This document shows, piece after piece, positions 1-64,000 of a DNA stretch of 64,000 nucleotides. The DNA is from Bacillota bacterium (GTDB lineage Bacteria; Bacillota; SHA-98; UBA4971): NCBI GenBank assembly GCA_012516125.1, contig JAAYXB010000094.1, forward strand, positions 62,001 through 126,000, written 5' to 3'. The position numbers and the translations under genes were made by a program. The notes beneath the pieces are model-generated. The model saw only the letters and a list, made by a program, of their open reading frames with translations. It was not told the origin of the DNA and made no database searches. Each line of letters starts with the position of its first letter. Position 1 is the stretch's first letter.

Positions 1-425
1 AGTACGGCGAGGAGCGGTGGGCCTCGCGAATCGCCAGCTTCATAGTGGAGAGAAGGAAGCGCGGCCCCATTACGACCACGGCGGAGCTCGTGGACGTAGT
101 TAAACAGGCGATCCCGGCCGCGGCCAGGAGGTCGGGGCCTCACCCTGCAAGGCGGACTTTCCAGGCGCTACGCATCGCGGTGAACGATGAGCTTGGAAGC
201 CTCGCCCGGGGCCTCGACCAGGCAGTGGAGGCCGTCCGGCCAGGGGGAAGGGTCGTGGCGATATCGTTCCACTCTCTGGAAGACCGCATGGTGAAAAGGA
301 AGTTTGCTGAAGGTGGAGACCGTCTCCGGACGATCACGACGCGACCCCTCGTCCCATGCGACGAGGAGGTACGGGCGAACCCGAGGTCACGCAGCGCCAG
401 GCTGCGCGCGGCGGAGAGGTTCTAA
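1..425 (+). CDS. rsmH: 16S rRNA (cytosine1402-N4)-methyltransferase, 3' part
   Basis: C-terminal part of RsmH (MraW), cut by the window edge; the frame is open from base 3 and ends at TAA 423-425. It methylates C1402 of 16S rRNA using SAM. Recognisable family segments are [20 protein letters not shown], the basic stretch with [12 protein letters not shown], and [18 protein letters not shown], followed by the typical C-terminal RLRAAERF. As in most Bacillota it opens the division/cell-wall cluster, directly upstream of ftsL. The N-terminal SAM-binding region lies outside the window. Confidence 0.95.
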
Positions 426-447
426 GGGAACTGGAGGGAGAATAGAG

Positions 448-1044
448 ATGGTACCGGCTGAAGCCAGGCCCATGGTGCGGCGCGAAAGAGGCGGCCTCAG
501 GCGGCCGATCGCCAGGCGGCGGTCCGCCGCCCGGATGGGACGGGCGGATAGGGTGGACAGGGTTCCTTTGGCGAGGGCCACCTCCCGAAAGAAGGCGAAC
601 CTCGGCAGGATTGCGTTCGTGGCCATCGTCGCAACGGGGCTTCTCCTCGGAAACCTCGCCCTGCGCGCCAGGGTCATAAACTGTGGATATAGACTCAGCA
701 GGCTTGAGGAGACACTGGCGGCAACGCAGACGGAGTATGACAGGTTGAGCCTTGCCATAGCGAACCTCAAGTCGCTGGAGAGGATCGAGGAAGTCGCCAG
801 GGTGCGCCTGGGCATGGTGGACCCCACCTCCGCAGAGTTCGTGGTGCTTGCGCCGGGCGGACTCGGCCAGGTCGCCAGCTCAGGTGCGGCGAGCGAGCGC
901 ATGCCCGCACCGTCTCAGCTTGAGAAAGGCTTTGCCGCCCGGGCCGGCAACGTCCTGATAGGTCTGGTATCCCCGTTTGTCGCGCGGTGGTTCTACGACG
1001 TGCCCGACCAGGATCACCCAAGGGTGCGCGTGGCGGCCAGGTAG
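448..1044 (+). CDS. ftsL: FtsL-like cell division protein
   Basis: About 198 residues: a long basic N-terminus (many Arg), one membrane segment around residues 52-68 (FVAIVATGLLLGNLAL), then a coiled-coil region (LSRLEETLAATQTEYDRLSL) and the segment IEEVARVRLGMVDP typical of FtsL/DivIC. Bitopic FtsL works with DivIB and DivIC to recruit the septal synthase. I chose ATG 448 because GGAGGG lies 9 bases upstream and the start follows the rsmH stop; an open frame extends further upstream but would overlap rsmH. Position between rsmH and the PBP gene supports the call. The basic cytoplasmic tail is longer than usual. Confidence 0.88.
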   Translation: MVPAEARPMVRRERGGLRRPIARRRSAARMGRADRVDRVPLARATSRKKANLGRIAFVAIVATGLLLGNLALRARVINCGYRLSRLEETLAATQTEYDRLSLAIANLKSLERIEEVARVRLGMVDPTSAEFVVLAPGGLGQVASSGAASERMPAPSQLEKGFAARAGNVLIGLVSPFVARWFYDVPDQDHPRVRVAAR

Positions 1045-1159
1045 GGGACGGGAACGCGCTTCGCGCCGTTGGGTGCGCTGTACCGCTCTGCAGCGTGGCG
1101 AAGCGGCGAGGCCAGGAAAGGGAAGACAAAGCAGGGCAACGCAAGGCGAGGTAGGACCT

Positions 1160-3307
1160 GTGTCGGTGTACTCGGGCGTCACCATCAAGAAGAGGGTAGC
1201 CTGGCTTTTTATTATGTGGGGGGTTGTTAGCCTTCTCCTCATGCTGCGCCTCTCCTGGCTCCAGATCGTCCAGGGTGACCGTTTCCGCAAGCTTGCGCTG
1301 GATCAGAGGCTGTACCCTGTGCCTGTGGACGCGAGGAGGGGAACCATACGCGACCGGAACGGGCGCGAGCTGGCAGTGAGTGTCAGCGCCGACTCCATCT
1401 ACGCTGTGCCGGTGGAGGTCAAAGACCCGGCCGGGACCGCCGAAACCCTCGCGCGCATCCTGGAACAGGACCCGATGTCCATTCGCAACAAGCTCACCCA
1501 GAAGGCCGCGACAGTTTGGATCGACCGCAAGGTGGACCCGGAGAAGGCGGCGGCCATAAGAAAGCTCAACCTCCCCGGCATAGGCTTCACCGAGCGAGGC
1601 CAGAGATTCTACCCCAAAGACAGGCTGGCCGCACATATCCTGGGGATAGCCGGCATTGACAACCAGGGCCTCGAAGGCATCGAGGTCCAGTACGATTCAT
1701 ACCTGCGCGGCACGCGCGGCCAGATCGTTTCGGAACGCGACGCCACGGGCAAGGAGATCCCCGGGGGTGTGAGCAGGTTTATCCCGCCTATCGACGGCAA
1801 CGACCTGTACCTTACCATCGATGAGGTCATCCAGTACATAGTCGAGCGTGAGCTCGACCGTGGGATGGTGGAGACCCGGGCAAAACGCGGCATGATCCTG
1901 GCAATGGACCCGAAGACCGGCGCCGTGCTGGCGATGGCGGCCCGGCCAACATACAATCCCAATCGCTACTATGAGTACCCCGAGGCTGCGAGGCGCAACA
2001 TCGTGGTCTCCGACGTGTATGAGCCGGGGTCAACGTTTAAGATAGTGACCGCTGCGGCTGCCCTGGAGGAGGGCTTTGTGAAGCCGTCCGACACGTTCTT
2101 CGACCCAGGTTTCATCCGCGTCGAGGACCGGTACGTGAGGTGCTGGCTCGCCGGCGGGCACGGAAGTCAGACGTTCACCGAGGCCACTGAAAACTCATGT
2201 AACGTGGTGTTCGCCACGCTCGGGATGCGCCTTGGGACGGAGCGGTTCTACAAGTATATCCGCGCGTTCGGGTTCGGCAGCCCCCTTGGCATCGACTATC
2301 CCGGGGAGGCGGCAGGCCTTCTTCAGCCGGAGAAACACGTGGGCCTCGTGGAGATAGCGAACATGTCCTTCGGCCAGGGCGTGTCGGTAACACCGGTGCA
2401 GCTTCTCTCCGCTCTCAACGCCATAGCGAACGGTGGCACCTTGATGCGGCCCCGGCTTGTTTCAAAGGTGGTGGCACCCGAGGGAAGCTTGGTAAAGGAG
2501 TTCGGACCTGAGCCGCTCCGCCAGGTCATCAGCAAGGAGACCGCCAGGGAACTTTCGCTTATCCTCGAGTCCGTCGTAGTCAACGGCTCCGGCTACAGGG
2601 CGAAGGTTCCAGGGTACCGTGTTGCAGGCAAGACGGGGACAGCCGAGAAGCCTGAGGCAGGCAGGTACGGCGAGAAGCGAGTGGCCTCGTTCCTCGGCTT
2701 CGCCCCTGTGGAAGACCCGAGGATATCCGTGCTGGTGGTGTGGGACGAGCCCAATGTGGGCATAAGCTACGGCGGCGTGCTTGCAGCACCAACGTTCCAG
2801 GCCATCGTGCGCGATGCCCTCAGGTACATGGAGGTGCCGCCCGCATCTCCGATCGAGGCTGAGAAGTCCGGGGAGGGGCAGGGGCAGCCGGAACTTGTGG
2901 CTGTGCCCGACGTCGTGGGGCAACCGGCGGCGGACGCTGCGAAGGCACTTGCGTCGGATTTCGGGCTCCAGACGCGGATGAAGGGGTCGGGCAGCATCGT
3001 CCGCGACCAGACGCCGAGGCCCGGGGCGCGTGTGCCCCGGGGAACCACCGTCGTCCTTTACTTGGATATGGGCGAACTCTATAATGAAGTGGGCGCCGAC
3101 GTGACCGTCCCACACCTCGCGGGCAAGACCATGAAAGACGTCGCGCTCCTTCTCAGCGAGGTCGGCCTGAGGCTGCAGGCTGAGGGCACCGGCATCGCGA
3201 CGTGGCAGGACCCGAAGCCGGGAGTCCGGGTCTCCAGGGGATCGATGGTCGTTGTCAGGTTTGAGCCGCCGGCGGCGGAATCGCCAGGGAGCCCCGGGCA
3301 GCCTTAA
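1160..3307 (+). CDS. spoVD: Class B penicillin-binding protein with two PASTA domains (SpoVD/PBP2b type)
   Basis: About 715 residues. A short cytoplasmic tail and one membrane segment (residues about 12-32) precede a PBP dimerisation domain and a transpeptidase domain with STFK (about residue 290), SCN (about 345) and KTG (about 490). Two PASTA repeats follow (about 579-635 and 647-707). It cross-links septal or spore peptidoglycan as partner of FtsW. PASTA domains and the location between ftsL and murE match both PbpB and SpoVD of Bacillus; with one copy visible I cannot separate division from spore-cortex roles. Start GTG 1160 was chosen because it follows GAGGT and leaves a normal short tail; the frame is open about 180 bases upstream. 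Confidence 0.93.
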   Translation: MSVYSGVTIKKRVAWLFIMWGVVSLLLMLRLSWLQIVQGDRFRKLALDQRLYPVPVDARRGTIRDRNGRELAVSVSADSIYAVPVEVKDPAGTAETLARILEQDPMSIRNKLTQKAATVWIDRKVDPEKAAAIRKLNLPGIGFTERGQRFYPKDRLAAHILGIAGIDNQGLEGIEVQYDSYLRGTRGQIVSERDATGKEIPGGVSRFIPPIDGNDLYLTIDEVIQYIVERELDRGMVETRAKRGMILAMDPKTGAVLAMAARPTYNPNRYYEYPEAARRNIVVSDVYEPGSTFKIVTAAAALEEGFVKPSDTFFDPGFIRVEDRYVRCWLAGGHGSQTFTEATENSCNVVFATLGMRLGTERFYKYIRAFGFGSPLGIDYPGEAAGLLQPEKHVGLVEIANMSFGQGVSVTPVQLLSALNAIANGGTLMRPRLVSKVVAPEGSLVKEFGPEPLRQVISKETARELSLILESVVVNGSGYRAKVPGYRVAGKTGTAEKPEAGRYGEKRVASFLGFAPVEDPRISVLVVWDEPNVGISYGGVLAAPTFQAIVRDALRYMEVPPASPIEAEKSGEGQGQPELVAVPDVVGQPAADAAKALASDFGLQTRMKGSGSIVRDQTPRPGARVPRGTTVVLYLDMGELYNEVGADVTVPHLAGKTMKDVALLLSEVGLRLQAEGTGIATWQDPKPGVRVSRGSMVVVRFEPPAAESPGSPGQP

Positions 3308-3437
3308 TATGTCATAACAGCCAATTGCAGGAGACATAATGGTACTGACGCATCTCTATCCACGATCGTCCACAGCCCGGTAGAGCCTGTTATGTTGGCG
3401 GGTATTCCGGCCACGGTCAGGAGGTTAAACGACGCAA

Positions 3438-4943
3438 GTGCCACGTTTCAGAGATCTGGTGGAGCGACTCAGCATCAAGAGGTTCACGGGGGACATGGAC
3501 ACTTTTCTGCGGGGCGTGGCCTACGACTCGCGCGCGGTCGAGCCCGGTTACCTCTTCGTGTGCATAAAGGGAGAGAAGCACGATGGCCATGATTTCGTCG
3601 GGGACGCTGTCCTGCGCGGAGCCGTGGCGCTCATCATCGAAAGAGACGTGGCGGTGCCTGAGGGCGTGGCGGCGGCCATGGTGTCAAGCTCGCGCGAAGC
3701 GCTTGCCCTGGTGGCGCAGGCTTTTTACGGCGACCCGTCGCGCTCGATGGTGTGCGTGGGCGTGACTGGCACCAAGGGCAAGACCACCACGACCCACCTC
3801 GTGAAGGGTGTGCTCGATGCATCCGGCCGCTGGTGCGGGATCATCGGGACGGTGGGACACGTCATCGGGGACGAGGTGGTCCAGGCGAAGCACACGACGC
3901 CTGAGTCCCTCGACATCCAGCGGATGCTCAGCGAAATGCGGGAGAAGGGCCAGAGCGCTGCGGCGATGGAAGTCTCGTCCCACGCAGTGGTGCAGGGCCG
4001 CGTGCTCGGGGTGGATTTCGACATCGGGGTGTTCACAAACATCGGCCACGACCACCTCGACTTTCACGGGACGTTTGAGAACTACCTTGCTGCCAAGGCG
4101 TCCTTCTTTGAGTCGCTTAGCGCAGGACGTTCGCCGAAGGGGCTTACCAGGACGGCAGTGATCAACCTGGACCAGCCCCATGCGGGGCACATCATCTCGA
4201 GGACCCGCGCCGACGTGGTGACGTACGGCATCACGAGCGATGCCGACGTCAGGGCCGAGGATGTGCAGCTTCTTCCACATGGGGCGTCGTTTGTGGCCTG
4301 CACGCCCGCGGGGCGGGCCGAGGTTCGGCTCAAACTGACCGGCGTGTTCAACGTATACAACGCCCTCGCGGCCATCGCATGCGGCATTGCCGCCGGGGCC
4401 GGTCTCGACGAGGCGAGGGCCGGGGTTGAGGGCGTTACAGGTGTGCCGGGCCGCTTCGAGACCATAGATGAGGGCCAGTCGTTCGCGGTGGTTGTCGACT
4501 TCGCGCACACGCCGGACAGCCTCGAGAACGTCCTCAAGGCCGCGAGGGGTCTCGGAAAGGGCGAGATGACGGTTGTGTTCGGGTGCGGCGGTGACCGCGA
4601 CAGGACCAAGCGACCGATGATGGGCGAGATAGCAGCGAGGCTTGCGGACCACGTGATCGTCACGTCGGATAACCCGCGATCGGAGGACCCTGAGTCCATA
4701 TGCCGCGAGATCGAGGACGGGGTGCTGAGGGTGCGCCGCCCGCGGGAGGGCTACGAGGTCATCGTGAGCAGAGCGGACGCCATCAAGAGAGCGCTGTCTC
4801 TTGCGAGAGAGGGCGATGTGGTCGTGATCGCGGGAAAAGGGCACGAGACCTACCAGATATTCCGGGACCGAACCATTCACTTCGACGACCGCGAGGTTGC
4901 CAGAGACTATCTCAGGGAGCGCATGGCAGATGCCGAGGTTTAG
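3438..4943 (+). CDS. murE: UDP-MurNAc-tripeptide synthetase (meso-DAP-adding)
   Basis: 501 residues, usual MurE length. The N-terminal substrate domain carries the segment GVAYDSRAVEPGYLFVCIKG. The ATP-binding loop GVTGTKGKTTTTHL is at about residues 107-120 and HDHLDFHG follows in the central domain. The C-terminal domain has DNPRSEDP at about residue 412; DNPR is the known signature for adding meso-diaminopimelate rather than lysine. It therefore builds UDP-MurNAc-Ala-Glu-mDAP in the cytoplasm. Start GTG 3438 has AGGAGGT 13 bases upstream. The gap to the PBP gene (3308-3437) has an 8-bp inverted repeat (CATAACAG 3313-3320, CTGTTATG 3387-3394) but no clear promoter. Confidence 0.97.
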   Translation: MPRFRDLVERLSIKRFTGDMDTFLRGVAYDSRAVEPGYLFVCIKGEKHDGHDFVGDAVLRGAVALIIERDVAVPEGVAAAMVSSSREALALVAQAFYGDPSRSMVCVGVTGTKGKTTTTHLVKGVLDASGRWCGIIGTVGHVIGDEVVQAKHTTPESLDIQRMLSEMREKGQSAAAMEVSSHAVVQGRVLGVDFDIGVFTNIGHDHLDFHGTFENYLAAKASFFESLSAGRSPKGLTRTAVINLDQPHAGHIISRTRADVVTYGITSDADVRAEDVQLLPHGASFVACTPAGRAEVRLKLTGVFNVYNALAAIACGIAAGAGLDEARAGVEGVTGVPGRFETIDEGQSFAVVVDFAHTPDSLENVLKAARGLGKGEMTVVFGCGGDRDRTKRPMMGEIAARLADHVIVTSDNPRSEDPESICREIEDGVLRVRRPREGYEVIVSRADAIKRALSLAREGDVVVIAGKGHETYQIFRDRTIHFDDREVARDYLRERMADAEV

Positions 4944-6381
4944 CCTGGAGGAGATCATGTGCGCCACGGGCGGGCGCTGCGAGGCAGCGGGGGCGACGGA
5001 AGGGGCCGCGGCCGAGGCATCGCGAGCCGTGGATGCGCCTGTGTTCACCGGGGTGTGCACCGATTCCCGCAAGGTCGTCGGGGGAGAGGTCTTCTTTGCG
5101 CTGGTGGGGCCCACCTTCGACGGGCATGATTTCGCGGCGGAGGCCGTCGCGAAAGGGGCCAGGGGGGTGGTGGCGTCATCCCCCGGCAAGGTAGCCGGCC
5201 TTGCAAGGTCAGTCCCCGTCGTTCTCGTGGACGACACGCTGAAAGCCCTCCAGATGCTTGCGAGGTACAACAGGTGCCGCCTGGGGACCCCCGTGGTGGC
5301 TGTCACCGGGAGCGCGGGCAAAACCACCACGAAAGACATGGCGCACAGTATCTTCATGGAGCGGATGAGATCGGCGAGGACGGAGGAGAACTTCAACAAC
5401 GAGGTCGGGGTTCCGCTGACTCTCCTCTCGCTCGAGCCTCGCCATGAGATATGCGTTGTGGAACTCGGGATGAGGGGGAGGGGGCAGATCCGGGATCTGG
5501 CCGAGATAGCCCGCCCCGACGTGGGCATCGTGACGAACGTGGGGCCGAGCCATGTGGAGCTTCTCGGGTCTATTGAGAACGTGGCCCTTGCCAAGGCGGA
5601 ACTGGTTGAGGCTCTTGGGCCCGACGGCATAGCCGTGCTGAACGCTGATTGCGAGTACACCGCGGCGATGAAGGAAAGGACCCGGGCGAAGGCGGTGTTC
5701 TTCGGGATAAAGCGCGACGCTGACGTGAGGGCAACCGATATCGAGAGCCTGGGAGAGAACGGCACGAGGTTTACCATGTCGTACGGCCAGAGGTCTTTCC
5801 GGGTGCATGTGCCGGTGCCTGGCATCCACAACGTGTATAACGCCCTTGCCGCGGGCGCGTCTGCGCTTGTCATGGGGGTGGATTCCTTTGCCGTGGTGGA
5901 CGGGCTTTCCCATTTCGAGCCGTCCCATGGGCGGTCAGGGATCGTGGAGACCACGCGGGGCTTCACGGTGATAGACGACACGTACAACGCCAATCCGGCT
6001 TCCATGAGGGCGGCCCTCGCCACTCTTCGCGAGGTCGCGGGCGTTAGGAGGAGGATCGCCGTTCTCGGCAACATGCTTGAGCTCGGGGAGATCTCTGCGG
6101 AGGCCCACCGGGAACTTGGCCGGGCCACCGTGGCGTATACCTGCGACGTGCTGGTGACGGTGGGCAACCTCGCGCGCCTTGCCGGAGAGGAAGCGCTCCG
6201 GCTGGGCAGGAGCCCCCGGGATGTGATCATGTGCGACACGAGCGCCGAGGCGGTCGATGTCCTCGAGAGGCTTGCAAGGCCCGGCGATGTGATTCTCGTG
6301 AAAGGATCGCGGGCCATGAGGATGGAGGAGGTCGTGTCGGCACTTGTGGGAGGTACTGGAGGCGGGTCCGGTGACTCGTGA
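4930..6381 (+). CDS. murF: UDP-MurNAc-tripeptide:D-Ala-D-Ala ligase
   Basis: About 483 residues. Mur-ligase folds in order: an N-terminal substrate domain (CTDSRKVVGGEVFFALVG), the ATP loop GSAGKTTTKDM at about residue 127, and the central/C-terminal segments NFNNEVGVPLTLL and DDTYNANPASMRAAL, the last being characteristic of MurF. It adds D-Ala-D-Ala to complete the UDP-MurNAc-pentapeptide. Start ATG 4930 (MPRFSLEEI) overlaps the end of murE by 14 bases, indicating translational coupling; an upstream in-frame start at 4897 is less likely. Confidence 0.96.
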   Translation: MPRFSLEEIMCATGGRCEAAGATEGAAAEASRAVDAPVFTGVCTDSRKVVGGEVFFALVGPTFDGHDFAAEAVAKGARGVVASSPGKVAGLARSVPVVLVDDTLKALQMLARYNRCRLGTPVVAVTGSAGKTTTKDMAHSIFMERMRSARTEENFNNEVGVPLTLLSLEPRHEICVVELGMRGRGQIRDLAEIARPDVGIVTNVGPSHVELLGSIENVALAKAELVEALGPDGIAVLNADCEYTAAMKERTRAKAVFFGIKRDADVRATDIESLGENGTRFTMSYGQRSFRVHVPVPGIHNVYNALAAGASALVMGVDSFAVVDGLSHFEPSHGRSGIVETTRGFTVIDDTYNANPASMRAALATLREVAGVRRRIAVLGNMLELGEISAEAHRELGRATVAYTCDVLVTVGNLARLAGEEALRLGRSPRDVIMCDTSAEAVDVLERLARPGDVILVKGSRAMRMEEVVSALVGGTGGGSGDS

Positions 6382-7336
6382 GATATACTCCGCTCTTGTC
6401 GCCATCGCAACTGTGATCGCGATAGGCCCCGTGTCCATAAAAATCCTGCGCGGGATGAAGTTTGGCCAGTCCATTCGGTCGAACGGCCCGGCGACGCATC
6501 TTGCGAAGGCCGGTACACCGACCATGGGCGGGATAATGATACTCGTAGGAGTCTTCGCGGGAACGCTCCTTTTCGCTCCACGCGCTCTGGGATCGGCGTG
6601 GGCCCTGTTCATAACGCTCGGGTTCGGCGCTATCGGCCTTGTCGACGATTTCATCATCGTCGTGGCCAGGCGGTCTCTGGGGCTACGGGCAAGGTACAAG
6701 CTCATCGCCCAGGTCATTCTCGCGGGCCTGCTGGGGCTGTTTGTAGCCGCGAGGCCTGAATTCGGCACCACAGTGAGTATTCCTTTCCTGAGCCAGCGGG
6801 TGGACCTCGGGCTGGGATACGTGGTCTTCGCGATCTTCGTGGTCATCGGCGCGTCCAACGCCGTGAACCTCACCGACGGCCTCGACGGGCTTGCCGCCGG
6901 CACAGTGGCCATCGCAGCTCTTACCTATGGCATTATCGCGATGCAAAGGGGCGCGGGCGACCTCGCAGTTTTCGCATTCGCCCTCGCCGGCGCATGCGTT
7001 GGGTTCGCGTGGTTCAACTGCCACCCCGCGCAGGTCATCATGGGTGACACCGGGTCTCTTGCGTTGGGGGCGGCGCTGGGGTGTCTCGCGATACTCACGA
7101 AGACCGAGGTTCTCCTGGTAGTGATAGGGGGGGTCTTCGTGGTCGAGGCTCTATCCGTCATCATCCAGGTGACGTACTTTCGGCTGACTCGCGGGAAACG
7201 CATCTTCCGGATGAGCCCCCTTCATCACCACTTCGAGCTGTCCGGATGGCAGGAGCCAAAAGTGGTGATGAGGTTCTGGATATTGGGCCTCATCTTTTCG
7301 GCCCTCGGGATGCTGTGCCTTCCAGGGCTATGGTAA
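6371..7336 (+). CDS. mraY: Phospho-MurNAc-pentapeptide transferase
   Basis: About 321 residues, a polytopic membrane enzyme. It attaches phospho-MurNAc-pentapeptide to undecaprenyl phosphate, giving lipid I. Motifs visible: GTPTMGGI near the N-terminus, the acidic GLVDDFI, NLTDGLDGLAAG, GDTGSLALGA and the histidine motif SPLHHHFELSGW near the C-terminus. Start GTG 6371 is preceded by GGAGG at 6358-6362 with 8-base spacing and overlaps murF by 11 bases; an in-frame start at 6344 lies deeper in murF. The next cell-wall gene expected here, murD, is missing. Confidence 0.97.
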   Translation: MTREIYSALVAIATVIAIGPVSIKILRGMKFGQSIRSNGPATHLAKAGTPTMGGIMILVGVFAGTLLFAPRALGSAWALFITLGFGAIGLVDDFIIVVARRSLGLRARYKLIAQVILAGLLGLFVAARPEFGTTVSIPFLSQRVDLGLGYVVFAIFVVIGASNAVNLTDGLDGLAAGTVAIAALTYGIIAMQRGAGDLAVFAFALAGACVGFAWFNCHPAQVIMGDTGSLALGAALGCLAILTKTEVLLVVIGGVFVVEALSVIIQVTYFRLTRGKRIFRMSPLHHHFELSGWQEPKVVMRFWILGLIFSALGMLCLPGLW

Positions 7337-7346
7337 TCGGCCCTGA

Positions 7347-7392
7347 GTGCAAGTTCAAGTGCAAGTGCAAGTGCGAGTGCGAATGCGAGTGC
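7347..7392 (+). repeat. Imperfect hexamer tandem repeat (TGCAAG/TGCGAG)
   Basis: About seven imperfect tandem copies of a 6-base unit, drifting from TGCAAG to TGCGAG. They lie 10 bases after the mraY stop, in the 265-bp spacer between mraY and ftsW. Because the unit is 6 bases it creates open frames in several phases, but none has gene-like content. Confidence 0.8.
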
Positions 7393-7484
7393 ACGTCTCG
7401 CTGCGGCAACCCCAAACGCAATGAAGGTCTTGAATGCAAAGGTCCCGTATGCGACGCGGATGCGGATCGACCGGTCCAGAGGTG

Positions 7485-7543
7485 CCTCTGGCCTCTAAGT
7501 GAAGGTGCAGAAATGCTCCCGACTTCGGGAGGGGTTGCCGGTG
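7485..7543 (-). repeat. Dispersed hairpin repeat, copy 1 (inverted relative to 61572-61630)
   Basis: Read on the - strand from 7543, this matches the sequence starting at 61572 over about 58 bases with one indel and a handful of mismatches. It begins with the identical 17-mer CACCGGCAACCCCTCCC, then a short loop and GGGAG (a CTCCC/GGGAG hairpin), then TTCTGCAC, CACTTAG and CCAGA. Both copies are intergenic. Origin unknown: small mobile remnant or a conserved RNA/protein-binding element. Confidence 0.75.
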
Positions 7544-7601
7544 ATTCAAAGACATAGCACGCTTCGGGCGAGCCATCGCGCCCGCGATGGGGGTGAGAAG
7601 C

Positions 7602-8720
7602 ATGCCGGTGCGGCGAAAACCCCATGAGAAGCATGCCCCCGACGTCATGGTCTTCCTCATCACCCTCGCCCTCCTGAGCCTGGGGGTGGTGATGGTCTTC
7701 AGCGCAAGCTCGGTGAGCGCGTATGAGGTCTTTGGCGATACGTACTACTTTATCAAGCGCCAGCTTGCATGGGCGGCCATCGGCCTTGTGGCAATGTGCG
7801 TGGCGATGGAGGTTGACTATCGGGTATGGAAGAAGCTCGCATGGCCCGCCCTCCTCTTCAGCCTCGTGCTTCTCGTGGCTGTGCTCATCCCTGGAGTGGG
7901 TGTGATGATTCGGGGATCCAGGAGATGGCTGGGAGTGGGATCGCTCACTTTCCAGCCCTCCGAGGTCGCCAAGATCGTCATGGTGTTCTTCATGGCGAGT
8001 TTCCTGTCTGACCGTTCTCCGAAGATGCACCGGTTCGTGGAGGGGCTGCTCCCGCCCCTTGTCGTTCTCGGCGTCGTGTTCGGGCTCATCATGCTGGAGC
8101 CGGACTTCGGCACGGGCGGCGCCATCGTGGGGATCACCACGCTCATGCTTTTCGCTGCGGGAGCGAGCATCTCGCACCTGGCGGCCCTCGGGGCGATGGG
8201 GATTCCTGCCCTCGTTGCGGTGGCCATGGCAGCGCCGTACAGGGTCCGCAGGTTTCTGGCCTTTCTGCATCCGTGGGAGGACCCGCTCGGCTCGGGGTTT
8301 CACATCATCCAGTCGCTGCTTGCCCTTGGCTCAGGAGGCATATTCGGGGTGGGGCTGGGAAGAAGCCGCCAGAAGTTCCTGTACCTGCCCATGCAACACA
8401 CCGACTTCATATTCGCAATAATTGGCGAGGAGCTCGGGTTCGTGGGCGCGACGGCGGTTGTGGTGTTGTACTTCCTTTTCGCGTGGCGCGGCCTGCGCGT
8501 GGCCATCGGGGCGCCGGACTCGTTCGGCAGCCTGCTGGCCGTCGGGATAACGACGATGATTGTGTTCCAGGCGGCTATAAACATCGGGGTAGTGTCGGGG
8601 ACATTCCCGATCACCGGGATAACCCTCCCGCTTATCAGCTTCGGCGGGTCTTCCCTGGTGACGACGCTTGCCGCTATAGGGGTGTTGCTCAACATCTCCA
8701 AATACTCGTCAATCAGGTGA
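7602..8720 (+). CDS. ftsW: SEDS-family peptidoglycan polymerase FtsW/SpoVE
   Basis: About 372 residues with about ten membrane segments. SEDS features: FSASSVSAYEVFGDTYYFIKRQLAWA near the N-terminus, GSRRWLGVGSLTFQPSEVAK in the middle, then LLALGSGGIFGVGLGRSRQKFLYLP (shown in parts) and the C-terminal TGITLPLISFGGSSL. It polymerises lipid II with the class B PBP encoded upstream. Start ATG 7602 follows GGGGGTGA with 5-6 base spacing; ATG 7587 is an alternative. FtsW and SpoVE cannot be told apart from sequence alone; cluster position favours FtsW. Confidence 0.93.
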   Translation: MPVRRKPHEKHAPDVMVFLITLALLSLGVVMVFSASSVSAYEVFGDTYYFIKRQLAWAAIGLVAMCVAMEVDYRVWKKLAWPALLFSLVLLVAVLIPGVGVMIRGSRRWLGVGSLTFQPSEVAKIVMVFFMASFLSDRSPKMHRFVEGLLPPLVVLGVVFGLIMLEPDFGTGGAIVGITTLMLFAAGASISHLAALGAMGIPALVAVAMAAPYRVRRFLAFLHPWEDPLGSGFHIIQSLLALGSGGIFGVGLGRSRQKFLYLPMQHTDFIFAIIGEELGFVGATAVVVLYFLFAWRGLRVAIGAPDSFGSLLAVGITTMIVFQAAINIGVVSGTFPITGITLPLISFGGSSLVTTLAAIGVLLNISKYSSIR

Positions 8721-8725
8721 ACGGC

Positions 8726-9877
8726 ATGAAAGTGGTTTTTGCCGGGGGAGGCACCGGCGGACACGTTTACCCGGGCGTTACCGTCGCCCGCACACTTCTT
8801 GAAAGAGACCCGGCGACGAAGGTGGTCTTCATCGGCACCCGCAAAGGCCTTGAGGCGGATGTGATCCCGAGGGAGGGCTTCAACCTCTCCACCATAGAAG
8901 TGACTGGCTTTCCCCGCAGGCTCTCCCTGGACACACTCTTGACAGCGTTCCGGGCGTGCAAGGGCTTCATCCAGTCGCTGGCGATCCTACGGCGCGAGAA
9001 GCCCGATGTGGTTGTGGGCACCGGCGGCTACGTGTCCGGGCCGGCGGTCCTGGCAGCATGGATGCTCGGCATTCCCACGCTCATCCACGAGCAGAACGCT
9101 TTGCCTGGTGTTACCACGCGCGTGCTTTCACGCGTCGCCAGTGCCATGGCGGTGACATATCCGGAGTCCGCACGGTACCTTGCGCGAAACTCCAGGGTCG
9201 TCGTGACGGGCAACCCTGTGAGGAAGTCGATCCTCACTGCAGACAGGCGCGAAGGAGCCCGGGCCATGGGGCTCGACCCTGGCCGCCCCACGCTTCTCGT
9301 GTTCGGTGGAAGCCAGGGAGCAAGGGCGATAAACGAGGCAATGGTAGCCGCCCTGCCCGACCTCCTCGCACGGCGCCGGGACCTTCAGGTGATCCACCAG
9401 ACAGGTCGGCGCGACCACGCCTGGGTTGTGGCGGAGCTCGAGGTCAGGGGCGTGGATCGGAAGAGGCTGCCACGCCTTGTTGTGGAGCCATACCTCTACG
9501 AGATGGACATGGCCATGGCGTGTGCTGATCTGGTGGTGAGCCGGGCCGGCGCGATATCCATCGCGGAAATCACCGCAAGGGGCCTTCCCGCGGTGTTGAT
9601 TCCGCTCCCGGGGGCTGCCGAGGGCCACCAGGAGAGAAACGCGTGGGCACTGGAGGCTGCCGGCGCGGCCGTGGTGATCCCGCAGAGCGAGCTCCGGGGG
9701 GATGTCCTCCGCGATGCTGTCGAGGAGCTCCTGGACGATAGGGCCAGGCTGGAACGGATGTCGCAAAGCTCTCGCGGCCTCGGAAGGCCCGATGCTGCGG
9801 ATGCCCTGGCGGACCTGGTGGTCCAACTCGCGTCACGACGCCGCAGCGGACCGCCGGAGATGCGGCCGGCAAGGTAA
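8726..9877 (+). CDS. murG: UDP-GlcNAc:lipid I GlcNAc transferase
   Basis: About 383 residues. A GT-B glycosyltransferase at the inner membrane face that converts lipid I to lipid II. Motifs: GGGTGGHVYPG at the N-terminus, GTGGYVSGPAVLAAW, HEQNALPGVTTR, FGGSQGARAIN at the start of the second domain, and SRAGAISIAEITARGLPAVLIPLP, the UDP-GlcNAc site (given in parts of the same run). Start ATG 8726 lies 5 bases after the ftsW stop with CAGGTGA upstream, so the two are coupled. The frame is open far upstream inside ftsW but that is not coding. Confidence 0.97.
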   Translation: MKVVFAGGGTGGHVYPGVTVARTLLERDPATKVVFIGTRKGLEADVIPREGFNLSTIEVTGFPRRLSLDTLLTAFRACKGFIQSLAILRREKPDVVVGTGGYVSGPAVLAAWMLGIPTLIHEQNALPGVTTRVLSRVASAMAVTYPESARYLARNSRVVVTGNPVRKSILTADRREGARAMGLDPGRPTLLVFGGSQGARAINEAMVAALPDLLARRRDLQVIHQTGRRDHAWVVAELEVRGVDRKRLPRLVVEPYLYEMDMAMACADLVVSRAGAISIAEITARGLPAVLIPLPGAAEGHQERNAWALEAAGAAVVIPQSELRGDVLRDAVEELLDDRARLERMSQSSRGLGRPDAADALADLVVQLASRRRSGPPEMRPAR

Positions 9878-10207
9878 GAGGCAGCTTTCAGTGGAGTCCT
9901 GGGCGGAAAACGAAAGCCGGGGCGATGGGGAGACGACGCGACCGGGGTGATGCGGGGAGATGCCCTGGACAAGCAGGGCGCAAGTAAACGTGGGTTCGCA
10001 AGTTCGCGCGGGTTTTCCGGTGAGCGAGAGCCCCAAGCGTGTGTCCCGGGGTGCGCAAAGTAGCAGGCGTGCAGGATCCGGCATACCATTTGTACGTCAC
10101 ATGGCTGTGTGGCGTGGCCTTGTGCCCGTCGCGTGATGCGCGCCGTTGCGTTCCTTGAGTCTTGCCCTGCGCCCCGGTGACCTCGCATGTGGGAAGGAGA
10201 AAGCCGT
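9878..10207 (+). other. murG-murC intergenic region
   Basis: About 330 bases without a convincing gene. It contains copy A of a 45-bp dispersed repeat (9982-10027). I see no clear promoter or terminator; the last bases carry the murC ribosome-binding site AAGGAGA at 10194-10200. Confidence 0.6.
9982..10027 (+). repeat. 45-bp dispersed intergenic repeat, copy A
   Basis: Aligns without gaps to copies at 15816-15861 and 33380-33424. Shared blocks are AAGTAA, GGTTCGCA, GTTCGC and GGTTTTCCGG-like segments. All three copies lie between genes of the division/cell-wall and ylm blocks, in the same orientation. Confidence 0.65.
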
Positions 10208-11593
10208 ATGCAGATACAGGGCCGAATCCATTTTGTGGGGATCGGTGGCCACGGGATGAGCTCCATCGCCAGGGTCCTTCTGCAGATGGGATGCCAGGTG
10301 AGCGGGAGCGATGTGGCGGATTCTCCCAGGGTGCGGGCGCTTCGCGCGGCCGGCGCGGACGTACGTATCGGGCACTCGGCGGACCTCGTGGAGGGGGCTT
10401 CCCGCATCGTGGTGAGCGCGGCGGTTCCCCGGGACAACGTCGAGGTCCTTGCTGCGGAGCGCCTTGGCATACCCACCCAGAGTCGTGCCGAAGTGCTTGG
10501 GGCGCTTATGAACTCAAAGCTGGGTATAGCCATCTCCGGGACGCACGGCAAGACCACCACGTCGTCCATGGTCGCCACTATCCTTGTGCAGGCAGGGCTT
10601 GATCCCACGTGCATCCTGGGGGAAGAAGTGGATGCTGTCCCCGGGGGTGGGAGATTCGGCCGGAGCGATATCGTTGTCGCCGAAGCGGATGAGGCGTACG
10701 GCTCGTTTCTCAAACTATGGCCGAGGATCGCGGTGGTGACCAATATCGACGACGACCACCTGGACCACTACGGTAGCTCCGCCGCCATCGACGACGCCTT
10801 CCTCAAGTTTCTGTCGCATGTTCCTGAGGATGGGCTCGCCGTCCTCTCGGCCGACAATGCCCGCGTCATGGCTGTAGAGAAGCATGTAAAGTGCAGGAAG
10901 GTCCTGTATGGGCTATCCTCGGGGGACCTTTTGTGCGCTGGCCCGGTTCCCGCGGGGCAGGGCCACCGGTTCGGTGTCGTGTACCGCGGGCAGCATCTCG
11001 GCCACCTGGAACTCAGGGTGCCGGGGCGGCATAATATAGCTAATGCCCTTGCCTCCGTTGCGGTAGGCCTCGAACTTGGCGTGCCCTTCGAGGTTATGCG
11101 GCGCGGGCTTGCAGGGTTCAGGGGTGCGAGGAGGCGCCAGGAGGTCGTCGGCGAGGTGGGGGGCGTCACGGTGGTGGACGACTACGCTCACCACCCCACG
11201 GAGATCAGAACCACCCTCGCGGCGTTGAAGGAGAGCTATGGGGGGCGGCTCGTCGCCGTCTTCCAGCCGCAGCGGTTCACCAGGACGAAGCTCCTTTTCG
11301 ACGAATTCGCGAGGTCATTCTCTCGGGCCGATGTTGTGGTCATAACGGAGATATATCACCGCGGGACCGGCGAGGAGCCCATACCGGGCGTGAGCGGCGA
11401 GAGGCTGGCGGAGGCTATCAGAGTACACGAAGGTCCCGCCGGTCCCAGGGTGGAGTTCATAAGTACACTGTCTGAGATAGTACCGTGGCTCCTTTCGGAG
11501 GTGCGGCCGGGCGACCTCGTGGTGACCATGGGTGCCGGAGACGTCGACTCTGTTGCGAGAGAACTTGTGAAAAGGATGAGGGACGATTGGTAG
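10208..11593 (+). CDS. murC: UDP-MurNAc:L-alanine ligase
   Basis: About 461 residues. N-terminal Rossmann segment HFVGIGGHGMSSIA, ATP loop SGTHGKTTTSSM at about residue 113, NIDDDHLDHYGS in the central domain, and DDYAHHPTEI plus FQPQRFTRTK in the C-terminal domain, all typical of MurC. It adds the first residue, L-Ala, of the stem peptide. Start ATG 10208 has AAGGAGA 7 bases upstream. It overlaps murB by 7 bases. Confidence 0.97.
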   Translation: MQIQGRIHFVGIGGHGMSSIARVLLQMGCQVSGSDVADSPRVRALRAAGADVRIGHSADLVEGASRIVVSAAVPRDNVEVLAAERLGIPTQSRAEVLGALMNSKLGIAISGTHGKTTTSSMVATILVQAGLDPTCILGEEVDAVPGGGRFGRSDIVVAEADEAYGSFLKLWPRIAVVTNIDDDHLDHYGSSAAIDDAFLKFLSHVPEDGLAVLSADNARVMAVEKHVKCRKVLYGLSSGDLLCAGPVPAGQGHRFGVVYRGQHLGHLELRVPGRHNIANALASVAVGLELGVPFEVMRRGLAGFRGARRRQEVVGEVGGVTVVDDYAHHPTEIRTTLAALKESYGGRLVAVFQPQRFTRTKLLFDEFARSFSRADVVVITEIYHRGTGEEPIPGVSGERLAEAIRVHEGPAGPRVEFISTLSEIVPWLLSEVRPGDLVVTMGAGDVDSVARELVKRMRDDW

Positions 11594-12498
11594 GCACGAG
11601 CCTTGCCTTGCGACTCAAAGAGATTGTTCGTGGCGAGGTTTACGCCAATGAGCCCATGTGGCGTCACACCTCGTTTCGCATCGGCGGCCCCGCGGATGTC
11701 CTTGTGGTGCCAAAGGATACTGAAGACCTGGTGGTGCTCTTGCAGGCCCTAGCGGATGTCCAGGCGCCGTTTTACGTCATCGGGGCGGGAACGAATCTCC
11801 TTGTCATGGATGAAGGCGTAAGGGGCGTAGTGATCAAGCTCGCCGGCACTCTCAACGACGTCGCGCGGGAGGATGGAAACGTCGTGAGATGCGGCGCCGG
11901 TGCTCATCTTCCTGCGCTTTGCCGGACAGTAGCGTCGTGGGGCCTTGCGGGGCTTGAGTTTGCGAGCGGCATACCCGGCACCGCGGGCGGCGCGGTCGCG
12001 ATGAATGCCGCTGCGTACGGGTCGAGCATGTGCGAGATCGTACACAGCGTCACCGCCCTTACCTATGAGGGAGAGCGTGTAGTGCTGGGCCGCGACGACC
12101 TCGACCCCGGGGTAAAGACCACGAAGGTGTTGCAGGAGCCGCTCATCCTGGTTGAAGCGCAGTTTCTCCTGAGAGAGGACGAACCCCGGGCCATCCTCGG
12201 ACGCATGCAGGAATGTCTCGAGGAACGGTCGCGGAAACAGCCGCTTTCCGTTCCGAGTGCGGGATGCGCCTTCAAGAACCCTGCGGGGGGCGGAGCCGGG
12301 CGGTTCATAGACGCGGCCGGTCTCAAAGGCACGCGCGTTGGCGGAGCCGAGGTCTCCACCGTTCACGCCAACTTCATAATCAACACCGGTGGCGCCACCG
12401 CGCGGGATGTCCTCTTACTAATGGAGAGGGTTCGGGACGCTGTGTACGACAGGTTCGGGGTGGTGCTGGAGCCGGAGATCAGGGTCCTCGGAGGCTGA
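11587..12498 (+). CDS. murB: UDP-N-acetylenolpyruvoylglucosamine reductase
   Basis: About 303 residues, FAD flavoenzyme that makes UDP-MurNAc with NADPH. Motifs: HTSFRIGGPADVLV, VIGAGTNLLV, SGIPGTAGGAVAMNAAAYG (FAD binding), SAGCAFKNP with the catalytic serine, and VSTVHANFIINTGGAT. It is the type II form (no extra Tyr loop). Start TTG 11587 overlaps the murC stop and has GAGGG upstream at 11578-11582; upstream in-frame codons lie within murC and give implausible Arg-rich sequence. Confidence 0.95.
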   Translation: MVGTSLALRLKEIVRGEVYANEPMWRHTSFRIGGPADVLVVPKDTEDLVVLLQALADVQAPFYVIGAGTNLLVMDEGVRGVVIKLAGTLNDVAREDGNVVRCGAGAHLPALCRTVASWGLAGLEFASGIPGTAGGAVAMNAAAYGSSMCEIVHSVTALTYEGERVVLGRDDLDPGVKTTKVLQEPLILVEAQFLLREDEPRAILGRMQECLEERSRKQPLSVPSAGCAFKNPAGGGAGRFIDAAGLKGTRVGGAEVSTVHANFIINTGGATARDVLLLMERVRDAVYDRFGVVLEPEIRVLGG

Positions 12499-12520
12499 CA
12501 GGCCGGAGGTGACTTTTGCT

Positions 12521-13795
12521 GTGAAGCTGGTAATCACCGGCTCTAGGCCGCTTTCTGGGGTGGTGAAGGTCGCAGGCGCGAAAAACGCCGCCTTGAAAAT
12601 CATCGCCGCTTCTCTCCTGGCCGGGGGCGTGTGCCGGCTTTCAAACGTGCCCCGGATCACGGACGTCGACACGATGTTAGGGGTCCTTCGCGGCCTCGGC
12701 GCCCGGGTCGATGTGCGGCCTGACGGAAGCACCATGAGCATCGACGCTTCAGGGGTGGATCGCTGTGAGCCTCCGGAGGAGCTGGTGAAGGAGATGCGGG
12801 CGTCGATACAGGTCATGGGGCCGCTTCTCGCGCGCCTGCGGTACGTGCGCGCGAGGCAACCCGGAGGCTGCAACATAGGACCGCGCCCCATTGACCTGCA
12901 TCTCAAGGGCTTTGCGGCGCTGGGCGCGAAGATCACCGAGGAGCGCGGCTACGTTTCGGTGCGGGCGCAGAAACTCAAAGGCGCCGAGATCCTCCTCGAT
13001 ATCCCCAGCGTCGGCGCGACCGAGAACATCATGATGGCGGCATGCCTGGCCGAGGGGACCACGGTCATCAGGAACGCTGCGCGTGAGCCCGAGATAGTTG
13101 ACCAGCAGAACTTCCTGAATCGGCTCGGCGCGAGGATCCGCGGAGCAGGCACCGACACGATCAGGATCGAGGGAGTGAAGTCCCTGGGGGCGACCGACTA
13201 CGCGGTCATACCTGACAGGATCGAGGCAGGGACCTTCATGGTAGCTTGCGCAATGACAGGAGGCATGGCTCGCATAGAAAACGTCATCGTTGAGCATGTG
13301 CAGGCCCTCATCGCCAAGCTGCGCGAAGCAGGGGCGGAGGTCGCGGAGGGAGACTCGTACGTGGTGGTGAGAGGCCCACGACGCCTTCGCGCGGTGAGCA
13401 TTCGGACGTTGCCGTATCCGGGCTTCCCCACAGACATGCAACCGCAGTTCGTAGCGGCGATGAGCGTGGCTTGTGGAACAAGCATCGTGACGGAGACGAT
13501 CTTTCCCAACAGGTTCAGGTACACGGAGGAACTCAGACGGATGGGGGCCAATGTCAGGGTTGAAGGCCGCGTGGCGATAGTGCAGGGAGTCACGGCGCTG
13601 TCGGGGGCCCATGTCGAGGCTCCGGACCTCCGCGGGGGAGCGGCCCTGATCCTCGGGGCGCTGGTTTCCGAGGGGACCACCGAGATCGCCGGCGTCCATC
13701 ATATTGACAGGGGCTACGAGGACCTCCCCGGGAAGCTTGCGAAGCTAGGTGCCGCCATTGAAAGGGTTACGGCCTCAGAACGCCAGGTGGGATGA
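12521..13795 (+). CDS. murA: UDP-GlcNAc 1-carboxyvinyltransferase
   Basis: About 424 residues; transfers enolpyruvate from PEP to UDP-GlcNAc, the first committed peptidoglycan step. N-terminal GVVKVAGAKNAALKIIAASLL, the catalytic loop PGGCNIGPRPIDLHL with the Cys attacked by fosfomycin, and C-terminal HIDRGYEDLPGKLAKLGA are all present. Start GTG 12521 sits 8 bases after GGAGGTGA (12505-12512); the in-frame GTG 12509 is inside that ribosome site and unlikely. Confidence 0.96.
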   Translation: MKLVITGSRPLSGVVKVAGAKNAALKIIAASLLAGGVCRLSNVPRITDVDTMLGVLRGLGARVDVRPDGSTMSIDASGVDRCEPPEELVKEMRASIQVMGPLLARLRYVRARQPGGCNIGPRPIDLHLKGFAALGAKITEERGYVSVRAQKLKGAEILLDIPSVGATENIMMAACLAEGTTVIRNAAREPEIVDQQNFLNRLGARIRGAGTDTIRIEGVKSLGATDYAVIPDRIEAGTFMVACAMTGGMARIENVIVEHVQALIAKLREAGAEVAEGDSYVVVRGPRRLRAVSIRTLPYPGFPTDMQPQFVAAMSVACGTSIVTETIFPNRFRYTEELRRMGANVRVEGRVAIVQGVTALSGAHVEAPDLRGGAALILGALVSEGTTEIAGVHHIDRGYEDLPGKLAKLGAAIERVTASERQVG

Positions 13796-13808
13796 CGGGA
13801 GCAAGTCC

Positions 13809-14612
13809 ATGGACGGGAGAGTCAGAAGACCGCAGCCAGTCGAGGAGTCACCCATCGGGGAAGAGAGCGCGCCCCGTCCTGTCGGGCACGGTGATACGGC
13901 GCGCAGGCTCATGCCCTATGCCTTCGTTCTGCTCCTTCTGGCAAGCGCAGGGTTCGCCTTCCTGAGGTCTCCGTACTTTCACGTGGAGCACATCCATGTC
14001 CGGGGCCTTAAGAGCCTTTCGACGGAGGAGGTCGTGGTTGCGTGCGGCCTCGCGGAGAACGAGAACATTTTCGACGTTGACCTTCGGCGTCTCGCCTCGC
14101 GGGTGAAAGCCATTCCAAGGGTGGACAAGGTGCTGGTATCCCGGCGGCTTCCGTCCACCATCGTTATCCAGGTACAGGAGCGTGTCCCCGTCGCCGTGCT
14201 TCCGTACGCGGGGTATTTCGTCGAGGTTGACGGCGCGGGCCTTGCAATAGGGCTCGAGGAGAGTTACCGGGCGAAGGAGCTTCCGCTTCTGACCGGCCTT
14301 GCGCTGCGGTCGGTGAAAGTCGGCTGCCCTGTGGACGCGCCTGAGATCTCCTCGGCGCTTGCAATTGCCACGGCGCTGCCAGAGTCCATCCTCCAGCACG
14401 TCTCCGAAATCAACTTCAACCCGTCGCAAGGCTTCTCTCTGCACATGCAATCCGGGACACAGGCCATTCTGGGCGGCGGGACGGTCGCAGAGCTGAAATC
14501 CCGTGTGATGGTGCTCGAAGCAGTCCTTGCCAGGCTCGAAGGGGAGGGCAGGCACGCAACGTACATCGATGTCAGGTTCGAAAAACGGCCGGTCGTGAAG
14601 AGCCGGAGATAG
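13809..14612 (+). CDS. ftsQ: Cell division protein FtsQ/DivIB
   Basis: About 267 residues. A charged cytoplasmic N-terminus of about 35 residues, one membrane segment (LMPYAFVLLLLASAGFAFL), then the POTRA domain FHVEHIHVRGLKSLSTEEVV and the FtsQ beta domain (DKVLVSRRLPSTIVIQVQER). Bitopic scaffold of the divisome, partner of FtsL/DivIC. Start ATG 13809 follows a weak CGGGAG. Position after murA agrees with Bacillota dcw clusters. Confidence 0.9.
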   Translation: MDGRVRRPQPVEESPIGEESAPRPVGHGDTARRLMPYAFVLLLLASAGFAFLRSPYFHVEHIHVRGLKSLSTEEVVVACGLAENENIFDVDLRRLASRVKAIPRVDKVLVSRRLPSTIVIQVQERVPVAVLPYAGYFVEVDGAGLAIGLEESYRAKELPLLTGLALRSVKVGCPVDAPEISSALAIATALPESILQHVSEINFNPSQGFSLHMQSGTQAILGGGTVAELKSRVMVLEAVLARLEGEGRHATYIDVRFEKRPVVKSRR

Positions 14613-14639
14613 TGACAAGCGTCCCGGGAGGTGTATAAT
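14612..14639 (+). promoter_or_regulatory. Sigma-A promoter for DUF881-sbp genes
   Basis: GTGACA (14612-14617), 16-base spacer, TATAAT (14634-14639). It overlaps the end of ftsQ and lies about 50 bases before the DUF881 start. It would give the downstream genes expression independent of the dcw read-through. Confidence 0.6.
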
Positions 14640-14691
14640 TGACATAGAGTCCATCGTAGGGGTCCGTCGGTGTTTTCCAGGGGGAGAGAGC

Positions 14692-15414
14692 TTGAGGAGA
14701 GTGCGGGACTTCGAGGTTTACGTTGCCGGGGTCTGCGTGGTCCTTGGCGTCTTGCTTGTGGCTCAGTTCCGGACGCAGCAGTACATCGGGCGGGCCCAGA
14801 TTCCGTCCAGGCGGCTCGAGGATCTGAGCGACATGCTGCGCAGGTCGGATGCCGAGCGAAGTCTTCTGGAGAAAGAGGTCAACGCCCTCCGCAAGCAGCT
14901 TGCCGCAGTGGGAGAAGGCGAGCGAGCAAACGAAGCTCTGAAGCTTGAGCTTGGGAAGGCGCGGATGGCGGCCGGGCTGGTGGAGGTTGAGGGGCCCGGC
15001 GTCGTCGTCACAGTAGACGACAGCAAGCGACAGGCCGCGCCAGGCGAGAGCCCCGAGCTTTTCCTTGTACACGACGAGGACATCCTCAAGATCGTGAACG
15101 AGCTTTTTGCGGCCGGCGCCGAGGCCATCTCCATTAACGGCCAGCGGGTGATCACCACCACGGAGATAAGGTGCGCCGGTCCCGTGATATCTGTGAACAA
15201 TGTGAGAATCGGGCCTCCGTACGAGATAGTGGCTATCGGCGAGCCTGCCACACTTGACGCAGCGCTGCATATGCGCGACGGCATCCTCGACACGCTCAGG
15301 GCCTGGGGAATCGAGGCGAAGGTGACGAAGATGACCAGCGTCCGGGCACCGGGATACAAGGGAAGCCTGTACTTTCAGTATGCAAAGCCGGTGGCGGAAG
15401 GGGCGGGAAAGTAA
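14692..15414 (+). CDS. DUF881 (YlxW/YlxX-type) membrane-anchored coiled-coil protein
   Basis: 240 residues. One N-terminal membrane segment (VYVAGVCVVLGVLLVAQF), a coiled coil (about residues 43-85) and a C-terminal DUF881 domain (LVEVEGPGVVVTVDDS, EAISINGQRVITTTEIRCAG, ISVNNVRIGPPYEIVAIG). This family sits between ftsQ and ftsA/Z in many Gram-positives and is presumed to help division or envelope assembly; no reaction is known. Start TTG 14692 has GGGGGAGAG just upstream. Its stop overlaps the sbp start (TAATG). Confidence 0.85.
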   Translation: MRRVRDFEVYVAGVCVVLGVLLVAQFRTQQYIGRAQIPSRRLEDLSDMLRRSDAERSLLEKEVNALRKQLAAVGEGERANEALKLELGKARMAAGLVEVEGPGVVVTVDDSKRQAAPGESPELFLVHDEDILKIVNELFAAGAEAISINGQRVITTTEIRCAGPVISVNNVRIGPPYEIVAIGEPATLDAALHMRDGILDTLRAWGIEAKVTKMTSVRAPGYKGSLYFQYAKPVAEGAGK

Positions 15415-15782
15415 TGCTACCGGTCCTTGGCCTTGTTCTGGGGATCGTTATCGCACTTCTTACGCCGGTGAGGTTCCCGGCCGTTTACTCCGACTATATG
15501 GCCGTCGGGATCCTGGCGGCGCTTGACAGCGTGTGCGGGGGCATCCGCGCGGGCCTCGAGGACAGGTTCGACAGGATCGTGTTCATCTCCGGCTTCATAA
15601 CCAACATGGCGCTCGCGGCGTGCCTGACGCTGGTCGGAGATAAGCTCGGGGTGGACCTCTTCCTCGGGGCAACGGTGGCGTTCAGCATAAGGATATTCAC
15701 CAACGTCGGGATGATCCGCCGTTATCTTCTGCAGCGCTTGTCCGGCTCTTCCGGGGCCCGGTCGCGAGATGCCCAGGTGTAA
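15414..15782 (+). CDS. sbp: Small basic protein, DUF1290 family
   Basis: 122 residues, three to four membrane segments. The family core LTPVRFPAVYSDYMAVGILA, ALDSVCGGIRAGLE and FISGFITNMALA is intact. Function is unknown; the gene is conserved next to ftsA/ftsZ in Bacillota and Actinobacteria. It starts 1 base inside the preceding stop codon, so translation is coupled to the DUF881 gene. Confidence 0.9.
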   Translation: MLPVLGLVLGIVIALLTPVRFPAVYSDYMAVGILAALDSVCGGIRAGLEDRFDRIVFISGFITNMALAACLTLVGDKLGVDLFLGATVAFSIRIFTNVGMIRRYLLQRLSGSSGARSRDAQV

Positions 15783-15815
15783 GAGACCGAAAGAGGAGAA
15801 GCGGCAGGTCTGTTG

Positions 15816-15861
15816 AAGTAAGAATAGGTTCGCAGGTTCACACCAGTTTGCCGGCAGGTCA
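15816..15861 (+). repeat. 45-bp dispersed intergenic repeat, copy B
   Basis: Second of three aligned copies (others 9982-10027 and 33380-33424). It shares AAGTAA, GGTTCGCA and GGTTC with copy A, and GCACCAG/CACCAGTTT-type bases with copy C. It lies between sbp and ftsA. Confidence 0.65.
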
Positions 15862-15872
15862 CCCGGTGTTCC

Positions 15873-15881
15873 TGCTATGAT
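15873..15881 (+). promoter_or_regulatory. Possible extended -10 promoter for ftsA-ftsZ
   Basis: TGCTATGAT is an extended -10 form about 90 bases upstream of ftsA. No good -35 hexamer is found at the proper distance, so support is weak. Confidence 0.35.
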
Positions 15882-15968
15882 GGCGGGGTCGAAGGGACTG
15901 GAGGAGGAGGGCTGCTAGATGCGCCGCAAAGCTCCGCCGACCGGCAAGCCTGCCCGGGGAGGTACCAT

Positions 15969-17255
15969 ATGCCTGGTAGAAGCGTAGTCGCCGGGCTCGA
16001 GATCGGCAGCACGAAAGTATCAGAGGTCATCGCAGCAGTCGGACCCGATGGGGACGTCGAGATCCTTGGGGCGGGTGCCTCTCCCTGCCAGGGCCTCCGC
16101 CGTGGCCTCGTGGTTGACATCGACGCTGTAGCAGCCGCTATAAAGACTGCAAACAAGCGGGCGTGCCACATGGCAGGGTTCAATGTTCGAAGCGTGTGTG
16201 TGGGAGTTCCGGCGGTTTACACGGTCTCGCGAGAAACACGGGGGGTCGCCGCAGTTAGCGGCGAGGACGACACTATTACCGTCGAAGATATGAAGCGCGC
16301 CCTCGACGCGGCGAAGGTGCTTGCTGTCCCGCCTGACCGCGGAATAATCTCAGTCCTGCCAAAAGAATATATCGTCGATGGTGTCGGCGGGATCAGGAAC
16401 CCGGAGGGGATGACCGGCGTTCGGCTGGAGGTTGACGCCAGGGTGATCATGGGGCAGGCCGCGTCGCTTGCGAATATCGAGGCGAGCGTTGAGAAGGCGG
16501 GGCTTGCGGTCGCCGGGTGGGTCCTGGAACCCATGGCGGCCGCCGATGCCGTTCTGGACCCTGAAGAGCGCGAGCGGGGCGTAATCCTCGTGGACATCGG
16601 AGGACAGATCACGCAGGTCGCTGCGTTCTACGAAGGGGTACCCGTCCTGTTTTCATGGGTGCCTGCAGGCGGCGTGCACATCACGAACGATATCGCGATA
16701 GGCATGAAAGTCCCTCTCGAGCAGGCAGAAAGCCTGAAGAGAGAAATGGGCAGGAGAGGGGTAGGGCAGGGGAGCCATGCCAGGGCAGTGCGTGGGGCAG
16801 CAGTGCGCGGGGCAGCCGATCAGCGAAAACAGCCCTACGGGCCACAGGTGACGTCTGCCCTGCCAGGAGACCAAGATGATTTCCTGGATAGGATCGTCGA
16901 GGCGAGGCTGAGGGAGATCCTTGAGCTTGTGGATGTGGAGACGAGGCAGGTCAGGGGCAAGGGCCTTGCCCCATGTGGGGTCGTCTTTACGGGAGGCGGC
17001 TCGCTTGTGCCGGGCATCCTGGACCTCGCTGGCGAGATCCTGGGCGTTCCCGCCAGAATGGGCGTCCCCTTCGAGGTGAAATGGCGTGGCGGTAGAGAGC
17101 CCGGTGAGATCTCCACCGCAGCGCTTGGCATCGTGGCGTACGTTGTGAACGATTCGGCGTTCAGGCTGTCCAGGGAGACGAGGTCGTCGCCTATCAAAGA
17201 GCTGCTCGCCGGGGTTCGCGGATGGTTCAGTGATTTCGTGAAGGACTTTTTCTAA
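15969..17255 (+). CDS. ftsA: Cell division ATPase FtsA
   Basis: 428 residues, actin-like fold, membrane tether of FtsZ. Phosphate-binding GLEIGSTKVSEVIA at the N-terminus, the 1C subdomain with GLRRGLVVDIDAV, the second phosphate loop ILVDIGGQITQVAAF, and the adenosine motif VVFTGGGSLVPGI. The C-terminus ends GVRGWFSDFVKDFF, an amphipathic membrane-targeting helix. Start ATG 15969 follows GGGAGGT. Odd: residues about 260-300 form an Arg/Ala/Gly-rich insertion that does not look like ordinary FtsA. Confidence 0.95.
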   Translation: MPGRSVVAGLEIGSTKVSEVIAAVGPDGDVEILGAGASPCQGLRRGLVVDIDAVAAAIKTANKRACHMAGFNVRSVCVGVPAVYTVSRETRGVAAVSGEDDTITVEDMKRALDAAKVLAVPPDRGIISVLPKEYIVDGVGGIRNPEGMTGVRLEVDARVIMGQAASLANIEASVEKAGLAVAGWVLEPMAAADAVLDPEERERGVILVDIGGQITQVAAFYEGVPVLFSWVPAGGVHITNDIAIGMKVPLEQAESLKREMGRRGVGQGSHARAVRGAAVRGAADQRKQPYGPQVTSALPGDQDDFLDRIVEARLREILELVDVETRQVRGKGLAPCGVVFTGGGSLVPGILDLAGEILGVPARMGVPFEVKWRGGREPGEISTAALGIVAYVVNDSAFRLSRETRSSPIKELLAGVRGWFSDFVKDFF

Positions 17256-17365
17256 TCGTCAATCAGGCGAGACCCGTTCGGCCCGTGTGATGCAGGTCCC
17301 CGGGGGCCGCTGCAGGCCGTGCGGAGGATAGCGGGTGCAGCGGCGCAGCGCAGGAGGGATGACTT

Positions 17366-18427
17366 GTGTTCGACCTTGAACTTGAGATGGAGCAGTTTAC
17401 CAACATAAAGGTGGTGGGCGTCGGCGGCGGCGGGTCCAACGCAGTGAACCGCATGATCGCCTCCGGGCTGTCAGGCGTCGAGTTCGTGGCCATAAACACC
17501 GATGCCCAGGCCCTCGCCGCGTCCGATGCGAACGTCAAGATCCAAGTCGGGGAGAAACTTACCAAGGGTCTCGGCGCCGGGTCGAACCCCGAGATAGGCG
17601 CGCAGGCGGCCCAGGAAAGCTATGACGTGCTTCGCCGCGCGCTTGAGGGGGCAGACATGGTGTTCATCACCGCGGGGATGGGGGGCGGCACCGGCACTGG
17701 CGGAGCACCTGTGGTCGCCGGCATAGCCAAGGAGCTTGGGGCCCTGACTGTGGGAGTGGTGACAAAGCCCTTCTCATTTGAGGGTCGCAGGCGTATGACG
17801 CAGGCGCTGGCGGGGCTGGATAACCTCAAGTCCAAAGTGGACGCGCTGATAGTCATCCCCAACGACAGGCTGCTTCAAGTGAGCGAGAGAAAGACGTCCA
17901 TACTTGAAGCGTTCCGCCTGGCTGACGACGTCCTCAAACACGGGGTTCAGGGCATATCCGACCTCATCACCGTGCCGGGGCTCATAAACGTGGACTTCGC
18001 CGATGTCCGCACCATCATGAGCGATGCGGGCTCGGCCCTCATGGGCATTGGAATCGCGTCCGGTGAGAACCGTGCTCAGGAGGCCGCGAGGGCGGCCATC
18101 GAAAGCCCGCTGCTCGAGACGTCTATTGAGGGCGCCAAGGGGGTGCTCATGAACATCACCGGCAACAGCACACTAGGGCTGTTCGAGGTGAACGAAGCGG
18201 CCGAGATCATCGCCCAGGCGGCGGATCCGGACGCGAACATCATATTCGGGGCCATGATCGACGAGTCGCTCAAGGACGAGATCAGGATCACGGTCATCGC
18301 TACCGGTTTCGAGACGAAGGCGCGCCAGCAGAAGGTGGGGCTTGAGGCGGTGGAGATCAGCGATTTCGCGATGGCGAGCGACGATCTCGACATCCCCGCG
18401 TTCCTGCGGCGGGGGCAGAGAAGGTGA
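17366..18427 (+). CDS. ftsZ: Tubulin-like division GTPase FtsZ
   Basis: 353 residues. Tubulin signature [16 protein letters not shown]-terminal [17 protein letters not shown], and the T7 synergy region [14 protein letters not shown]. The linker is short and the C-terminal peptide [15 protein letters not shown] matches the FtsA/SepF-binding tail. Forms the Z-ring. Start GTG 17366 has AGGAGGGA 8 bases upstream. An inverted repeat follows the gene at 18482-18509. Confidence 0.98.
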
Positions 18428-18481
18428 TGTGGAGGCGAGGCTCGCATCTGGGTTGACGCAGGGCAGGGTGACCATAGCACG

Positions 18482-18509
18482 ATAAGCTCCGGCGTGCGCC
18501 GGAGCTTAT
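18482..18509 (+). terminator. Hairpin after ftsZ
   Basis: Perfect 12-bp stem ATAAGCTCCGGC with loop GTGC and its complement, about 55 bases after the ftsZ stop. The 3' flank is TTCTCG rather than a T-tract, so termination may be weak, but the position fits the end of the dcw transcript. Confidence 0.6.
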
Positions 18510-18520
18510 TCTCGTCACCG

Positions 18521-18554
18521 TCTGACATATTTCTGCCGGGCATGGCTGTATACT
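18521..18554 (+). promoter_or_regulatory. spoIIG-type promoter with long spacer
   Basis: CTGACA (18522-18527) and TATACT (18549-18554) are separated by 21 bases. The Bacillus subtilis spoIIG promoter is known for a similarly long spacer and for activation by phosphorylated Spo0A at the -35. TCTGACA also matches 5 of 7 bases of the inverted 0A box (TTCGACA). It sits 130 bases upstream of spoIIGA. Spo0A control is inference. Confidence 0.5.
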
Positions 18555-18683
18555 TTTAGAGAGGAAGGAATGGCCGGCAAAGGAAAGATACGCCACGAGG
18601 GGCTTGAAAAAGACCGGTGAATAATGGGCGACGGGCGACGGCGATGCCCAGGTGGAGTGGAATTGGCCCGGGAGGCGGACCAG

Positions 18684-19562
18684 ATGAACGGTGGAGTGAT
18701 CGTGAACGCCTGCGTGATGACGCTCGTCATGCAATGGCTGACGCTCTGGGCAACCGCGGCGGTGTTGGGCTATAGAGCCAGGCACTTAAGGCTTCTGGCC
18801 GGGTCGGCCGCAGCTGGAGCCATCGACGGAGCGATTATAGCCATGTTCTTCGCAGACCGCATCCCTGCCGGGGCCGCAGTACCCCTTGCGGTCCTTTCGA
18901 TCATTCCGGCGGCAAGAGTGGCGTTCGGACGTCTGCCGCTTGCGAGATTCCTGCTTGTGTGCGCACATGTGCTGGGGATCAGTGTGCTCGCTTTCGGCGG
19001 GGCGCTGGCCACTGCGTATCTCACGGGCTGGCGCCTGGTGCCGACGCTCATCGGGCTGGTTGGGACGATCCTCCTAACAGCAGAGGTGGGCTGGGGCCTC
19101 GTCCACCGCAGGGTCCGGGATTGGCTTCTCTTCGTGCCGATAGAGGTCCGCCTCGGCGAGGTGACCCTGAAGCTCAACGCCCTTATCGACACAGGGAACC
19201 GGCTGAAAGACCCGATAACTGGCTCTCCTGTGATCCTTCTCGAATACAGTGCGGTTGCCGATGCCCTGCCGGAGCGGGTGAGACGGGCCTTCATGGCTTT
19301 CGACGCCGGCGACTTCGGGCTGGTCTCGGACCTTCTGGCGGACTCCAGCTGGCTTCCGAGGTTTCGCGTGATCCCGTTCGTATCGGTGGGAGAGGAGAGG
19401 GGGCTGCTCGCCGGGTTCCGCGCGGATGAGGTCAGGGTGCTCGGCGGGCAGCGGGCGACTTCGAGCCGGAACGCTGTGGTCGGAGTGCTGATGAGGCGGG
19501 TCTCGCCGGAAGGAGCTTTCACGGCGCTTCTTCATCCTGATATCCTGGCCGAAGCGTCCTGA
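18684..19562 (+). CDS. spoIIGA: Sporulation sigma-E factor-processing peptidase SpoIIGA
   Basis: About 292 residues. The N-terminal half holds about five membrane segments; the C-terminal half is an aspartic-protease-like domain with [20 protein letters not shown], where DTGN (about residue 169) carries the catalytic Asp. The C-terminal sequence [17 protein letters not shown] also fits the family. It cleaves pro-sigma-E in the mother cell after a signal from SpoIIR, which is encoded at 23412-24221. Start ATG 18684 has GGGAGG 8 bases upstream; ATG 18624 lacks one. sigE follows directly. Confidence 0.93.
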
Positions 19563-19626
19563 GCAGGGCCCGCCATGCGGCCGCGACCGCCGCGGTGGTG
19601 CCAGTACTGTCCGGGAGGGGACCAGG

Positions 19627-20367
19627 ATGAGCGTTGGCTTGTATCTAGAAGACCGGCTATCCGCTCTGCGGGTCCGCCTCGTGCTTTACGCGATAAGGCG
19701 CGGGCTCATCTGCGGCCACGTCGTGCTTTACGTGGGAAACGGAGAGGTTCTTCCGCCCCCGCTTTCGAGCGATGAGGAAAGCGCGCTCCTTGCCAGGCTT
19801 GAACGGGGCGACTCACAGGTGAAAGGCGAGCTCATCGAGAGGAACCTCAGGTTGGTGGTGTACATAGCGCGGAAGTTCGAGAACACGGGCATCGGTGTCG
19901 AAGACCTGGTATCCATCGGCACGATAGGCCTCATCAAGGCTGTGAACACGTTCGACCCGTCGAAAAGGATAAAACTGGCCACGTACGCCTCGCGGTGCAT
20001 CGAGAACGAGATCCTCATGTACCTTCGGCGGACCAGCAAATCCAGGGCGGAGGTTTCCTTTGACGAGCCTCTCAACGTCGACTGGGACGGTAACGAGCTT
20101 CTGCTGTCGGACGTTATGGGGACGGACACAGATGTCGTGTACAAGTGCATCGAGGAGAAGGTTGACAGGTCACTCCTCGATGATGCCATGAAGAGGCTCT
20201 CCGCAAGGGAGAAGCGCATCATGGAGCTGAGGTTCGGCCTTCGCGATGGAATGGAGAAGACACAGAAGGAGGTGGCTGATCTCCTGGGTATCTCCCAGTC
20301 ATATATCTCCCGGCTCGAAAAGCGGATTATCAGAAAGCTTCGCAGGGAGATGAGGAAGGTGGAATAG
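19627..20367 (+). CDS. sigE: Sporulation sigma factor pro-sigma-E
   Basis: 246 residues. An N-terminal pro-sequence of about 30 residues is followed by [19 protein letters not shown], close to the Bacillus pro-sigma-E cleavage region. Region 2 has [34 protein letters not shown] (one continuous run) and [23 protein letters not shown]; region 4 has the [22 protein letters not shown]. Early mother-cell sigma factor, activated by SpoIIGA. ATG 19627 follows GGGAGGGGACC. The pairing with spoIIGA as a two-gene operon is the usual one. Confidence 0.97.
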
Positions 20368-20428
20368 AAACGCCGGGCTAGTGGCCCGAGGATCGCCGGA
20401 TCCCCCGGATCCTGAGGCTCCTACAGAG

Positions 20429-20493
20429 TTGACGCATTTCGGAGGCGAGGTGTAGACTTCAAAAAGAGGGACGCTGGTACCCGGGTGCCAGCG
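20429..20493 (+). promoter_or_regulatory. Promoter and leader hairpin for the HTH gene
   Basis: TTGACG (20429-20434), 18-base spacer, TAGACT (20453-20458). A 9-bp stem with one G-U pair and loop CCGG follows at 20472-20493, just after the expected transcript start. The remainder of the leader holds the T/G-rich motif described at 20510-20525. Confidence 0.45.
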
Positions 20494-20509
20494 CTTGTTA
20501 GAACGGAGC

Positions 20510-20525
20510 TTTTGGGTCTTTTGGG
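20510..20525 (+). repeat. Shared 16-bp leader motif, copy 1 (copy 2 at 21327-21342)
   Basis: TTTTGGGTCTTTTGGG here and TTTTTGGTCTTTTGGG at 21327-21342 differ at one base. Copy 1 is just before the HTH gene and overlaps its GGGGGAG ribosome site; copy 2 is 65 bases before the radical SAM gene. Possibly a shared operator. Confidence 0.55.
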
Positions 20526-20534
20526 GGAGTGTTC

Positions 20535-21239
20535 GTGAGCTTGACGGAACGAAGCAGGGAGTTCCTGGCGGCCCTGCGGAAGCTTTACGAGGAGCAGAAA
20601 GGGCCGGTCCACTATGAAGATGTGGCAAAGGCGGTTGGTGTCAGCAAGTGGACCGCATATGATATGCTCCGGAAGCTTGCCGCGGACGGGCTCGTCGGCG
20701 TGGAGTACATTCTGAACAGGCACACAAGGACGCCGGGAAGGTCCATGGTGATGTTCCGCCCGAACGAGGGCCGGGAGGACGTCCACGCAGGGCAGACGAA
20801 GCACGGTGGCCACCTGCCTTTCGGTGAGGAGCTTGCCCGAATCAAGAAAAACCTGGTCGCCTGCCTTTCGGAGCTGCGTGGCTCAGCATCGCAGGGTATC
20901 TGGCAGGGCCTCATGGAGAAGCTGGACCGGGCGAGCGGGCCGGCTGCGTTCTGCGGCTACATGGCTGTCCTTCTCGTTGCGTGCGCACGCCTTCTCGGTG
21001 GGAACAGCCTGGATGCCGTGGCGCGGCTTATGCAGGCTGGGGCCGACGCTCACAGCGCCCTCGTGGTATTCTCAGGTGCGATCATGGGGATGCTTGTCGT
21101 GCATCCCACCGTCTCTCGGGAGGTCACCGGGAAGATAGCAGGCTACATGAGGAAGTTCCAGGACCACGTCGACAGCCTGAGCGGCCAGGAAAGGAGCTTG
21201 CTGCTTGAGTTCGTGAGGGAGATTGCCGGGCCGACGTGA
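20535..21239 (+). CDS. HTH-domain protein of unknown function
   Basis: About 234 residues; I do not recognise the family. Residues 1-65 form a winged HTH-like domain (RSREFLAALRKLYEEQ, then VHYEDVAKAVGVSKWTAYDM, then LRKLAADGLVGVEYIL), resembling MarR/DtxR-type DNA-binding modules. A linker with TRTPGRSMVMF follows, then an alpha-helical domain with two hydrophobic helices (AAFCGYMAVLLVACARLLGG and ALVVFSGAIMGMLVV). No Cys/His metal-site pattern is evident. Start GTG 20535 has GGGGGAG 6 bases upstream. It lies between sigE and a radical SAM gene and shares a leader motif with the latter, so it may be its regulator; that is inference. Confidence 0.7.
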   Translation: MSLTERSREFLAALRKLYEEQKGPVHYEDVAKAVGVSKWTAYDMLRKLAADGLVGVEYILNRHTRTPGRSMVMFRPNEGREDVHAGQTKHGGHLPFGEELARIKKNLVACLSELRGSASQGIWQGLMEKLDRASGPAAFCGYMAVLLVACARLLGGNSLDAVARLMQAGADAHSALVVFSGAIMGMLVVHPTVSREVTGKIAGYMRKFQDHVDSLSGQERSLLLEFVREIAGPT

Positions 21240-21326
21240 CGCGGAAGGCAGGAGCCGTGCGGTCTGGCCGGTGCACGAGGCTCGCGCACAGCGAAGGGTA
21301 ACAAGGGGAGGTGTTGTTTCGGAAGG

Positions 21327-21342
21327 TTTTTGGTCTTTTGGG
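21327..21342 (+). repeat. Shared 16-bp leader motif, copy 2
   Basis: One mismatch to 20510-20525. Located in the 170-bp spacer between the HTH gene and the radical SAM gene; no convincing sigma-A promoter is visible in this spacer. Confidence 0.55.
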
Positions 21343-21406
21343 TAGTCAATAGTGCGTTGGGTATTGGTTGAGTGGCTCGATGACGTCCCAGAAAGGAGGC
21401 TCAAGG

Positions 21407-22792
21407 GTGAAAGCGTACGATCTCATGAAGAAGTATGCCGCGACCCAGGTGGTTGATTACATGTTTTCGTTGCTTGCCAAGGATCCCCAGCGCCACCTGG
21501 TGACGCTTACGAAGATTCTCGAAGCCTTCGCTGGCACGGCGGAGCACAGGCAGCAGATTCAGGCGGCCAGGCGGGCTTTTGAGAATCCCGATCACGTGTG
21601 GACCCGGTATGCTGAGAGAGCATTCTCCTCTCTTCACCCGAACTTCCGCACGAAAGGGCTTGTCAACCTGTTCGTGAACGAAGTCTACCTGGGGTGGCAG
21701 GAGCGCAAGAAGCACGCTGACAGGCTGGGCACGAACATCCCAGCGCTTCTCGTGATAAGCCCGACGATGCGGTGCAACCTCGCGTGCACCGGGTGTTACG
21801 CCGGCAAGTACACGAAACGAGACGAGATCGACACTGCCACCTTCGACAGGGTCATCACGGAAGGCAAGGAACTTGGCATCCACTTCATCGTGATATCCGG
21901 CGGTGAGCCGTTCACCAGGGACGATCTGCTGGACATGGCGGCAAAGCACGACGACGTTGTGTTCATGGTGTACACCAACGGCACCCTCATCGACAAACCT
22001 ACCGCGAGACGCCTTGCTGAGCTCGGCAACATCTCTCCCGCCATCAGCGTGGAAGGCTTCGAGAAGGAGACCGACGCGCGGCGGGGACCGGGCACCTTTG
22101 CCAGGGTCATGCAGGCCATGGACAATCTCAGAGAGGCCGGGGCGGTATTCGGCTTCTCTGCCACATACACCAGATTCAACACTGATGTCGTGGCGAGCGA
22201 TGAATTCATAGACATGTTGATCGACAAGGGTGCCATGTACGGGTGGTTCTTTACATTCGTGCCGGTCGGCAAGGACGCCGACATGGGTCTCATGTGCACC
22301 CCCGAGCAGAGGGATCGCATGCGAAGGCACGTCCTTCACATCCGCGAGACGCGGCCCATCTTCGTGGCGGACTTCTGGAACGACGGGCCGCTCGTGGCAG
22401 GGTGCCTCGCAGGCGGCCGGTCCTACCTGCACATAAACGCCAGGGGCGACATCGAGCCGTGCGTCTTCGTGCATTTCGCCGTGGACAATATCAAGAACAC
22501 CACCATCAAGGATGTGCTGAAGTCCCCGTTCTTCATGGATATCAAGTCGAGGATGCCTCTGAACCGGAACCACCTGAGGCCGTGCATGATAATCGACAAC
22601 CCGCGGATCCTACGGGAGGTCGTGGCGAAGCACGGAGCGCACCCGACTCACGAGGGCGCGGACTGCGTCACCACGGTGCTCGCAGGTGCGCTTGACGAGT
22701 ATGCGGAGGCTTACGGCAGAATTGCCGATGTTGCCTGGGAGAAGGAGTACCCGCAGGCAAGGGCGAAGGCCATGGCGGCGGCGGGGGAATGA
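21407..22792 (+). CDS. Radical SAM protein with SPASM-like C-terminus, function unknown
   Basis: About 461 residues. The radical SAM cluster motif CNLACTGC is at about residue 125, followed by the GGEP motif (FIVISGGEPFTRDDLL) and YTNGTL. The C-terminal part has Cys residues in VAGCLAGG, GDIEPCVF, LRPCMI and ADCVTT, suggesting a second Fe-S cluster as in SPASM proteins. An N-terminal helical extension of about 110 residues precedes the barrel. The substrate is unknown; no small maturation-peptide gene is obvious next to it. Start GTG 21407 has AAAGGAGG with 7-base spacing; upstream in-frame ATG 21380 lacks one. Confidence 0.85.
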   Translation: MKAYDLMKKYAATQVVDYMFSLLAKDPQRHLVTLTKILEAFAGTAEHRQQIQAARRAFENPDHVWTRYAERAFSSLHPNFRTKGLVNLFVNEVYLGWQERKKHADRLGTNIPALLVISPTMRCNLACTGCYAGKYTKRDEIDTATFDRVITEGKELGIHFIVISGGEPFTRDDLLDMAAKHDDVVFMVYTNGTLIDKPTARRLAELGNISPAISVEGFEKETDARRGPGTFARVMQAMDNLREAGAVFGFSATYTRFNTDVVASDEFIDMLIDKGAMYGWFFTFVPVGKDADMGLMCTPEQRDRMRRHVLHIRETRPIFVADFWNDGPLVAGCLAGGRSYLHINARGDIEPCVFVHFAVDNIKNTTIKDVLKSPFFMDIKSRMPLNRNHLRPCMIIDNPRILREVVAKHGAHPTHEGADCVTTVLAGALDEYAEAYGRIADVAWEKEYPQARAKAMAAAGE

Positions 22793-22917
22793 GGACCCTG
22801 ACCAGGCTTACGGTTCCGAGTGCTCAGGTGAGGCGGCCGAGAGGCGAGAGCAGACCCTCCCGTGCGATGGAAGCCCGGTTTTTCGTCGTAGGCCGCCTCC
22901 TGGGCTGCGATGCGGGG

Positions 22918-23178
22918 TCACTGCTTCGGGGGCTCGGCGTACTCGCTGGCTTCGACCAGGATGACGTCCAGGCCGATCCTGCGGATTCTCTCCCAGGGGA
23001 TGACATAGTCGTTGTACCGGCCCAGGATGCCCATGAGCCTGGCGGGACCGGGCACCATTATGGCTTTCACCTGACCCGTGGCGAGGTCGATCTCCATATC
23101 GCAGATGGGTCCGAGCCTCCGGCCATCCACGACGTTTACCACCTCGCGGGTCCGAAGGTCCGAGATCCGGACCAGCAT
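22918..23178 (-). CDS. ylmC: PRC-barrel sporulation protein, YlmC/YmxH family
   Basis: About 86 residues, the usual length. The PRC-barrel core is MLVRISDLRTREVVNVVDG, RRLGPICDMEIDLATGQV, KAIMVPG and DYVIPWERIRRIGLDVILVE. Function is unknown; the family is linked to sporulating Bacillota. ATG 23178 was chosen because GGGGGTGG lies 6-7 bases upstream and the protein begins like other members; the open frame runs about 150 bases further. It opens away from spoIIR/sigG on the same strand. Confidence 0.88.
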   Translation of the reverse strand: MLVRISDLRTREVVNVVDGRRLGPICDMEIDLATGQVKAIMVPGPARLMGILGRYNDYVIPWERIRRIGLDVILVEASEYAEPPKQ

Positions 23179-23201
23179 CGCGACCACCCCCAAAACTTGC
23201 A

Positions 23202-23232
23202 TAGAGTAGTATATTCGCGGGAGTGGCGCTAT
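23202..23232 (-). promoter_or_regulatory. Possible sporulation-type promoter for ylmC
   Basis: On the - strand an ATA triplet is followed after 16 bases by TATACTAC, which loosely resembles the sigma-E pattern (ATA, 16-18 bases, CATACANT). The TATACT would also serve as a sigma-A -10, but no -35 is seen. Weak. Confidence 0.25.
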
Positions 23233-23269
23233 GTGCGCGTCCTCTCCCCTATCGCACCCGCGGCTTTGT

Positions 23270-23310
23270 CCAAGCGAGGGTGCAAAAAGGACTAACGCAC
23301 CCTCGCTTGG
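23270..23310 (-). terminator. Strong hairpin between spoIIR and ylmC
   Basis: Perfect 14-bp stem (CCAAGCGAGGGTGC and complement, 23270-23283 and 23297-23310) with a 13-base loop. It lies about 100 bases after the spoIIR stop on the - strand and upstream of ylmC. There is no T-tract after the stem, so it may be a terminator or an RNA-stabilising structure. Confidence 0.5.
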
Positions 23311-23411
23311 CACCTGAGGGCTTACGTGCAAAGCAAGACGCGCGTGGCCGCAACTTCGAGGCGCAGATTTCCGGGTGCATCAGGCGGCGGAGAGCGAAGC
23401 GGCCCGCTGCC

Positions 23412-24221
23412 TCAGCCTGCGGTGAGAGCCAGGGAGAGGCGGGCGAGATCATCGCTGCAAGGAAGCAGGTCCTGCGAGGCACACGCTGTCCGCGGGGCAA
23501 ACGTGAGAGTCAGCCACAGCCAGGTGACTCCGGGCATAGGGGGGCGAAGCGTCGGCGGAGATGCCACAATGCCTGCTCCCGGGTAGGCGCGCGACGCCCT
23601 GGCGGCCTGGCTTGCGTGGGAAGGCCCGGCAAGATCGAGGCGTAGCTTCGCGAGGGCCTCTCCGGGCGAAAGATCGAGTGTCAGGCCTTCCACTTCTCTG
23701 TCCTTGTTCACCTGAATGAAGCAAAGCGGCGGGAAGAGCACGCACCACCAGTTGCGGCCCTTGCCCTCGCCGAGAACCACCCTTACGGCATCGTAATTGC
23801 CGCCGGGAACCGTGACAGAGCCGTACGTGCGCTCGGGAAAGGCGAACGTGCCCATCTCTACGCGGGCGTCGTACCGTTTGCCGGCAGCACCGATGCGCTC
23901 CATTGCGACCGCCTGGAGGTTGTCAGCGTCCTCGAGTAGGGCGCGCCAGGCTTCCTCCTTCGTCTCCACGGAGTCGAGAAGTTCTTTTGCCCGTGCCAGG
24001 ATCGCATCGCGCACCTCGAGTTTCAGAGCCTGATCGTCATGGCTATCGCTGTTGGCGACGACGTGCAGGCGGATGAGGTTTCTGGTGTTGAACGCGTTTT
24101 GAGCACCTATCCTGGGGCCGGAAGGGAAGATCCTTGTATCGAAAACCACCGTTGACAGAGCCACGCTAGCGACGGTGGTGACAAGTATCAGCGCGCTCAC
24201 TGCTATCCTGCCCCGCAACAC
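23412..24221 (-). CDS. spoIIR: Stage II sporulation protein R
   Basis: About 269 residues. An N-terminal signal/membrane segment (VSALILVTTVASVALSTVVF) is followed by the family core LIRLHVVANSDSHDDQALKL, VRDAILARAKELL and NWWCVLFPPLCF. SpoIIR is made in the forespore, secreted, and triggers SpoIIGA to process sigma-E. GGAGG at 24227-24231 points to GTG 24221 (or TTG 24218); GTG 24227 overlaps the ribosome site. Odd: about 60 residues after the conserved part (Ala/Ser/Arg-rich, then a hydrophobic stretch) are not typical and may be an extension produced by loss of the original stop. Confidence 0.9.
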   Translation of the reverse strand: MLRGRIAVSALILVTTVASVALSTVVFDTRIFPSGPRIGAQNAFNTRNLIRLHVVANSDSHDDQALKLEVRDAILARAKELLDSVETKEEAWRALLEDADNLQAVAMERIGAAGKRYDARVEMGTFAFPERTYGSVTVPGGNYDAVRVVLGEGKGRNWWCVLFPPLCFIQVNKDREVEGLTLDLSPGEALAKLRLDLAGPSHASQAARASRAYPGAGIVASPPTLRPPMPGVTWLWLTLTFAPRTACASQDLLPCSDDLARLSLALTAG

Positions 24222-24258
24222 GGTCACCTCCGATTCCTTAACCGCGCCGCACGGGCGC

Positions 24259-25029
24259 CTACATGAACCGCCTCATGTGTTTCAGCGCGGCCTTTTCGAG
24301 GCGGGACACCTGAGCCTGGGAGATCCCGATCTCCTCTGCAACTTCCATCTGGGTCTTGCCCTCGAAGAAGCGCAATTTCAGGATGAGCCGCTCTCTTTCG
24401 CTCAGCTTTTCCATGGCCTCCCGAATCGATATCCCCTCGAGCCAGGTTGAGTCCTGGTTCTTCTCGTCGCTCACCTGGTCCATGACGTAGATTGGGTCGC
24501 CGCCGTCGTGGTATATGGGCTCGAACAGCGACACCGGATCCTGGATCGCGTCGAGGGCGTACACCACTTCCTCGCGAGGCAGCTTGAGCTCGTCAGCTAT
24601 CTCTGTGATGGACGGCTCTTTGGAGTTCCTGCTGACAAGCGCATCCCTGACCTGGAGCGCCTTGTATGCGACATCCCGGAGCGAGCGGGAAACCCTGATC
24701 GGGTTGTTGTCCCTGAGATAGCGCCGGATCTCCCCGACTATCATAGGGACTGCGTAAGTCGAGAACTTGACATTCTGCGAAAGATCGAAGTTGTCGATGG
24801 CCTTCATGAGGCCTATGCACCCGACCTGGAAGAGGTCGTCCACATACTCCCCTCTGTTATTGAAGCGCTGTATCACGCTGAGCACGAGGCGGAGGTTTCC
24901 GTAAATGAGCTTGTCGCGCGCTTCCTTGTCCCCCCGTCTGACAAGATCGAGGAGCTCACGCATCTTCTGGTTGCTCAGCACGGGGAGCTTCGATGTATTG
25001 ACTCCGCATATCTCGACCTTGTTCGCCAT
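24259..25029 (-). CDS. sigG: Forespore sigma factor sigma-G
   Basis: About 256 residues, nearly identical in layout to Bacillus SigG: N-terminal MANKVEICGVNTSKLPVL, region 2 NLRLVLSVIQRFNNRGEY with VDDLFQVGCIGLMKAIDNF and FSTYAVPMIVGEIRRYLRD, region 3 DNNPIRVSRSLRD, and region 4 EVAEEIGISQAQVSRLEKAA. The N-terminal EICGV segment separates sigma-G from sigma-F. ATG 25029 was chosen by homology over the longer frame to 25071. A sigma-G/F-type promoter lies 46 bases upstream. Here sigG points opposite to sigE, unlike the tandem spoIIGA-sigE-sigG order common in Clostridia. Confidence 0.97.
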   Translation of the reverse strand: MANKVEICGVNTSKLPVLSNQKMRELLDLVRRGDKEARDKLIYGNLRLVLSVIQRFNNRGEYVDDLFQVGCIGLMKAIDNFDLSQNVKFSTYAVPMIVGEIRRYLRDNNPIRVSRSLRDVAYKALQVRDALVSRNSKEPSITEIADELKLPREEVVYALDAIQDPVSLFEPIYHDGGDPIYVMDQVSDEKNQDSTWLEGISIREAMEKLSERERLILKLRFFEGKTQMEVAEEIGISQAQVSRLEKAALKHMRRFM

Positions 25030-25074
25030 CGTGAGGGGTTCCCCCGCATTTCCAGAATATCTCAGCTTCAATAG

Positions 25075-25104
25075 AAGTATTGCCCCCGGTACACGCTTTT
25101 ATTC
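25075..25104 (-). promoter_or_regulatory. Sigma-G/sigma-F-type promoter of sigG
   Basis: On the - strand GAATA (25104-25100) matches the -35 consensus GMATR exactly; 18 bases later AATACTT (25081-25075) matches 5 of 7 positions of CATNMTA. This is the spacing known for sigma-G promoters and suggests autoregulation. Confidence 0.55.
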
Positions 25105-25282
25105 TGGGCGAGCATGGCAAACTGCCCCGATTCACCCGGCTTGCGGCGCACATTCGCGCATTCACGGCCATTGGCCGAACATATGCACGATGGACATAAA
25201 CAGCAAGGGTGAGATAGAGGCCGTCCTGAGGAGCTGTCCCCTTGTGATCAGCCTTTCCTCGCACCATGATGGCAAAACCGGG

Positions 25283-25337
25283 TTGGACATACAAGATGTT
25301 GGGCATTATAATGATAGCTGCCCACAACATATAGATA
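25283..25337 (+). promoter_or_regulatory. nrdR promoter with possible NrdR box
   Basis: TTGGAC (25283-25288), 18-base spacer, TATAAT (25307-25312). Immediately downstream, CCACAACATATAGATA (25322-25337) matches 11 of 16 positions of the published NrdR-box pattern. A second box at the usual one-and-a-half-turn distance is not seen. The 25105-25282 stretch upstream holds no recognisable element. Confidence 0.45.
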
Positions 25338-25379
25338 ATGGCAGCCCTGCCCTACAACTTCCTGTCGAGGAGGCAAGCC

Positions 25380-25835
25380 ATGAAGTGCCCGTACTGCGGA
25401 CATCCTGACAGCAGGGTGGTCGACTCGCGTGCAACCGACGAGGGGTCGGCGATCCGGCGCAGGCGCGAATGCATTTCATGCGAGCGTAGGTTCACGACTT
25501 ACGAGGTTGTTGACGAAGTGCCGCTCATGGTGGTTAAGAAAGACGGAAGGAGGGAACCGTTCAACCGCAACAAGATCCTGACCGGCCTCATGAAGGCGTG
25601 CCAGAAACGTCCCGTGCCGATGAGCGTGCTGGAGGAGATAACGAGCGATGTCGAAAGGGAGCTTCGGGGCCGCCTCGAGCGCGAGGTGTCCAGCCGGGAG
25701 ATCGGGGAGATGGTTATCCGGAGGCTCCGTGACCTCGACAAGGTCGCGTACGTGCGCTTTGCATCTGTTTATAGGGAATTCAAGGACATCGATACGTTCA
25801 TGGACGAGCTGAAGAAGCTCCTCAACGAGGAGTGA
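25380..25835 (+). CDS. nrdR: Transcriptional repressor NrdR
   Basis: About 151 residues. An N-terminal zinc ribbon ([17 protein letters not shown] and [12 protein letters not shown]) is followed by an ATP-cone ([19 protein letters not shown]). NrdR senses dATP/ATP and represses ribonucleotide reductase genes. ATG 25380 has GAGGAGG 6 bases upstream; an earlier in-frame ATG at 25338 is rejected because the protein family starts at MKCP. It lies directly before nrdD, its expected target, and next to sigG. Confidence 0.97.
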
Positions 25836-25944
25836 AAGGCCCCGTGGGGCAGGGCGGGTCCCCGAAGGGCTGAAAAGGCTCGGCTGCAGAGAACGGGAAT
25901 CCTGGGCAAAGACGGGGAGAGGTGCGGGGAGAGGTGAGCTTCGA

Positions 25945-28035
25945 GTGGCCGTGAGAGCGGGTATGACGGGTATAGGCGTCGAGAAGGGCGAGAAAGCCGG
26001 GTTCGCGAGGCCGGTCAGGGTGTTTTCGAGCATTCAGAAACGCGACGGCAGGATAGTGCCGTTCGACAGGATGAAGATAGTGAACGCGATTCACAAGGCC
26101 ATGCGAGCCGTTGACGAAGAGAACCCAAGGCTTGCCGAGGAACTCACGGAGAAGGTGCTCGAGCACATCGCAAAAGAGTGTGTGGGCGCCATCCCCACCG
26201 TCGAGGGCGTTCAGGACATCGTGGAGCGGGTGCTCATCGAGGCCGGCCACGCGAAAGTGGCCAAGGCGTACATCCTGTACCGCGACAAGCGGACGAGGAT
26301 CCGCGAGGCAAAGGCCGAGCTCATGGACGTGGTGGCCGACATCCTGGTCGAGACGAACCGCGAGAACGCCAACGTGGGCAATTCACCCTCCGCGAAGATG
26401 CTGCAGATCGCGTCCGCGGCGAGCCGGCATTACTATCTCCACAGGCTCATCCCCGAGGACATCGCCCGCGCGCACATCGAAGGGGATATTCACATTCACG
26501 ATCTCGACTGGTATGGCAAGACGTTGACGTGCATTCAGATACCCCTGTACGACCTTCTATCGAAAGGTTTCAGTACGGGCCACGGGTACATCCGGCCGCC
26601 GAGGCGTCCCGCGTCCGCGACGGCTCTTGCGGCGATAATCCTGCAGAGCTCCCAGAACGACATGCACGGTGGCCAGTCCTTCGGGTTCTTCGACCGCGAT
26701 CTTGCGCCCTTCATGGAGGGCCACTCCGAAGACGAGGTCTTCCAGGCTATGGAGGCTCTGGTCTACAACCTCAACTCCATGCATAGCCGGGCGGGGTCGC
26801 AGGTGCCCTTTTCCTCGATCAACCTCGGGTGCGACGAGAGCGAGGCGGGGAGGATGGTCACGCGCTGCCTCTTGCTGGCCTTCGAAAGGGGCCTTGGGCG
26901 CGGGGAGAATCCGATATTCCCGAACATCATCTTCAGGGTGAAGGACGGCGTCAACATGAAGCCCGGCGACCCGAACTACGACCTCTTCAGGTTGGCTGTG
27001 CGGGTTGCGAGCCGCCGGATGAACCCGACGTTCTCGTTCATGGATTCGTCGTTCAACCGAAAGTACGGCTCCGAGGTAGCCTACATGGGATGCCGTACCA
27101 GGGTCATAGGCAACCGGCACGGCCCCGAGGTGACCACGGGGCGGGGGAACCTCTCGTTCACGTCGATCAACCTGCCCCGGGTGGCGCTCCTGGCGAGGGG
27201 CGACATCGAGAGGTTCTTCGGCGGGCTTTCGGAGGTCATGCGCCTTGCCGCGAGGCAGCTATATCATCGCTACAACGTGCAGCGCAAGCTGAAGGTCAAG
27301 GACATGCCCTTCCTGATGGGCCAACACCTCTACCTGGGATCTGAGGACCTTGGTCCGAATGATTGCATTGAGCCTGCCATCCGCCACGGCACGCTCTCGA
27401 TAGGGTTCATCGGGCTTGCCGAGACGCTCAAGATCCTTGTCGGGGCCCACCATGGCGAGAGCGATGACGCCCAGAAGCTGGGTCTCGAGATCGTGGCGTT
27501 CATGAGGGAGCTCGTGGATGAGGCGGCCGAGATCCACGACCTCAACTATACGCTCCTTGCGACCCCTGCCGAAGGGCTTTCGGGGCGGTTCGTGGCCCTC
27601 GACCGCAAGAGGTTCGGGGTCCTACCGGGCGTGACCGACAAGGAGTTCTACACGAACAGCTTCCACGTGCCCGTGGACTTCGAGATAAGCATGTACGATA
27701 AAATAGCCATCGAAGGGCCGTACCACAAGTACACCAATGCCGGCCACATCTCGTACGTGGAGCTTTCATCGCCGCCCGTCCACAACCCCGAGGCGGTTGA
27801 GGCCATAGTCCAGCACATGGCGTCTTGCGACGTCGGATACGGCGGGATGAATTTCCCGATAGACGAGTGCAGGTCGTGCGCCTACTCAGGGGTCATCGAG
27901 GACGACTGCCCGAGGTGCGGGTCGTCCGACATAAGGAGGGTCAGGCGGATAACCGGGTACCTTTCGACCATCGACAGGTTCAACGATGCCAAGCGTGCCG
28001 AGCTTGCGGCGCGAAAGCCCCATCTCACGTTCTGA
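25945..28035 (+). CDS. nrdD: Anaerobic ribonucleoside-triphosphate reductase
   Basis: 696 residues, class III RNR that reduces NTPs to dNTPs with a glycyl radical. An N-terminal ATP-cone (IQKRDGRIVPFDRMKIVNAI) gives allosteric control. The catalytic barrel has GDIHIHDLDWYGK, SQVPFSSINLG and AYMGCRTRV. The C-terminus has a zinc site (CRSCAYSGVIEDDCPRCGS) and the radical-bearing RRITGYLSTIDRFNDAK with the conserved Gly. Start GTG 25945 follows GAGAGGTGA. nrdG is 32 bases downstream. Confidence 0.97.
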   Translation: MAVRAGMTGIGVEKGEKAGFARPVRVFSSIQKRDGRIVPFDRMKIVNAIHKAMRAVDEENPRLAEELTEKVLEHIAKECVGAIPTVEGVQDIVERVLIEAGHAKVAKAYILYRDKRTRIREAKAELMDVVADILVETNRENANVGNSPSAKMLQIASAASRHYYLHRLIPEDIARAHIEGDIHIHDLDWYGKTLTCIQIPLYDLLSKGFSTGHGYIRPPRRPASATALAAIILQSSQNDMHGGQSFGFFDRDLAPFMEGHSEDEVFQAMEALVYNLNSMHSRAGSQVPFSSINLGCDESEAGRMVTRCLLLAFERGLGRGENPIFPNIIFRVKDGVNMKPGDPNYDLFRLAVRVASRRMNPTFSFMDSSFNRKYGSEVAYMGCRTRVIGNRHGPEVTTGRGNLSFTSINLPRVALLARGDIERFFGGLSEVMRLAARQLYHRYNVQRKLKVKDMPFLMGQHLYLGSEDLGPNDCIEPAIRHGTLSIGFIGLAETLKILVGAHHGESDDAQKLGLEIVAFMRELVDEAAEIHDLNYTLLATPAEGLSGRFVALDRKRFGVLPGVTDKEFYTNSFHVPVDFEISMYDKIAIEGPYHKYTNAGHISYVELSSPPVHNPEAVEAIVQHMASCDVGYGGMNFPIDECRSCAYSGVIEDDCPRCGSSDIRRVRRITGYLSTIDRFNDAKRAELAARKPHLTF

Positions 28036-28067
28036 GGGCGGGAGGTTGCGCTGGGCGGGGGACGGGA

Positions 28068-28625
28068 ATGACGGACTTGAGGCTCAGGCTTGCTGGGATT
28101 ACGAGGGAAAGCGTTGTCGACGGGCCGGGGATAAGGGCGGTTGTTTTCGCGCAGGGGTGCCCGCATCGATGCAAGGGATGCCACAACCCCGAGACCCACG
28201 ACCCGAGGCGCGGGAAGGTGCTCACCCTGGATGAGGTCCTGGAGCAAGTGAGGCTGACCCCCATCGTGCGCGGGGTCACGTTCAGCGGGGGAGAGCCTTT
28301 CATGCAAGCGAGGGGCTTTGCGCTTCTTGGTCGACGCCTGAAGCTCGCGGGCCTCGACATCGTCACATACACGGGGTACACGTGGGAAGCGCTCACAAGT
28401 CCCGCAGCGCCGGCTGCCTGGCGCGAACTCCTGGAAGTTACGGACATCCTTGTGGACGGCCCGTTTGTAGAGAGCGAGAGGGACACGGCGATAGCCTTCC
28501 GGGGGTCGCGCAACCAGCGTATCATAGATGTGAGGGGATCCCTCAGGCTCGGTGCTGTCGTTGACCTGAGCGAGAAGTACGACCGGGTCGGGTTCGGTAG
28601 GGCCGCTCGCGGCGGACGGCCGTGA
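28068..28625 (+). CDS. nrdG: Anaerobic RNR-activating radical SAM enzyme
   Basis: About 185 residues. CPHRCKGC holds the [4Fe-4S] cluster that cleaves SAM; FSGGEPFMQA and DILVDGPFVES fit the NrdG family. It installs the glycyl radical on NrdD. ATG 28068 follows GGGGGACGGGA; the frame is open upstream inside nrdD but is not coding there. N-terminal DGPGIRAVVFAQGCPHRCKG is typical. Confidence 0.95.
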   Translation: MTDLRLRLAGITRESVVDGPGIRAVVFAQGCPHRCKGCHNPETHDPRRGKVLTLDEVLEQVRLTPIVRGVTFSGGEPFMQARGFALLGRRLKLAGLDIVTYTGYTWEALTSPAAPAAWRELLEVTDILVDGPFVESERDTAIAFRGSRNQRIIDVRGSLRLGAVVDLSEKYDRVGFGRAARGGRP

Positions 28626-28708
28626 TTCCCTGCAGCGGCGTGAGGCCCGCGCGTCACCAGTCTTGCCGGGGGCGGGCTGGTGTTTTCACGTGTAACATGG
28701 GGGGGCGG

Positions 28709-29527
28709 ATGCGGGACTTGGAGCCGCGTTTCTCAAACGGTCTTGAATACTTCGTGTTTCCGGAGATCGAGGCCCTGGGAATCGTGTCACATGGGTTCAC
28801 CACAAGGCTCGGCGGGGTCAGCGAGGGGCTGTTCGCTACGCTCAACATGGGATTTCACGTGGGCGACGATCCATGCCGGGTGCGCGAGAACCGCAGGCTG
28901 GCGCTTTCGGCGATCGGGGCGCTCGAGGATGCGCTCGTCGCCGGCGAGCAGGTCCACGGCGATGCCGTCGCGGTGGTAGGTCCTGAGGACCGTGGGCGCG
29001 ATTGGTCGCCGTGGTCGCCGGGCATACCGTCAACTGACTGCCTTGTGACGGCATCGCCAGGAGTGGTGCTCTCATGTTACGTGGCTGACTGTGTGCCCGT
29101 GTTCCTCGTGCACGAGACCGGTCGCGCGGTGGGGCTCGTACACGCCGGTTGGCGCGGAGTTGCGCGGCGAGCCCCGATGAAGGCTGTCGAGACGCTCTGC
29201 CGGGCATTCAACCTCAAGCCCGATGACCTGCTCGCGGGGATCGGCCCGTCCATAGGAGCCTGTTGCTACGAGGTGGGCCCCGAGGTTGCCGAGGCATGTC
29301 AGGCCGCAGCGAAGAGCGCCGAGGTGGTTCGCCCTGCGAGGGACGGCCGACTTCGGCTGGACCTCAAGGAGGCCTGTCGAAAGGAGCTTGAGATGGCCGG
29401 GCTTGCGCCGGGCAGCATCTTCGTTTCCACCCTCTGCACATCCTGCAGATGCGACCTGTTCTTCTCCTACAGGGCTGCGCGCGGCACAACCGGGCGCATG
29501 GCTGCACTCATATTCATCCCCGAGTAG
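28709..29527 (+). CDS. pgeF: Multicopper-like purine nucleoside phosphorylase/laccase-domain protein
   Basis: About 272 residues. PgeF/YlmD (LACC1-like) features: HGFTTRLGGVSEGLFATLNMG near the N-terminus (in parts), GEQVHGDAVAVV, STDCLVTASPGVVL and YVADCVPVFLV, HAGWRGVARRAPMKAVE, GIGPSIGACCYEVG. The family has His/Cys metal ligands and is reported to cleave purine nucleosides; the Bacillus gene is ylmD. Start ATG 28709 has GGGGGCGG just upstream; ATG 28697 is an alternative. First gene of the ylm-like block that includes yggS and sepF. Confidence 0.9.
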   Translation: MRDLEPRFSNGLEYFVFPEIEALGIVSHGFTTRLGGVSEGLFATLNMGFHVGDDPCRVRENRRLALSAIGALEDALVAGEQVHGDAVAVVGPEDRGRDWSPWSPGIPSTDCLVTASPGVVLSCYVADCVPVFLVHETGRAVGLVHAGWRGVARRAPMKAVETLCRAFNLKPDDLLAGIGPSIGACCYEVGPEVAEACQAAAKSAEVVRPARDGRLRLDLKEACRKELEMAGLAPGSIFVSTLCTSCRCDLFFSYRAARGTTGRMAALIFIPE

Positions 29528-29691
29528 CTGCCTTGAGCCGTGTTCAGCCTGTCGAACCCTGGAACGTTCGGCAGGACCGTGTCGTATGGCTGCGAATTGC
29601 GGCGAGCGTAAGTTGCCTGACGCCATCCCCTGCGAGGGAGGACTTGAGCACAGCCTGTAGAAACACTATTGCTGTACGGGAGGTATCGGGT

Positions 29692-31113
29692 GTGCGTGGC
29701 GGCGGGACCACCGGCGGAAAGCAAGGCATGACGACCAGGCGAGGGCGGCGGGACGCCGGGAAGTCAGACCTTGACCGCATGCGCCTTCAGGTCGCTAGCG
29801 GCGGCGTCAAGGAAGCGCAGGCGAGCCCGTCCACTAGCGAAGACTCCGGCAGGCGGCGCCGTGTGCGGTCGCTTGTGCTCGGGCCTGCGGTCTTCACGCT
29901 TGCCGCCATCAGCCTTGCCGTGTGGTCTCTTCACAGGGCTACCACCATCTCGGCGGTTGAGGGGCGGTTCGAGTGCGCCCAGGCTGCGTGGGGGTCCGTC
30001 GAGGAAGGCCTTGAGGTCGATGGGATCGTCGTAAGGGACGAGAGGGTGTTCGTGTCCCCCATTGCCGGTAAAGTCAGGCTGATGGTTGCCGAGGGCGAGC
30101 GGGTCAGGGCGGGGACTGTGGTTGCCGAGGTCTCCAGGGATGAGGCCAGGCAGCAACTGGAGCCACCCCTTGTGAGCGCCAAGGAAGAGCTTGCGAAGTT
30201 CGATGCGTACGCCCGCGCGAGGCTCGATGAGTTGAAGAGGCAGGTAGCATCGTGCAAGCTGGAGGTAGAGAACGAGAAACGGGCGCTCGACCGGGCAAGG
30301 GCGTCCCGGGATGCGTCGGCCGAGGAAAAGCACAAGGCGGGGCTCGCCCGTGCAGAGGCAGAGCTCGCCGCGGCCACCCGCCGTCTGGAAGGGGAGGAGA
30401 AGGCCCTTGAGGCGAGGGGGCGGGCGCTTGCTACGAAGGTTCAGCACTGCGAGACCGCATACAGGCAAGCGGTGTATGAGCTGCGTGCCGAGATACCGGG
30501 CGTGGTGAGCTTCGAGCTGGATGGCCTGGAGCATACCCTTACACCCGTTTCTGCGCAGGATTTCGGGCCCGACCGGGTTCGGTCGCTGGCAGCCTCGCCC
30601 GTACTTGTGCGCGACGGGGTTGAGGTCGCCCAGGGTGAGCCGGTTTTCCGGCTCATCGACAACTACCGCCTGCTGGTGCTGGTGGTCCTTCCGGGTGAGA
30701 ACGCGGCCGCGCTCGCGTCATCGCGTGCCCGCGTGAGGTTTGCCTCCGTGGCGGACGGCGGCGGTCCATTCCCGGCTCGCGTGGTGTCCCAGGGCAAGCC
30801 TGCGCCATCAGGAGAGCGGGCGGTGCTATTGGAGGTGTCCGGGTTTCCGCAGGAACTCTGCCATGTGCGCCGGGCGCGCGTGAAGCTGGTCACGAGGACT
30901 GCTTCCGGCCTTACGATCCCGCGGCGGGCGGTTGTGCAAAGCGACCAGGGCTATACTGTTTATGTTCCCGTGAACCTCGGGGTTGTGAGAAAGCCGGTGG
31001 AAATCATGGCTGGCGACGAGGACACCGTCATCGTCCGCGGCCTGAAGGAAGGGCAGCGTGTCCTCACGAACCCGTGGATAGTGCACGAGGCGCGCATCAC
31101 CGTCTGGCGCTGA
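29692..31113 (+). CDS. HlyD-like membrane-anchored protein with long coiled coil
   Basis: About 473 residues. An Arg-rich cytoplasmic tail, one membrane segment (VLGPAVFTLAAISLAVWSL), then a lipoyl/biotinyl-like half motif (VDGIVVRDERVFVSPIAGKV), a coiled coil of about 120 residues, and C-terminal beta-rich HlyD-type domains (GEPVFRLIDNYRLLVLVV, IPRRAVVQ, GLKEGQRVLTNPW). This layout is of membrane-fusion proteins. No transporter gene adjoins it, and the same family often lies between pgeF and yggS in Clostridia, so a division/envelope role is possible. Start GTG 29692 has GGGAGGT 7 bases upstream; ATG 29728 is an alternative. Confidence 0.8.
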   Translation: MRGGGTTGGKQGMTTRRGRRDAGKSDLDRMRLQVASGGVKEAQASPSTSEDSGRRRRVRSLVLGPAVFTLAAISLAVWSLHRATTISAVEGRFECAQAAWGSVEEGLEVDGIVVRDERVFVSPIAGKVRLMVAEGERVRAGTVVAEVSRDEARQQLEPPLVSAKEELAKFDAYARARLDELKRQVASCKLEVENEKRALDRARASRDASAEEKHKAGLARAEAELAAATRRLEGEEKALEARGRALATKVQHCETAYRQAVYELRAEIPGVVSFELDGLEHTLTPVSAQDFGPDRVRSLAASPVLVRDGVEVAQGEPVFRLIDNYRLLVLVVLPGENAAALASSRARVRFASVADGGGPFPARVVSQGKPAPSGERAVLLEVSGFPQELCHVRRARVKLVTRTASGLTIPRRAVVQSDQGYTVYVPVNLGVVRKPVEIMAGDEDTVIVRGLKEGQRVLTNPWIVHEARITVWR

Positions 31114-31162
31114 GGTTGCGGTGAGACGCTCGAAGTCATACCTACCTGGAGGCGTGAAGCTA

Positions 31163-31882
31163 TTGACCGACGTCGCTCTGAGGCTCGAATCCATCCGGCG
31201 AAGGATAAGCGAGGCGGCCGCGAGGGCCGGTCGAGACCCTCGCGAGGTCGAGATCGTGGCGGTTACGAAGAACGTCGAGGTTGAGGTGATACGCGAGGCG
31301 GTCCTTGCCGGGATATCCATTATCGGCGAGAACCGCGTGCAGGAAGCGAGGCGCAAGTTTGCGGTCCTCGGGCCTTACGTCGATGGAAGGCCCATTGCCT
31401 GGCACTTTGTCGGCCATCTTCAGACCAACAAGGTCAAGCCCGCGCTCGAGGTCTTCAGCCTCATCCACTCGCTGGACTCGTGGAAGCTGGCGTGCGAGAT
31501 CCAACGGATTGCGGAGAGGATGGACAGGGTCGTGGAGTCCCTTCTCGAGGTCAACGTGTCTGGCAAGCCGTCCAGGTTCGGTGTGGATCCTGGCGACGCC
31601 GTGGCGCTGGCGAGGCAGGTCGTCGCCCTTGACAGAGTGCGGCTTGCCGGGGTCATGGCCATCGCCCCCGTGGTTGATGTGGAGGAAGATGCGCGGCCGT
31701 ACTTTCGCATGGCGAGGGAGATCTGCGGCAGAATAAGCGACGAGGGCCTCTTTCGAGTGGGCAGGGTGCACCTGTCCATGGGGATGACGCAGGATTTCGA
31801 GGTTGCGGTGGAGGAAGGCGCCACCATGGTGCGCATCGGCACAGGCATCTTCGGGCCCCGGCAGAAGGAGGCGGTGCTGTGA
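31163..31882 (+). CDS. yggS: PLP homeostasis protein, YggS/YlmE family
   Basis: About 239 residues, alanine-racemase-like TIM barrel without racemase activity. IVAVTKNVEVEVIREAV holds the PLP Lys; GENRVQEARRKF, WHFVGHLQTNKVKP and LSMGMTQDFEVAVEEGATMVRIGTGIFG (in parts) are diagnostic. Start TTG 31163 is 10 bases after GGAGG; an in-frame GTG 31154 is too close to it. The stop overlaps the sepF start by 4 bases. Confidence 0.94.
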   Translation: MTDVALRLESIRRRISEAAARAGRDPREVEIVAVTKNVEVEVIREAVLAGISIIGENRVQEARRKFAVLGPYVDGRPIAWHFVGHLQTNKVKPALEVFSLIHSLDSWKLACEIQRIAERMDRVVESLLEVNVSGKPSRFGVDPGDAVALARQVVALDRVRLAGVMAIAPVVDVEEDARPYFRMAREICGRISDEGLFRVGRVHLSMGMTQDFEVAVEEGATMVRIGTGIFGPRQKEAVL

Positions 31883-32346
31883 GGAAAGGCTTTATCGACA
31901 GGATTCTCGACCTCATGGGGTTTGGGGAGGTCCCAGAGGAAGAGGACGAGGAAGAAGATGGAGGCCTGTACGACCAGCGGCTCCTGGAAAGGGAGCCCGC
32001 AGCGCAACCCAGGCACCGGCGCGGCCGCGGGGTCGTTCCTTTGCCGCAGCCGCCCAGGGCGAAGCTGGTGGTGACGGAGCCTCGTACGTTCGATGACATC
32101 CCCGGGATCCTCGACCACCTAAAGAAACGGCGCCCCGTTATCATAAGTGTCTCGGAACTGGACCGCGACCTCGCACGTCGAGTGCTGGACTTTGCGGGCG
32201 GGGCTGCGTACGCGCTCGACGGCAGCATGCAGAAGGTGGGCGACGGGATCTTCCTCTTCACGCCCAGCAACTTCGAGATAGGCCTCGACCTGCCCGCGAA
32301 GGGGGAAGTGGCTGCAACTTCATCCGCTATCTTCGAGCGGCGGTGA
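31879..32346 (+). CDS. sepF: Cell division protein SepF
   Basis: 155 residues. The N-terminal amphipathic helix MRKGFIDRILDLMGFGE binds membrane; an acidic, then Pro/Arg-rich linker follows; the C-terminal SepF domain has EPRTFDDIPGILDHLKKRRP, DRDLARRVLDFAGGAAYAL and FLFTPSNFEI. It polymerises and tethers FtsZ, and so works with FtsA/FtsZ encoded 14 kb upstream. GTG 31879 overlaps the yggS stop. Confidence 0.95.
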   Translation: MRKGFIDRILDLMGFGEVPEEEDEEEDGGLYDQRLLEREPAAQPRHRRGRGVVPLPQPPRAKLVVTEPRTFDDIPGILDHLKKRRPVIISVSELDRDLARRVLDFAGGAAYALDGSMQKVGDGIFLFTPSNFEIGLDLPAKGEVAATSSAIFERR

Positions 32347-32365
32347 CGGGCGGGGAAAGAGGTGG

Positions 32366-32746
32366 GTGAAGACACCGCGGGGCCAGGGTTTGGGAAGGGG
32401 AGATGTCCTGTTGATCAATGAGGACATTGAACAGAAGGAGACAGGCGCCGAGGCGCACGCGGCGCGGCGCGTGAAAATCGTGAAAGGCACGGTTGCCAGG
32501 TTGCGGCTGGATGCCGTGGCGAGCCTTGGATTCGGGATGTCCCGCACCGCGATGGCCGAGGAGATCCGGCGCGGGCGCGTGAAGGTCAACGGCGTCCACA
32601 GGCTCGATCCGTCGTTTGCGGTGAAGCTTGCTGACGTGATGACGCTCGAGGGCAGGGGAAGCGTGACGCTCACCGGGGTGGCGGGCGAGACCCGCACGGG
32701 GCGCACGCTTGTCAGCCTCGAGCGGGAGGTGGGCGATCGTCTGTGA
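32366..32746 (+). CDS. Minimal S4 RNA-binding protein (YlmH C-terminal domain only)
   Basis: 126 residues at most. The core VARLRLDAVASLGFGMSRTA and EEIRRGRVKVNGVHRLD is an S4 domain like the C-terminal part of YlmH, which in Bacillus follows sepF and ylmG. The N-terminal roughly 130 residues of YlmH are absent, and no ylmG (YggT) gene is present. It is either a truncated YlmH or a stand-alone S4 protein acting on ribosomal RNA. Start GTG 32366 has GAAAGAGG close by; TTG 32411 with GGGG upstream is an alternative. The stop overlaps the next start. Confidence 0.8.
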   Translation: MKTPRGQGLGRGDVLLINEDIEQKETGAEAHAARRVKIVKGTVARLRLDAVASLGFGMSRTAMAEEIRRGRVKVNGVHRLDPSFAVKLADVMTLEGRGSVTLTGVAGETRTGRTLVSLEREVGDRL

Positions 32747-33054
32747 GCGAGGAACAGGCGAAGGGTCTGGGCCAGGGTCTTGGCCAGACGCGAGGCCAGG
32801 CCCGGGGCCAGGAGAGAAGGATAGCGGTTGTAGGCATACTTGTCGAGGACAGGCTGCGGGCGGCGCCCAGGGTCAACGAGATTCTCAGCCTTCATGCTGA
32901 CATGATCCTCGGGCGGATGGGCGTGCCGTATCGGGAGAAGGATGTTGCTGTCATCGCGCTCATCGTTGACGGCACGACTGACGAGATCGGCAGCCTCACT
33001 GGCAAACTCGGCAGCATCAAGGGCGTGAGGGTGAGGTCGGCGGTGACAACCTGA
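32743..33054 (+). CDS. TM1266-like putative iron-only hydrogenase system regulator
   Basis: 103 residues. Residues 25-103 (ERRIAVVGILVEDRLRAAPR, VNEILSLHADMILGRMGVPY, VIALIVDGTTDEIGSLTGKL, GSIKGVRVRSAV) match the small ferredoxin-fold/ACT-like family typified by TM1266, often annotated as a regulator next to [FeFe]-hydrogenase maturation genes. No hyd genes are in this window. The first 24 residues are a Gly-Gln-Arg low-complexity tail encoded by a GGCCAGG-type repeat. GTG 32743 overlaps the previous stop by 4 bases. Confidence 0.75.
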   Translation: MSEEQAKGLGQGLGQTRGQARGQERRIAVVGILVEDRLRAAPRVNEILSLHADMILGRMGVPYREKDVAVIALIVDGTTDEIGSLTGKLGSIKGVRVRSAVTT

Positions 33055-33063
33055 AAGGGGGCG

Positions 33064-33369
33064 GTGGACACGGCTTCCGGAAGAACGGGCGGTGAGAGGG
33101 CGAGGCTGAACGTCAGGGTGAAGCCCCGCTCTTCTGTTTCAGAGGTGGTTGGGCTGGAGGGCGGTGCGCTTGTGGTGAAGGTGAGCGCCCCCCCGGTGGA
33201 CGGGCGGGCCAACCGCGCTGTGTGCGAGCTTGTGGCGGACCTCGTCGGGGTTGGCAAGTCCTCCGTCACTGTTGAAAGAGGGGAGCGGTCACGGGACAAG
33301 GTCGTCACCGTGGAAGGCCTCTCACAAGAGCAGGTTGACGAATTGCTCGCGAAACTAAAGCGTGGGTAA
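33064..33369 (+). CDS. DUF167 (YggU) family protein
   Basis: 101 residues. LNVRVKPRSSVSEVVGLEG, LVVKVSAPPVDGRANRAVCE and VTVERGERSRDKVVTVEGLS are the family hallmarks. Function unknown; the family commonly sits near yggS, sepF and yggT. GTG 33064 follows AAAGGGGG. A dispersed repeat begins 10 bases after the stop. Confidence 0.88.
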   Translation: MDTASGRTGGERARLNVRVKPRSSVSEVVGLEGGALVVKVSAPPVDGRANRAVCELVADLVGVGKSSVTVERGERSRDKVVTVEGLSQEQVDELLAKLKRG

Positions 33370-33379
33370 GCGGGGCACA

Positions 33380-33424
33380 CTAAGTGTGGATTCGGAAGTC
33401 CGCACCAGTTTTCCAGGGGGTTTC
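33380..33424 (+). repeat. 45-bp dispersed intergenic repeat, copy C
   Basis: Third aligned copy (with 9982-10027 and 15816-15861). Shared bases include TAAG, GGATTCGGAAGT (versus GGGTTCGCAAGT in copy A), CGCACCAGTTTTCC (versus CACACCAGTTTGCC in copy B). It lies between the DUF167 and DUF5665 genes. Confidence 0.65.
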
Positions 33425-33538
33425 AGGTTGCCGGTGCTTGCGCGGCGAGGCCTTTGGTGGGGCCCCTCGACATTTGATGTCGAGCAGCGTCAGTGGTCTC
33501 TGAGCTAACAATGAGTCTTGGCGGAAAGACCTGGGACG

Positions 33539-33865
33539 ATGGAGAAGAAGCGGGTAGAAGTCAGGCCGACCATTGACCAGGACACGGCGAATACGCTCAT
33601 CCGTCGTATCGCGGAGCTGTCGCTTGCGATGGACAAGATGAACATCGCAGAATACGTCGAGTTCCTCCGGAACCCCCGGCGGATCATCTACGTGAACTTC
33701 CTGGGCGGGCTTGCCCGGGGCTTCGGGATCGGCATCGGCGCGACTGTCCTGGCCGCCGTTTTCCTCCTGGTTCTCTCCCGCCTTGTGCAGCTCAACCTCC
33801 CGGTTATCGGAAGGTTCATTGCCGAGATCGTGAAGATAGTGTCGGAGCATCTCAGGGTCCGGTAA
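33539..33865 (+). CDS. DUF5665 small membrane protein
   Basis: About 108 residues. LSLAMDKMNIAEYVEFLRNP, RRIIYVNFLGGLARGFGIGI and LNLPVIGRFIAEIVKIVSEH are the conserved parts; one membrane segment of about 22 residues (TVLAAVFLLVLSRLVQL). Function unknown, widespread in Clostridia. ATG 33539 is preferred over TTG 33518 on the basis of GGAAAGA spacing. Confidence 0.85.
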   Translation: MEKKRVEVRPTIDQDTANTLIRRIAELSLAMDKMNIAEYVEFLRNPRRIIYVNFLGGLARGFGIGIGATVLAAVFLLVLSRLVQLNLPVIGRFIAEIVKIVSEHLRVR

Positions 33866-33988
33866 AGACCTACCGGCAGTCGGGTGTGAGGAGCGCAGAG
33901 GTGGTGGAGGACATGGCCGGGCGGGGCGAGGCGCGACAGGCGACGGGCGACTGGCGGGTGGCGGTGCTCCGCACAGGAGTTGAAAGAA

Positions 33989-34660
33989 GTGGACCGGCGA
34001 ATTCAGGAGAGGTTTCTCCAAAGACTTTTGCGGGAAAGAGCGCGGCTGGAGCGCCGCATCGGCATTCTTGAAGGGCGGGGCAGCCGGGGCGGGCTCGACA
34101 TGTCCATGCAGGACTCCATCGGGGAGTTCTCACTGTACGACAACCACCCGGCTGACATTGGGACCGAGCTTTTCGAGCGGGCGAAGGACCTTAAGTTCCG
34201 GGACGACACTCGGGTGCTTCTGAAGCTCATCGACGAGGCCATTCGGAGAGTGAAGTCCGGCGCGTATGGGACATGTGAACGCTGCGGGCGGGAGATCGAC
34301 CGGGAAAGGCTTGAGATGATCCCGTACACGGCGGTCTGCGGCCGGTGCCAGGAGGAGGTCGAGCGCGAGATCCCTGCGCGGCGGGCGCGCCCCATCGAGG
34401 AGGAGGCCATCGGCCGGCCGTTCGGCGTCCATATACTGGACGGTAAGACCCCGGGGATAGATGGCGAGGACGTCTGGCAGGACGTGGCCCGCTACGGCAC
34501 ATCCAACACGCCTCAGGACGTCCCCGGGGCGGAGGAGTACGGCGAGGTGTTCGAGGATGCCGACGAGGTAGAAGGCGCAGTTGAGCAGGTAGACCTCATC
34601 ATGGCAGAAGATCCAGACGAAATCCCGCCTGACCCCGACGCGCCCCGACGCCGTCCTTGA
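33989..34660 (+). CDS. DksA/TraR-type zinc-finger protein (YteA-like)
   Basis: About 223 residues. An N-terminal helical hairpin with coiled-coil character, NHPADIGTELFERAKDL, then the zinc finger GTCERCGREIDRERLEMIP and AVCGRCQEE (CxxC and CxxC). The C-terminal third is acidic (GEVFEDADEVEGAVEQ) as in Bacillus YteA-type proteins. The family acts on RNA polymerase or spores; the exact role is unclear. GTG 33989 has AGGAG 9 bases upstream. The upstream spacer (33866-33988) shows no separate gene. Confidence 0.88.
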   Translation: MDRRIQERFLQRLLRERARLERRIGILEGRGSRGGLDMSMQDSIGEFSLYDNHPADIGTELFERAKDLKFRDDTRVLLKLIDEAIRRVKSGAYGTCERCGREIDRERLEMIPYTAVCGRCQEEVEREIPARRARPIEEEAIGRPFGVHILDGKTPGIDGEDVWQDVARYGTSNTPQDVPGAEEYGEVFEDADEVEGAVEQVDLIMAEDPDEIPPDPDAPRRRP

Positions 34661-34686
34661 AAGCCCCCCAAGGTATGTGGTACAAT
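34657..34686 (+). promoter_or_regulatory. Sigma-A promoter for lspA-lgt-rluD
   Basis: TTGAAA (34657-34662), 18-base spacer, TACAAT (34681-34686) with the extended -10 TGG directly before it. It lies at the end of the DksA-like gene, 60 bases upstream of lspA. Confidence 0.7.
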
Positions 34687-34745
34687 AGCCACGGCGCACA
34701 ATCGACAGCACCGGCAGCGTCGGTGGCTGTCCGGGCGGGCGGGAT

Positions 34746-35222
34746 ATGCCGGGAGTAAGCATCAGGGTCCGGCCGGGGGTTATCGCCGCGGCCGTTGTCG
34801 CAATCGACCAGATGACCAAGGTCCTCGTGGAGAGATCCATGCCGGGGGGTGGCGGCATCGCCGTCCTGGGAGGGGCGGCGCATATCACACATGTGCGCAA
34901 TCCCGGGTCCGCGTTTGGCATATTCGGCACTGCCACGGTCCCGGTGCTGGTGTCGGTGCTGGTGGTGGCGTGGTGGGTGGGCGCAAGCCTGACCGGCAGA
35001 GTTCACAGGCACGGCCTGGCGTTTGAGGCAGGGTCGGCGCTGGTGCTCGGGGGGGCTATCGGTAACCTCATCGACCGGGTCCGCGTCGGGTGTGTCATAG
35101 ACTTCATCGACTTTCACTTCTGGCCGGTGTTCAATCTTGCGGATGCTGCCATTACCGCAGGAGCGTTGCTGGTCGTATACGCAATGGTTCGGGGGAAAAC
35201 CGGGGGGAGGAGTAGCGAGTGA
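34746..35222 (+). CDS. lspA: Signal peptidase II
   Basis: 158 residues, four membrane segments. Catalytic aspartates lie in [11 protein letters not shown] and [28 protein letters not shown] and [11 protein letters not shown] are the other family motifs. It removes lipoprotein signal peptides after diacylglyceryl transfer by Lgt, encoded immediately downstream with a 4-base overlap. ATG 34746 follows GGGCGGGAT. Confidence 0.95.
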
Positions 35223-35992
35223 GGCCAATACTGTTCCAGATCTGGAGGATACCGGTCTTTTCGTATGGTTTTCTTCTGGCGGTCGCGTTCGTGGTCGGCA
35301 CCATCCTCGGAGTGAAAGAGGCGAAGCGCAGGGGCATAAACCCCGACAAGATAATCGACCTCGCGCTTTACACGTGCATCGCCGGAATTGTCGGCGCGCG
35401 AGTCCTGTTCATCTTGCTCGACATCCCGACTTACTTCCAGGACCCAGTCAAGATCATCAACCTGAGGGATGGGGGTCTTTCGTTTCAGGGCGGGCTTGCC
35501 CTCGCCATACTCGTAGGCATATGGTTCGCTCGCCGCGAGAAGCTGAACGCGTGGGTTCTCGCGGACATAGCCGCGCCCATCATCCCGCTCGGCTACGCGC
35601 TGGTCCGGGTGGGATGCCTTCTGAACGGGTGCTGCTACGGGCTTCCGACGAGCGTGCCGTGGGCGCTTGCGAGCAAGGCAGGTGACCAGACGCTGCGCCA
35701 TCCAACGCAAGTTTACGCGGCTCTCCTGAGCCTTGCGATCTTTGCCATACTCTTCAGGCTGAGGAACCACAAGAGATTCCCGGGCTATCTCATGTTCCTC
35801 TACGTCGGCCTATATTCGGTATCCCGGTTCATCGTGGAGATCTTCCGGGATGTGCCGAGGATGGTGGGGCCCCTGTCCATCACGCAGCTTGCCAGCATTG
35901 TGGTGGCGTTTGGCGCGTTTGCGTGCATCGCCATTTTGTCGTCTGAGAACGTCCAACACCAGCAGTCAGGCCAGGTGGTGGGGCGCGAGTAG
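35219..35992 (+). CDS. lgt: Prolipoprotein diacylglyceryl transferase
   Basis: 257 residues, seven membrane segments. [20 protein letters not shown] at the N-terminus, [13 protein letters not shown], and the signature [16 protein letters not shown] with [13 protein letters not shown] after it; GARVLFIL carries a conserved Arg. It transfers diacylglycerol to the lipobox Cys. GTG 35219 overlaps the lspA stop, indicating coupling of the two lipoprotein-maturation steps. Confidence 0.95.
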
Positions 35993-35993
35993 C

Positions 35994-36944
35994 ATGGACC
36001 GGCCGCCGATTGAGATCCGAGTCGAGGAAGCTGACGAGGGCAAGCGCCTTGACGTGTACATCGCAGGGCGGCTTGCCCTCTCCCGTTCTACCGCGCAGAG
36101 GCTTATTGATGAAGGCCGCGCGCTTGTGGGTGGCGAGCGGGCGAAGGCGGCGAGGCGCGTGCGGGCAGGCGACGTGGTGACGGTGAGCGTGCCCGAGCCC
36201 GAGCCGCTGGATGTCGTTCCCCAGGACCTGCCCCTCGACATCCTCTATGAAGACGGGGACATCATCGTGGTTAACAAGCCGAGGGGGCTCGTGGTGCATC
36301 CTGCGGCCGGGAACTGGTCCGGGACCCTCGTGAACGCCCTGCTCGCGCATTGCAATGACCTCTCGGGCATAGGTGGGAAGATCCGCCCTGGGATAGTCCA
36401 CCGCCTTGACAAGGACACTTCAGGCGTGATCGTGGCCGCTAAGAACGACGCGGCCCACCTGGCGCTGGCGCGAGACCTCAAGGAACGCGCGGTCGAGAAG
36501 ACCTATCTCGCCATAGTGCATGGCGTGCCGCGGGAAAAGCGGGGTACCATAAGTGCTCCAATCGGCCGCCATCCGGCCCACAGGAAGAAAATGGCCGTGG
36601 TTCCCGAAGGGCAGGGAAGGGCAGCCGTGACCAAGTACGAGGTGCTCGAGGATCTCGAGAGGTACGCTCTCGTGAAAGTGCACCCGGTTACAGGGAGGAC
36701 CCACCAGATCAGGGTCCATCTCGCCCACATCGGCCACCCGATTGTGGGCGACCCGGTGTACGGAGGACGCAGGGGGAGGACAGGGGCAGGGGTGGAAGAC
36801 ATCTCCGGTCAGGCCCTGCACGCAGCGTCGATCAGCTTCAATCACCCACGTACCGGTGAGCGAATGAGCTTTACCGCGCCGGTGCCGGAGGACATGCAGC
36901 GGTTACTTGCCCGTTTGCGGCAAGACTCCCCAGCCGGCTCTTGA
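35994..36944 (+). CDS. rluD: RluA-family pseudouridine synthase (RluD-like)
   Basis: About 316 residues. An N-terminal S4 domain (LDVYIAGRLALSRSTAQRLI) precedes the catalytic domain with IVHRLDKDTSGVIVAAKND, where the Asp is the nucleophile, then HPVTGRTHQIRVHLAHIGHP (exactly these parts) and DPVYGG. Isomerises U to pseudouridine in 23S rRNA. ATG 35994 is one base after the lgt stop. In Bacillus the homologue ylyB follows lspA. Confidence 0.93.
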   Translation: MDRPPIEIRVEEADEGKRLDVYIAGRLALSRSTAQRLIDEGRALVGGERAKAARRVRAGDVVTVSVPEPEPLDVVPQDLPLDILYEDGDIIVVNKPRGLVVHPAAGNWSGTLVNALLAHCNDLSGIGGKIRPGIVHRLDKDTSGVIVAAKNDAAHLALARDLKERAVEKTYLAIVHGVPREKRGTISAPIGRHPAHRKKMAVVPEGQGRAAVTKYEVLEDLERYALVKVHPVTGRTHQIRVHLAHIGHPIVGDPVYGGRRGRTGAGVEDISGQALHAASISFNHPRTGERMSFTAPVPEDMQRLLARLRQDSPAGS

Positions 36945-36970
36945 CATCTCGGCATGCCGTGTGGTATGGT
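36941..36970 (+). promoter_or_regulatory. Sigma-A promoter of the purine operon
   Basis: TTGACA (36941-36946), 18-base spacer, TATGGT (36965-36970) with an extended TGG directly before it. It overlaps the rluD stop and gives a leader of about 265 bases before purE that contains the riboswitch and terminator listed next. Confidence 0.75.
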
Positions 36971-37057
36971 CGAGGCGAGGACAAGGAAATACCATCTAGC
37001 GTCGGCATCGCCGGCCAGGAGGTTCCGAAACGGCGAGGCGGCAGGGATGCCGGCGCG

Positions 37058-37182
37058 CGAGGGAAAGTGCATCTAGGGTTCCACCCGCCTGGCGTCGGGC
37101 GCGGCGGGGCTCGGTCCGAGCGATGCAGGCCCGCGACATGTCGCGGCGCTACACCTTGAGGGATAAAAGCCCCGGCGGATAG
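37058..37182 (+). ncRNA. ykkC-family riboswitch, probably PRPP-sensing (subtype 2b)
   Basis: Hallmarks of the ykkC aptamer occur in order: GGGAAAGTGC then ATCTAGGGTTCC (37061-37082), GGTCCGAGCGATGCAGG (37113-37129), GCGCTACACC (37146-37155) and GAGGGATAAAAGCCCC (37159-37174). Gene context is purE and the whole purine operon; ykkC subtype 2b RNAs bind PRPP and are known upstream of purine genes, while subtype 1 binds guanidine and 2a ppGpp. The 3' end of the aptamer overlaps the 5' side of the terminator stem, as expected for a transcriptional switch. Ligand assignment is inferred from context. Confidence 0.8.
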
Positions 37183-37213
37183 GTTTCACTCGAAGCCTAT
37201 CCGCCGGGGCTTT
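37166..37213 (+). terminator. Riboswitch expression-platform terminator
   Basis: Perfect 18-bp stem (37166-37183 and 37196-37213) with a 12-base loop, ending GGGGCTTT and followed by AGCATTT. The stem begins inside the aptamer's conserved ATAAAAGCCC segment, so ligand binding should compete with terminator formation. It ends 30 bases before purE. Confidence 0.85.
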
Positions 37214-37243
37214 AGCATTTCCCGCGAAAGAGAGGCGCTGGGG

Positions 37244-37792
37244 ATGAGTCAGGAGAAGGAACAAGAGAGCCAGGTGACGACTCGCGATAGCGGTGCCAGG
37301 GTCATGGTGATGATGGGGAGCGACTCCGACCTTCCCGTCATGCGCGAGTGCGTCGAGACGCTCGAGGAGTTCGGGGTCCCATACGAAGTTGTGGTTACAT
37401 CAGCCCACCGGTCCCTGGACCGGACCATCTCCATTGCCCGGCGGGCCGCGGACCTGGGGGTTCGTGTGATCATCGCTGCCGCCGGAGGGGCTGCGCATCT
37501 TGCCGGAGTTGTGGCCGCCGCGACGGTGCTCCCTGTGGTAGGGGTGCCGTGCGGCGGCTCGGCGCTCTCAGGCGTGGACGCGCTGTACTCCACGGTGCAG
37601 ATGCCTCCTGGGGTGCCCGTGGCGTGCGTGGGGATAAACGCGGCACGGAACGCCGCTCTTCTGGCGATGGAAATCCTCGCGACGTCCGATCGGGACCTCG
37701 CGGCAAGGCTCACCCGCGACCGGGAGCGCCTTGCGCGGGAGGTAGAGGCGAAGCACGGTCGAGTTATAGAGACGCTTGCGGAGCTGAAGTGA
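37244..37792 (+). CDS. purE: N5-carboxyaminoimidazole ribonucleotide mutase
   Basis: 182 residues. MGSDSDLPVMRE and VVTSAHRSLDRT are the active-site segments of class I PurE, and AAAGGAAHLAGVVAAAT follows. Class I PurE converts N5-CAIR to CAIR and normally works with PurK, which is not in this operon. About 20 non-conserved residues precede the core. First gene of the purine operon, downstream of the riboswitch. Confidence 0.95.
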   Translation: MSQEKEQESQVTTRDSGARVMVMMGSDSDLPVMRECVETLEEFGVPYEVVVTSAHRSLDRTISIARRAADLGVRVIIAAAGGAAHLAGVVAAATVLPVVGVPCGGSALSGVDALYSTVQMPPGVPVACVGINAARNAALLAMEILATSDRDLAARLTRDRERLAREVEAKHGRVIETLAELK

Positions 37793-37848
37793 GGTAAGGG
37801 GAAAGGCAAGGAGAGGAAAGAAGAACGGGAAGGGGAGGCGCACCGGAC

Positions 37849-38577
37849 ATGACAGTACCCGACATGACGGAAGAGCACGATCTGGTTTATGAAGGCAAGG
37901 CGAAGCGGGTGTACCGCACGCAGGACCCCCGGCACTATCTTGTCGAGTTCAAGGACGACGCGACGGCCCAGGACGGCCGCAAGAGGGGGAAGATTCCGGG
38001 CAAAGGCGTGGTGAACTGCCAGGTATCGGCGGTGCTTTTCTCGCACCTTGCATCGCGCTCCGTACCCACGCACTTCATCAGGCTCGAGAGCGAGAACACG
38101 ATGATTGTTCGGAGGCTTTCCATGCTCCCGCTGGAGGTTGTGGTGAGAAACATCGTAGCAGGCAGCCTCGCGAAGAGGCTCGGGATCGCGGAGGGCACGA
38201 AGCCCGCGTTCCCCATGGTGGAGTTCTACTACAAGGACGACGCGCTCGGTGACCCGCTCGTTGTGGAGGACCACATCGTCGCGCTGGGCATCGCCGGACG
38301 CGAGGTCGTCGCGAGCCTTCGGGAGGCGTCATGCGCCGTGAACCGGGAGCTTGCGCCGTTCCTCGCCGAGAAGGGGCTGACGCTCGTTGACTTCAAGCTG
38401 GAGTTCGGCTGGTGTGACGGCAAGCTTGTGCTTGGCGACGAGATCTCGCCGGACACGTGCAGACTCTGGGACACGGCCACTGGCGAGCGTCTCGACAAGG
38501 ACCGCTTCAGGCGGGACATGGGAGGCATCGAAGAGGCGTACACGGAGGTCCTCCGGCGGCTTGCTGGCAGGGCTTGA
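37849..38577 (+). CDS. purC: SAICAR synthetase
   Basis: 242 residues. YEGKAKRVYRT at the N-terminus, FKDDATAQDG, VVVRNIVAGSLAKRLGI and LVDFKLEFGW with LGDEISPDTCRLWD are the family motifs. It ligates aspartate to CAIR with ATP. GGGGAGG lies 12 bases before ATG 37849; ATG 37864 is a later alternative. purB, which acts on the product, is not in the window. Confidence 0.96.
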   Translation: MTVPDMTEEHDLVYEGKAKRVYRTQDPRHYLVEFKDDATAQDGRKRGKIPGKGVVNCQVSAVLFSHLASRSVPTHFIRLESENTMIVRRLSMLPLEVVVRNIVAGSLAKRLGIAEGTKPAFPMVEFYYKDDALGDPLVVEDHIVALGIAGREVVASLREASCAVNRELAPFLAEKGLTLVDFKLEFGWCDGKLVLGDEISPDTCRLWDTATGERLDKDRFRRDMGGIEEAYTEVLRRLAGRA

Positions 38578-38617
38578 GAAGGGATCTCGGGGTAGGGGAA
38601 GGGGAGGATGACAGGCC

Positions 38618-38884
38618 ATGCGGTTCAAGGCTCAGGTTAGGGTGACTTTGAAGGAGTCGATACTGGACCCACAGGGGTCCGCAGTGAAAAGGGCTCTTCA
38701 CGCGATGAGCCACGACAACGTCCTCGACGTGCGCATCGGGAAACACATCGAGCTTGTGCTGACGGCGGACGGCCCCGAGTCCGCAAGGCGCCAGGTTCAG
38801 GAGATCGCTGACAGGCTCCTCGCCAACCCTGTCATCGAGAGTTTCTCCTTTGATCTCGCCGAGGCCGGAGGCGAGACCGGATGA
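38618..38884 (+). CDS. purS: FGAM synthase subunit PurS
   Basis: 88 residues. [21 protein letters not shown] and [14 protein letters not shown] identify PurS, the small dimeric subunit that bridges PurQ and PurL in Gram-positive FGAM synthase. The stop overlaps the purQ start (ATGA). Confidence 0.95.
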
Positions 38885-39618
38885 GGGTTGGAGTTGTGGT
38901 CTTTCCGGGGTCCAACTGCGACGCTGACTGCTATCGCGCCATCGAGTCCTTCGGCGTGGACGTGAAATACGTCTGGTACCAGGACCGCAGCCTGGAGGGG
39001 TACGATCTCGTGGTCCTGCCAGGCGGGTTCTCGTACGGAGACTACCTTCGCGCCGGCGCGATAGCACGGTTCGCGCCGATCATGGATGAGGTCGTGGAGT
39101 TCGCCGAGGCAGGCGGGCTCGTCCTCGGGATATGCAATGGCTTTCAGATCCTCCTCGAGTGCGGACTGCTCCCAGGCGCCATGCTGCCAAACGCGGTCCC
39201 GAGGTTCAGGTGCGATAGCGTCCGCCTGCGCGTGGAAAACGCGCTCACTCCGTTCACATGCCTCTGCCACCCAGGGCAGGTCCTCTCGATGCCGATAGCC
39301 CACGCCTGGGGCAACTACTATGCGGACGAGGACACCCTGAGCGAGCTCGAGCGGCGCAGCCAGGTCGTATTTCGATATGTCAACGAAGAAGGCGTCCCCA
39401 CGCCTGAAGCGAACCCTAACGGGTCGTGCCATTCAATCGCCGGGATAACGACGAGACGCGGAAACGTGCTCGGCATGATGCCCCACCCCGAGCGGGCGTG
39501 CGAGTCGCTCCTTGGCGGCACCGACGGCAGGTGGGTTTTCGCGTCAGCTTTCGAATTCCTTTCAGGAGGTGTGGCACTTGGACGACTGCATCTGGCGGGA
39601 GATGGGCCTCGCCACTGA
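38881..39618 (+). CDS. purQ: FGAM synthase glutaminase subunit PurQ
   Basis: 245 residues, class I glutamine amidotransferase. [35 protein letters not shown], the nucleophile segment [20 protein letters not shown] (Cys in GICNG) and GMMPHPERA with the catalytic His. It supplies ammonia to PurL. The 3' end overlaps purL by about 41 bases; the last 20 residues extend slightly beyond the usual end. Confidence 0.96.
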
Positions 39619-41830
39619 GGAGTACGAGCGCATCCTCGACATCCTCGGCCGCGAGCCTAACCTCGTCGAGCTCGGGATGTTCGCGGTGATGTGGTCCGAG
39701 CACTGCAGCTACAAGAACTCCAGGGCGTTGCTCGGCCTCCTCCCGACCACGGGAAGGCGCGTGATCCAGGGGCCGGGCGAAAACGCAGGCGTCGTGGATA
39801 TCGGGGATGGCCACGCGGTGGTCTTCAAGATTGAAAGCCACAACCATCCTTCAGCGGTGGAGCCATACCAGGGTGCGGCGACAGGAGTCGGCGGCATAAT
39901 CCGTGACATCTTCACGATGGGCGCGCGGCCCATTGCGCTTCTCGACGCCCTCCGGTTCGGCCCGCTTTCCGACGCCCGCTCGCGGCACCTGTTTGCGCAG
40001 GTGGTCGCTGGCATAGCGGGCTACGGGAACTCCATCGGGATCCCCACGGTCGGAGGGGAGGTCGCGACTCACGAAAGCTTCAGGGAAAGTCCCCTTGTGA
40101 ACGTCATGTGCGTGGGTGTGGCTCCGGCGTCAGCTATCAAGAAAGCCGCGGCGAGGGGCCCCGGGAACCCGGTGATGGTGGTGGGCGCCCGCACGGGACG
40201 CGACGGCATGCACGGGGCGACGTTCGCGTCGGCCGAGCTGTCTCCGGAGACTGTGGCGAAGCGCTCCGCGGTCCAGGTCGGGGACCCGTTCATGGAGAAG
40301 CTACTCCTTGAAGCGTGCCTTGAGCTGTACGAGCTGGGGGACGATGTCGTCATCGGCATCCAGGACATGGGTGCGGCGGGGCTCACATGCTCGTCGTGCG
40401 AGATGGCATCCCGCGGCGGTGTGGGCATGGAGATCGACGTCGCAAAGGTGCCTAGGCGCGAGGAGGGGATGACGCCCTACGAGGTCATGCTTTCCGAGTC
40501 GCAGGAGAGGATGCTCGTGGCCGTGAAGGCTGGGAGCGAGCCTGAGGTAGAGCGGGTGTTCAGGAAGTGGGGGCTCGAGGCGACCGTGGTCGGCCATGTC
40601 ACGGACGACGGGATCCTCCGGATAAGGGACGGCGACGTCACGGTTGCGGAGGTGCCTGCGAAGGCTCTTACCGACATGGCGCCCTGCTACAGGCGAGAGG
40701 CCTGCGAGCCGGAGTATTTCCGGCGCGAGCAGGCGCGCGACCTTGCGGAAGTGCCCGAGCCCGACGATTACGCCCACGTCCTCATGAAGCTCCTGGCTTC
40801 ACCCCGCATCGCGAGCAAGGAATGGGTGTACAGCCAGTACGACCACCAGGTGGGGACGAACACTGTGGTGCTGCCGGGACGGGGAACGTCGGTGGTGAGG
40901 GTGCCCGGGACGAATAAGGGCCTTGCGCTCACGTGCGACGCGAACTCGCTCTACTGCTACCTCGACCCGTGGGCCGGGGCGGCCCACGCCGTGGCCGAAG
41001 CCGCACGGAACGTTGCCGCGGCGGGAGCGGAGCCTTTGGGGATCACCGATTGCCTGAATTTCGGCAACCCCGAGAAGCCCGAGGTCTTCTGGCAATTCAA
41101 GCGGGCTGTGGAGGGCATGGCCGAGGCGGCGAGGGCGCTGGAGATCCCCGTGACCGGCGGCAACGTGAGTTTCTATAACGAGTCTTCGAAGGACGGATCC
41201 TCGACGGTGGCGGTCTACCCGACCCCCGTGGTGGGGATGGTGGGGCTCATCGAGGACCTGTCCCGTGTGATGACCCCCGGCTTCAAGCGCGAGGGAGACA
41301 TCGTGGCGGTCCTCGGACGAACCCACGACGAGATTGGGGCAAGCGAGTACCTCGCCGAGGTCCACGGGATCGAGGGAGGGTCTGTGCCGGTCGTGGATCT
41401 TGCGGCCGAGCGCGCCGCGATCCAGCTTGCCCTCGCCCTCATCCGGGGAGGGCTCCTCTCTTCGTGCCACGACCTCTCCGAAGGCGGCCTCGCCGTGGCG
41501 CTCTCTGAGGCGTGCATCCTGGGCGGGATCGGCGGCGGAATCGGCGCCCGGGTGAGGCTCCCCGGCATGATGCGCCCGGATCGCTACCTTTTCAGCGAGT
41601 CAGGCGGGCGCATGCTCGTATCGTTTCATCCATCTGCCGCGGGCGAGGTTCAGGCGCTGGCGGGCCGCTACGGCGTGCCTGTCAACGTCCTTGGCGAGGT
41701 GGGCGGGTCGCGCCTCGTCATCGATGATACAGGCGGCACAGGGGGACGTGCCCGCAGGGTAGTCGATGTCCCTGTGAGCGAGCTATCAAGGGTGTACCGG
41801 GGGGCGATAGCATGGGCCCTGGAGTCGTAG
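39578..41830 (+). CDS. purL: FGAM synthase large subunit (small-type PurL)
   Basis: About 750 residues, the short PurL that needs separate PurS and Pur[16 protein letters not shown], the ATP site [21 protein letters not shown] with [16 protein letters not shown], then a second half with SGGRMLVSF-type sequence ([14 protein letters not shown]). It makes FGAM from FGAR. TTG 39578 is 8 bases after GGAGG, inside the end of purQ; in-frame GTG 39569 is part of the ribosome site. The stop overlaps the next gene. Confidence 0.95.
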
Positions 41831-44346
41831 ACGAGGTTTTCAGGCTGCCGGGATGGCCTTTCGACTGGCATGAGCAGTGCGGCGTCATCGGGGTGATGAC
41901 AGGAGCAGGCCCGCGCGCCTCAGAGCTTGCGTTCTACGGGTTGCACGCGCTCCAGCACCGTGGACAGGAGAGCGCTGGCCTGGCTGTATCATCCGGCGCG
42001 GGAACGGGCATCCGTCTCCACAAGGCCATGGGCCTGGTATCCGAGGTTTTCGGCGGCGGGGTCATCGAGGGGCTCAAGGGGAACGTGGCCATCGGGCATG
42101 TACGCTATTCGACGGCAGGTTCCACCGGGATAACCGACGCCCAGCCACTTGTGTTCCACTACCCCTGGGGAGACCTTGCTCTCGCCCATAACGGAAACGT
42201 GGTCAACGCGGACGATCTCCGAAGGTCCCTCGGCGTGTCGGGATCGGTGTTTCAAACCACCGTGGACACGGAGGTCCTGGGGTGCCTTCTCGCAAGGTAC
42301 TCCCAGAACGACCTGGAGGATGCCCTCGTAAAGTGCATGATCGACCTCGAAGGCGCCTACTCTGTTGTGCTGATGACCGAAACCAGGCTCATCGGGATGC
42401 GCGACCCGCACGGGTTTAGACCCCTCTGCCTCGGCACCCTGCCTTGCGGCGGCTTTGCGCTTGCCTCGGAGTCGTGCGCGCTGGACGTCATCGGCGCCGA
42501 GCTCGTCCGCGAGGTGGAGCCGGGGGAGATCGTGTTCATCGACGCGGGGGCCATAAGGTCGGTTCGCGGGCCTGGAGCGCCGAGGCGCGCTACGTGTATC
42601 TTTGAATACATCTACTTTGCCAGGCCCGACAGCGTCATCGAAGGGATCAACGTGAGCGAAGCCAGGTACGAGATGGGCCGCATGCTGGCGGAGGAGCACA
42701 AGCTGGATGCCGACGTGGTGGTGCCTGTGCCAGAGTCAGGCGTCGCTGCGGGTCTCGGGTTCTCGCGGGAAAGCGGCATACCCTTCGAGTACGGGCTCGT
42801 CAAGAACAGGTACCTCGGCCGGACTTTCATCCAGCCAACGCAGGACCAGAGGAGCCTCGGCGTCAGGCTGAAGCTCAACGCCGTGCGGCGCCTGGTGGAG
42901 GGCAAGCGTGTGCTTCTCGTGGACGACTCCATAGTCAGGGGCACCACCAGCGCGAGGCTGGTGAGGCTTCTGCGCGAGGCGGGCGCGAGGAGCGTCGGCC
43001 TCGTCGTGGCATCGCCCCCGGTTGCCTACCCGTGTTTCTACGGCATCGACACGTCCAGGCGGGGCGACCGGCTGGCCGCCTCCAGCGGCGAGGACTTCGT
43101 GCTTGCCCTGACCGGGGCGGATACCCTCCACTACCTGAGTCGGGAGGGTCTCCTGGAGGCCATGAGGCGCGCCGCGGGCGCACGCGGCGACGAAATGGGG
43201 TTTTGCCTGGCGTGCTTCGATGGGGACTATCCGGTGCCGGTCGAGCGGGTCGCGACCGCGGCGAGGGCCGGGCTACCGAACGCCGCGAGAGCCTCAAGCG
43301 AGGCCTCAAGGGCCACCTACGCAGCCGCGGGCGTGGACATCGATCGTGGCGCGAGGTCTGTCGACCTCATCCGCGATGTAGTGGCTTCCACGTTCGATGA
43401 CGGCGTGGTCGCGGGGATCGGGGGGTTCGGCGGGGTGTACAGGCTGGGCCGACTTTCCGGGGCCGACGGAGACACGCTGCTCGTGGCGGGCGCGGACGGG
43501 GTCGGGACCAAGCTGCGAGTGGCGATTGAGGCCGAAAAGCACGACAGCATAGGCATCGACGCCGTGGCAATGTGCGTGAACGACGTCCTTACGTGCGGCG
43601 CAAGGCCCGTGTTCTTCTTGGACTACGTAGCGCAGTCCAGGATAGACCCTGAGAAAGTCGCGAGCATAGTCTCGGGGATGGCCGAGGGGTGCAGGCTGGC
43701 CGGGTGCGCGCTTCTCGGAGGAGAGACCGCGGAGATGCCGGGGTTTTATGCTGACGGCGACTACGATGTGGCGGGGTTCGCCGTCGGAGTCGTGGAGCGA
43801 GAGCGTCTTGTGGACGGGAGCACGATCGAGCTAGGAGACATCCTCATCGGTCTTGCGTCGTCCGGCCTTCACAGCAACGGGTTCTCCCTCGCGAGGCACG
43901 TTCTCTTTGACATTGCCGGGCTGGGGCTCCACGACGAACTGGAGGACCTCGGGCGTCCGCTCGTGGCGGAACTCCTCGAGCCGACGAGGATCTACGTGCG
44001 GCCCATCCTCAAGCTTGCGGCGGAGGTCCGGATACGCGGCATGGCCCACATCACCGGCGGGGGGCTCGTGGACAACCCCCCGAGGATGCTTCCGCCGGGC
44101 CTTGGCTTGAGATTGCGGCTCGGGTCGTGGCCCGTTCCGCCCATCTTCGGTCTAATTCAGAGGCTTGGCAACGTGGACCAGCGCGAGATGATGCGGACTT
44201 TCAACATGGGTATCGGGTTTGTGATTGCGGTGAGGCCTGAGGACGTCGCGCGGGCCCTCGAGGTTCTCCGGGCGGCCGGCGAGCGCTCGTATGTGGTGGG
44301 GGAGGTCGTCCCTGGCAACAGGGGGGTGAGCTTCGTTGATGGCTGA
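41812..44346 (+). CDS. purF/purM: PurF-PurM fusion: amidophosphoribosyltransferase + AIR synthetase
   Basis: 844 residues in one uninterrupted frame. Residues 1-22 are a propeptide before Cys23 (EQCGVIGVM), the glutaminase nucleophile. The PurF part runs to about residue 475, with the PRPP loop [18 protein letters not shown] and four likely [4Fe-4S] cysteines ([34 protein letters not shown]). A linker of about 27 Ala/Arg-rich residues leads to the PurM part from about residue 502 ([69 protein letters not shown]), full length. I see no stop, Shine-Dalgarno-plus-start, or frameshift at the junction. It would catalyse steps 1 and 5 of purine synthesis. Confidence 0.93.
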
Positions 44347-45025
44347 TAACCTAGTGCGAGGCGAGGCGATAAAGCCTGGTGACGCGAGAGGCGGCGCCGG
44401 GAGCCCGAGGCAGCCCGGCGGGTTCAGGATCGTGGTAATGGCGTCGGGTCGGGGGACGAACTTTCAAGCCATAATCGATGCCGTAGAGCGGGGGAGGCTG
44501 CGCGCCCAGGTGGCGGGCCTCGTGTGCGACAACCCCGACGCGCCCGCGCTTGGGAGGGCGGCTGCCCATGGGATACCGGCTGTGGTGGTCACCCGCGAGG
44601 GCTACCCATCGCGGGCCGAGTTCGAGCGCGCCCTGGTCGGCGCGGCAAGGGGGTTTAGCCCGGACCTTGTGGTGCTCGCGGGCTTCATGCGGATTCTGGG
44701 CAAGACGTTCCTTGAGGCGTTCCCGGGTCGGGTCATCAACATACACCCGTCGCTGCTTCCGGCGTTCCGAGGGCTCGAGGCGCAGCGGCAGGCCCTCGAG
44801 TATGGGGTGAGGTACAGCGGCTGCACGGTGCACTTCGTGGACGAGGGAATGGACACAGGGCCGATACTCGGCCAGCGCGTGGTGCCCGTGATGCCGGACG
44901 ATACCGTGGAGTCGCTCGCCGCCCGCATCCTCGAGCAGGAACATGAACTCCTCGTGGAGTGCATCGAGGCCATCGCAGAAGGCAGGGTGAGGCTTGAAGG
45001 CAGAAGGGTCCTGGTCGAGAGGTAG
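44339..45025 (+). CDS. purN: GAR transformylase (formyl-THF-dependent)
   Basis: About 228 residues. [69 protein letters not shown] (catalytic Asn/His region) and [19 protein letters not shown]. It formylates GAR using 10-formyl-THF. About 28 non-conserved residues precede the core. ATG 44339 has GGGGGTGA upstream and overlaps the preceding gene by 8 bases. Confidence 0.95.
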
Positions 45026-45080
45026 GTCAGTCGTGGCCCCTTCCTCTCGGGTTCTCAGTATTGATACGGAGGTGGACGGA

Positions 45081-46784
45081 ATGAAGGCGCGCAGGGCGAT
45101 CATCAGCGTTCACGACAAGACCGGCGTGGTGGAGTTCGCAAAGGCTCTCGCCCGCCTGGGCTACGAGATCGTGTCCACGGGAGGCACCGCCGCCGTTCTG
45201 GAGGAGGCCGGAGTGTCGGTGACGCGCGTGTCAGATGTGACAGGTTTCCCCGAGATCCTCGGAGGCAGGGTGAAGACCCTTCACCCTGCTGTGCACGCCG
45301 GGATACTCGCGCGGCGCACCCCGGAGCACGAGGACGAGCTTAGCCGGCTCGGCATCGGGCTTATCAACATCGTGGCGGTGAACCTGTACCCGTTTGTGCA
45401 GACGGTGGCAAGACCGGATGCCACACTTGAGGATGCTGTAGAAAACATCGACATTGGCGGGCCGACGATGGCACGGGCGGCCGCCAAGAACTTCGAGCGC
45501 GTGGCGGTCATAACCAACCCCGCAAGGTACGGCGACGTCATCTCAGAGCTCGAGCTATTCGGGGAGGTATCTCCCCGGACCCGAATGCGCCTTGCCGTGG
45601 AGGCCTTCCGGCACACCGCCGAGTACGACCGCGCCATAGCCGAGTTCCTGGGCCAAAGGGCTGATGCGGGAAGGGCCTGTGCGGATGGACAAGCCTCAGG
45701 AGCTGCCGAGACCTCAGGTGACGGGGACCGGGCGGAGAAGGGTGCTGCAGGTGCTGCAGACCGAAGCCGGCCTTTGGAGGGGGATGAGGAGCGCGACGGC
45801 CCCAGGGATGGTCCCGAGGATGGTGGCCTTTTCGGGGACGCCATGTGGATACGGGGCACGAAGGTGCTCGATCTTCGGTACGGCGAGAACCCGCACCAGA
45901 GGGCGGCCTTCTACGCGCTCGAGGGTCTGCCGGGAAGGGGCCTTGCCGGGGCGCGGCAGGTGCAGGGTAAGCCCTTGTCCTTCAATAACTTCCTCGACGC
46001 CGATGCTGCCCTGCGGATCATGCGGGAGTTCACCGAGCCTGTTGCAGTCGTCATTAAGCACACCAATCCTTGTGGCGTCGCGGTGGGAGACGATCTCGCC
46101 CGCGCTTACGTGAAGGCGCGGGAGGCCGACGCCGTGTCTAGCTTCGGGAGCGTGGTGGGCCTTGGCGGGGTCGTGACGGAGGAGGTGGCTACGAGGCTTG
46201 TGGAGACGTTCGTGGAGGTGGTCCTGGCCTGGGACGTTGCTGATGGGGCGCTCCCTGTCCTCGCAACCAAACCCAACCTCCGGGTGCTTGTGGTTCCGCG
46301 GGAGGACCCCGCCGGCGCAGCGGCCACCATCGACGTCCGCTGGGTGGACGGAGGCTTCCTCGTCCAGCAGGCGGACGGCGTCCACGACGCGGCGCCCGGC
46401 GACGTTCAGGTCGTGACGACGAGGAGGCCGAGCGTTCAGGAGGCAAGGTGGCTCCTCCATGCGATGCGCGTGGTAAAGCACGTAAAATCCAACGCCATCG
46501 TGCTCTGGAAGGACGACGCGACCGTCGGCGTCGGAGCGGGCCAGATGAACCGGGTGGGCTCCGTAAGGATAGCTGCCGAGCACGCCGGCCCGAACGCCCG
46601 GGGCGCCGTGCTGGCGTCGGATGCGTTCTTCCCGTTCAGGGACGGCATAGACGAGGCCGCGAGGGCGGGCGTGACCGCCATCATCCAGCCAGGCGGCTCG
46701 CTTCGGGATAAAGAGTGCATCGAGGCCGCGAACGAGCACGGGATCGCGATGGTGTTCACCGGCGTCCGGCATTTCAGGCACTGA
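45081..46784 (+). CDS. purH: AICAR transformylase / IMP cyclohydrolase
   Basis: About 567 residues. The N-terminal MGS-like IMP cyclohydrolase domain has ISVHDKTGVVEFAKAL, STGGTAAVLEEAG, GGRVKTLHPAVHAGIL and NIDIGGPTMARAAAKN. The C-terminal AICAR transformylase has LRYGENPHQRAAFY, SFNNFLDADAALRI, VIKHTNPCGVAVGDD and VKHVKSNAIVLWKD. Between them (about residues 192-254) is a Gly/Ala/Asp/Arg-rich low-complexity stretch about 30 residues longer than usual. ATG 45081 has GGAGG with 8-base spacing; the longer frame from 44994 lies in purN. Confidence 0.96.
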   Translation: MKARRAIISVHDKTGVVEFAKALARLGYEIVSTGGTAAVLEEAGVSVTRVSDVTGFPEILGGRVKTLHPAVHAGILARRTPEHEDELSRLGIGLINIVAVNLYPFVQTVARPDATLEDAVENIDIGGPTMARAAAKNFERVAVITNPARYGDVISELELFGEVSPRTRMRLAVEAFRHTAEYDRAIAEFLGQRADAGRACADGQASGAAETSGDGDRAEKGAAGAADRSRPLEGDEERDGPRDGPEDGGLFGDAMWIRGTKVLDLRYGENPHQRAAFYALEGLPGRGLAGARQVQGKPLSFNNFLDADAALRIMREFTEPVAVVIKHTNPCGVAVGDDLARAYVKAREADAVSSFGSVVGLGGVVTEEVATRLVETFVEVVLAWDVADGALPVLATKPNLRVLVVPREDPAGAAATIDVRWVDGGFLVQQADGVHDAAPGDVQVVTTRRPSVQEARWLLHAMRVVKHVKSNAIVLWKDDATVGVGAGQMNRVGSVRIAAEHAGPNARGAVLASDAFFPFRDGIDEAARAGVTAIIQPGGSLRDKECIEAANEHGIAMVFTGVRHFRH

Positions 46785-46820
46785 GAATCGTGGCCACTGA
46801 GAATCCTGAGGGACGGGGGG

Positions 46821-48092
46821 ATGAGAGTGAAACGGGACGGCCTTCGCGTGCTCGTGGTGGGACAAGGGGGCAGAGAGCACGCGCTCGTGTGGAAGCTTGC
46901 CTCGAGCCCGCGAGTTGCCGAGATCTACGCTGCCCCCGGCAACCCCGGCATAGCCCAGTTCGCATCGTGTGTGCCCATCGCCGCAAGTGACATACCCGCG
47001 CTTGCGCGCTTCGCTGCGGAGCGGCGCGTGGACCTCACCGTCGTTGGGCCAGAGGTGCCGCTCGCCCTCGGAATAGCGGACGAGTTCACCCAGCTCGGGC
47101 TCGCGATCTTCGGGCCGACGAGGCTGGCCGCGGAGATTGAGTCCAGCAAGGCCTGGGCGAAGGAGTTCATGGCAAGACACGGCATCCCCACCGCAGGCTA
47201 TCGCGTCTTCTGGGATCAGGACGCGGCCATGGACTTCATCCGGCGGCACAGAGCCCCTGTGGTCGTCAAGGCGGACGGCCTTGCCGCAGGCAAGGGGGTC
47301 ATAGTTGCGCACACGGTAGAAGAAGCGGAGGACGCGGTCCGGGCGGTGGCCTCGCTCGGTGCGGGACGCGCCATCGTTGTCGAGGACTTCCTCGTCGGCC
47401 GGGAGATGAGCTTTTTCGCCGTCACGGACGGCGAGACCGCGATTCCACTGCTTTCGGCGCGGGACCACAAGCGCGCCCGGGACGGCGACGTCGGCCCCAA
47501 TACTGGGGGCATGGGCGCGATAGCGCCTGCTCCCGAAAGCAACGGGGCTCTTGAGTCCAGGATCATGTCGGAGATCATCGAGCCTACCGTGAAGGCGCTG
47601 GCAGGGGAGGGCCGTCGCTATGTGGGCGTCCTTTACGCCGGGCTCATGCTCACATCGTCCGGCCCGAAAGTCCTCGAGTTCAACGCGAGGCTGGGCGATC
47701 CGGAGACCCAGGCTATTCTCCCCATGATCGAATCGGACATCGTCGACCTCATCGAGGCCGCCGTCGAAGGAGAGGGCCTCAGCTCCGACCTCGTGAGGTG
47801 GCGTCCTGGGGCGAGCGCGTGTGTGGTCGTGGCGTCCGAGGGATATCCTGAAAGGCCGCGCACCGGCGACGAGGTCCACATCGATGAGGCGGGCGCCGCT
47901 GCCAAGGGCGTCATCCTGTTCCACGCAGGCACCAGGTTCGACGATGGCCGGCTCGTGACGTCAGGCGGGCGTGTGCTGAACGTCGTGGCCAGGGGAGCGT
48001 CGGTGGAGGAAGCGGCTGACCGCGCGTACCGGGGTGTGCGCCATGTGAAGTTCCGGGGGATGTGGCACCGCAGCGACATCGGTCGACGATGA
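46821..48092 (+). CDS. purD: GAR synthetase
   Basis: 423 residues, ATP-grasp ligase. VLVVGQGGREHALVWKL and YAAPGNPGIAQ at the N-terminus, PVVVKADGLAAGKGVIV in the ATP-grasp fold, and VLEFNARLGDPETQAILPM near the active site. It joins glycine to phosphoribosylamine, the product of PurF. ATG 46821 follows GGGACGGGGGG. Last gene of the operon; no clear terminator follows, only a short GCCC/GGGC hairpin near 48118. Confidence 0.96.
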   Translation: MRVKRDGLRVLVVGQGGREHALVWKLASSPRVAEIYAAPGNPGIAQFASCVPIAASDIPALARFAAERRVDLTVVGPEVPLALGIADEFTQLGLAIFGPTRLAAEIESSKAWAKEFMARHGIPTAGYRVFWDQDAAMDFIRRHRAPVVVKADGLAAGKGVIVAHTVEEAEDAVRAVASLGAGRAIVVEDFLVGREMSFFAVTDGETAIPLLSARDHKRARDGDVGPNTGGMGAIAPAPESNGALESRIMSEIIEPTVKALAGEGRRYVGVLYAGLMLTSSGPKVLEFNARLGDPETQAILPMIESDIVDLIEAAVEGEGLSSDLVRWRPGASACVVVASEGYPERPRTGDEVHIDEAGAAAKGVILFHAGTRFDDGRLVTSGGRVLNVVARGASVEEAADRAYRGVRHVKFRGMWHRSDIGRR

Positions 48093-48307
48093 AGCGCAGT
48101 CAGGAGGATTCGAACGAGCCCCATCGGGCATGATAACTATGAATATGCACACACATTGGAGCCGGGCGCCAGGCTGGCAACGCGCCGCGGGAGCGTGCAA
48201 CGCCTCAGGCGTCACAGGAGATGCACAGAGCCGTCCTGGCGTTGTCCCGGCGCGCACGGCGTGCGCCGTGCAGCAACACACCATGCAGCAAAGATGGAGG
48301 GGACGCC

Positions 48308-48529
48308 GTGGCAGCAGATGTCGGCAAGACGACGAAGGGCCCTGTAAGGCCCGCCCGCATGGCAAAGCAAACGGAGGAAGCGAGGGAAGTTATGGCTGTG
48401 GAAGCCAACAAGCCCCGCGGCACGCCACGCGGGCGGGAGTCCTCGTCTCAGAAAGTCCAGGTGGGGGGAGTCCACATGCACGGGACGAGCAAAGACCGCA
48501 AGACCCCGACGGAGGACAAGATCCGTTGA
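48308..48529 (+). CDS. Candidate small, highly charged protein
   Basis: 73 residues, unrecognised. GTG 48308 has GGAGG at 48296-48300 with ideal 7-base spacing. Sequence is hydrophilic and basic (ADVGKTTKGPVRPARMAK, QTEEAREVMAVEANKP, VGGVHMHGTSKDRKTPTEDK), with no membrane segment and no Cys. A TGTCGGG hairpin lies 84 bases after the stop. The good ribosome site argues for a gene; low-complexity composition argues for caution. No homologue comes to mind. Confidence 0.4.
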   Translation: MAADVGKTTKGPVRPARMAKQTEEAREVMAVEANKPRGTPRGRESSSQKVQVGGVHMHGTSKDRKTPTEDKIR

Positions 48530-48854
48530 CGGCACCACTCTCACCGCCTCCTATATGAGCTCACGTCGCTTGTTCGTTCGACGGCAGGCGGCAGCAGCCC
48601 TCTTGTGTGAGGTGTCGGGAAGGCCCGACATACTCAGGTTCCTCCTCTAGAACACTGTCCCGCGCAGCAATGGCTATACATGCCAGGAGAGCCTGGCTCA
48701 ACCATCCCATGTGGCTTCATTCTATCATAACGGGTGCGGTGCGTCCATCCCGCGATCTGGCCAGCCGAACTGTGCGACCGCTACCTCGCCGGGCACCGCT
48801 GTGCGCGCACACACGCGCAGGTCAGGCGTGCTTCCGGGGCGCCGCGACAAGAAA

Positions 48855-48911
48855 GTGCCGAATAGCAAGCAGGTGCCGAAAGTTGGGCAAGTTGGGGCAC
48901 GGGTAAGTTGG
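48855..48911 (+). promoter_or_regulatory. Candidate upstream activator site for the sigma-54 promoter
   Basis: GTGCCGAA occurs at 48855 and GTGCCGAAA at 48873, followed by inverted counterparts GGGCA (48885-48889) and GGGGCAC (48894-48900); AAGTTGG occurs three times (near 48880, 48889 and 48904). The cluster lies 65-120 bases upstream of the -24 element, the usual zone for a bacterial enhancer-binding protein. Function is inferred from position only. Confidence 0.4.
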
Positions 48912-48971
48912 ATGCTGCTGAAGGAAACTGCGTCTTTGCTGCGGTTTCGCGGTGCAGCACACTGGTGCGCG

Positions 48972-48987
48972 CGGCATGTAGTTTGCT
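48972..48987 (+). promoter_or_regulatory. Sigma-54 (RpoN)-type promoter of the lysine-fermentation operon
   Basis: CGGCATG, 4 bases, TTGCT: the GG and GC dinucleotides are exactly 10 bases apart and 10 of 11 core positions agree with TGGCAYG-N4-TTGCW. A TATAAT (48988-48993) follows directly but has no -35 partner. The start of kdd is about 130 bases downstream. No enhancer-binding protein gene lies in the window. Confidence 0.6.
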
Positions 48988-49005
48988 TATAATACTGAGT
49001 TGTCG

Positions 49006-49066
49006 GGTGGTCAGCGTACCACGGCAGGGCCACGTGGTGGTCAGCGTAGCTAAGACAGAGCCACGT
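49006..49066 (+). repeat. 30/31-bp tandem duplication in the kdd leader
   Basis: Two adjacent copies (49006-49035, 49036-49066). Both begin GGTGGTCAGCGTA and end GCCACGT; the middles diverge (one base longer in copy 2). Copy 1 contains GTGGT/ACCAC and both contain GTGG/CCAC, so each unit could fold as a hairpin in the RNA. Confidence 0.8.
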
Positions 49067-49116
49067 GCACCGATCTGGCCCGTGGGTAGCAGTGTTTGGA
49101 CACGGAGGGAAAGGCA

Positions 49117-50157
49117 TTGAAGGGATGCAAGTATGGAACGCATCGAGTCATTGAGCCGAAAGGAGTGCTGCCGCAGGCGGCCTGGAAGATCGACAACACC
49201 ATGGTGCCGTACGACAATGAGATCCTCGTCGACGTCGACACTCTAAACGTGGACGCGGCCAGTTTCACTCAGATCAAGCAGCAAGCCGGAGGGGACGACG
49301 ACGAGATAAAGCGAATCATGTTAAGCATCGTGAGAGAGCGGGGGAAGCATCACAACCCCGTCACAGGCTCCGGAGGCATGTTCATCGGCACGGTCCGCGA
49401 GATCGGACCAGAGCTTGTGGGAAAGGTGAATCTCAAACCCGGCGATAGGATAGCGAGCCTGGTTTCGCTTTCCCTGACGCCCCTTGTCATCGAGGAGATC
49501 CTCGAGATACGCAAGGACACGGACCAGGTCAAGATCAGGGGCCAGGCCATCCTGTTCGAGAGCGGCATCTGGGCGGTGCTGCCTTGCGACATGCCCGCCT
49601 CTCTCGCCCTCGCGGTGCTCGATGTCGCCGGCGCTCCCGCTCAGACGGCGAAGCTGGTGAGGCCAGGGGACACGGTCCTCGTCATAGGGGCGGGCGGCAA
49701 GTCGGGCCTATTGTGCCTCTATGAAGCGAAGAAGCGAGCGGGTGTAACCGGAAAGGTGCTGGGTCTTGCGCACAGCCAGGCCAGCCTCGATCGCGTTATC
49801 GAGTCCGGCCTCGCGGACAACGCTTTCTCAGCTGACGCTACGCGGCCGCTCGAGGTGTTCGAGAAGGTGGGCGAGCTTACCTCCGGCAAACTTGCCGATA
49901 TCACGATCAACTGCGTGAACATCCCCGGCACCGAGATGGCGTCCATCATGGCCACGCGCGATAAAGGCATCGTGTACTTCTTCAGCATGGCGACGAGCTT
50001 CACCGCGGCTGCACTGGGCGCCGAGGGAATCGGCAAGGATGTCACCATGATCATCGGCAATGGTTACACCGAGGGGCACGCGGAAATAGCCCTTGCGACG
50101 CTCAGGGAGAGCCCGGTCCTTATGGAGATGTTCCTGAAAAGATGGGCGGCCGGATGA
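49117..50157 (+). CDS. kdd: L-erythro-3,5-diaminohexanoate dehydrogenase
   Basis: About 346 residues. N-terminal GTHRVIEPKGVLPQAAWKID, YDNEILVDVDTLNVDAASFT, then GGMFIGTVREIG and a Rossmann segment DTVLVIGAGGKSGLLCLYEA. It oxidatively deaminates 3,5-diaminohexanoate to 3-keto-5-aminohexanoate with NAD(P)+, step 3 of lysine fermentation. TTG 49117 has GGAGG with 8-base spacing; TTG 49096 is unlikely. First gene of the operon, next to kamA. Confidence 0.9.
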   Translation: MKGCKYGTHRVIEPKGVLPQAAWKIDNTMVPYDNEILVDVDTLNVDAASFTQIKQQAGGDDDEIKRIMLSIVRERGKHHNPVTGSGGMFIGTVREIGPELVGKVNLKPGDRIASLVSLSLTPLVIEEILEIRKDTDQVKIRGQAILFESGIWAVLPCDMPASLALAVLDVAGAPAQTAKLVRPGDTVLVIGAGGKSGLLCLYEAKKRAGVTGKVLGLAHSQASLDRVIESGLADNAFSADATRPLEVFEKVGELTSGKLADITINCVNIPGTEMASIMATRDKGIVYFFSMATSFTAAALGAEGIGKDVTMIIGNGYTEGHAEIALATLRESPVLMEMFLKRWAAG

Positions 50158-50184
50158 CGGCCGCCGAAGGAGATGGCGGCCTGG

Positions 50185-51456
50185 ATGAGACACTTCCGCG
50201 ACATCCCGCTGTGGAAGGATGTCAGTGATAGTGACTGGAACGACTGGCGCTGGCAGATACGAAACAGGGTCACCGATGTCGAGACCCTTAAGAAGGCGGT
50301 GAACCTGACACCGGACGAAGAGGAGGGCGCAAGGCGCTGCCTAGAGCGGTTCCGCATGGCGGTCACGCCATACTATGTGACCCTTATGTCGCCCGACGAC
50401 CCACATTGCCCGGTGAGACGGCAGGGGGTGCCGACCGCGCTCGAGCTGCGCACCATGCCTTACGACATGGTGGACCCCCTGCACGAGGACGTGGACTCGC
50501 CCGTCCCGTACCTCACGCACAGGTACCCGGATAGGGTGCTGCTCCTCGTGACGAACTTCTGCTCCATGTATTGCCGCCACTGCACGAGGCGCAGGCTGGC
50601 GGGACACGAGGACGCGCCGGTGACGAGAAGCGACATCGACCTCGCCATCGACTACATCCGGAGGACCCCCGAGGTGCGCGATGTGCTGGTGTCCGGGGGC
50701 GACCCGCTGGTGCTCGCGGACGATGTGATAGAATACATCCTCCGGTCGCTCAGGTCCATTGACCACGTGGAGGTGATCCGCATCGGGACGAGGACCCCTG
50801 TGGTCCTCCCGCAGAGGATCACCCCAGAGCTTTGCAGCATGTTGAGGAAGTACCACCCCCTGTGGGTGAACACACACTTCAACCACCCGAAGGAGGTTAC
50901 CCCTGAGTCGAAAAGGGCGTGCGAGATGCTGGCGGACGCCGGGATTCCCCTAGGCAACCAGTCGGTGCTCCTGCGCGGCGTGAACGATTGTCCGCACATA
51001 ATGAAGAAGCTCGTGCACGAGCTTGTGAAGATGAGGGTCCGGCCCTACTACATCTACCAGTGCGACCTTTCCATGGGGCTCGAGCACTTCAGGACACCGG
51101 TCGCGAAGGGCATCGAGATCATCGAGCACCTGCGAGGGCACACGTCGGGATTTGCGGTGCCCACGTTCGTGGTGGACGTGCCCGGCGGCGGCGGCAAAAT
51201 CCCTGTGGGGCCACAGTATCTCATCTCTCAGGGTGAGCGTAGGGTGGTGCTGCGTAACTACGAGGGCGTGATCAGCGTATACAACGAGCCCGAATGCTAC
51301 GAAAGCTCTTGCGGCACGTGCACGCTGTGCAAGGAGGCGGAGCGGAGATCCGTCGGGGTCGCGGGGATTCTGGAAGGCGGCGCCGTGAGCCTGGAGCCGA
51401 AAGACCTCGATAGGCGAGCGCGCAGGCGAAAGGGATCGCAGCATTCTCCGGGGTGA
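50185..51456 (+). CDS. kamA: Lysine 2,3-aminomutase
   Basis: About 423 residues, radical SAM/PLP enzyme. N-terminal LWKDVSDSDWNDWRWQIRNR, cluster motif CSMYCRHCTRRR, VLVSGGDPLVL, VIRIGTRTPVVLPQR, and PLP/substrate segments with PTFVVDVPGGGGKIPV. C-terminal CGTCTLC adds zinc ligands. It converts L-lysine to L-beta-lysine, the first step. ATG 50185 is preferred because GAAGGAG directly abuts ATG 50173. Other 2,3-aminomutases (glutamate, arginine) are possible, but neighbours point to lysine. Confidence 0.95.
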   Translation: MRHFRDIPLWKDVSDSDWNDWRWQIRNRVTDVETLKKAVNLTPDEEEGARRCLERFRMAVTPYYVTLMSPDDPHCPVRRQGVPTALELRTMPYDMVDPLHEDVDSPVPYLTHRYPDRVLLLVTNFCSMYCRHCTRRRLAGHEDAPVTRSDIDLAIDYIRRTPEVRDVLVSGGDPLVLADDVIEYILRSLRSIDHVEVIRIGTRTPVVLPQRITPELCSMLRKYHPLWVNTHFNHPKEVTPESKRACEMLADAGIPLGNQSVLLRGVNDCPHIMKKLVHELVKMRVRPYYIYQCDLSMGLEHFRTPVAKGIEIIEHLRGHTSGFAVPTFVVDVPGGGGKIPVGPQYLISQGERRVVLRNYEGVISVYNEPECYESSCGTCTLCKEAERRSVGVAGILEGGAVSLEPKDLDRRARRRKGSQHSPG

Positions 51457-51579
51457 GAGTATCGTGAGCGTATAGCGTATCAGGGGAGGAAGCGCCCGCC
51501 CGGGGTCGGCCGCCGAGAACTCCGGGGTCGACCCGGCAGCCGCTGGAAAACTTGAAAAGCGGCAGGAGTCGTTGACGTC

Positions 51580-52857
51580 ATGCCTGGCTCAAGCAAGGTT
51601 GCGGGCGACGGAAGGGAGGGAGCGACCGCCATGGCAGGCCTGAAGCCCGACATAACCGACATCGTCCTTGCGGCCGGCAGCAGCGTGGCCGTGGTAGGCA
51701 TGGCGAAAAACTGCGGCAAGACCGTGACCCTTGGGGCTACACTCAAGGGGCTTGCCGCGAGGGGGATACCTGTGGGGGTGGCTTCCGCGGGGCGAGATGG
51801 CGAGGACGTGGATGCCGTTACGATGCTGCCGAAGCCCCCGATATGGCTTCCCAGGGGAGCGCTCTTTGCCACCGCCGAGCATCTCGCGGCGAAGGCGCGG
51901 GCCCCGATAGAGCCTGTGGCCGCGACTCGCCATACGTCGGCCCTGGGGCGGCTGGTTGTGTACAGAGCCCTTGCGCCCGGGACGGTGGAGGTGGGCGGCG
52001 GGAACAGCGCTGCCGCCGCGCGGGACGCCGTAGCTCTCATGCGCCAGCTCGGGGCGCGCTTTGTGGCGATCGATGGGGCGGCGGGAAGGAAGTTCTCGTG
52101 CGCTCCGTCGCTCGTCGAAGCCACGGTGCTCGCCACCGGCGCAGCGCTCGCCGAGACCATGGACGGGGCCGTGCGCCGCACCGCTTGCGCCGTGCGGGCC
52201 CTCACAGTGCCGGGATGGGACACCCGAGCAACGGTACGGGTGCCGGGTGGCGTGCTCTCCCGCCGCGACGTGGTGCTGGTCCGCCGCGACGGATCGCTCG
52301 GCCGCCTGTCGGTGCCGAGCGTGCTTCTTCGGGCGGACGAGGTGGCGAGCGCGGTCACAGAAGACCTCGACGCCGTCCTCATCGGAGGCGCTCTTACCAG
52401 CAGCTTCCTGCGCGCGCTTCTGAAGCGGGGCCGGGCCTTCGGCCTTACGGTGGTGGTGCGCGATGCCACAAGGATCCTGGCGGAGCCGGAGGATATCGAA
52501 CGGTTCTGGTCTGCCGGGGGAAAGCTGGCTGCCATACACCCGGTCAGGCTGGTGGCCGTCACGACGAACCCGACGGCGCCCGACGGGCGGCTCTTTGATC
52601 CCGCCCTGTTTCTCGACAGGATGGCGCGGGCGGTGGCGCCTATACCGACATTTGACGTTGTAGCGGGGTTTGCGCGCAATTTCCCGGTTGTGAGCAGGGC
52701 GGGCATGGCGGCGGGCGCGGGAAAGTCGTGCCGGTCCGGCGCGGGCAGACATGTTGTGGCTGCTGCTGGGCGAGAGGGTGCGAGTAGCGAAGCCTTCTCG
52801 CACCAGGCTACGCCGTGCGACGACGCAGAGCTACCGAGGGAGGGGGGAGTTGCGTGA
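51580..52857 (+). CDS. kamB: Probable lysine 5,6-aminomutase reactivase subunit KamB
   Basis: 425 residues from ATG 51580; ATG 51631 (MAGLKPDITD) with GGGAG upstream is equally plausible. A Walker-A-like loop VVGMAKNCGKTVTLGATLKG is near the N-terminus; later segments DGAAGRKFSCAP and DLDAVLIGGALTSSFLRALL fit the protein found between kamA and kamD in lysine fermenters. That family is thought to help reactivate the B12-dependent 5,6-aminomutase. The C-terminal 50 residues are low complexity. I do not see the usual partner, a MutS-like ATPase (KamC). The stop overlaps kamD. Confidence 0.7.
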   Translation: MPGSSKVAGDGREGATAMAGLKPDITDIVLAAGSSVAVVGMAKNCGKTVTLGATLKGLAARGIPVGVASAGRDGEDVDAVTMLPKPPIWLPRGALFATAEHLAAKARAPIEPVAATRHTSALGRLVVYRALAPGTVEVGGGNSAAAARDAVALMRQLGARFVAIDGAAGRKFSCAPSLVEATVLATGAALAETMDGAVRRTACAVRALTVPGWDTRATVRVPGGVLSRRDVVLVRRDGSLGRLSVPSVLLRADEVASAVTEDLDAVLIGGALTSSFLRALLKRGRAFGLTVVVRDATRILAEPEDIERFWSAGGKLAAIHPVRLVAVTTNPTAPDGRLFDPALFLDRMARAVAPIPTFDVVAGFARNFPVVSRAGMAAGAGKSCRSGAGRHVVAAAGREGASSEAFSHQATPCDDAELPREGGVA

Positions 52858-54518
52858 GCAGGATCAACCTGGACATGTCCCTTGTCGAACGGGCAAGGCG
52901 TGCCGCCCGTCACATCGCGGACGGCATAGAGCCCGAGATCGCTGCCAACACCACCACGACCATCGAGAGGACGGTGTTGCGCCTGCTCGGACTGAACGGC
53001 GTGGACGAGGACGGCGTTCCGCTTCCCAACGTGATAGTGGAGCGGGCGCAGGCAGCAGGGCTCCTCGGCGATGGCATCGCATACTGGATAGGGTCTGCGA
53101 TGGTGCATGAGGGACAGTCCGCATCGGAAGTGGCGAAGAGGATCGCCCGCGGGGACCTCCGCCTCGAGGACATCCATCCCGCTGACGAGAAGGCCGTGCG
53201 GGAGGCGGTCGAGGCTGAAGCGGTCCGCATGTGCGCCTACATCAGGGGCCGCCGCCTGGAGCGCGAACGCCTCATAGAGGAGCTCGACACGGCAGAGCCG
53301 CCGTATATCTATGTGATCGTAGCCACGGGCAACATTTATGAAGATGTGACCCAGGCGAAAGCGGCCGCGAAGTGCGGCGCCGACATAATCGCGGTCATCC
53401 GGAGCACGGCCCAGAGCCTGCTGGACTATGTCCCTTACGGTCCGACCACGGAAGGTTACGGCGGGACGTACGCGACCCAGGCCAACTTCAGGATCATGCG
53501 CCAGGCCCTCGACGAGGTGAGCCGCGAGTGCGGCAGGTACATACGCCTCGTGAACTACTGCTCCGGGCTGTGCATGCCCGAGATCGCGGCCATGGGCGCC
53601 ATGGAACGGCTGGACATGATGCTGAACGACGCCATGTACGGCATACTCTTCCGCGATATCAACATGCGACGCACCTTCATCGACCAGCGCTTCTCGCGAA
53701 TGATAAACGCGTACGCCGGGGTAGTCATCAATACTGGCGAGGACAATTACCTCACCACGGCCGACGCCTACGAGCACGCTCATACGGTCCTGGCGTCACA
53801 GTTCATCAACGAGGAGCTTGCTCTGCGCTCGGGGCTTCGGCCTGAGCAGATCGGACTCGGACACGCTTTCCAGATGAACCCCGATATGACAGACGGGTTC
53901 CTCTATGAGCTTGCCCAGGCGGAGATGGCTCGGGCCATATTCCCCGATGCGCCTCTCAAGTACATGCCGCCGACCAAGTACATGACGGGGAACATCTTCA
54001 AGGGCCATCTCATGGATGCCATGTTCAACCTGGCGGGCATCATTTCAGGCCAGACCATCCAGCTCGTGGGCGTCCTCACAGAGCACATACACACTCCGTT
54101 TCTGCAGGACAGGTACCTCGCCATCGAGAATGCCAGATACGTCATGAACAACGCCCGGCACCTCGGATGCGAGATCTCTTACCGGGCCGGCGGAAAGATG
54201 GAGGAGCGAGCCAACGAGGTCCTCACAAGAGCCACGGCCATGCTCGAACAGGTCGCGGAGATCGGGCTCATGTCCGCGATATCGCAGGGGATGTTCGCGG
54301 GGGTGAAAAGAGACCCGCGCGGCGGCCGCGGTCTCGATGGAGTCGTAAGGAAGCGCGACGGGTACTATAATCCATTCGCCGCGCTCCTCATGAAGGAGCT
54401 CTCATCCCCGGGCTTCGCGCCTAAGCTCTGGCACGCCCGGGCGCAGGTACAGTCACACGCGCGGGCGCAGGCACGGGCGCAGGCGCAGGCAGCGGCTGAA
54501 GGGGGGTGCCGGGGATGA
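52854..54518 (+). CDS. kamD: Lysine 5,6-aminomutase alpha subunit
   Basis: About 554 residues. RINLDMSLVERARRAARHIA, YVIVATGNIYEDVTQAKAAA, YGGTYATQANFRIMRQALDE and IQLVGVLTEHIHTPFLQDRY are family segments of the TIM-barrel alpha subunit. With KamE it moves the 6-amino group of beta-lysine to C5 using adenosylcobalamin and PLP. The last 25 or so residues are an Ala-Gln-Arg repeat encoded by CGGGCGCAGGCA-type units, absent from the ordinary family end. GTG 52854 follows GGGGGGAG; kamE starts inside its end. Confidence 0.95.
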   Translation: MSRINLDMSLVERARRAARHIADGIEPEIAANTTTTIERTVLRLLGLNGVDEDGVPLPNVIVERAQAAGLLGDGIAYWIGSAMVHEGQSASEVAKRIARGDLRLEDIHPADEKAVREAVEAEAVRMCAYIRGRRLERERLIEELDTAEPPYIYVIVATGNIYEDVTQAKAAAKCGADIIAVIRSTAQSLLDYVPYGPTTEGYGGTYATQANFRIMRQALDEVSRECGRYIRLVNYCSGLCMPEIAAMGAMERLDMMLNDAMYGILFRDINMRRTFIDQRFSRMINAYAGVVINTGEDNYLTTADAYEHAHTVLASQFINEELALRSGLRPEQIGLGHAFQMNPDMTDGFLYELAQAEMARAIFPDAPLKYMPPTKYMTGNIFKGHLMDAMFNLAGIISGQTIQLVGVLTEHIHTPFLQDRYLAIENARYVMNNARHLGCEISYRAGGKMEERANEVLTRATAMLEQVAEIGLMSAISQGMFAGVKRDPRGGRGLDGVVRKRDGYYNPFAALLMKELSSPGFAPKLWHARAQVQSHARAQARAQAQAAAEGGCRG

Positions 54519-55297
54519 CGGTTTCTGGGGTGAACCTGGATCTTACCAGGGTGCGCCCGTACGGCGATACCCTGGATGATGGGTGGGTGCAGATGAGCTT
54601 CACGCTACCGGTCCCGTGCGGGCCCGAGGCGACCAGGGCAGCGGAGCTGCTGTGCGAGAAGATGGGGCTTGACGACGTGCGGGTGGTGTACAGCCACGAC
54701 ATCGCCGGCAGCTTCACGTTCTTCGTTGTATACGGGAAATGCGTGCATTCGGTGGACTTCACCGCGACCAAGGTTCCAAAGGTCAACATGAAACATATGA
54801 CCTTCGACGAGATAAACGAGTTCATCGAGAGGCGCATTGGCAGGAAGATCGTGGTGGTGGCAGCGTGCACGGGTACAGATGCGCACACTGTTGGGATCGA
54901 TGCCATTATCAACATGAAGGGATATGCCGGCGAGTATGGGCTCGAGCGCTACCCGTGGTTCGTCGCGTACAACCTCGGGAGCCAGGTGCCCAACGAGGTG
55001 CTGGTGGCGAAGGCCATCGAGGTCGGCGCCGACGCCATCTTAGTCTCGCAGGTGGTGACCCAGAAGAACATCCATATCGATAACCTCACCAACCTGGCGG
55101 AGCTTGTCGAGGCTGAGGGCATCCGAGATAAGGTCCTGCTCATAATGGGCGGTCCCAGGATAACCCACGAGCTTGCAGTGGAGCTTGGCTACGACGCCGG
55201 GTTCGGGCCGGGCACCCTTCCATCACATGTCGGCGCGTTCATAGCGCAGGAACTTGCGAGGCGCATGGCCGTCTTTGCGCCCCCTGATGAGGCGTGA
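54515..55297 (+). CDS. kamE: Lysine 5,6-aminomutase beta subunit
   Basis: About 260 residues. The cobalamin-binding motif DAHTVG is in AACTGTDAHTVGIDAIINMK (about residue 127), followed by GLERYPWFVAYNLGSQVPNE and ADAILVSQVVTQKNIHIDNL. An N-terminal domain of about 90 residues supplies the dimerisation/PLP region. ATG 54515 has AGGGGGGTG with about 8-base spacing; GTG 54506 falls in it. Confidence 0.95.
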   Translation: MTVSGVNLDLTRVRPYGDTLDDGWVQMSFTLPVPCGPEATRAAELLCEKMGLDDVRVVYSHDIAGSFTFFVVYGKCVHSVDFTATKVPKVNMKHMTFDEINEFIERRIGRKIVVVAACTGTDAHTVGIDAIINMKGYAGEYGLERYPWFVAYNLGSQVPNEVLVAKAIEVGADAILVSQVVTQKNIHIDNLTNLAELVEAEGIRDKVLLIMGGPRITHELAVELGYDAGFGPGTLPSHVGAFIAQELARRMAVFAPPDEA

Positions 55298-55432
55298 CGG
55301 AACGGTGCCGTCTGACTGGTGGCGAATACGAAGAGCTGGCTAGCAAAGGGGGCTGAGGTGACGCCGCGGCGTGGGGGCGGCGGGGCAGGAGGCTGTAGAA
55401 TGGCGTGCGGGCCGATGGGAGGAGGTGGCGGC

Positions 55433-55834
55433 ATGGAAGAGTCCCTGATAAGAGTGAGAATGAGCCAGCAGGATAGCCACTACGGTGGGGGAATAGTTGA
55501 CGGCGGGCGGCTCATGCAGCTTCTGGGCGACGTGGCGACCGAGCTTCTCATCCGGCACGACGGCGACGAGGGGTTGTTCCGGGCGTATGACAATGTGGAG
55601 TTCCTGGTGCCGGTGTACGCGGGAGACTACCTCGAGGCGAGGGGACGCATCACCGCTGTGGGCGACACGTCGCGCAAGATGGAGTTCACCATCCACAAGG
55701 TGATCGCCTCGGTGGCCCAGGATTCGTCGGCTGCTGAGGTGCTCCCCGAGCCAGTGCTGGTGCTCCGGGCGAGCGGAACGTGCGTCGTTCCGAAAGACAG
55801 GCAACGCAGGAGGGGCAAGCGTGACGACGGATAA
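55433..55834 (+). CDS. kal: 3-aminobutyryl-CoA ammonia-lyase
   Basis: About 133 residues, hotdog fold. [40 protein letters not shown] and [20 protein letters not shown] define Kal. It eliminates ammonia from 3-aminobutyryl-CoA to give crotonyl-CoA. ATG 55433 has GGAGGAGGTGG with about 6-base spacing; the frame is open back to 55319 but that part is Gly-rich and non-conserved. The stop overlaps kce by 14 bases. Confidence 0.92.
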
Positions 55835-56648
55835 GCTCATCATAACCGTGGCGCTGACGGGCGCGGAGACCACGAGGGCGGACAACCCGAATCTCCCGCT
55901 TGCGCCGGAGGAGATCGCGGAGGCGGCGGCAGAGGCGCGTGGCGCCGGGGCATCCATCATTCACCTTCACGTCCGCGATAGCGATGGCAGGCCCACCCAG
56001 GACATCGAGGTGTTCCGGAGGACGATCGCCCTGATCCACGAGAAATGCGACTGCATAGTCCAGATCTCCACCGGCGGCGCGGTAGGCACCCCACCGGAGG
56101 AAAGGCTTCGCCCACTGGACCTCGTCCCGGAGATGGCGACCCTGACCTGCGGCACCGTGAACTTCGGGGAGGGCGTGTTTGAGAACCCTCCACAGCTCAT
56201 TGAGGCTTTCGCAAGGAAAATGGCTGAGCTGGGTATAAAGCCGGAGCTTGAGGTTTTCGATGTCGGCATGGTAGCGAACGCCTTGAGGCTCGCGAAGCAG
56301 GGACTCGTCAAAGAGCCTCTGTACTTCGACTTTGTGATGGGGGTCCCGGGGGGAATTCCCGGGACCATCGATAACCTCCTGCACCTGGCGCACCAGATTC
56401 CAGCGGGGGCCATGTGGCAGGTGGCAGGGGTGGGCAGGACCGAGCTTCCCCTCGCGGTGGTGGCCATAGTCGCCGGCGGCCACGTCAGGGTCGGATTCGA
56501 GGATAACGTCTATTACTCCAGAGGCGTGCTGGCCGAGAGCAACGCGCAGCTTGTGGCTCGCATCGCGCGCATCGCGCGGGAGGTGGGAAGGGAGGTGGCC
56601 ACCCCCGCGGAGGCCAGGCAGATGCTGGGGATCACGCGGGGCAGGTGA
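55821..56648 (+). CDS. kce: 3-keto-5-aminohexanoate cleavage enzyme
   Basis: 275 residues, DUF849/BKACE family TIM barrel. [40 protein letters not shown] (zinc His-x-His), and [20 protein letters not shown] with [17 protein letters not shown]. With acetyl-CoA it cleaves 3-keto-5-aminohexanoate to acetoacetate and 3-aminobutyryl-CoA. GTG 55821 follows GGAGGGG. The 133 bases after the gene show no promoter I trust. Confidence 0.94.
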
Positions 56649-56781
56649 TCCTGGGTCATGGGGGGCGGGGGCGGCCTTCGTTTCGAGGGCAACCCCTTGT
56701 CGTCTGTGTGGTCTGGCCGCAGGAAGCTATAAGAACAACTGGATATTCCAAGCGTGGGAGAGCCGCGAAGGAGGGCTGTAG

Positions 56782-57435
56782 ATGAGCAAGGTGAAATCCA
56801 TCGCCGAGGCGGTGGACCTTCTTCACGACGGGATGACGGTGATGCTTCCGGGGTTCCTGGGGGTGGGGACTCCAAAGGCGTTCATCGACGCCATATGTGC
56901 AAAGGGCATCAGGGACCTCACGGTCATCTACAACGATGGCGCGTTCCCTGATGTGGGCTTCGGGAAGCTCGTCAGGCGGGGCCTCGTGCGAAAGCTCATC
57001 GGGACGCACATCGGCACCAATCCGGAACTCGTCAAGCTGGTCGCGGAAAAGAAAATCGATCTCGAGCTGTATCCCCAGGGCACGCTGGTTGAGAAGATCA
57101 GGGCGGCTGGCGCAGGCCTCGGGGGGGTCCTCACGCCCACGGGGGTGGGCACAGCTGTCGAGGAGGGCAAGACCATCATGGAGATCGGCGGAAAGACCTA
57201 CCTCCTCGAGCTACCGCTACACGCGGACGTTGCGTTGCTATACGCTCATATCGGGGACACGTTCGGGAACCTTGTTTACCGGAGGGCGGCCAGGAACTTC
57301 AACCCGATAATGGCTACGGCTGCGGACCTTGTCATTGCCGAGGTCGCAAACCTGGTCGAGGCAGGGGAGATCGACCCCGACCACGTCATGACGCCCGGGA
57401 TCTTCGTGGACGTTGTCGTGAGGGGGTGCGAGTGA
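56782..57435 (+). CDS. atoD: CoA-transferase subunit A (butyrate-acetoacetate type)
   Basis: 217 residues. The family I CoA-transferase alpha motif is VMLPGFLGVGTPKAFIDAI; GTHIGTNPELVKL, ELYPQGTLVEKIRAAGAGLG and GVLTPTGVGTAVEEGK follow. In this context it probably activates acetoacetate from Kce using butyryl-CoA, releasing butyrate. ATG 56782 follows GAAGGAGGG. Subunit B starts in its last base. Confidence 0.92.
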   Translation: MSKVKSIAEAVDLLHDGMTVMLPGFLGVGTPKAFIDAICAKGIRDLTVIYNDGAFPDVGFGKLVRRGLVRKLIGTHIGTNPELVKLVAEKKIDLELYPQGTLVEKIRAAGAGLGGVLTPTGVGTAVEEGKTIMEIGGKTYLLELPLHADVALLYAHIGDTFGNLVYRRAARNFNPIMATAADLVIAEVANLVEAGEIDPDHVMTPGIFVDVVVRGCE

Positions 57436-58097
57436 TGGGTGCTGATGTGAGCCGTGAGCTGATAGCAAGGAGGATCGCGCGGGAACTAAAGGGCGGCGAG
57501 GTCGTGAACCTCGGCATAGGCACGCCGACGCTGGTCGCTAACTACATTACGCCAGAGATGAACATCACTCTGCACTCGGAAAACGGATTTGTTGGCCTCG
57601 GGCCAGCTCCTGCGCCGGGCGAGGAGATCTCCGACCTTGTGAACGCGGGCGGGCAGCCGGTCACCGTTCTGCCGGGAGCGTGCTTCTTCGACACGGCGAT
57701 GTCCTTCGCGATAATACGGGGTGGACACATCGATGTGACCGTGCTCGGGGCGCTCGAGGTTGACGAGGAGGGAAGCCTCGCCAACTGGTGGATACCGGCG
57801 AAGGGCGGACCGGGCATGGGCGGCGGGATGGACCTCGTGGTGGGGGCGAAGCGGGTCATCGTTGCGATGGAGCACACTAGAAAGGATGGCACGCCGAAAA
57901 TCGTCCCGAGATGCACCATGCCTGTGACGGCGAAGGGCGAAGTCGATCTGATCGTCACCGACATGGCCGTCATTGAGGTTACGAGGGAAGGCTTGGTCCT
58001 CAGGGAGGTGGCCCCAGGCGTATCGGTGTCGGATGTTCTGGCGAAGACCGCAGCGCGTCTTATCGTGCCTGACGAAGTCAAAGAAATGGTAGCATAA
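57435..58097 (+). CDS. atoA: CoA-transferase subunit B (butyrate-acetoacetate type)
   Basis: About 220 residues. VVNLGIGTPTLVANYITPEM and the catalytic Glu in HSENGFVGLGPAP; SLANWWIPAKGGPGMGGGMD and PVTAKGEVDLIVTDMAVIEV follow. Forms the active enzyme with subunit A. ATG 57435 has AGGGGGTG upstream and shares one base with the preceding stop. Last lysine-operon gene; an RNA methyltransferase starts 24 bases later and may be co-transcribed. Confidence 0.93.
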   Translation: MGADVSRELIARRIARELKGGEVVNLGIGTPTLVANYITPEMNITLHSENGFVGLGPAPAPGEEISDLVNAGGQPVTVLPGACFFDTAMSFAIIRGGHIDVTVLGALEVDEEGSLANWWIPAKGGPGMGGGMDLVVGAKRVIVAMEHTRKDGTPKIVPRCTMPVTAKGEVDLIVTDMAVIEVTREGLVLREVAPGVSVSDVLAKTAARLIVPDEVKEMVA

Positions 58098-58121
58098 CAA
58101 GCGAAAGAGATGACAGCATAG

Positions 58122-59294
58122 ATGGCATACGTGGCGTTGAAACGGGGAAGGGAAGGCCGCGCCAGGGCGCATCACCCGTGGGTTTATGCCGGCGAGATCG
58201 ATGTGGTCGCGGGAGACCCTGTACCGGGCGACATCGTGGACGTGGTTGACTACAGGAAGAGGTTCCTCGGGCGAGGCTTCATCAACCCTGTATCCAGCAT
58301 CACCGTGAGGATACTCACCTGGGACGAGCAAGAGGTTGATGAGGGCTTCTTTTACAGGAGGCTCGCCGCAGCCCGCGATTACCGGAGGACTGTGGGGGCG
58401 GAGGCACCTTGTTATCGGGTAGTGTTCAGCGATGGCGACATGCTGTCGTCGCTCATCGTTGACAGGTACGAGGATGTCTGCGTGGTTCAGACCCTCGCTC
58501 TCGGCATGGATGTGAGAAAGGAGATGATCACGGCCGCGCTGCGGGACCTCCTGGGAGTAGCCAGAATTTACGAACGTAACGACTCCCGGGCGCGGGACCT
58601 GGAGGGCCTTGACCAGAGGTCGGGCTTCCTCGGGGACGAGTTTCCGACAGCGTTCTGGGTCCAGGAGAACGGCCTGGCCTTCTGGGTGGACGTCGCACGA
58701 GGTCAGAAGACCGGCCTTTTCCTTGACCAGCGGGAGAATCACAGGGCCATCGCCCCGTGGTGCGACGGGGCGCGGGTGCTGGACGCGTTCTGCTACACGG
58801 GCGGGTTTGCGATCCACGCCGCAGCTTTCGGCGCGCGCGAGGTCTTGGCGCTGGACTCGTCGGCGACGGCCCTCGAAATCGCCAGGTTGAACGCGGAGAA
58901 GAACGGGTTCGGAGAGAGGATATCATTGATTGAGGGGAACGCCTTCGATGTGCTGAGGCAGCTCGAAGCCGAGGGTGAGCGTTTCGACCTCGTCGTCGTT
59001 GACCCGCCTGCTTTTGCCCCGGGCAAGCATGCCGCTCTGGCCGCCTACAGGGGCTATAAGGAAGTAAACCTCCGCGCCATGAAGATCCTCGCACCTGGCG
59101 GCGTCCTCGTTACATGCTCCTGCTCGTACCACATGAAGCCGGAGATGTTCATCGCTATGCTCGCCGACGCCGCGGCTGACGTGGGCAGGGAGGCCAAGCT
59201 GGTGGAGCTGAGGACCCAGGCGAGGGACCATCCGATCCTCCTGGGCGTGGAGGAGACCCACTACCTCAAGTGCGCCATCGTCCGCGTCAGTTGA
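58122..59294 (+). CDS. rlmI: Class I rRNA methyltransferase, RlmI-like
   Basis: 390 residues. An N-terminal PUA domain (HHPWVYAGEIDVVAGDPVPG), then a middle EEHEE-like domain, then a Rossmann methyltransferase with GQKTGLFLDQRENHRAIAPW, VLDAFCYTGGFAIHAAAFGA, VVVDPPAFAPGKHAALAAY and VTCSCSYHMKPEMF. RlmI methylates C1962 of 23S rRNA; Bacillota homologues are assumed similar. A 6-bp ACGGCC/GGCCGT hairpin (59298-59312) follows without a T-tract. Confidence 0.9.
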   Translation: MAYVALKRGREGRARAHHPWVYAGEIDVVAGDPVPGDIVDVVDYRKRFLGRGFINPVSSITVRILTWDEQEVDEGFFYRRLAAARDYRRTVGAEAPCYRVVFSDGDMLSSLIVDRYEDVCVVQTLALGMDVRKEMITAALRDLLGVARIYERNDSRARDLEGLDQRSGFLGDEFPTAFWVQENGLAFWVDVARGQKTGLFLDQRENHRAIAPWCDGARVLDAFCYTGGFAIHAAAFGAREVLALDSSATALEIARLNAEKNGFGERISLIEGNAFDVLRQLEAEGERFDLVVVDPPAFAPGKHAALAAYRGYKEVNLRAMKILAPGGVLVTCSCSYHMKPEMFIAMLADAAADVGREAKLVELRTQARDHPILLGVEETHYLKCAIVRVS

Positions 59295-59330
59295 GAGACG
59301 GCCACCGGCCGTGAAGCGGTCGTCCCACTG

Positions 59331-59359
59331 TTGACACGAACGGGCCACCGAGTTAGAAT
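59331..59359 (+). promoter_or_regulatory. Sigma-A promoter for the HAD phosphatase gene
   Basis: TTGACA (59331-59336), 17-base spacer, TAGAAT (59354-59359), about 50 bases before the TTG start. Confidence 0.75.
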
Positions 59360-59410
59360 CTCGGCAGGCCCTTGCAGTTCAGAACGGGCCGCGGTGGGGG
59401 AGGTGCGACC

Positions 59411-60061
59411 TTGGGCTTTCGGTGCGTTCTCTTTGACTTCGACTTCACGCTGGCTGATTCATCTGACCCGCTCTGCGAGTGCGTCCGCCACGCCCTCGCC
59501 GCCGTTGGGCGTCCTACCCCTACTGATTACGAGATCCTTCGCACCGCGGGGCTCTCGCTCCCTGAGACGTTCCGCCGCTTGGCGCCGGGCTGCGATCAGG
59601 GTCTCCTCACGACACTTTTCATGGAGAAAGCCGACGAGATCATGGTGGACGGCACGAAAGTGTATAAGGAAGTTCCGGCGGCCCTTGACAGTTTCAAGGC
59701 CGCCGGGATGATGACCGGGATAGTCTCGACTAAACTCCGGCGGAGGATAGAGCGCATTCTCGACAAGCACGGCCTTCTCCGCGCGTTCGATGTGATAGTG
59801 GGCGCCGAGGATGTCGTGCGCCACAAGCCTGCCCCCGATGCGCTTCTACGGGCCATGTCATTGCTCCACGTGGAACCCGGCGAGGCGCTTTACGCGGGCG
59901 ACAGCGTCGTGGATGCCGAAGCTGCTCGACGCGCCGGAGTGCCCTTCTGTGCTGTTCTCCACGGCATGACGTGTCGCGAGGAATTCACGCCTTACAGCCC
60001 CGTCTCGATCGTGAGCGACGTGCGGGAGATACTGCCGATACTCGCGAGGCGCAGCGCGTGA
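59411..60061 (+). CDS. HAD-family hydrolase (phosphoglycolate phosphatase-like)
   Basis: About 216 residues. Motif I is VLFDFDFTLADSS (nucleophile Asp in DFDFT), motif II IVSTK, and motif III/IV HKPAPDALLRAM and YAGDSVVDAEAARRAG. The small cap domain between motifs I and II fits the PpaX/Gph subfamily; the true substrate is not evident. TTG 59411 has GGGGGAGG with about 8-base spacing. It ends 6 bases from the convergent transaldolase gene. Confidence 0.85.
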   Translation: MGFRCVLFDFDFTLADSSDPLCECVRHALAAVGRPTPTDYEILRTAGLSLPETFRRLAPGCDQGLLTTLFMEKADEIMVDGTKVYKEVPAALDSFKAAGMMTGIVSTKLRRRIERILDKHGLLRAFDVIVGAEDVVRHKPAPDALLRAMSLLHVEPGEALYAGDSVVDAEAARRAGVPFCAVLHGMTCREEFTPYSPVSIVSDVREILPILARRSA

Positions 60062-60067
60062 AAGAGA

Positions 60068-60715
60068 TCATTTTCTCGGGACGCTTTCCCAGTCTTTGAG
60101 GAACCTGGCGATGCCCACATCTGTGAGCGGATGCTTGAACATGCTCATCAGCACACTGAAAGGCACAGTCGCGATGTCGGCCCCCGCTTTCGCGGCCTCT
60201 ATCACGTGCATCGGATGCCGGATGCTTGCGGCTATGACTTTCGTCGGTATCTCGTGAATCTCGAATATCTCGGCGATGTCTCTGACAACGGCAAGACCAT
60301 CGTTGCCGACGTCGTCCATGCGGCCCACGAAGGGGCTTACGTACGTGGCACCGGCCGCCGCGGCGAGCAAGGCCTGGGTGGCGGAGAACACCAGCGTCAC
60401 GTTGGTCCTGATCCCCTCACTTGAGAGGACCTTGACCGCCTTCATCCCGTCGGGCGTCATCGGGATCTTGATGACGATGTTGTGATGCCATCTGGCGGTC
60501 TCCCTTGCCTCTCTCACCATTTCGTCGGCCTTCAGGCTCACTACCTCGGCGCTGATGGGACCGTCCACTATTCCTGCGATCTCGCGGACCACATCCTCGA
60601 AGTTCCGGCCCTCCCGGGCCACGAGGGTTGGGTTGGTCGTCACGCCGGATATCACGCCCATGTCCCATGCTTCGCGGATCTCGTTCACGTTCGCGGTGTC
60701 CAGGAACAGCTTCAT
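60068..60715 (-). CDS. fsa: Transaldolase / fructose-6-phosphate aldolase family (TalC/Fsa)
   Basis: About 215 residues, the short transaldolase type. [56 protein letters not shown] with the Schiff-base Lys, [20 protein letters not shown] and [14 protein letters not shown]. Acts in the non-oxidative pentose phosphate pathway or as F6P aldolase. AAGGAGG precedes both ATG 60721 and ATG 60715; the latter matches family N-termini. It follows a phosphatase gene on the same strand. Confidence 0.93.
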
Positions 60716-60767
60716 GGCCATCTGTCCTCCTTGCACTGTGGTCTCTTATCTTGTGAAAAGCACCACG

Positions 60768-61406
60768 CTAGAAGTCCGCGGGCGGCTCCGGGATCCGGCC
60801 GCCTGTAAGGTGGCACCTGTCGTTGAGGAGGTGCAGCACATAGCCGTCGGGACCGTGCTCGATGATGTTGAGGCAGCACGTGTCTTGGCGGATCTTCCAG
60901 AACGCTGAGCTACCGAGGCCCAGTACCCTGAGGAGAAGCAGCTTGTTCACCACGCGGTGAGAGACCACTGCCACGGTCTCACCTTGTGCGTGGGCGGCGG
61001 CGATCCTGTCCAGGGCTGATGCAGCTCTGCCTGCGACCTTGTCGAGGCTTTCGCCGCCCGGGAAGGCGACGGTATGAGGGACCCGCTGCCATGCCTCAAA
61101 CACCTCAGGATACCGAGACCGGGCCTCTTCCACCGGCAACCCCTCCCATGCGCCGCAGTCGATGTCGGTGAGGTCGTCGACGAGTTGCACCCCAAGCCCG
61201 TGGGGACGGGCTATGATACGAGCGGTCTCGCTCGCTCTTGCAAGCGGACTCGAGTAGACCGCTGTGATCTTGATGTGCGCAAGAGCGGAGCTGGTGGCTT
61301 CGGCTTGTGCGACCCCGGTCTCGTCAAGAGGGATGTCCGCCCTGCCCCGGAACACTTCGTCTCTGTTCCACTTCGTCTGGCCGTGACGGATCAGGATGAT
61401 CTTCAC
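60768..61406 (-). CDS. Histidine phosphatase family protein
   Basis: 212 residues. The catalytic RHG is in IILIRHGQTKWNRDEVFRGR; YSSPLARASETARII, the Glu region FPGGESLDKVAGR and the second His in VAVVSHRVVNKLLLLRVLG complete the site. Members include cobalamin-pathway CobC and broad phosphatases; B12-dependent KamDE in this genome makes a CobC-like role possible but unproven. GTG 61406 has AAGGAG 10 bases upstream. An 18-base stretch (61131-61148) is identical to the start of the dispersed repeat at 61572. Confidence 0.88.
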   Translation of the reverse strand: MKIILIRHGQTKWNRDEVFRGRADIPLDETGVAQAEATSSALAHIKITAVYSSPLARASETARIIARPHGLGVQLVDDLTDIDCGAWEGLPVEEARSRYPEVFEAWQRVPHTVAFPGGESLDKVAGRAASALDRIAAAHAQGETVAVVSHRVVNKLLLLRVLGLGSSAFWKIRQDTCCLNIIEHGPDGYVLHLLNDRCHLTGGRIPEPPADF

Positions 61407-61437
61407 TCTGTTACCGTCTCCTTTCGTTCACGCCTTT

Positions 61438-61466
61438 ATTCTACCAGGGGCGGCATGGAGAGACAA
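61438..61466 (-). promoter_or_regulatory. Promoter for the phosphatase-transaldolase pair
   Basis: On the - strand TTGTCT (61466-61461), 17-base spacer, TAGAAT (61443-61438), about 30 bases before the start codon. Confidence 0.55.
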
Positions 61467-61520
61467 CAGTCGCCAAGAGCGAAGCGGGGGCGCGTGGCCC
61501 TTGTCCCTTTGCCAGTACTC

Positions 61521-61554
61521 AAAATCCGGCCCGTCGGGCGAGTGGCCGGGTTTT
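61521..61554 (+). terminator. Hairpin with flanking A/T runs
   Basis: 11-bp stem AAAATCCGGCC/GGCCGGGTTTT (one G-T pair) with a 12-base loop. It lies upstream of the divergent phosphatase promoter. It could terminate transcription from either side, though no + strand gene ends just before it. Confidence 0.5.
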
Positions 61555-61571
61555 GACACCCCTCGTGCAAG

Positions 61572-61630
61572 CACCGGCAACCCCTCCCAAAAGCCGGGAG
61601 CACTTCTGCACCCCCACTTAGCGCCAGATC
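61572..61630 (+). repeat. Dispersed hairpin repeat, copy 2
   Basis: Matches the - strand of 7485-7543 over about 58 bases: CACCGGCAACCCCTCCC, then a CTCCC/GGGAG hairpin, GGGAGCA, TTCTGCAC, CACTTAG and CCAGA. It lies in the 420-bp gap between the phosphatase and DUF3006 genes; the remainder of that gap (about 61630-61860) shows nothing recognisable. Confidence 0.75.
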
Positions 61631-61867
61631 CTAGCTACCTGCTTTTACGCCGACCGCGGCATACTCCCTTGGGCAGCCAGCCTCAGGTTATGAGGAGCCT
61701 GGCCGCCTCAACTAAAGGATGAATATGGTATGACCCGGCAGGATCGCCGAGAGCGTGCGGAGAACATTGGAGCGACGGCCCGAGGAGTCTGACGGAGTCC
61801 GACCCGGCGTCACGGTAGCCTGGGGCGGGCCTCGGCACTTGGGCATACGACAGGTGGGGCCGCAACC

Positions 61868-62302
61868 ATGAGAAGGGAACTCGAGGAAGATAGGTTCGCT
61901 TCGGGACGCGACCGGCTTGCGCCGCTCGCGGTGCTTGTGATGGTGATAGTCGTTGCGGCGGTGGCCGTGGCGATCGCGGGGAGAGCCATCTGTGGCCTTG
62001 CGGGCTTCGAGGGTGTTTCTGGGCACATCTCGTGGACCGGCGTGGTCGACCGGGTGGAGTCCGGCAAGGCCGTGGTGATTCCTCTTGGAGACACGCGAGG
62101 CGTCGCTGTGCCCGACGGCGAGTTGCCTTCTTCGGAGGTGGTGATACCTAGGGATCTGCTTCCTCCGGCCACCAGTGAAGGCGCCGTCCTCGACTTCGCC
62201 GCGACTCTGCGTCCTCGCAAGACCCACTCACGGAGGGCTCACATCGGGGCGCTTGTACTCAGGCTGAACGATCGCGGCCGCGAGACCCCTCCTGCTCCCT
62301 GA
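61868..62302 (+). CDS. Membrane-anchored DUF3006-like protein
   Basis: 144 residues. One N-terminal membrane segment (LAPLAVLVMVIVVAAVAVAI) and a small beta domain with WTGVVDRVESGKAVVIPLGD, VAVPDGELPSSEVVIPRDLL and PPATSEGAVLDF, which follows the DUF3006 pattern (VVDRIE, LP, EGDVL). Function unknown; such proteins often accompany competence-type MBL hydrolases, none here. The ribosome site is weak (GGGG). The 3' end overlaps a small convergent frame at 62259-62417. Confidence 0.65.
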   Translation: MRRELEEDRFASGRDRLAPLAVLVMVIVVAAVAVAIAGRAICGLAGFEGVSGHISWTGVVDRVESGKAVVIPLGDTRGVAVPDGELPSSEVVIPRDLLPPATSEGAVLDFAATLRPRKTHSRRAHIGALVLRLNDRGRETPPAP

Positions 62303-62417
62303 AGTTGTCAAGCGCCCTCGGTGCCACGGCTTGAGCCTGCTTCCACGCGGAGAAGTCTCTGAGCATGGCCTGCCAGGTGCCGGGAAGCCGCTTGTCAATG
62401 CTAAGAACTTTTGCCAT
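62259..62417 (-). pseudogene. Tyrosine-recombinase-like N-terminal fragment
   Basis: 52 codons, ATG 62417 preceded by CAGGAGG 11 bases upstream on the - strand. The translation MAKVLSIDKRLPGTWQAMLR, DFSAWKQAQAVAPRALDNFR, EQEGSRGRDRSA resembles the SAM-like core-binding start of phage integrases (a Trp-Lys-x-AQ-x-x-x-APRTLxxY-type pattern), but the catalytic domain is missing. It lies 200 bases downstream of tRNA-Trp in the same orientation, where integrated elements carry their integrase. Likely a remnant; alternatively an independent small protein. Confidence 0.45.
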
Positions 62418-62447
62418 GACGCACGCGCCTCCTGGAAATTCGGCGCG

Positions 62448-62463
62448 CCGTCAGTACTGACGG
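62448..62463. promoter_or_regulatory. 16-bp perfect palindrome, possible operator
   Basis: CCGTCAGTACTGACGG is its own reverse complement. It lies 31-46 bases upstream of the integrase-like fragment's start codon, a position typical of repressor sites. Confidence 0.45.
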
Positions 62464-62583
62464 TCTCATGGTAAGGGCGGCTGGGAGTCAGGAGGGAAGC
62501 CAAGTAGATGCGCGTTCCGCTCGCGGTTTGATCCTAAATTGATGCCGAAACCGCGAGCCCGCCGATTCCACGGAAAAGACGAA

Positions 62584-62605
62584 ACCCCGCGAATCCTTGC
62601 GGGGT
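62584..62605 (-). terminator. Terminator after tRNA-Trp
   Basis: 7-bp stem ACCCCGC/GCGGGGT with an 8-base loop, followed on the - strand by TTTCGTCTTTT. It starts 10 bases after the tRNA 3' end. Confidence 0.75.
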
Positions 62606-62615
62606 CTAACTTCTC

Positions 62616-62691
62616 TGGCAGGGGAGACAGGACTTGAACCCGCAACCTACGGTTTTGGAGACCGCCGCTCTACCCATTGAGCTACTCCCCT
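62616..62691 (-). tRNA. trnW: tRNA-Trp (CCA anticodon)
   Basis: 76 bases. Acceptor stem AGGGGAG/CTCCCCT, D-loop with AATGGGTAGAG, anticodon loop CTCCAAA (anticodon CCA at 62658-62656), T-arm with GGTTCAAGTCC, discriminator G and encoded CCA. All four arms pair. It has its own sigma-A promoter and terminator, so it is a single-gene transcript. Confidence 0.96.
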
Positions 62692-62734
62692 GCACACGTC
62701 GACGATATTCAGTTCGTTTTCCCTTTGCACGGTC

Positions 62735-62763
62735 ATTCTATCAGACGGCGAGGGTTTTGTCAA
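62735..62763 (-). promoter_or_regulatory. Sigma-A promoter of tRNA-Trp
   Basis: On the - strand TTGACA (62763-62758), 17-base spacer, TAGAAT (62740-62735), 44 bases before the tRNA 5' end. Confidence 0.8.
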
Positions 62764-63085
62764 TGACACGCGGGTCGTAGTTTTGCGTTGTCCCAAGTTG
62801 CCACGCAGCCAGCATGCGGCCGCAGCGATATACGACCGAAACGCAACGAGGGCTCGCGGCGGGAGGAAATCCCGCATATCCGGAGAACGTATAGGCGGAT
62901 GTGCGTTCCGCGCGGGCAGGGTCGCCTGGAACCGGAGCCGTCGTAAGTCCCCGGATATGGCTTGCGCTCCCAGGTCCGCAGGGCTAGAATTACCTATGTA
63001 GCAGGGGTCCTGGCGTACGCCGGTTTTTCCGGTTCGCTCGCCTGTCCCGACTGCGATAAGTTACGATGTTGGAGGCGTTGGCGCG
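62764..63085 (+). other. tRNA-Trp to pduL intergenic region
   Basis: About 320 bases without a gene. It has a 9-bp inverted repeat CATATCCGG/CCGGATATG (62875-62883, 62951-62959) and the pduL promoter listed next. No T-box or riboswitch signature was recognised. Confidence 0.5.
62962..62990 (+). promoter_or_regulatory. Promoter for pduL
   Basis: TTGCGC (62962-62967), 17-base spacer, TAGAAT (62985-62990), about 95 bases before the start codon. Confidence 0.5.
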
Positions 63086-63694
63086 ATGAATGACGCAAAG
63101 AGAGTACCAGTAGGAGTTTCAGGAAGGCACGTGCATGTTACCCAGAAGGACCTCGAGATCCTGTTCGGGCCGGGATACAGCCTGACCTGCTTCAAGGAGC
63201 TTTCTCAGCCTGGCCAGTTCGCCGCGAACGAGACCGTGACGCTGGTCGGGCCGAAGGGAATCATTCAGAAAGTCCGCATCCTGGGCCCCGTCCGGAAGGC
63301 GACCCAGGTCGAGATCTCCCGCACTGACTGCTATGCGCTGGGAATCGACGCTCCCGTCAGGGAGTCCGGGGACCTCGAGGGGACGCCCGGTATCGTGATA
63401 GTCGGCCCCTACGGCCCGCTCAAGCTGGAACAGGGCGTTATCGTCGCCAAGCGCCACATTCACTTTACCCCGCAGCTTGCAAAGGAGTTCGGCGTGACCG
63501 ACGGTGAGGTGGTCTTGGTGCGCACAGCCGGCCCGAGGGCGCTCGTGTTCGACGAGGTGGTCGTGCGAGTCCGGGAGGACTTCGCCCTTGACATGCACGT
63601 CGACACCGATGAAGCGAACGCTGCCGGGTTGAAGCAAGGCGACTTCGTCACGCTCGTCGGAGCTACCGAAAGGCGCAATGTTCAGGGAGCCTGA
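63086..63694 (+). CDS. pduL: Phosphate propanoyltransferase/phosphotransacetylase, PduL type
   Basis: 202 residues. Duplicated beta-barrel domains with zinc-binding histidines in VGVSGRHVHVTQKDLEILFG and IVAKRHIHFTPQLAKEFG, and DMHVDTDEANAAGL. PduL interconverts acyl-CoA and acyl-phosphate. No microcompartment shell genes are nearby and no N-terminal encapsulation peptide is evident, so it probably acts in the cytosol as phosphotransacetylase, feeding acetyl-CoA from fermentation towards ATP. ATG 63086 has GGAGG 11 bases upstream. Confidence 0.93.
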   Translation: MNDAKRVPVGVSGRHVHVTQKDLEILFGPGYSLTCFKELSQPGQFAANETVTLVGPKGIIQKVRILGPVRKATQVEISRTDCYALGIDAPVRESGDLEGTPGIVIVGPYGPLKLEQGVIVAKRHIHFTPQLAKEFGVTDGEVVLVRTAGPRALVFDEVVVRVREDFALDMHVDTDEANAAGLKQGDFVTLVGATERRNVQGA

Positions 63695-63766
63695 CGAGAT
63701 TCGGCACGGTAGCGCGCACGTATGTGGGCCGCGGTGCGCGGGCGCTGCGGTGCGCGGATGGATGCC

Positions 63767-63788
63767 ATTCATGCTGCATTCATGCTGC
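63767..63788 (+). repeat. 11-bp tandem duplication
   Basis: ATTCATGCTGC occurs twice back to back in the spacer between pduL and the last gene. Confidence 0.9.
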
Positions 63789-63810
63789 AACGAAAGGGGG
63801 ACGCCCGTCG

Positions 63811-64000
63811 ATGGCCTGGGCGCGCCTTGCCGGGTCGCTCCGGGCGAAGGCGATGGGCTGCAAACACAACATGGTGGGCTCGAAGCTTGTTGAGTCCCTG
63901 AAGCGCGAGATCTCGGGCGGACGCGCCCTCGTTTACGCATCCGAGATTGCAAGGTTCCACAGGGCAAAGGGATCGTCCGACTTCTCCCAGGCGGCTCGGT
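63811..64000 (+). CDS. M28/DUF4910-like peptidase, 5' part
   Basis: First 63 codons of a gene cut by the window edge. AAAGGGGG lies 10 bases before ATG 63811. The translated part includes LVESLKREISGGRALVYASE and IARFHRAKGSSDFSQAAR, resembling the N-terminal segment of M28-family/DUF4910 aminopeptidase-like proteins (a helix ending in a Tyr/His-Arg-x-GS-x-x-F pattern). Too little is visible for a firm call. Confidence 0.5.
   Translation, partial: MAWARLAGSLRAKAMGCKHNMVGSKLVESLKREISGGRALVYASEIARFHRAKGSSDFSQAAR

Follow-up and report, generated by a model that had tools for sequence, protein, structure and literature searches.

The control of lysine catabolism by sigma-54 has been described in Bacillus thuringiensis HD73, where the enhancer-binding protein (EBP) KamR and sigma-54 control kamA, as described in a later account (Zhang et al. 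2014, via PMC4428206). In that account, the target of KamR is the kamA operon HD73_2540-2541 of an aerobic spore-former, the EBP gene HD73_2539 lies adjacent to it, and kamA is under the control of sigma-54 and later of sigma-K (PMC4428206). In the Clostridiales, a survey of sigma-54 regulons for amino-acid catabolism distinguished 39 EBP groups, e.g., PrdR, OrdR, HiaR, and LeuR (PMC6615313). A lysine or kdd/kam target is absent among the 39 groups in Table 1 of that survey.

A stretch of 64,000 nucleotides from a Bacillota bacterium, called the window hereafter, carries a lysine fermentation operon that can be compared with both systems. The KamR system and the present one are alike by description, in that a lysine 2,3-aminomutase gene would be controlled from a -24/-12 promoter by an EBP with a PAS domain. 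In contrast to the KamR target, the operon of the window begins with kdd and encodes the whole fermentation pathway of the lysine-to-butyrate type; the EBP gene, adjacent in B. thuringiensis, is unlinked in the window's genome. The features shared with the Clostridiales regulons are an amino-acid fermentation operon, a -24/-12 element, a dedicated EBP, and an EBP-specific palindrome (PMC6615313). Given the KamR precedent and 39 Clostridiales EBP groups without a kdd target, the kdd switch is a further case of a known class, and sigma-54/EBP control of the kdd operon fits this class of bacterial switches.

The initial annotation considered kdd the first of nine genes in a row, and NCBIfam models did name nine genes on the forward strand (49117-58097). 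The first, kdd (49117-50157), encodes L-erythro-3,5-diaminohexanoate dehydrogenase (NF052381, 273.8 bits against a cut-off of 200; PDB 7dl3). It is followed by kamA for lysine 2,3-aminomutase (50173-51456; TIGR03820), kamB for the lysine 5,6-aminomutase reactivase (51580-52857; NF052386), kamD and kamE for the alpha and beta subunits of lysine 5,6-aminomutase (52815-54518; NF052384 and 54506-55297; NF052385), kal for 3-aminobutyryl-CoA ammonia lyase (55319-55834; NF052388), kce for the 3-keto-5-aminohexanoate cleavage enzyme (55821-56648; NF052387), and the CoA-transferase subunits A (56782-57435; TIGR02429) and B (57426-58097; TIGR02428), the latter being the ninth and last gene. All of these scored above the cut-offs of their models. 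A 23S rRNA methyltransferase-like gene (58122-59294) starts 25 bp past the last fermentation gene and may be co-transcribed by read-through from the operon.

The promoter candidate upstream of kdd is CGGCATGTAGTTTGCT at 48972-48987 on the forward strand. The letters bear out the sigma-54 core with 10-base spacing that had been claimed for it: the GG of the -24 element lies at 48973-48974, the GC of the -12 element at 48985-48986, and exactly 10 bases separate them. Compared with the 16-base consensus TGGCAC-N5-TTGCW, the site has two mismatches at exact spacing, and base -25 is C instead of T. Since the spacing is exact, the kdd transcript is expected to start at about 48998, which would give a leader of about 119 nt (48998-49116, forward strand) as judged from the position of the -12 element. 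A ribosome-binding site, GGAGGG, is found at 49104-49109 (forward strand), and TTG at 49117 is most likely the start codon of kdd. The leader contains a 13-bp direct repeat, GGTGGTCAGCGTA, at 49006-49018 and 49036-49048 (30 bp apart), which is kept in the closest species only. A riboswitch or structured leader was rejected, as the leader has no match in Rfam and its fold is ordinary.

Within the 64-kb window, the bare -24/-12 motif occurs at chance level (99 matches to TGGCACG-N4-TTGCW with up to three mismatches, 93.7 expected), and its significance comes from comparison. The family sample consisted of 13 genomes, 12 of which have kdd sequence; G007 has kdd fragments only, at a contig edge. 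A -24/-12 element with zero to two mismatches is present upstream of kdd in all 11 family loci with an intact upstream region, the comparison with relatives that the initial annotation had proposed. Its variants include TGGCATGTAGTTTGCT, TGGCACATAGTTTGCA, CGGCACGCGCTTTGCT, and TGGCACGAAACTTGCA, the last being an exact match found in L018. The flanking sequence has diverged among the family loci, the closest three species excepted.

Beyond the family, kdd loci were collected by peptide patterns and the best 80 were kept, so that the following counts describe this sample and not lysine fermenters at large. Enough upstream DNA for the promoter comparison was available in 78 of these 80 loci (Clostridia, Tissierellia, and others), of which six belong to family genomes and the remainder are more distant. 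An exact TGGCA-N6-TTGCW lies no more than 400 bp upstream of kdd in 57 of the 78 loci, with 0.1 expected from dinucleotide shuffles; allowing one mismatch, the count is 68, with 1.5 expected. The reading of 48972-48987 as a sigma-54 promoter is supported by this retention in the family and in the wider kdd loci, and on these comparative grounds we regard the site as a real sigma-54 promoter.

A perfect TATAAT (48988-48993, forward strand) directly follows the -12 element. It has no -35 partner: as stated in the initial annotation, there is no matching -35, the best hexamer at spacings of 15-19 bp agreeing at two of six positions, and a scan for sigma-A promoters returned none. Since base -25 is C and a perfect TATAAT adjoins the site, some sigma-A read-through is possible. 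A dual promoter might thus be envisaged, with sigma-54 responsible for a regulated burst and sigma-A, acting through the TATAAT, for a low basal level. The conservation of the TATAAT next to the -12 element in most members of the genus is in line with it, as is the dual control of B. thuringiensis kamA by sigma-54 and then sigma-K reported in PMC4428206. The missing -35 speaks against it, and AT-rich stretches 3' of the -12 element are common at sigma-54 promoters, so that the TATAAT is possibly incidental. On balance, such a dual arrangement seems unlikely.

In addition to the -24/-12 element, the kdd loci of the family share two 16-bp palindromes, 18 bp apart, with the consensus TGCCNAANNTTNGGCA, whose centres precede the -24 element by about 90-135 bp. 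The pair in the window lies about 90-110 bp upstream. Its first predicted activator site is the imperfect palindrome TGCCGAATAGCAAGCA (48856-48871, forward strand), whose position and spacing are conserved in the family and which is degraded in L014. The second, TGCCGAAAGTTGGGCA (48874-48889, forward strand), is conserved in the family and in wider relatives, and the 3.24-Mb genome has no other perfect match to TGCCGAANNTTNGGCA. In the 12 family genomes that have kdd sequence, a well-matched tandem element was found upstream of kdd only; elsewhere, it carries three mismatches. Further strong targets of the palindrome in the window's genome were rejected: single matches with up to two mismatches were near the control count (72, and 62 for a reversed pattern), and no good -24/-12 lies near the one-mismatch palindromes on C30, C96, and C84:103051.

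The distance from palindrome centre to -24 element ranges from 58 to 224 bp and changes in steps of about 11 bp (58, 69, 79, 90, 101, 112). The phasing is marked (Rayleigh R 0.58-0.67, p about 0.0006, with up to two mismatches and similar loci thinned; p 0.007-0.008 for the stricter one-mismatch palindrome set), as expected of two proteins which meet across a DNA loop on the same face of the helix, and counts as supporting evidence only because the test was devised post hoc on data already seen. In L044, L053, L055, and L066, a palindrome lies 3' of the EBP gene and is followed by a T run, resembling a terminator hairpin, so that it possibly doubles as the terminator of the EBP gene. A few of the palindrome matches at C22-type loci (see below) may have both roles or the terminator role alone.

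Sigma-54 promoters require a sigma factor and an activator, and the initial annotation had named the lack of rpoN as grounds for abandoning its reading. The genome search which it proposed returned one full rpoN. Twelve full EBPs are encoded in the genome and none of them inside the window, in agreement with the earlier observation that no activator gene is present there. One of the 12 is a PAS-AAA+-HTH protein of 515 aa encoded on contig C22 (about 56523-58070), in the same genome and unlinked to the operon. Its PAS_4/PAS, Sigma54_activat, and HTH_8 domains scored above cut-off, an AAA lid is also present, and its GAFTGA-type loop reads GSFTGA. An identification of C22 as PrdR was rejected, the best NCBIfam equivalog being NF041552 (PrdR) with 376.5 bits and a cut-off of 795.

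Among the best 80 wide loci, kdd is immediately preceded by an EBP gene in 52, and for 41 of those kdd-adjacent EBPs the best match in the window's genome is C22. A maximum-likelihood tree groups C22 with the kdd-adjacent EBPs at 100/100 and separates it from the genome's 11 remaining EBPs. In the reverse search, the best match of C22 was the kdd-linked EBP in all 14 whole genomes, as established by comparing coordinates. Best matches in both directions and a shared clade identify C22 as orthologous to the EBP that lies next to kdd in most relatives. Each of the 12 family genomes in which kdd sequence is present has an ortholog with at least 70% identity. The one that lacks kdd contains a 55% homolog at most; as a homolog is kept there, the regulator may have further targets.

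The class of EBP and the type of palindrome go together. At loci with a C22-class EBP, TGCCNAANNTTNGGCA is found with up to two mismatches in 28 of 41 cases (1.15 expected). It is found at none of the 11 loci whose EBP has a Kdd-like sensor (described below), and eight of these 11 have GAACCG-N4-CGGTTC instead, with zero expected (Fisher 4e-5 and 2e-7 for class against type). In most family genomes, a palindrome of the same kind as the kdd sites also precedes the C22 gene, and C22 may thus be autoregulated. One instance, TGCCCAAATATAGGCG, lies at L169:6447-6462, 77 bp ahead of the C22 EBP gene. The conserved promoter, the tandem palindromes, and the unlinked ortholog of the PAS type support the earlier proposal of EBP-dependent control in trans; the two points which that proposal omitted are the upstream palindromes and the identity of the activator, which is very probably C22.

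A sigma-54-dependent promoter served by one of the other 11 EBPs is improbable. It would agree with the unlinked position of C22 in the window's genome and with the PAS-like regions of several further EBPs, but C22 is orthologous to the kdd-linked EBPs, the palindromes are specific to the EBP class, and a matching palindrome lies ahead of the C22 gene in most family genomes. Some of the other EBPs, on contigs C53 and C43 of the window's genome (L112:4555-7287 and L114:3081-4799, both on the reverse strand), have ferredoxin-like N-terminal regions, and the C53a EBP has an additional long cysteine-containing N-terminal region. These features suggest redox-sensing sigma-54 activators.

That an ordinary sigma-A promoter drives the operon through the TATAAT, with the -24/-12 match as a coincidence, is very hard to maintain: the hexamer is perfect and five of the six genus members keep it, but there is no -35 (see above) and no TG one base ahead of it, the -24/-12 recurs far outside the genus, and L013 and the second genus lack the TATAAT yet keep the -24/-12, which speaks for sigma-54 instead of sigma-A as the reader under constraint.

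We therefore return to sigma-54 and C22. It is highly likely that the nine-gene operon is controlled by the sigma-54 promoter at 48972-48987 together with the C22 EBP on 48856-48889 and ATP-driven opening. The C22 EBP would bind the tandem palindromes, and its PAS domain would sense lysine or a pathway metabolite, so that the AAA+ ring is released and oligomerises. By DNA looping, the oligomer would then reach the sigma-54 holoenzyme poised at the -24/-12 element, contact it via the GSFTGA loop, and drive promoter opening at the expense of ATP. One transcript covering kdd-kamA-kamB-kamD-kamE-kal-kce and the CoA-transferase A/B genes would be expected. The binding, signal, and opening steps are inferred from the established mechanism of EBPs.

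Another type of sensor seems to have been recruited in other relatives. In 11 of the best 80 kdd loci, Clostridium aminobutyricum included, the kdd-adjacent EBP has a Kdd-like N-terminus (L033, L036, L038, L039, L046, L048, L065, L086, L089, L099, and L101; e.g., L101:7589-9679, forward strand). One uninterrupted frame of about 690 codons encodes the protein; its first 345 residues or so are homologous to Kdd, and the remainder comprises a sigma-54 AAA+ domain and HTH_50. The Kdd-like domain is 28-33% identical to the kdd product of the same locus over 330-345 residues (E 1e-41 to 1e-55), and it matches PDB 7dl3 over residues 4-343 (E 3e-28). With the NCBIfam Kdd model, it reaches 145-155 bits, below the cut-off of 200. 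An AlphaFold model from an 11-row alignment had a pLDDT of 57 and was set aside; the homology rests on sequence. At this level, the fusion of Kdd with a sigma-54 EBP is itself well established.

The domain is degenerate. It retains 48 of the positions invariant in Kdd and has lost 67, among them the nucleotide loop G201-K202-S203-G204 and the SMATSFT stretch; the loop GGGGKSG of Kdd has become GNNLLTN-like in the sensor. The Kdd-like domain probably senses a diamino acid and would signal directly to the AAA+ motor. Lysine fermentation under sigma-54 with two unrelated sensors, a PAS domain and a degenerate Kdd whose probable signal is 3,5-diaminohexanoate or another beta-amino acid related to it, is a likely reading. 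The 12 full EBPs encoded in the window's genome all lack the Kdd-sensor architecture.

In a scan of 291 genomes from one class, six genomes were found to encode about 10 fusion-sized Kdd-sensor proteins. C. aminobutyricum accounts for four of these proteins, and some adjoin CoA-transferase/thiolase/aminotransferase or kdd-kal-kce-transporter clusters. Three further paralogs in C. aminobutyricum are located at L184:4796-6871, L185:5061-7256, and L186:5022-7127; the one in L185 adjoins CoA-transferase, thiolase, and aminotransferase-like genes. In L187 (8561-10609, reverse strand), a Kdd-sensor EBP is found upstream of a divergent kdd-kal-kce set with transporter genes, a cluster which possibly belongs to a different beta-amino-acid pathway. 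Two of the fusion-sized proteins, the Kdd-sensor regulators at L190:3516-5636 and L191:3317-5383, do not have the GAFTGA loop, and the region upstream of kdd at these two loci showed no -24/-12, yet rpoN is present; judging by their sequences, it is as if these regulators had departed from sigma-54. The loss of rpoN as the cause of the missing promoter in some relatives was rejected, as 16 of the 17 genomes searched have rpoN.

Enzyme-derived sensor domains are known from MocR/GabR-type regulators, and the Kdd-sensor EBPs of the relatives likewise use an enzyme fold as a sensor. In contrast to the MocR/GabR type, these EBPs join a sigma-54 AAA+ activator to the fold of Kdd, the enzyme encoded by the first gene of the operon itself. 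The literature searched, with most subscription journals outside it, contained no description of this architecture, and a worn-down enzyme of the operon as the sensor of its activator looks new.

The circuit, which is conserved over Clostridia and Tissierellia, offers a testable set of activator, DNA site, and promoter for lysine fermentation. With their matched DNA sites, the two EBP classes represent a natural experiment in regulator replacement. If true, the Kdd-derived sensor would clearly illustrate the conversion of a pathway enzyme into a sensor by which its own operon is controlled.
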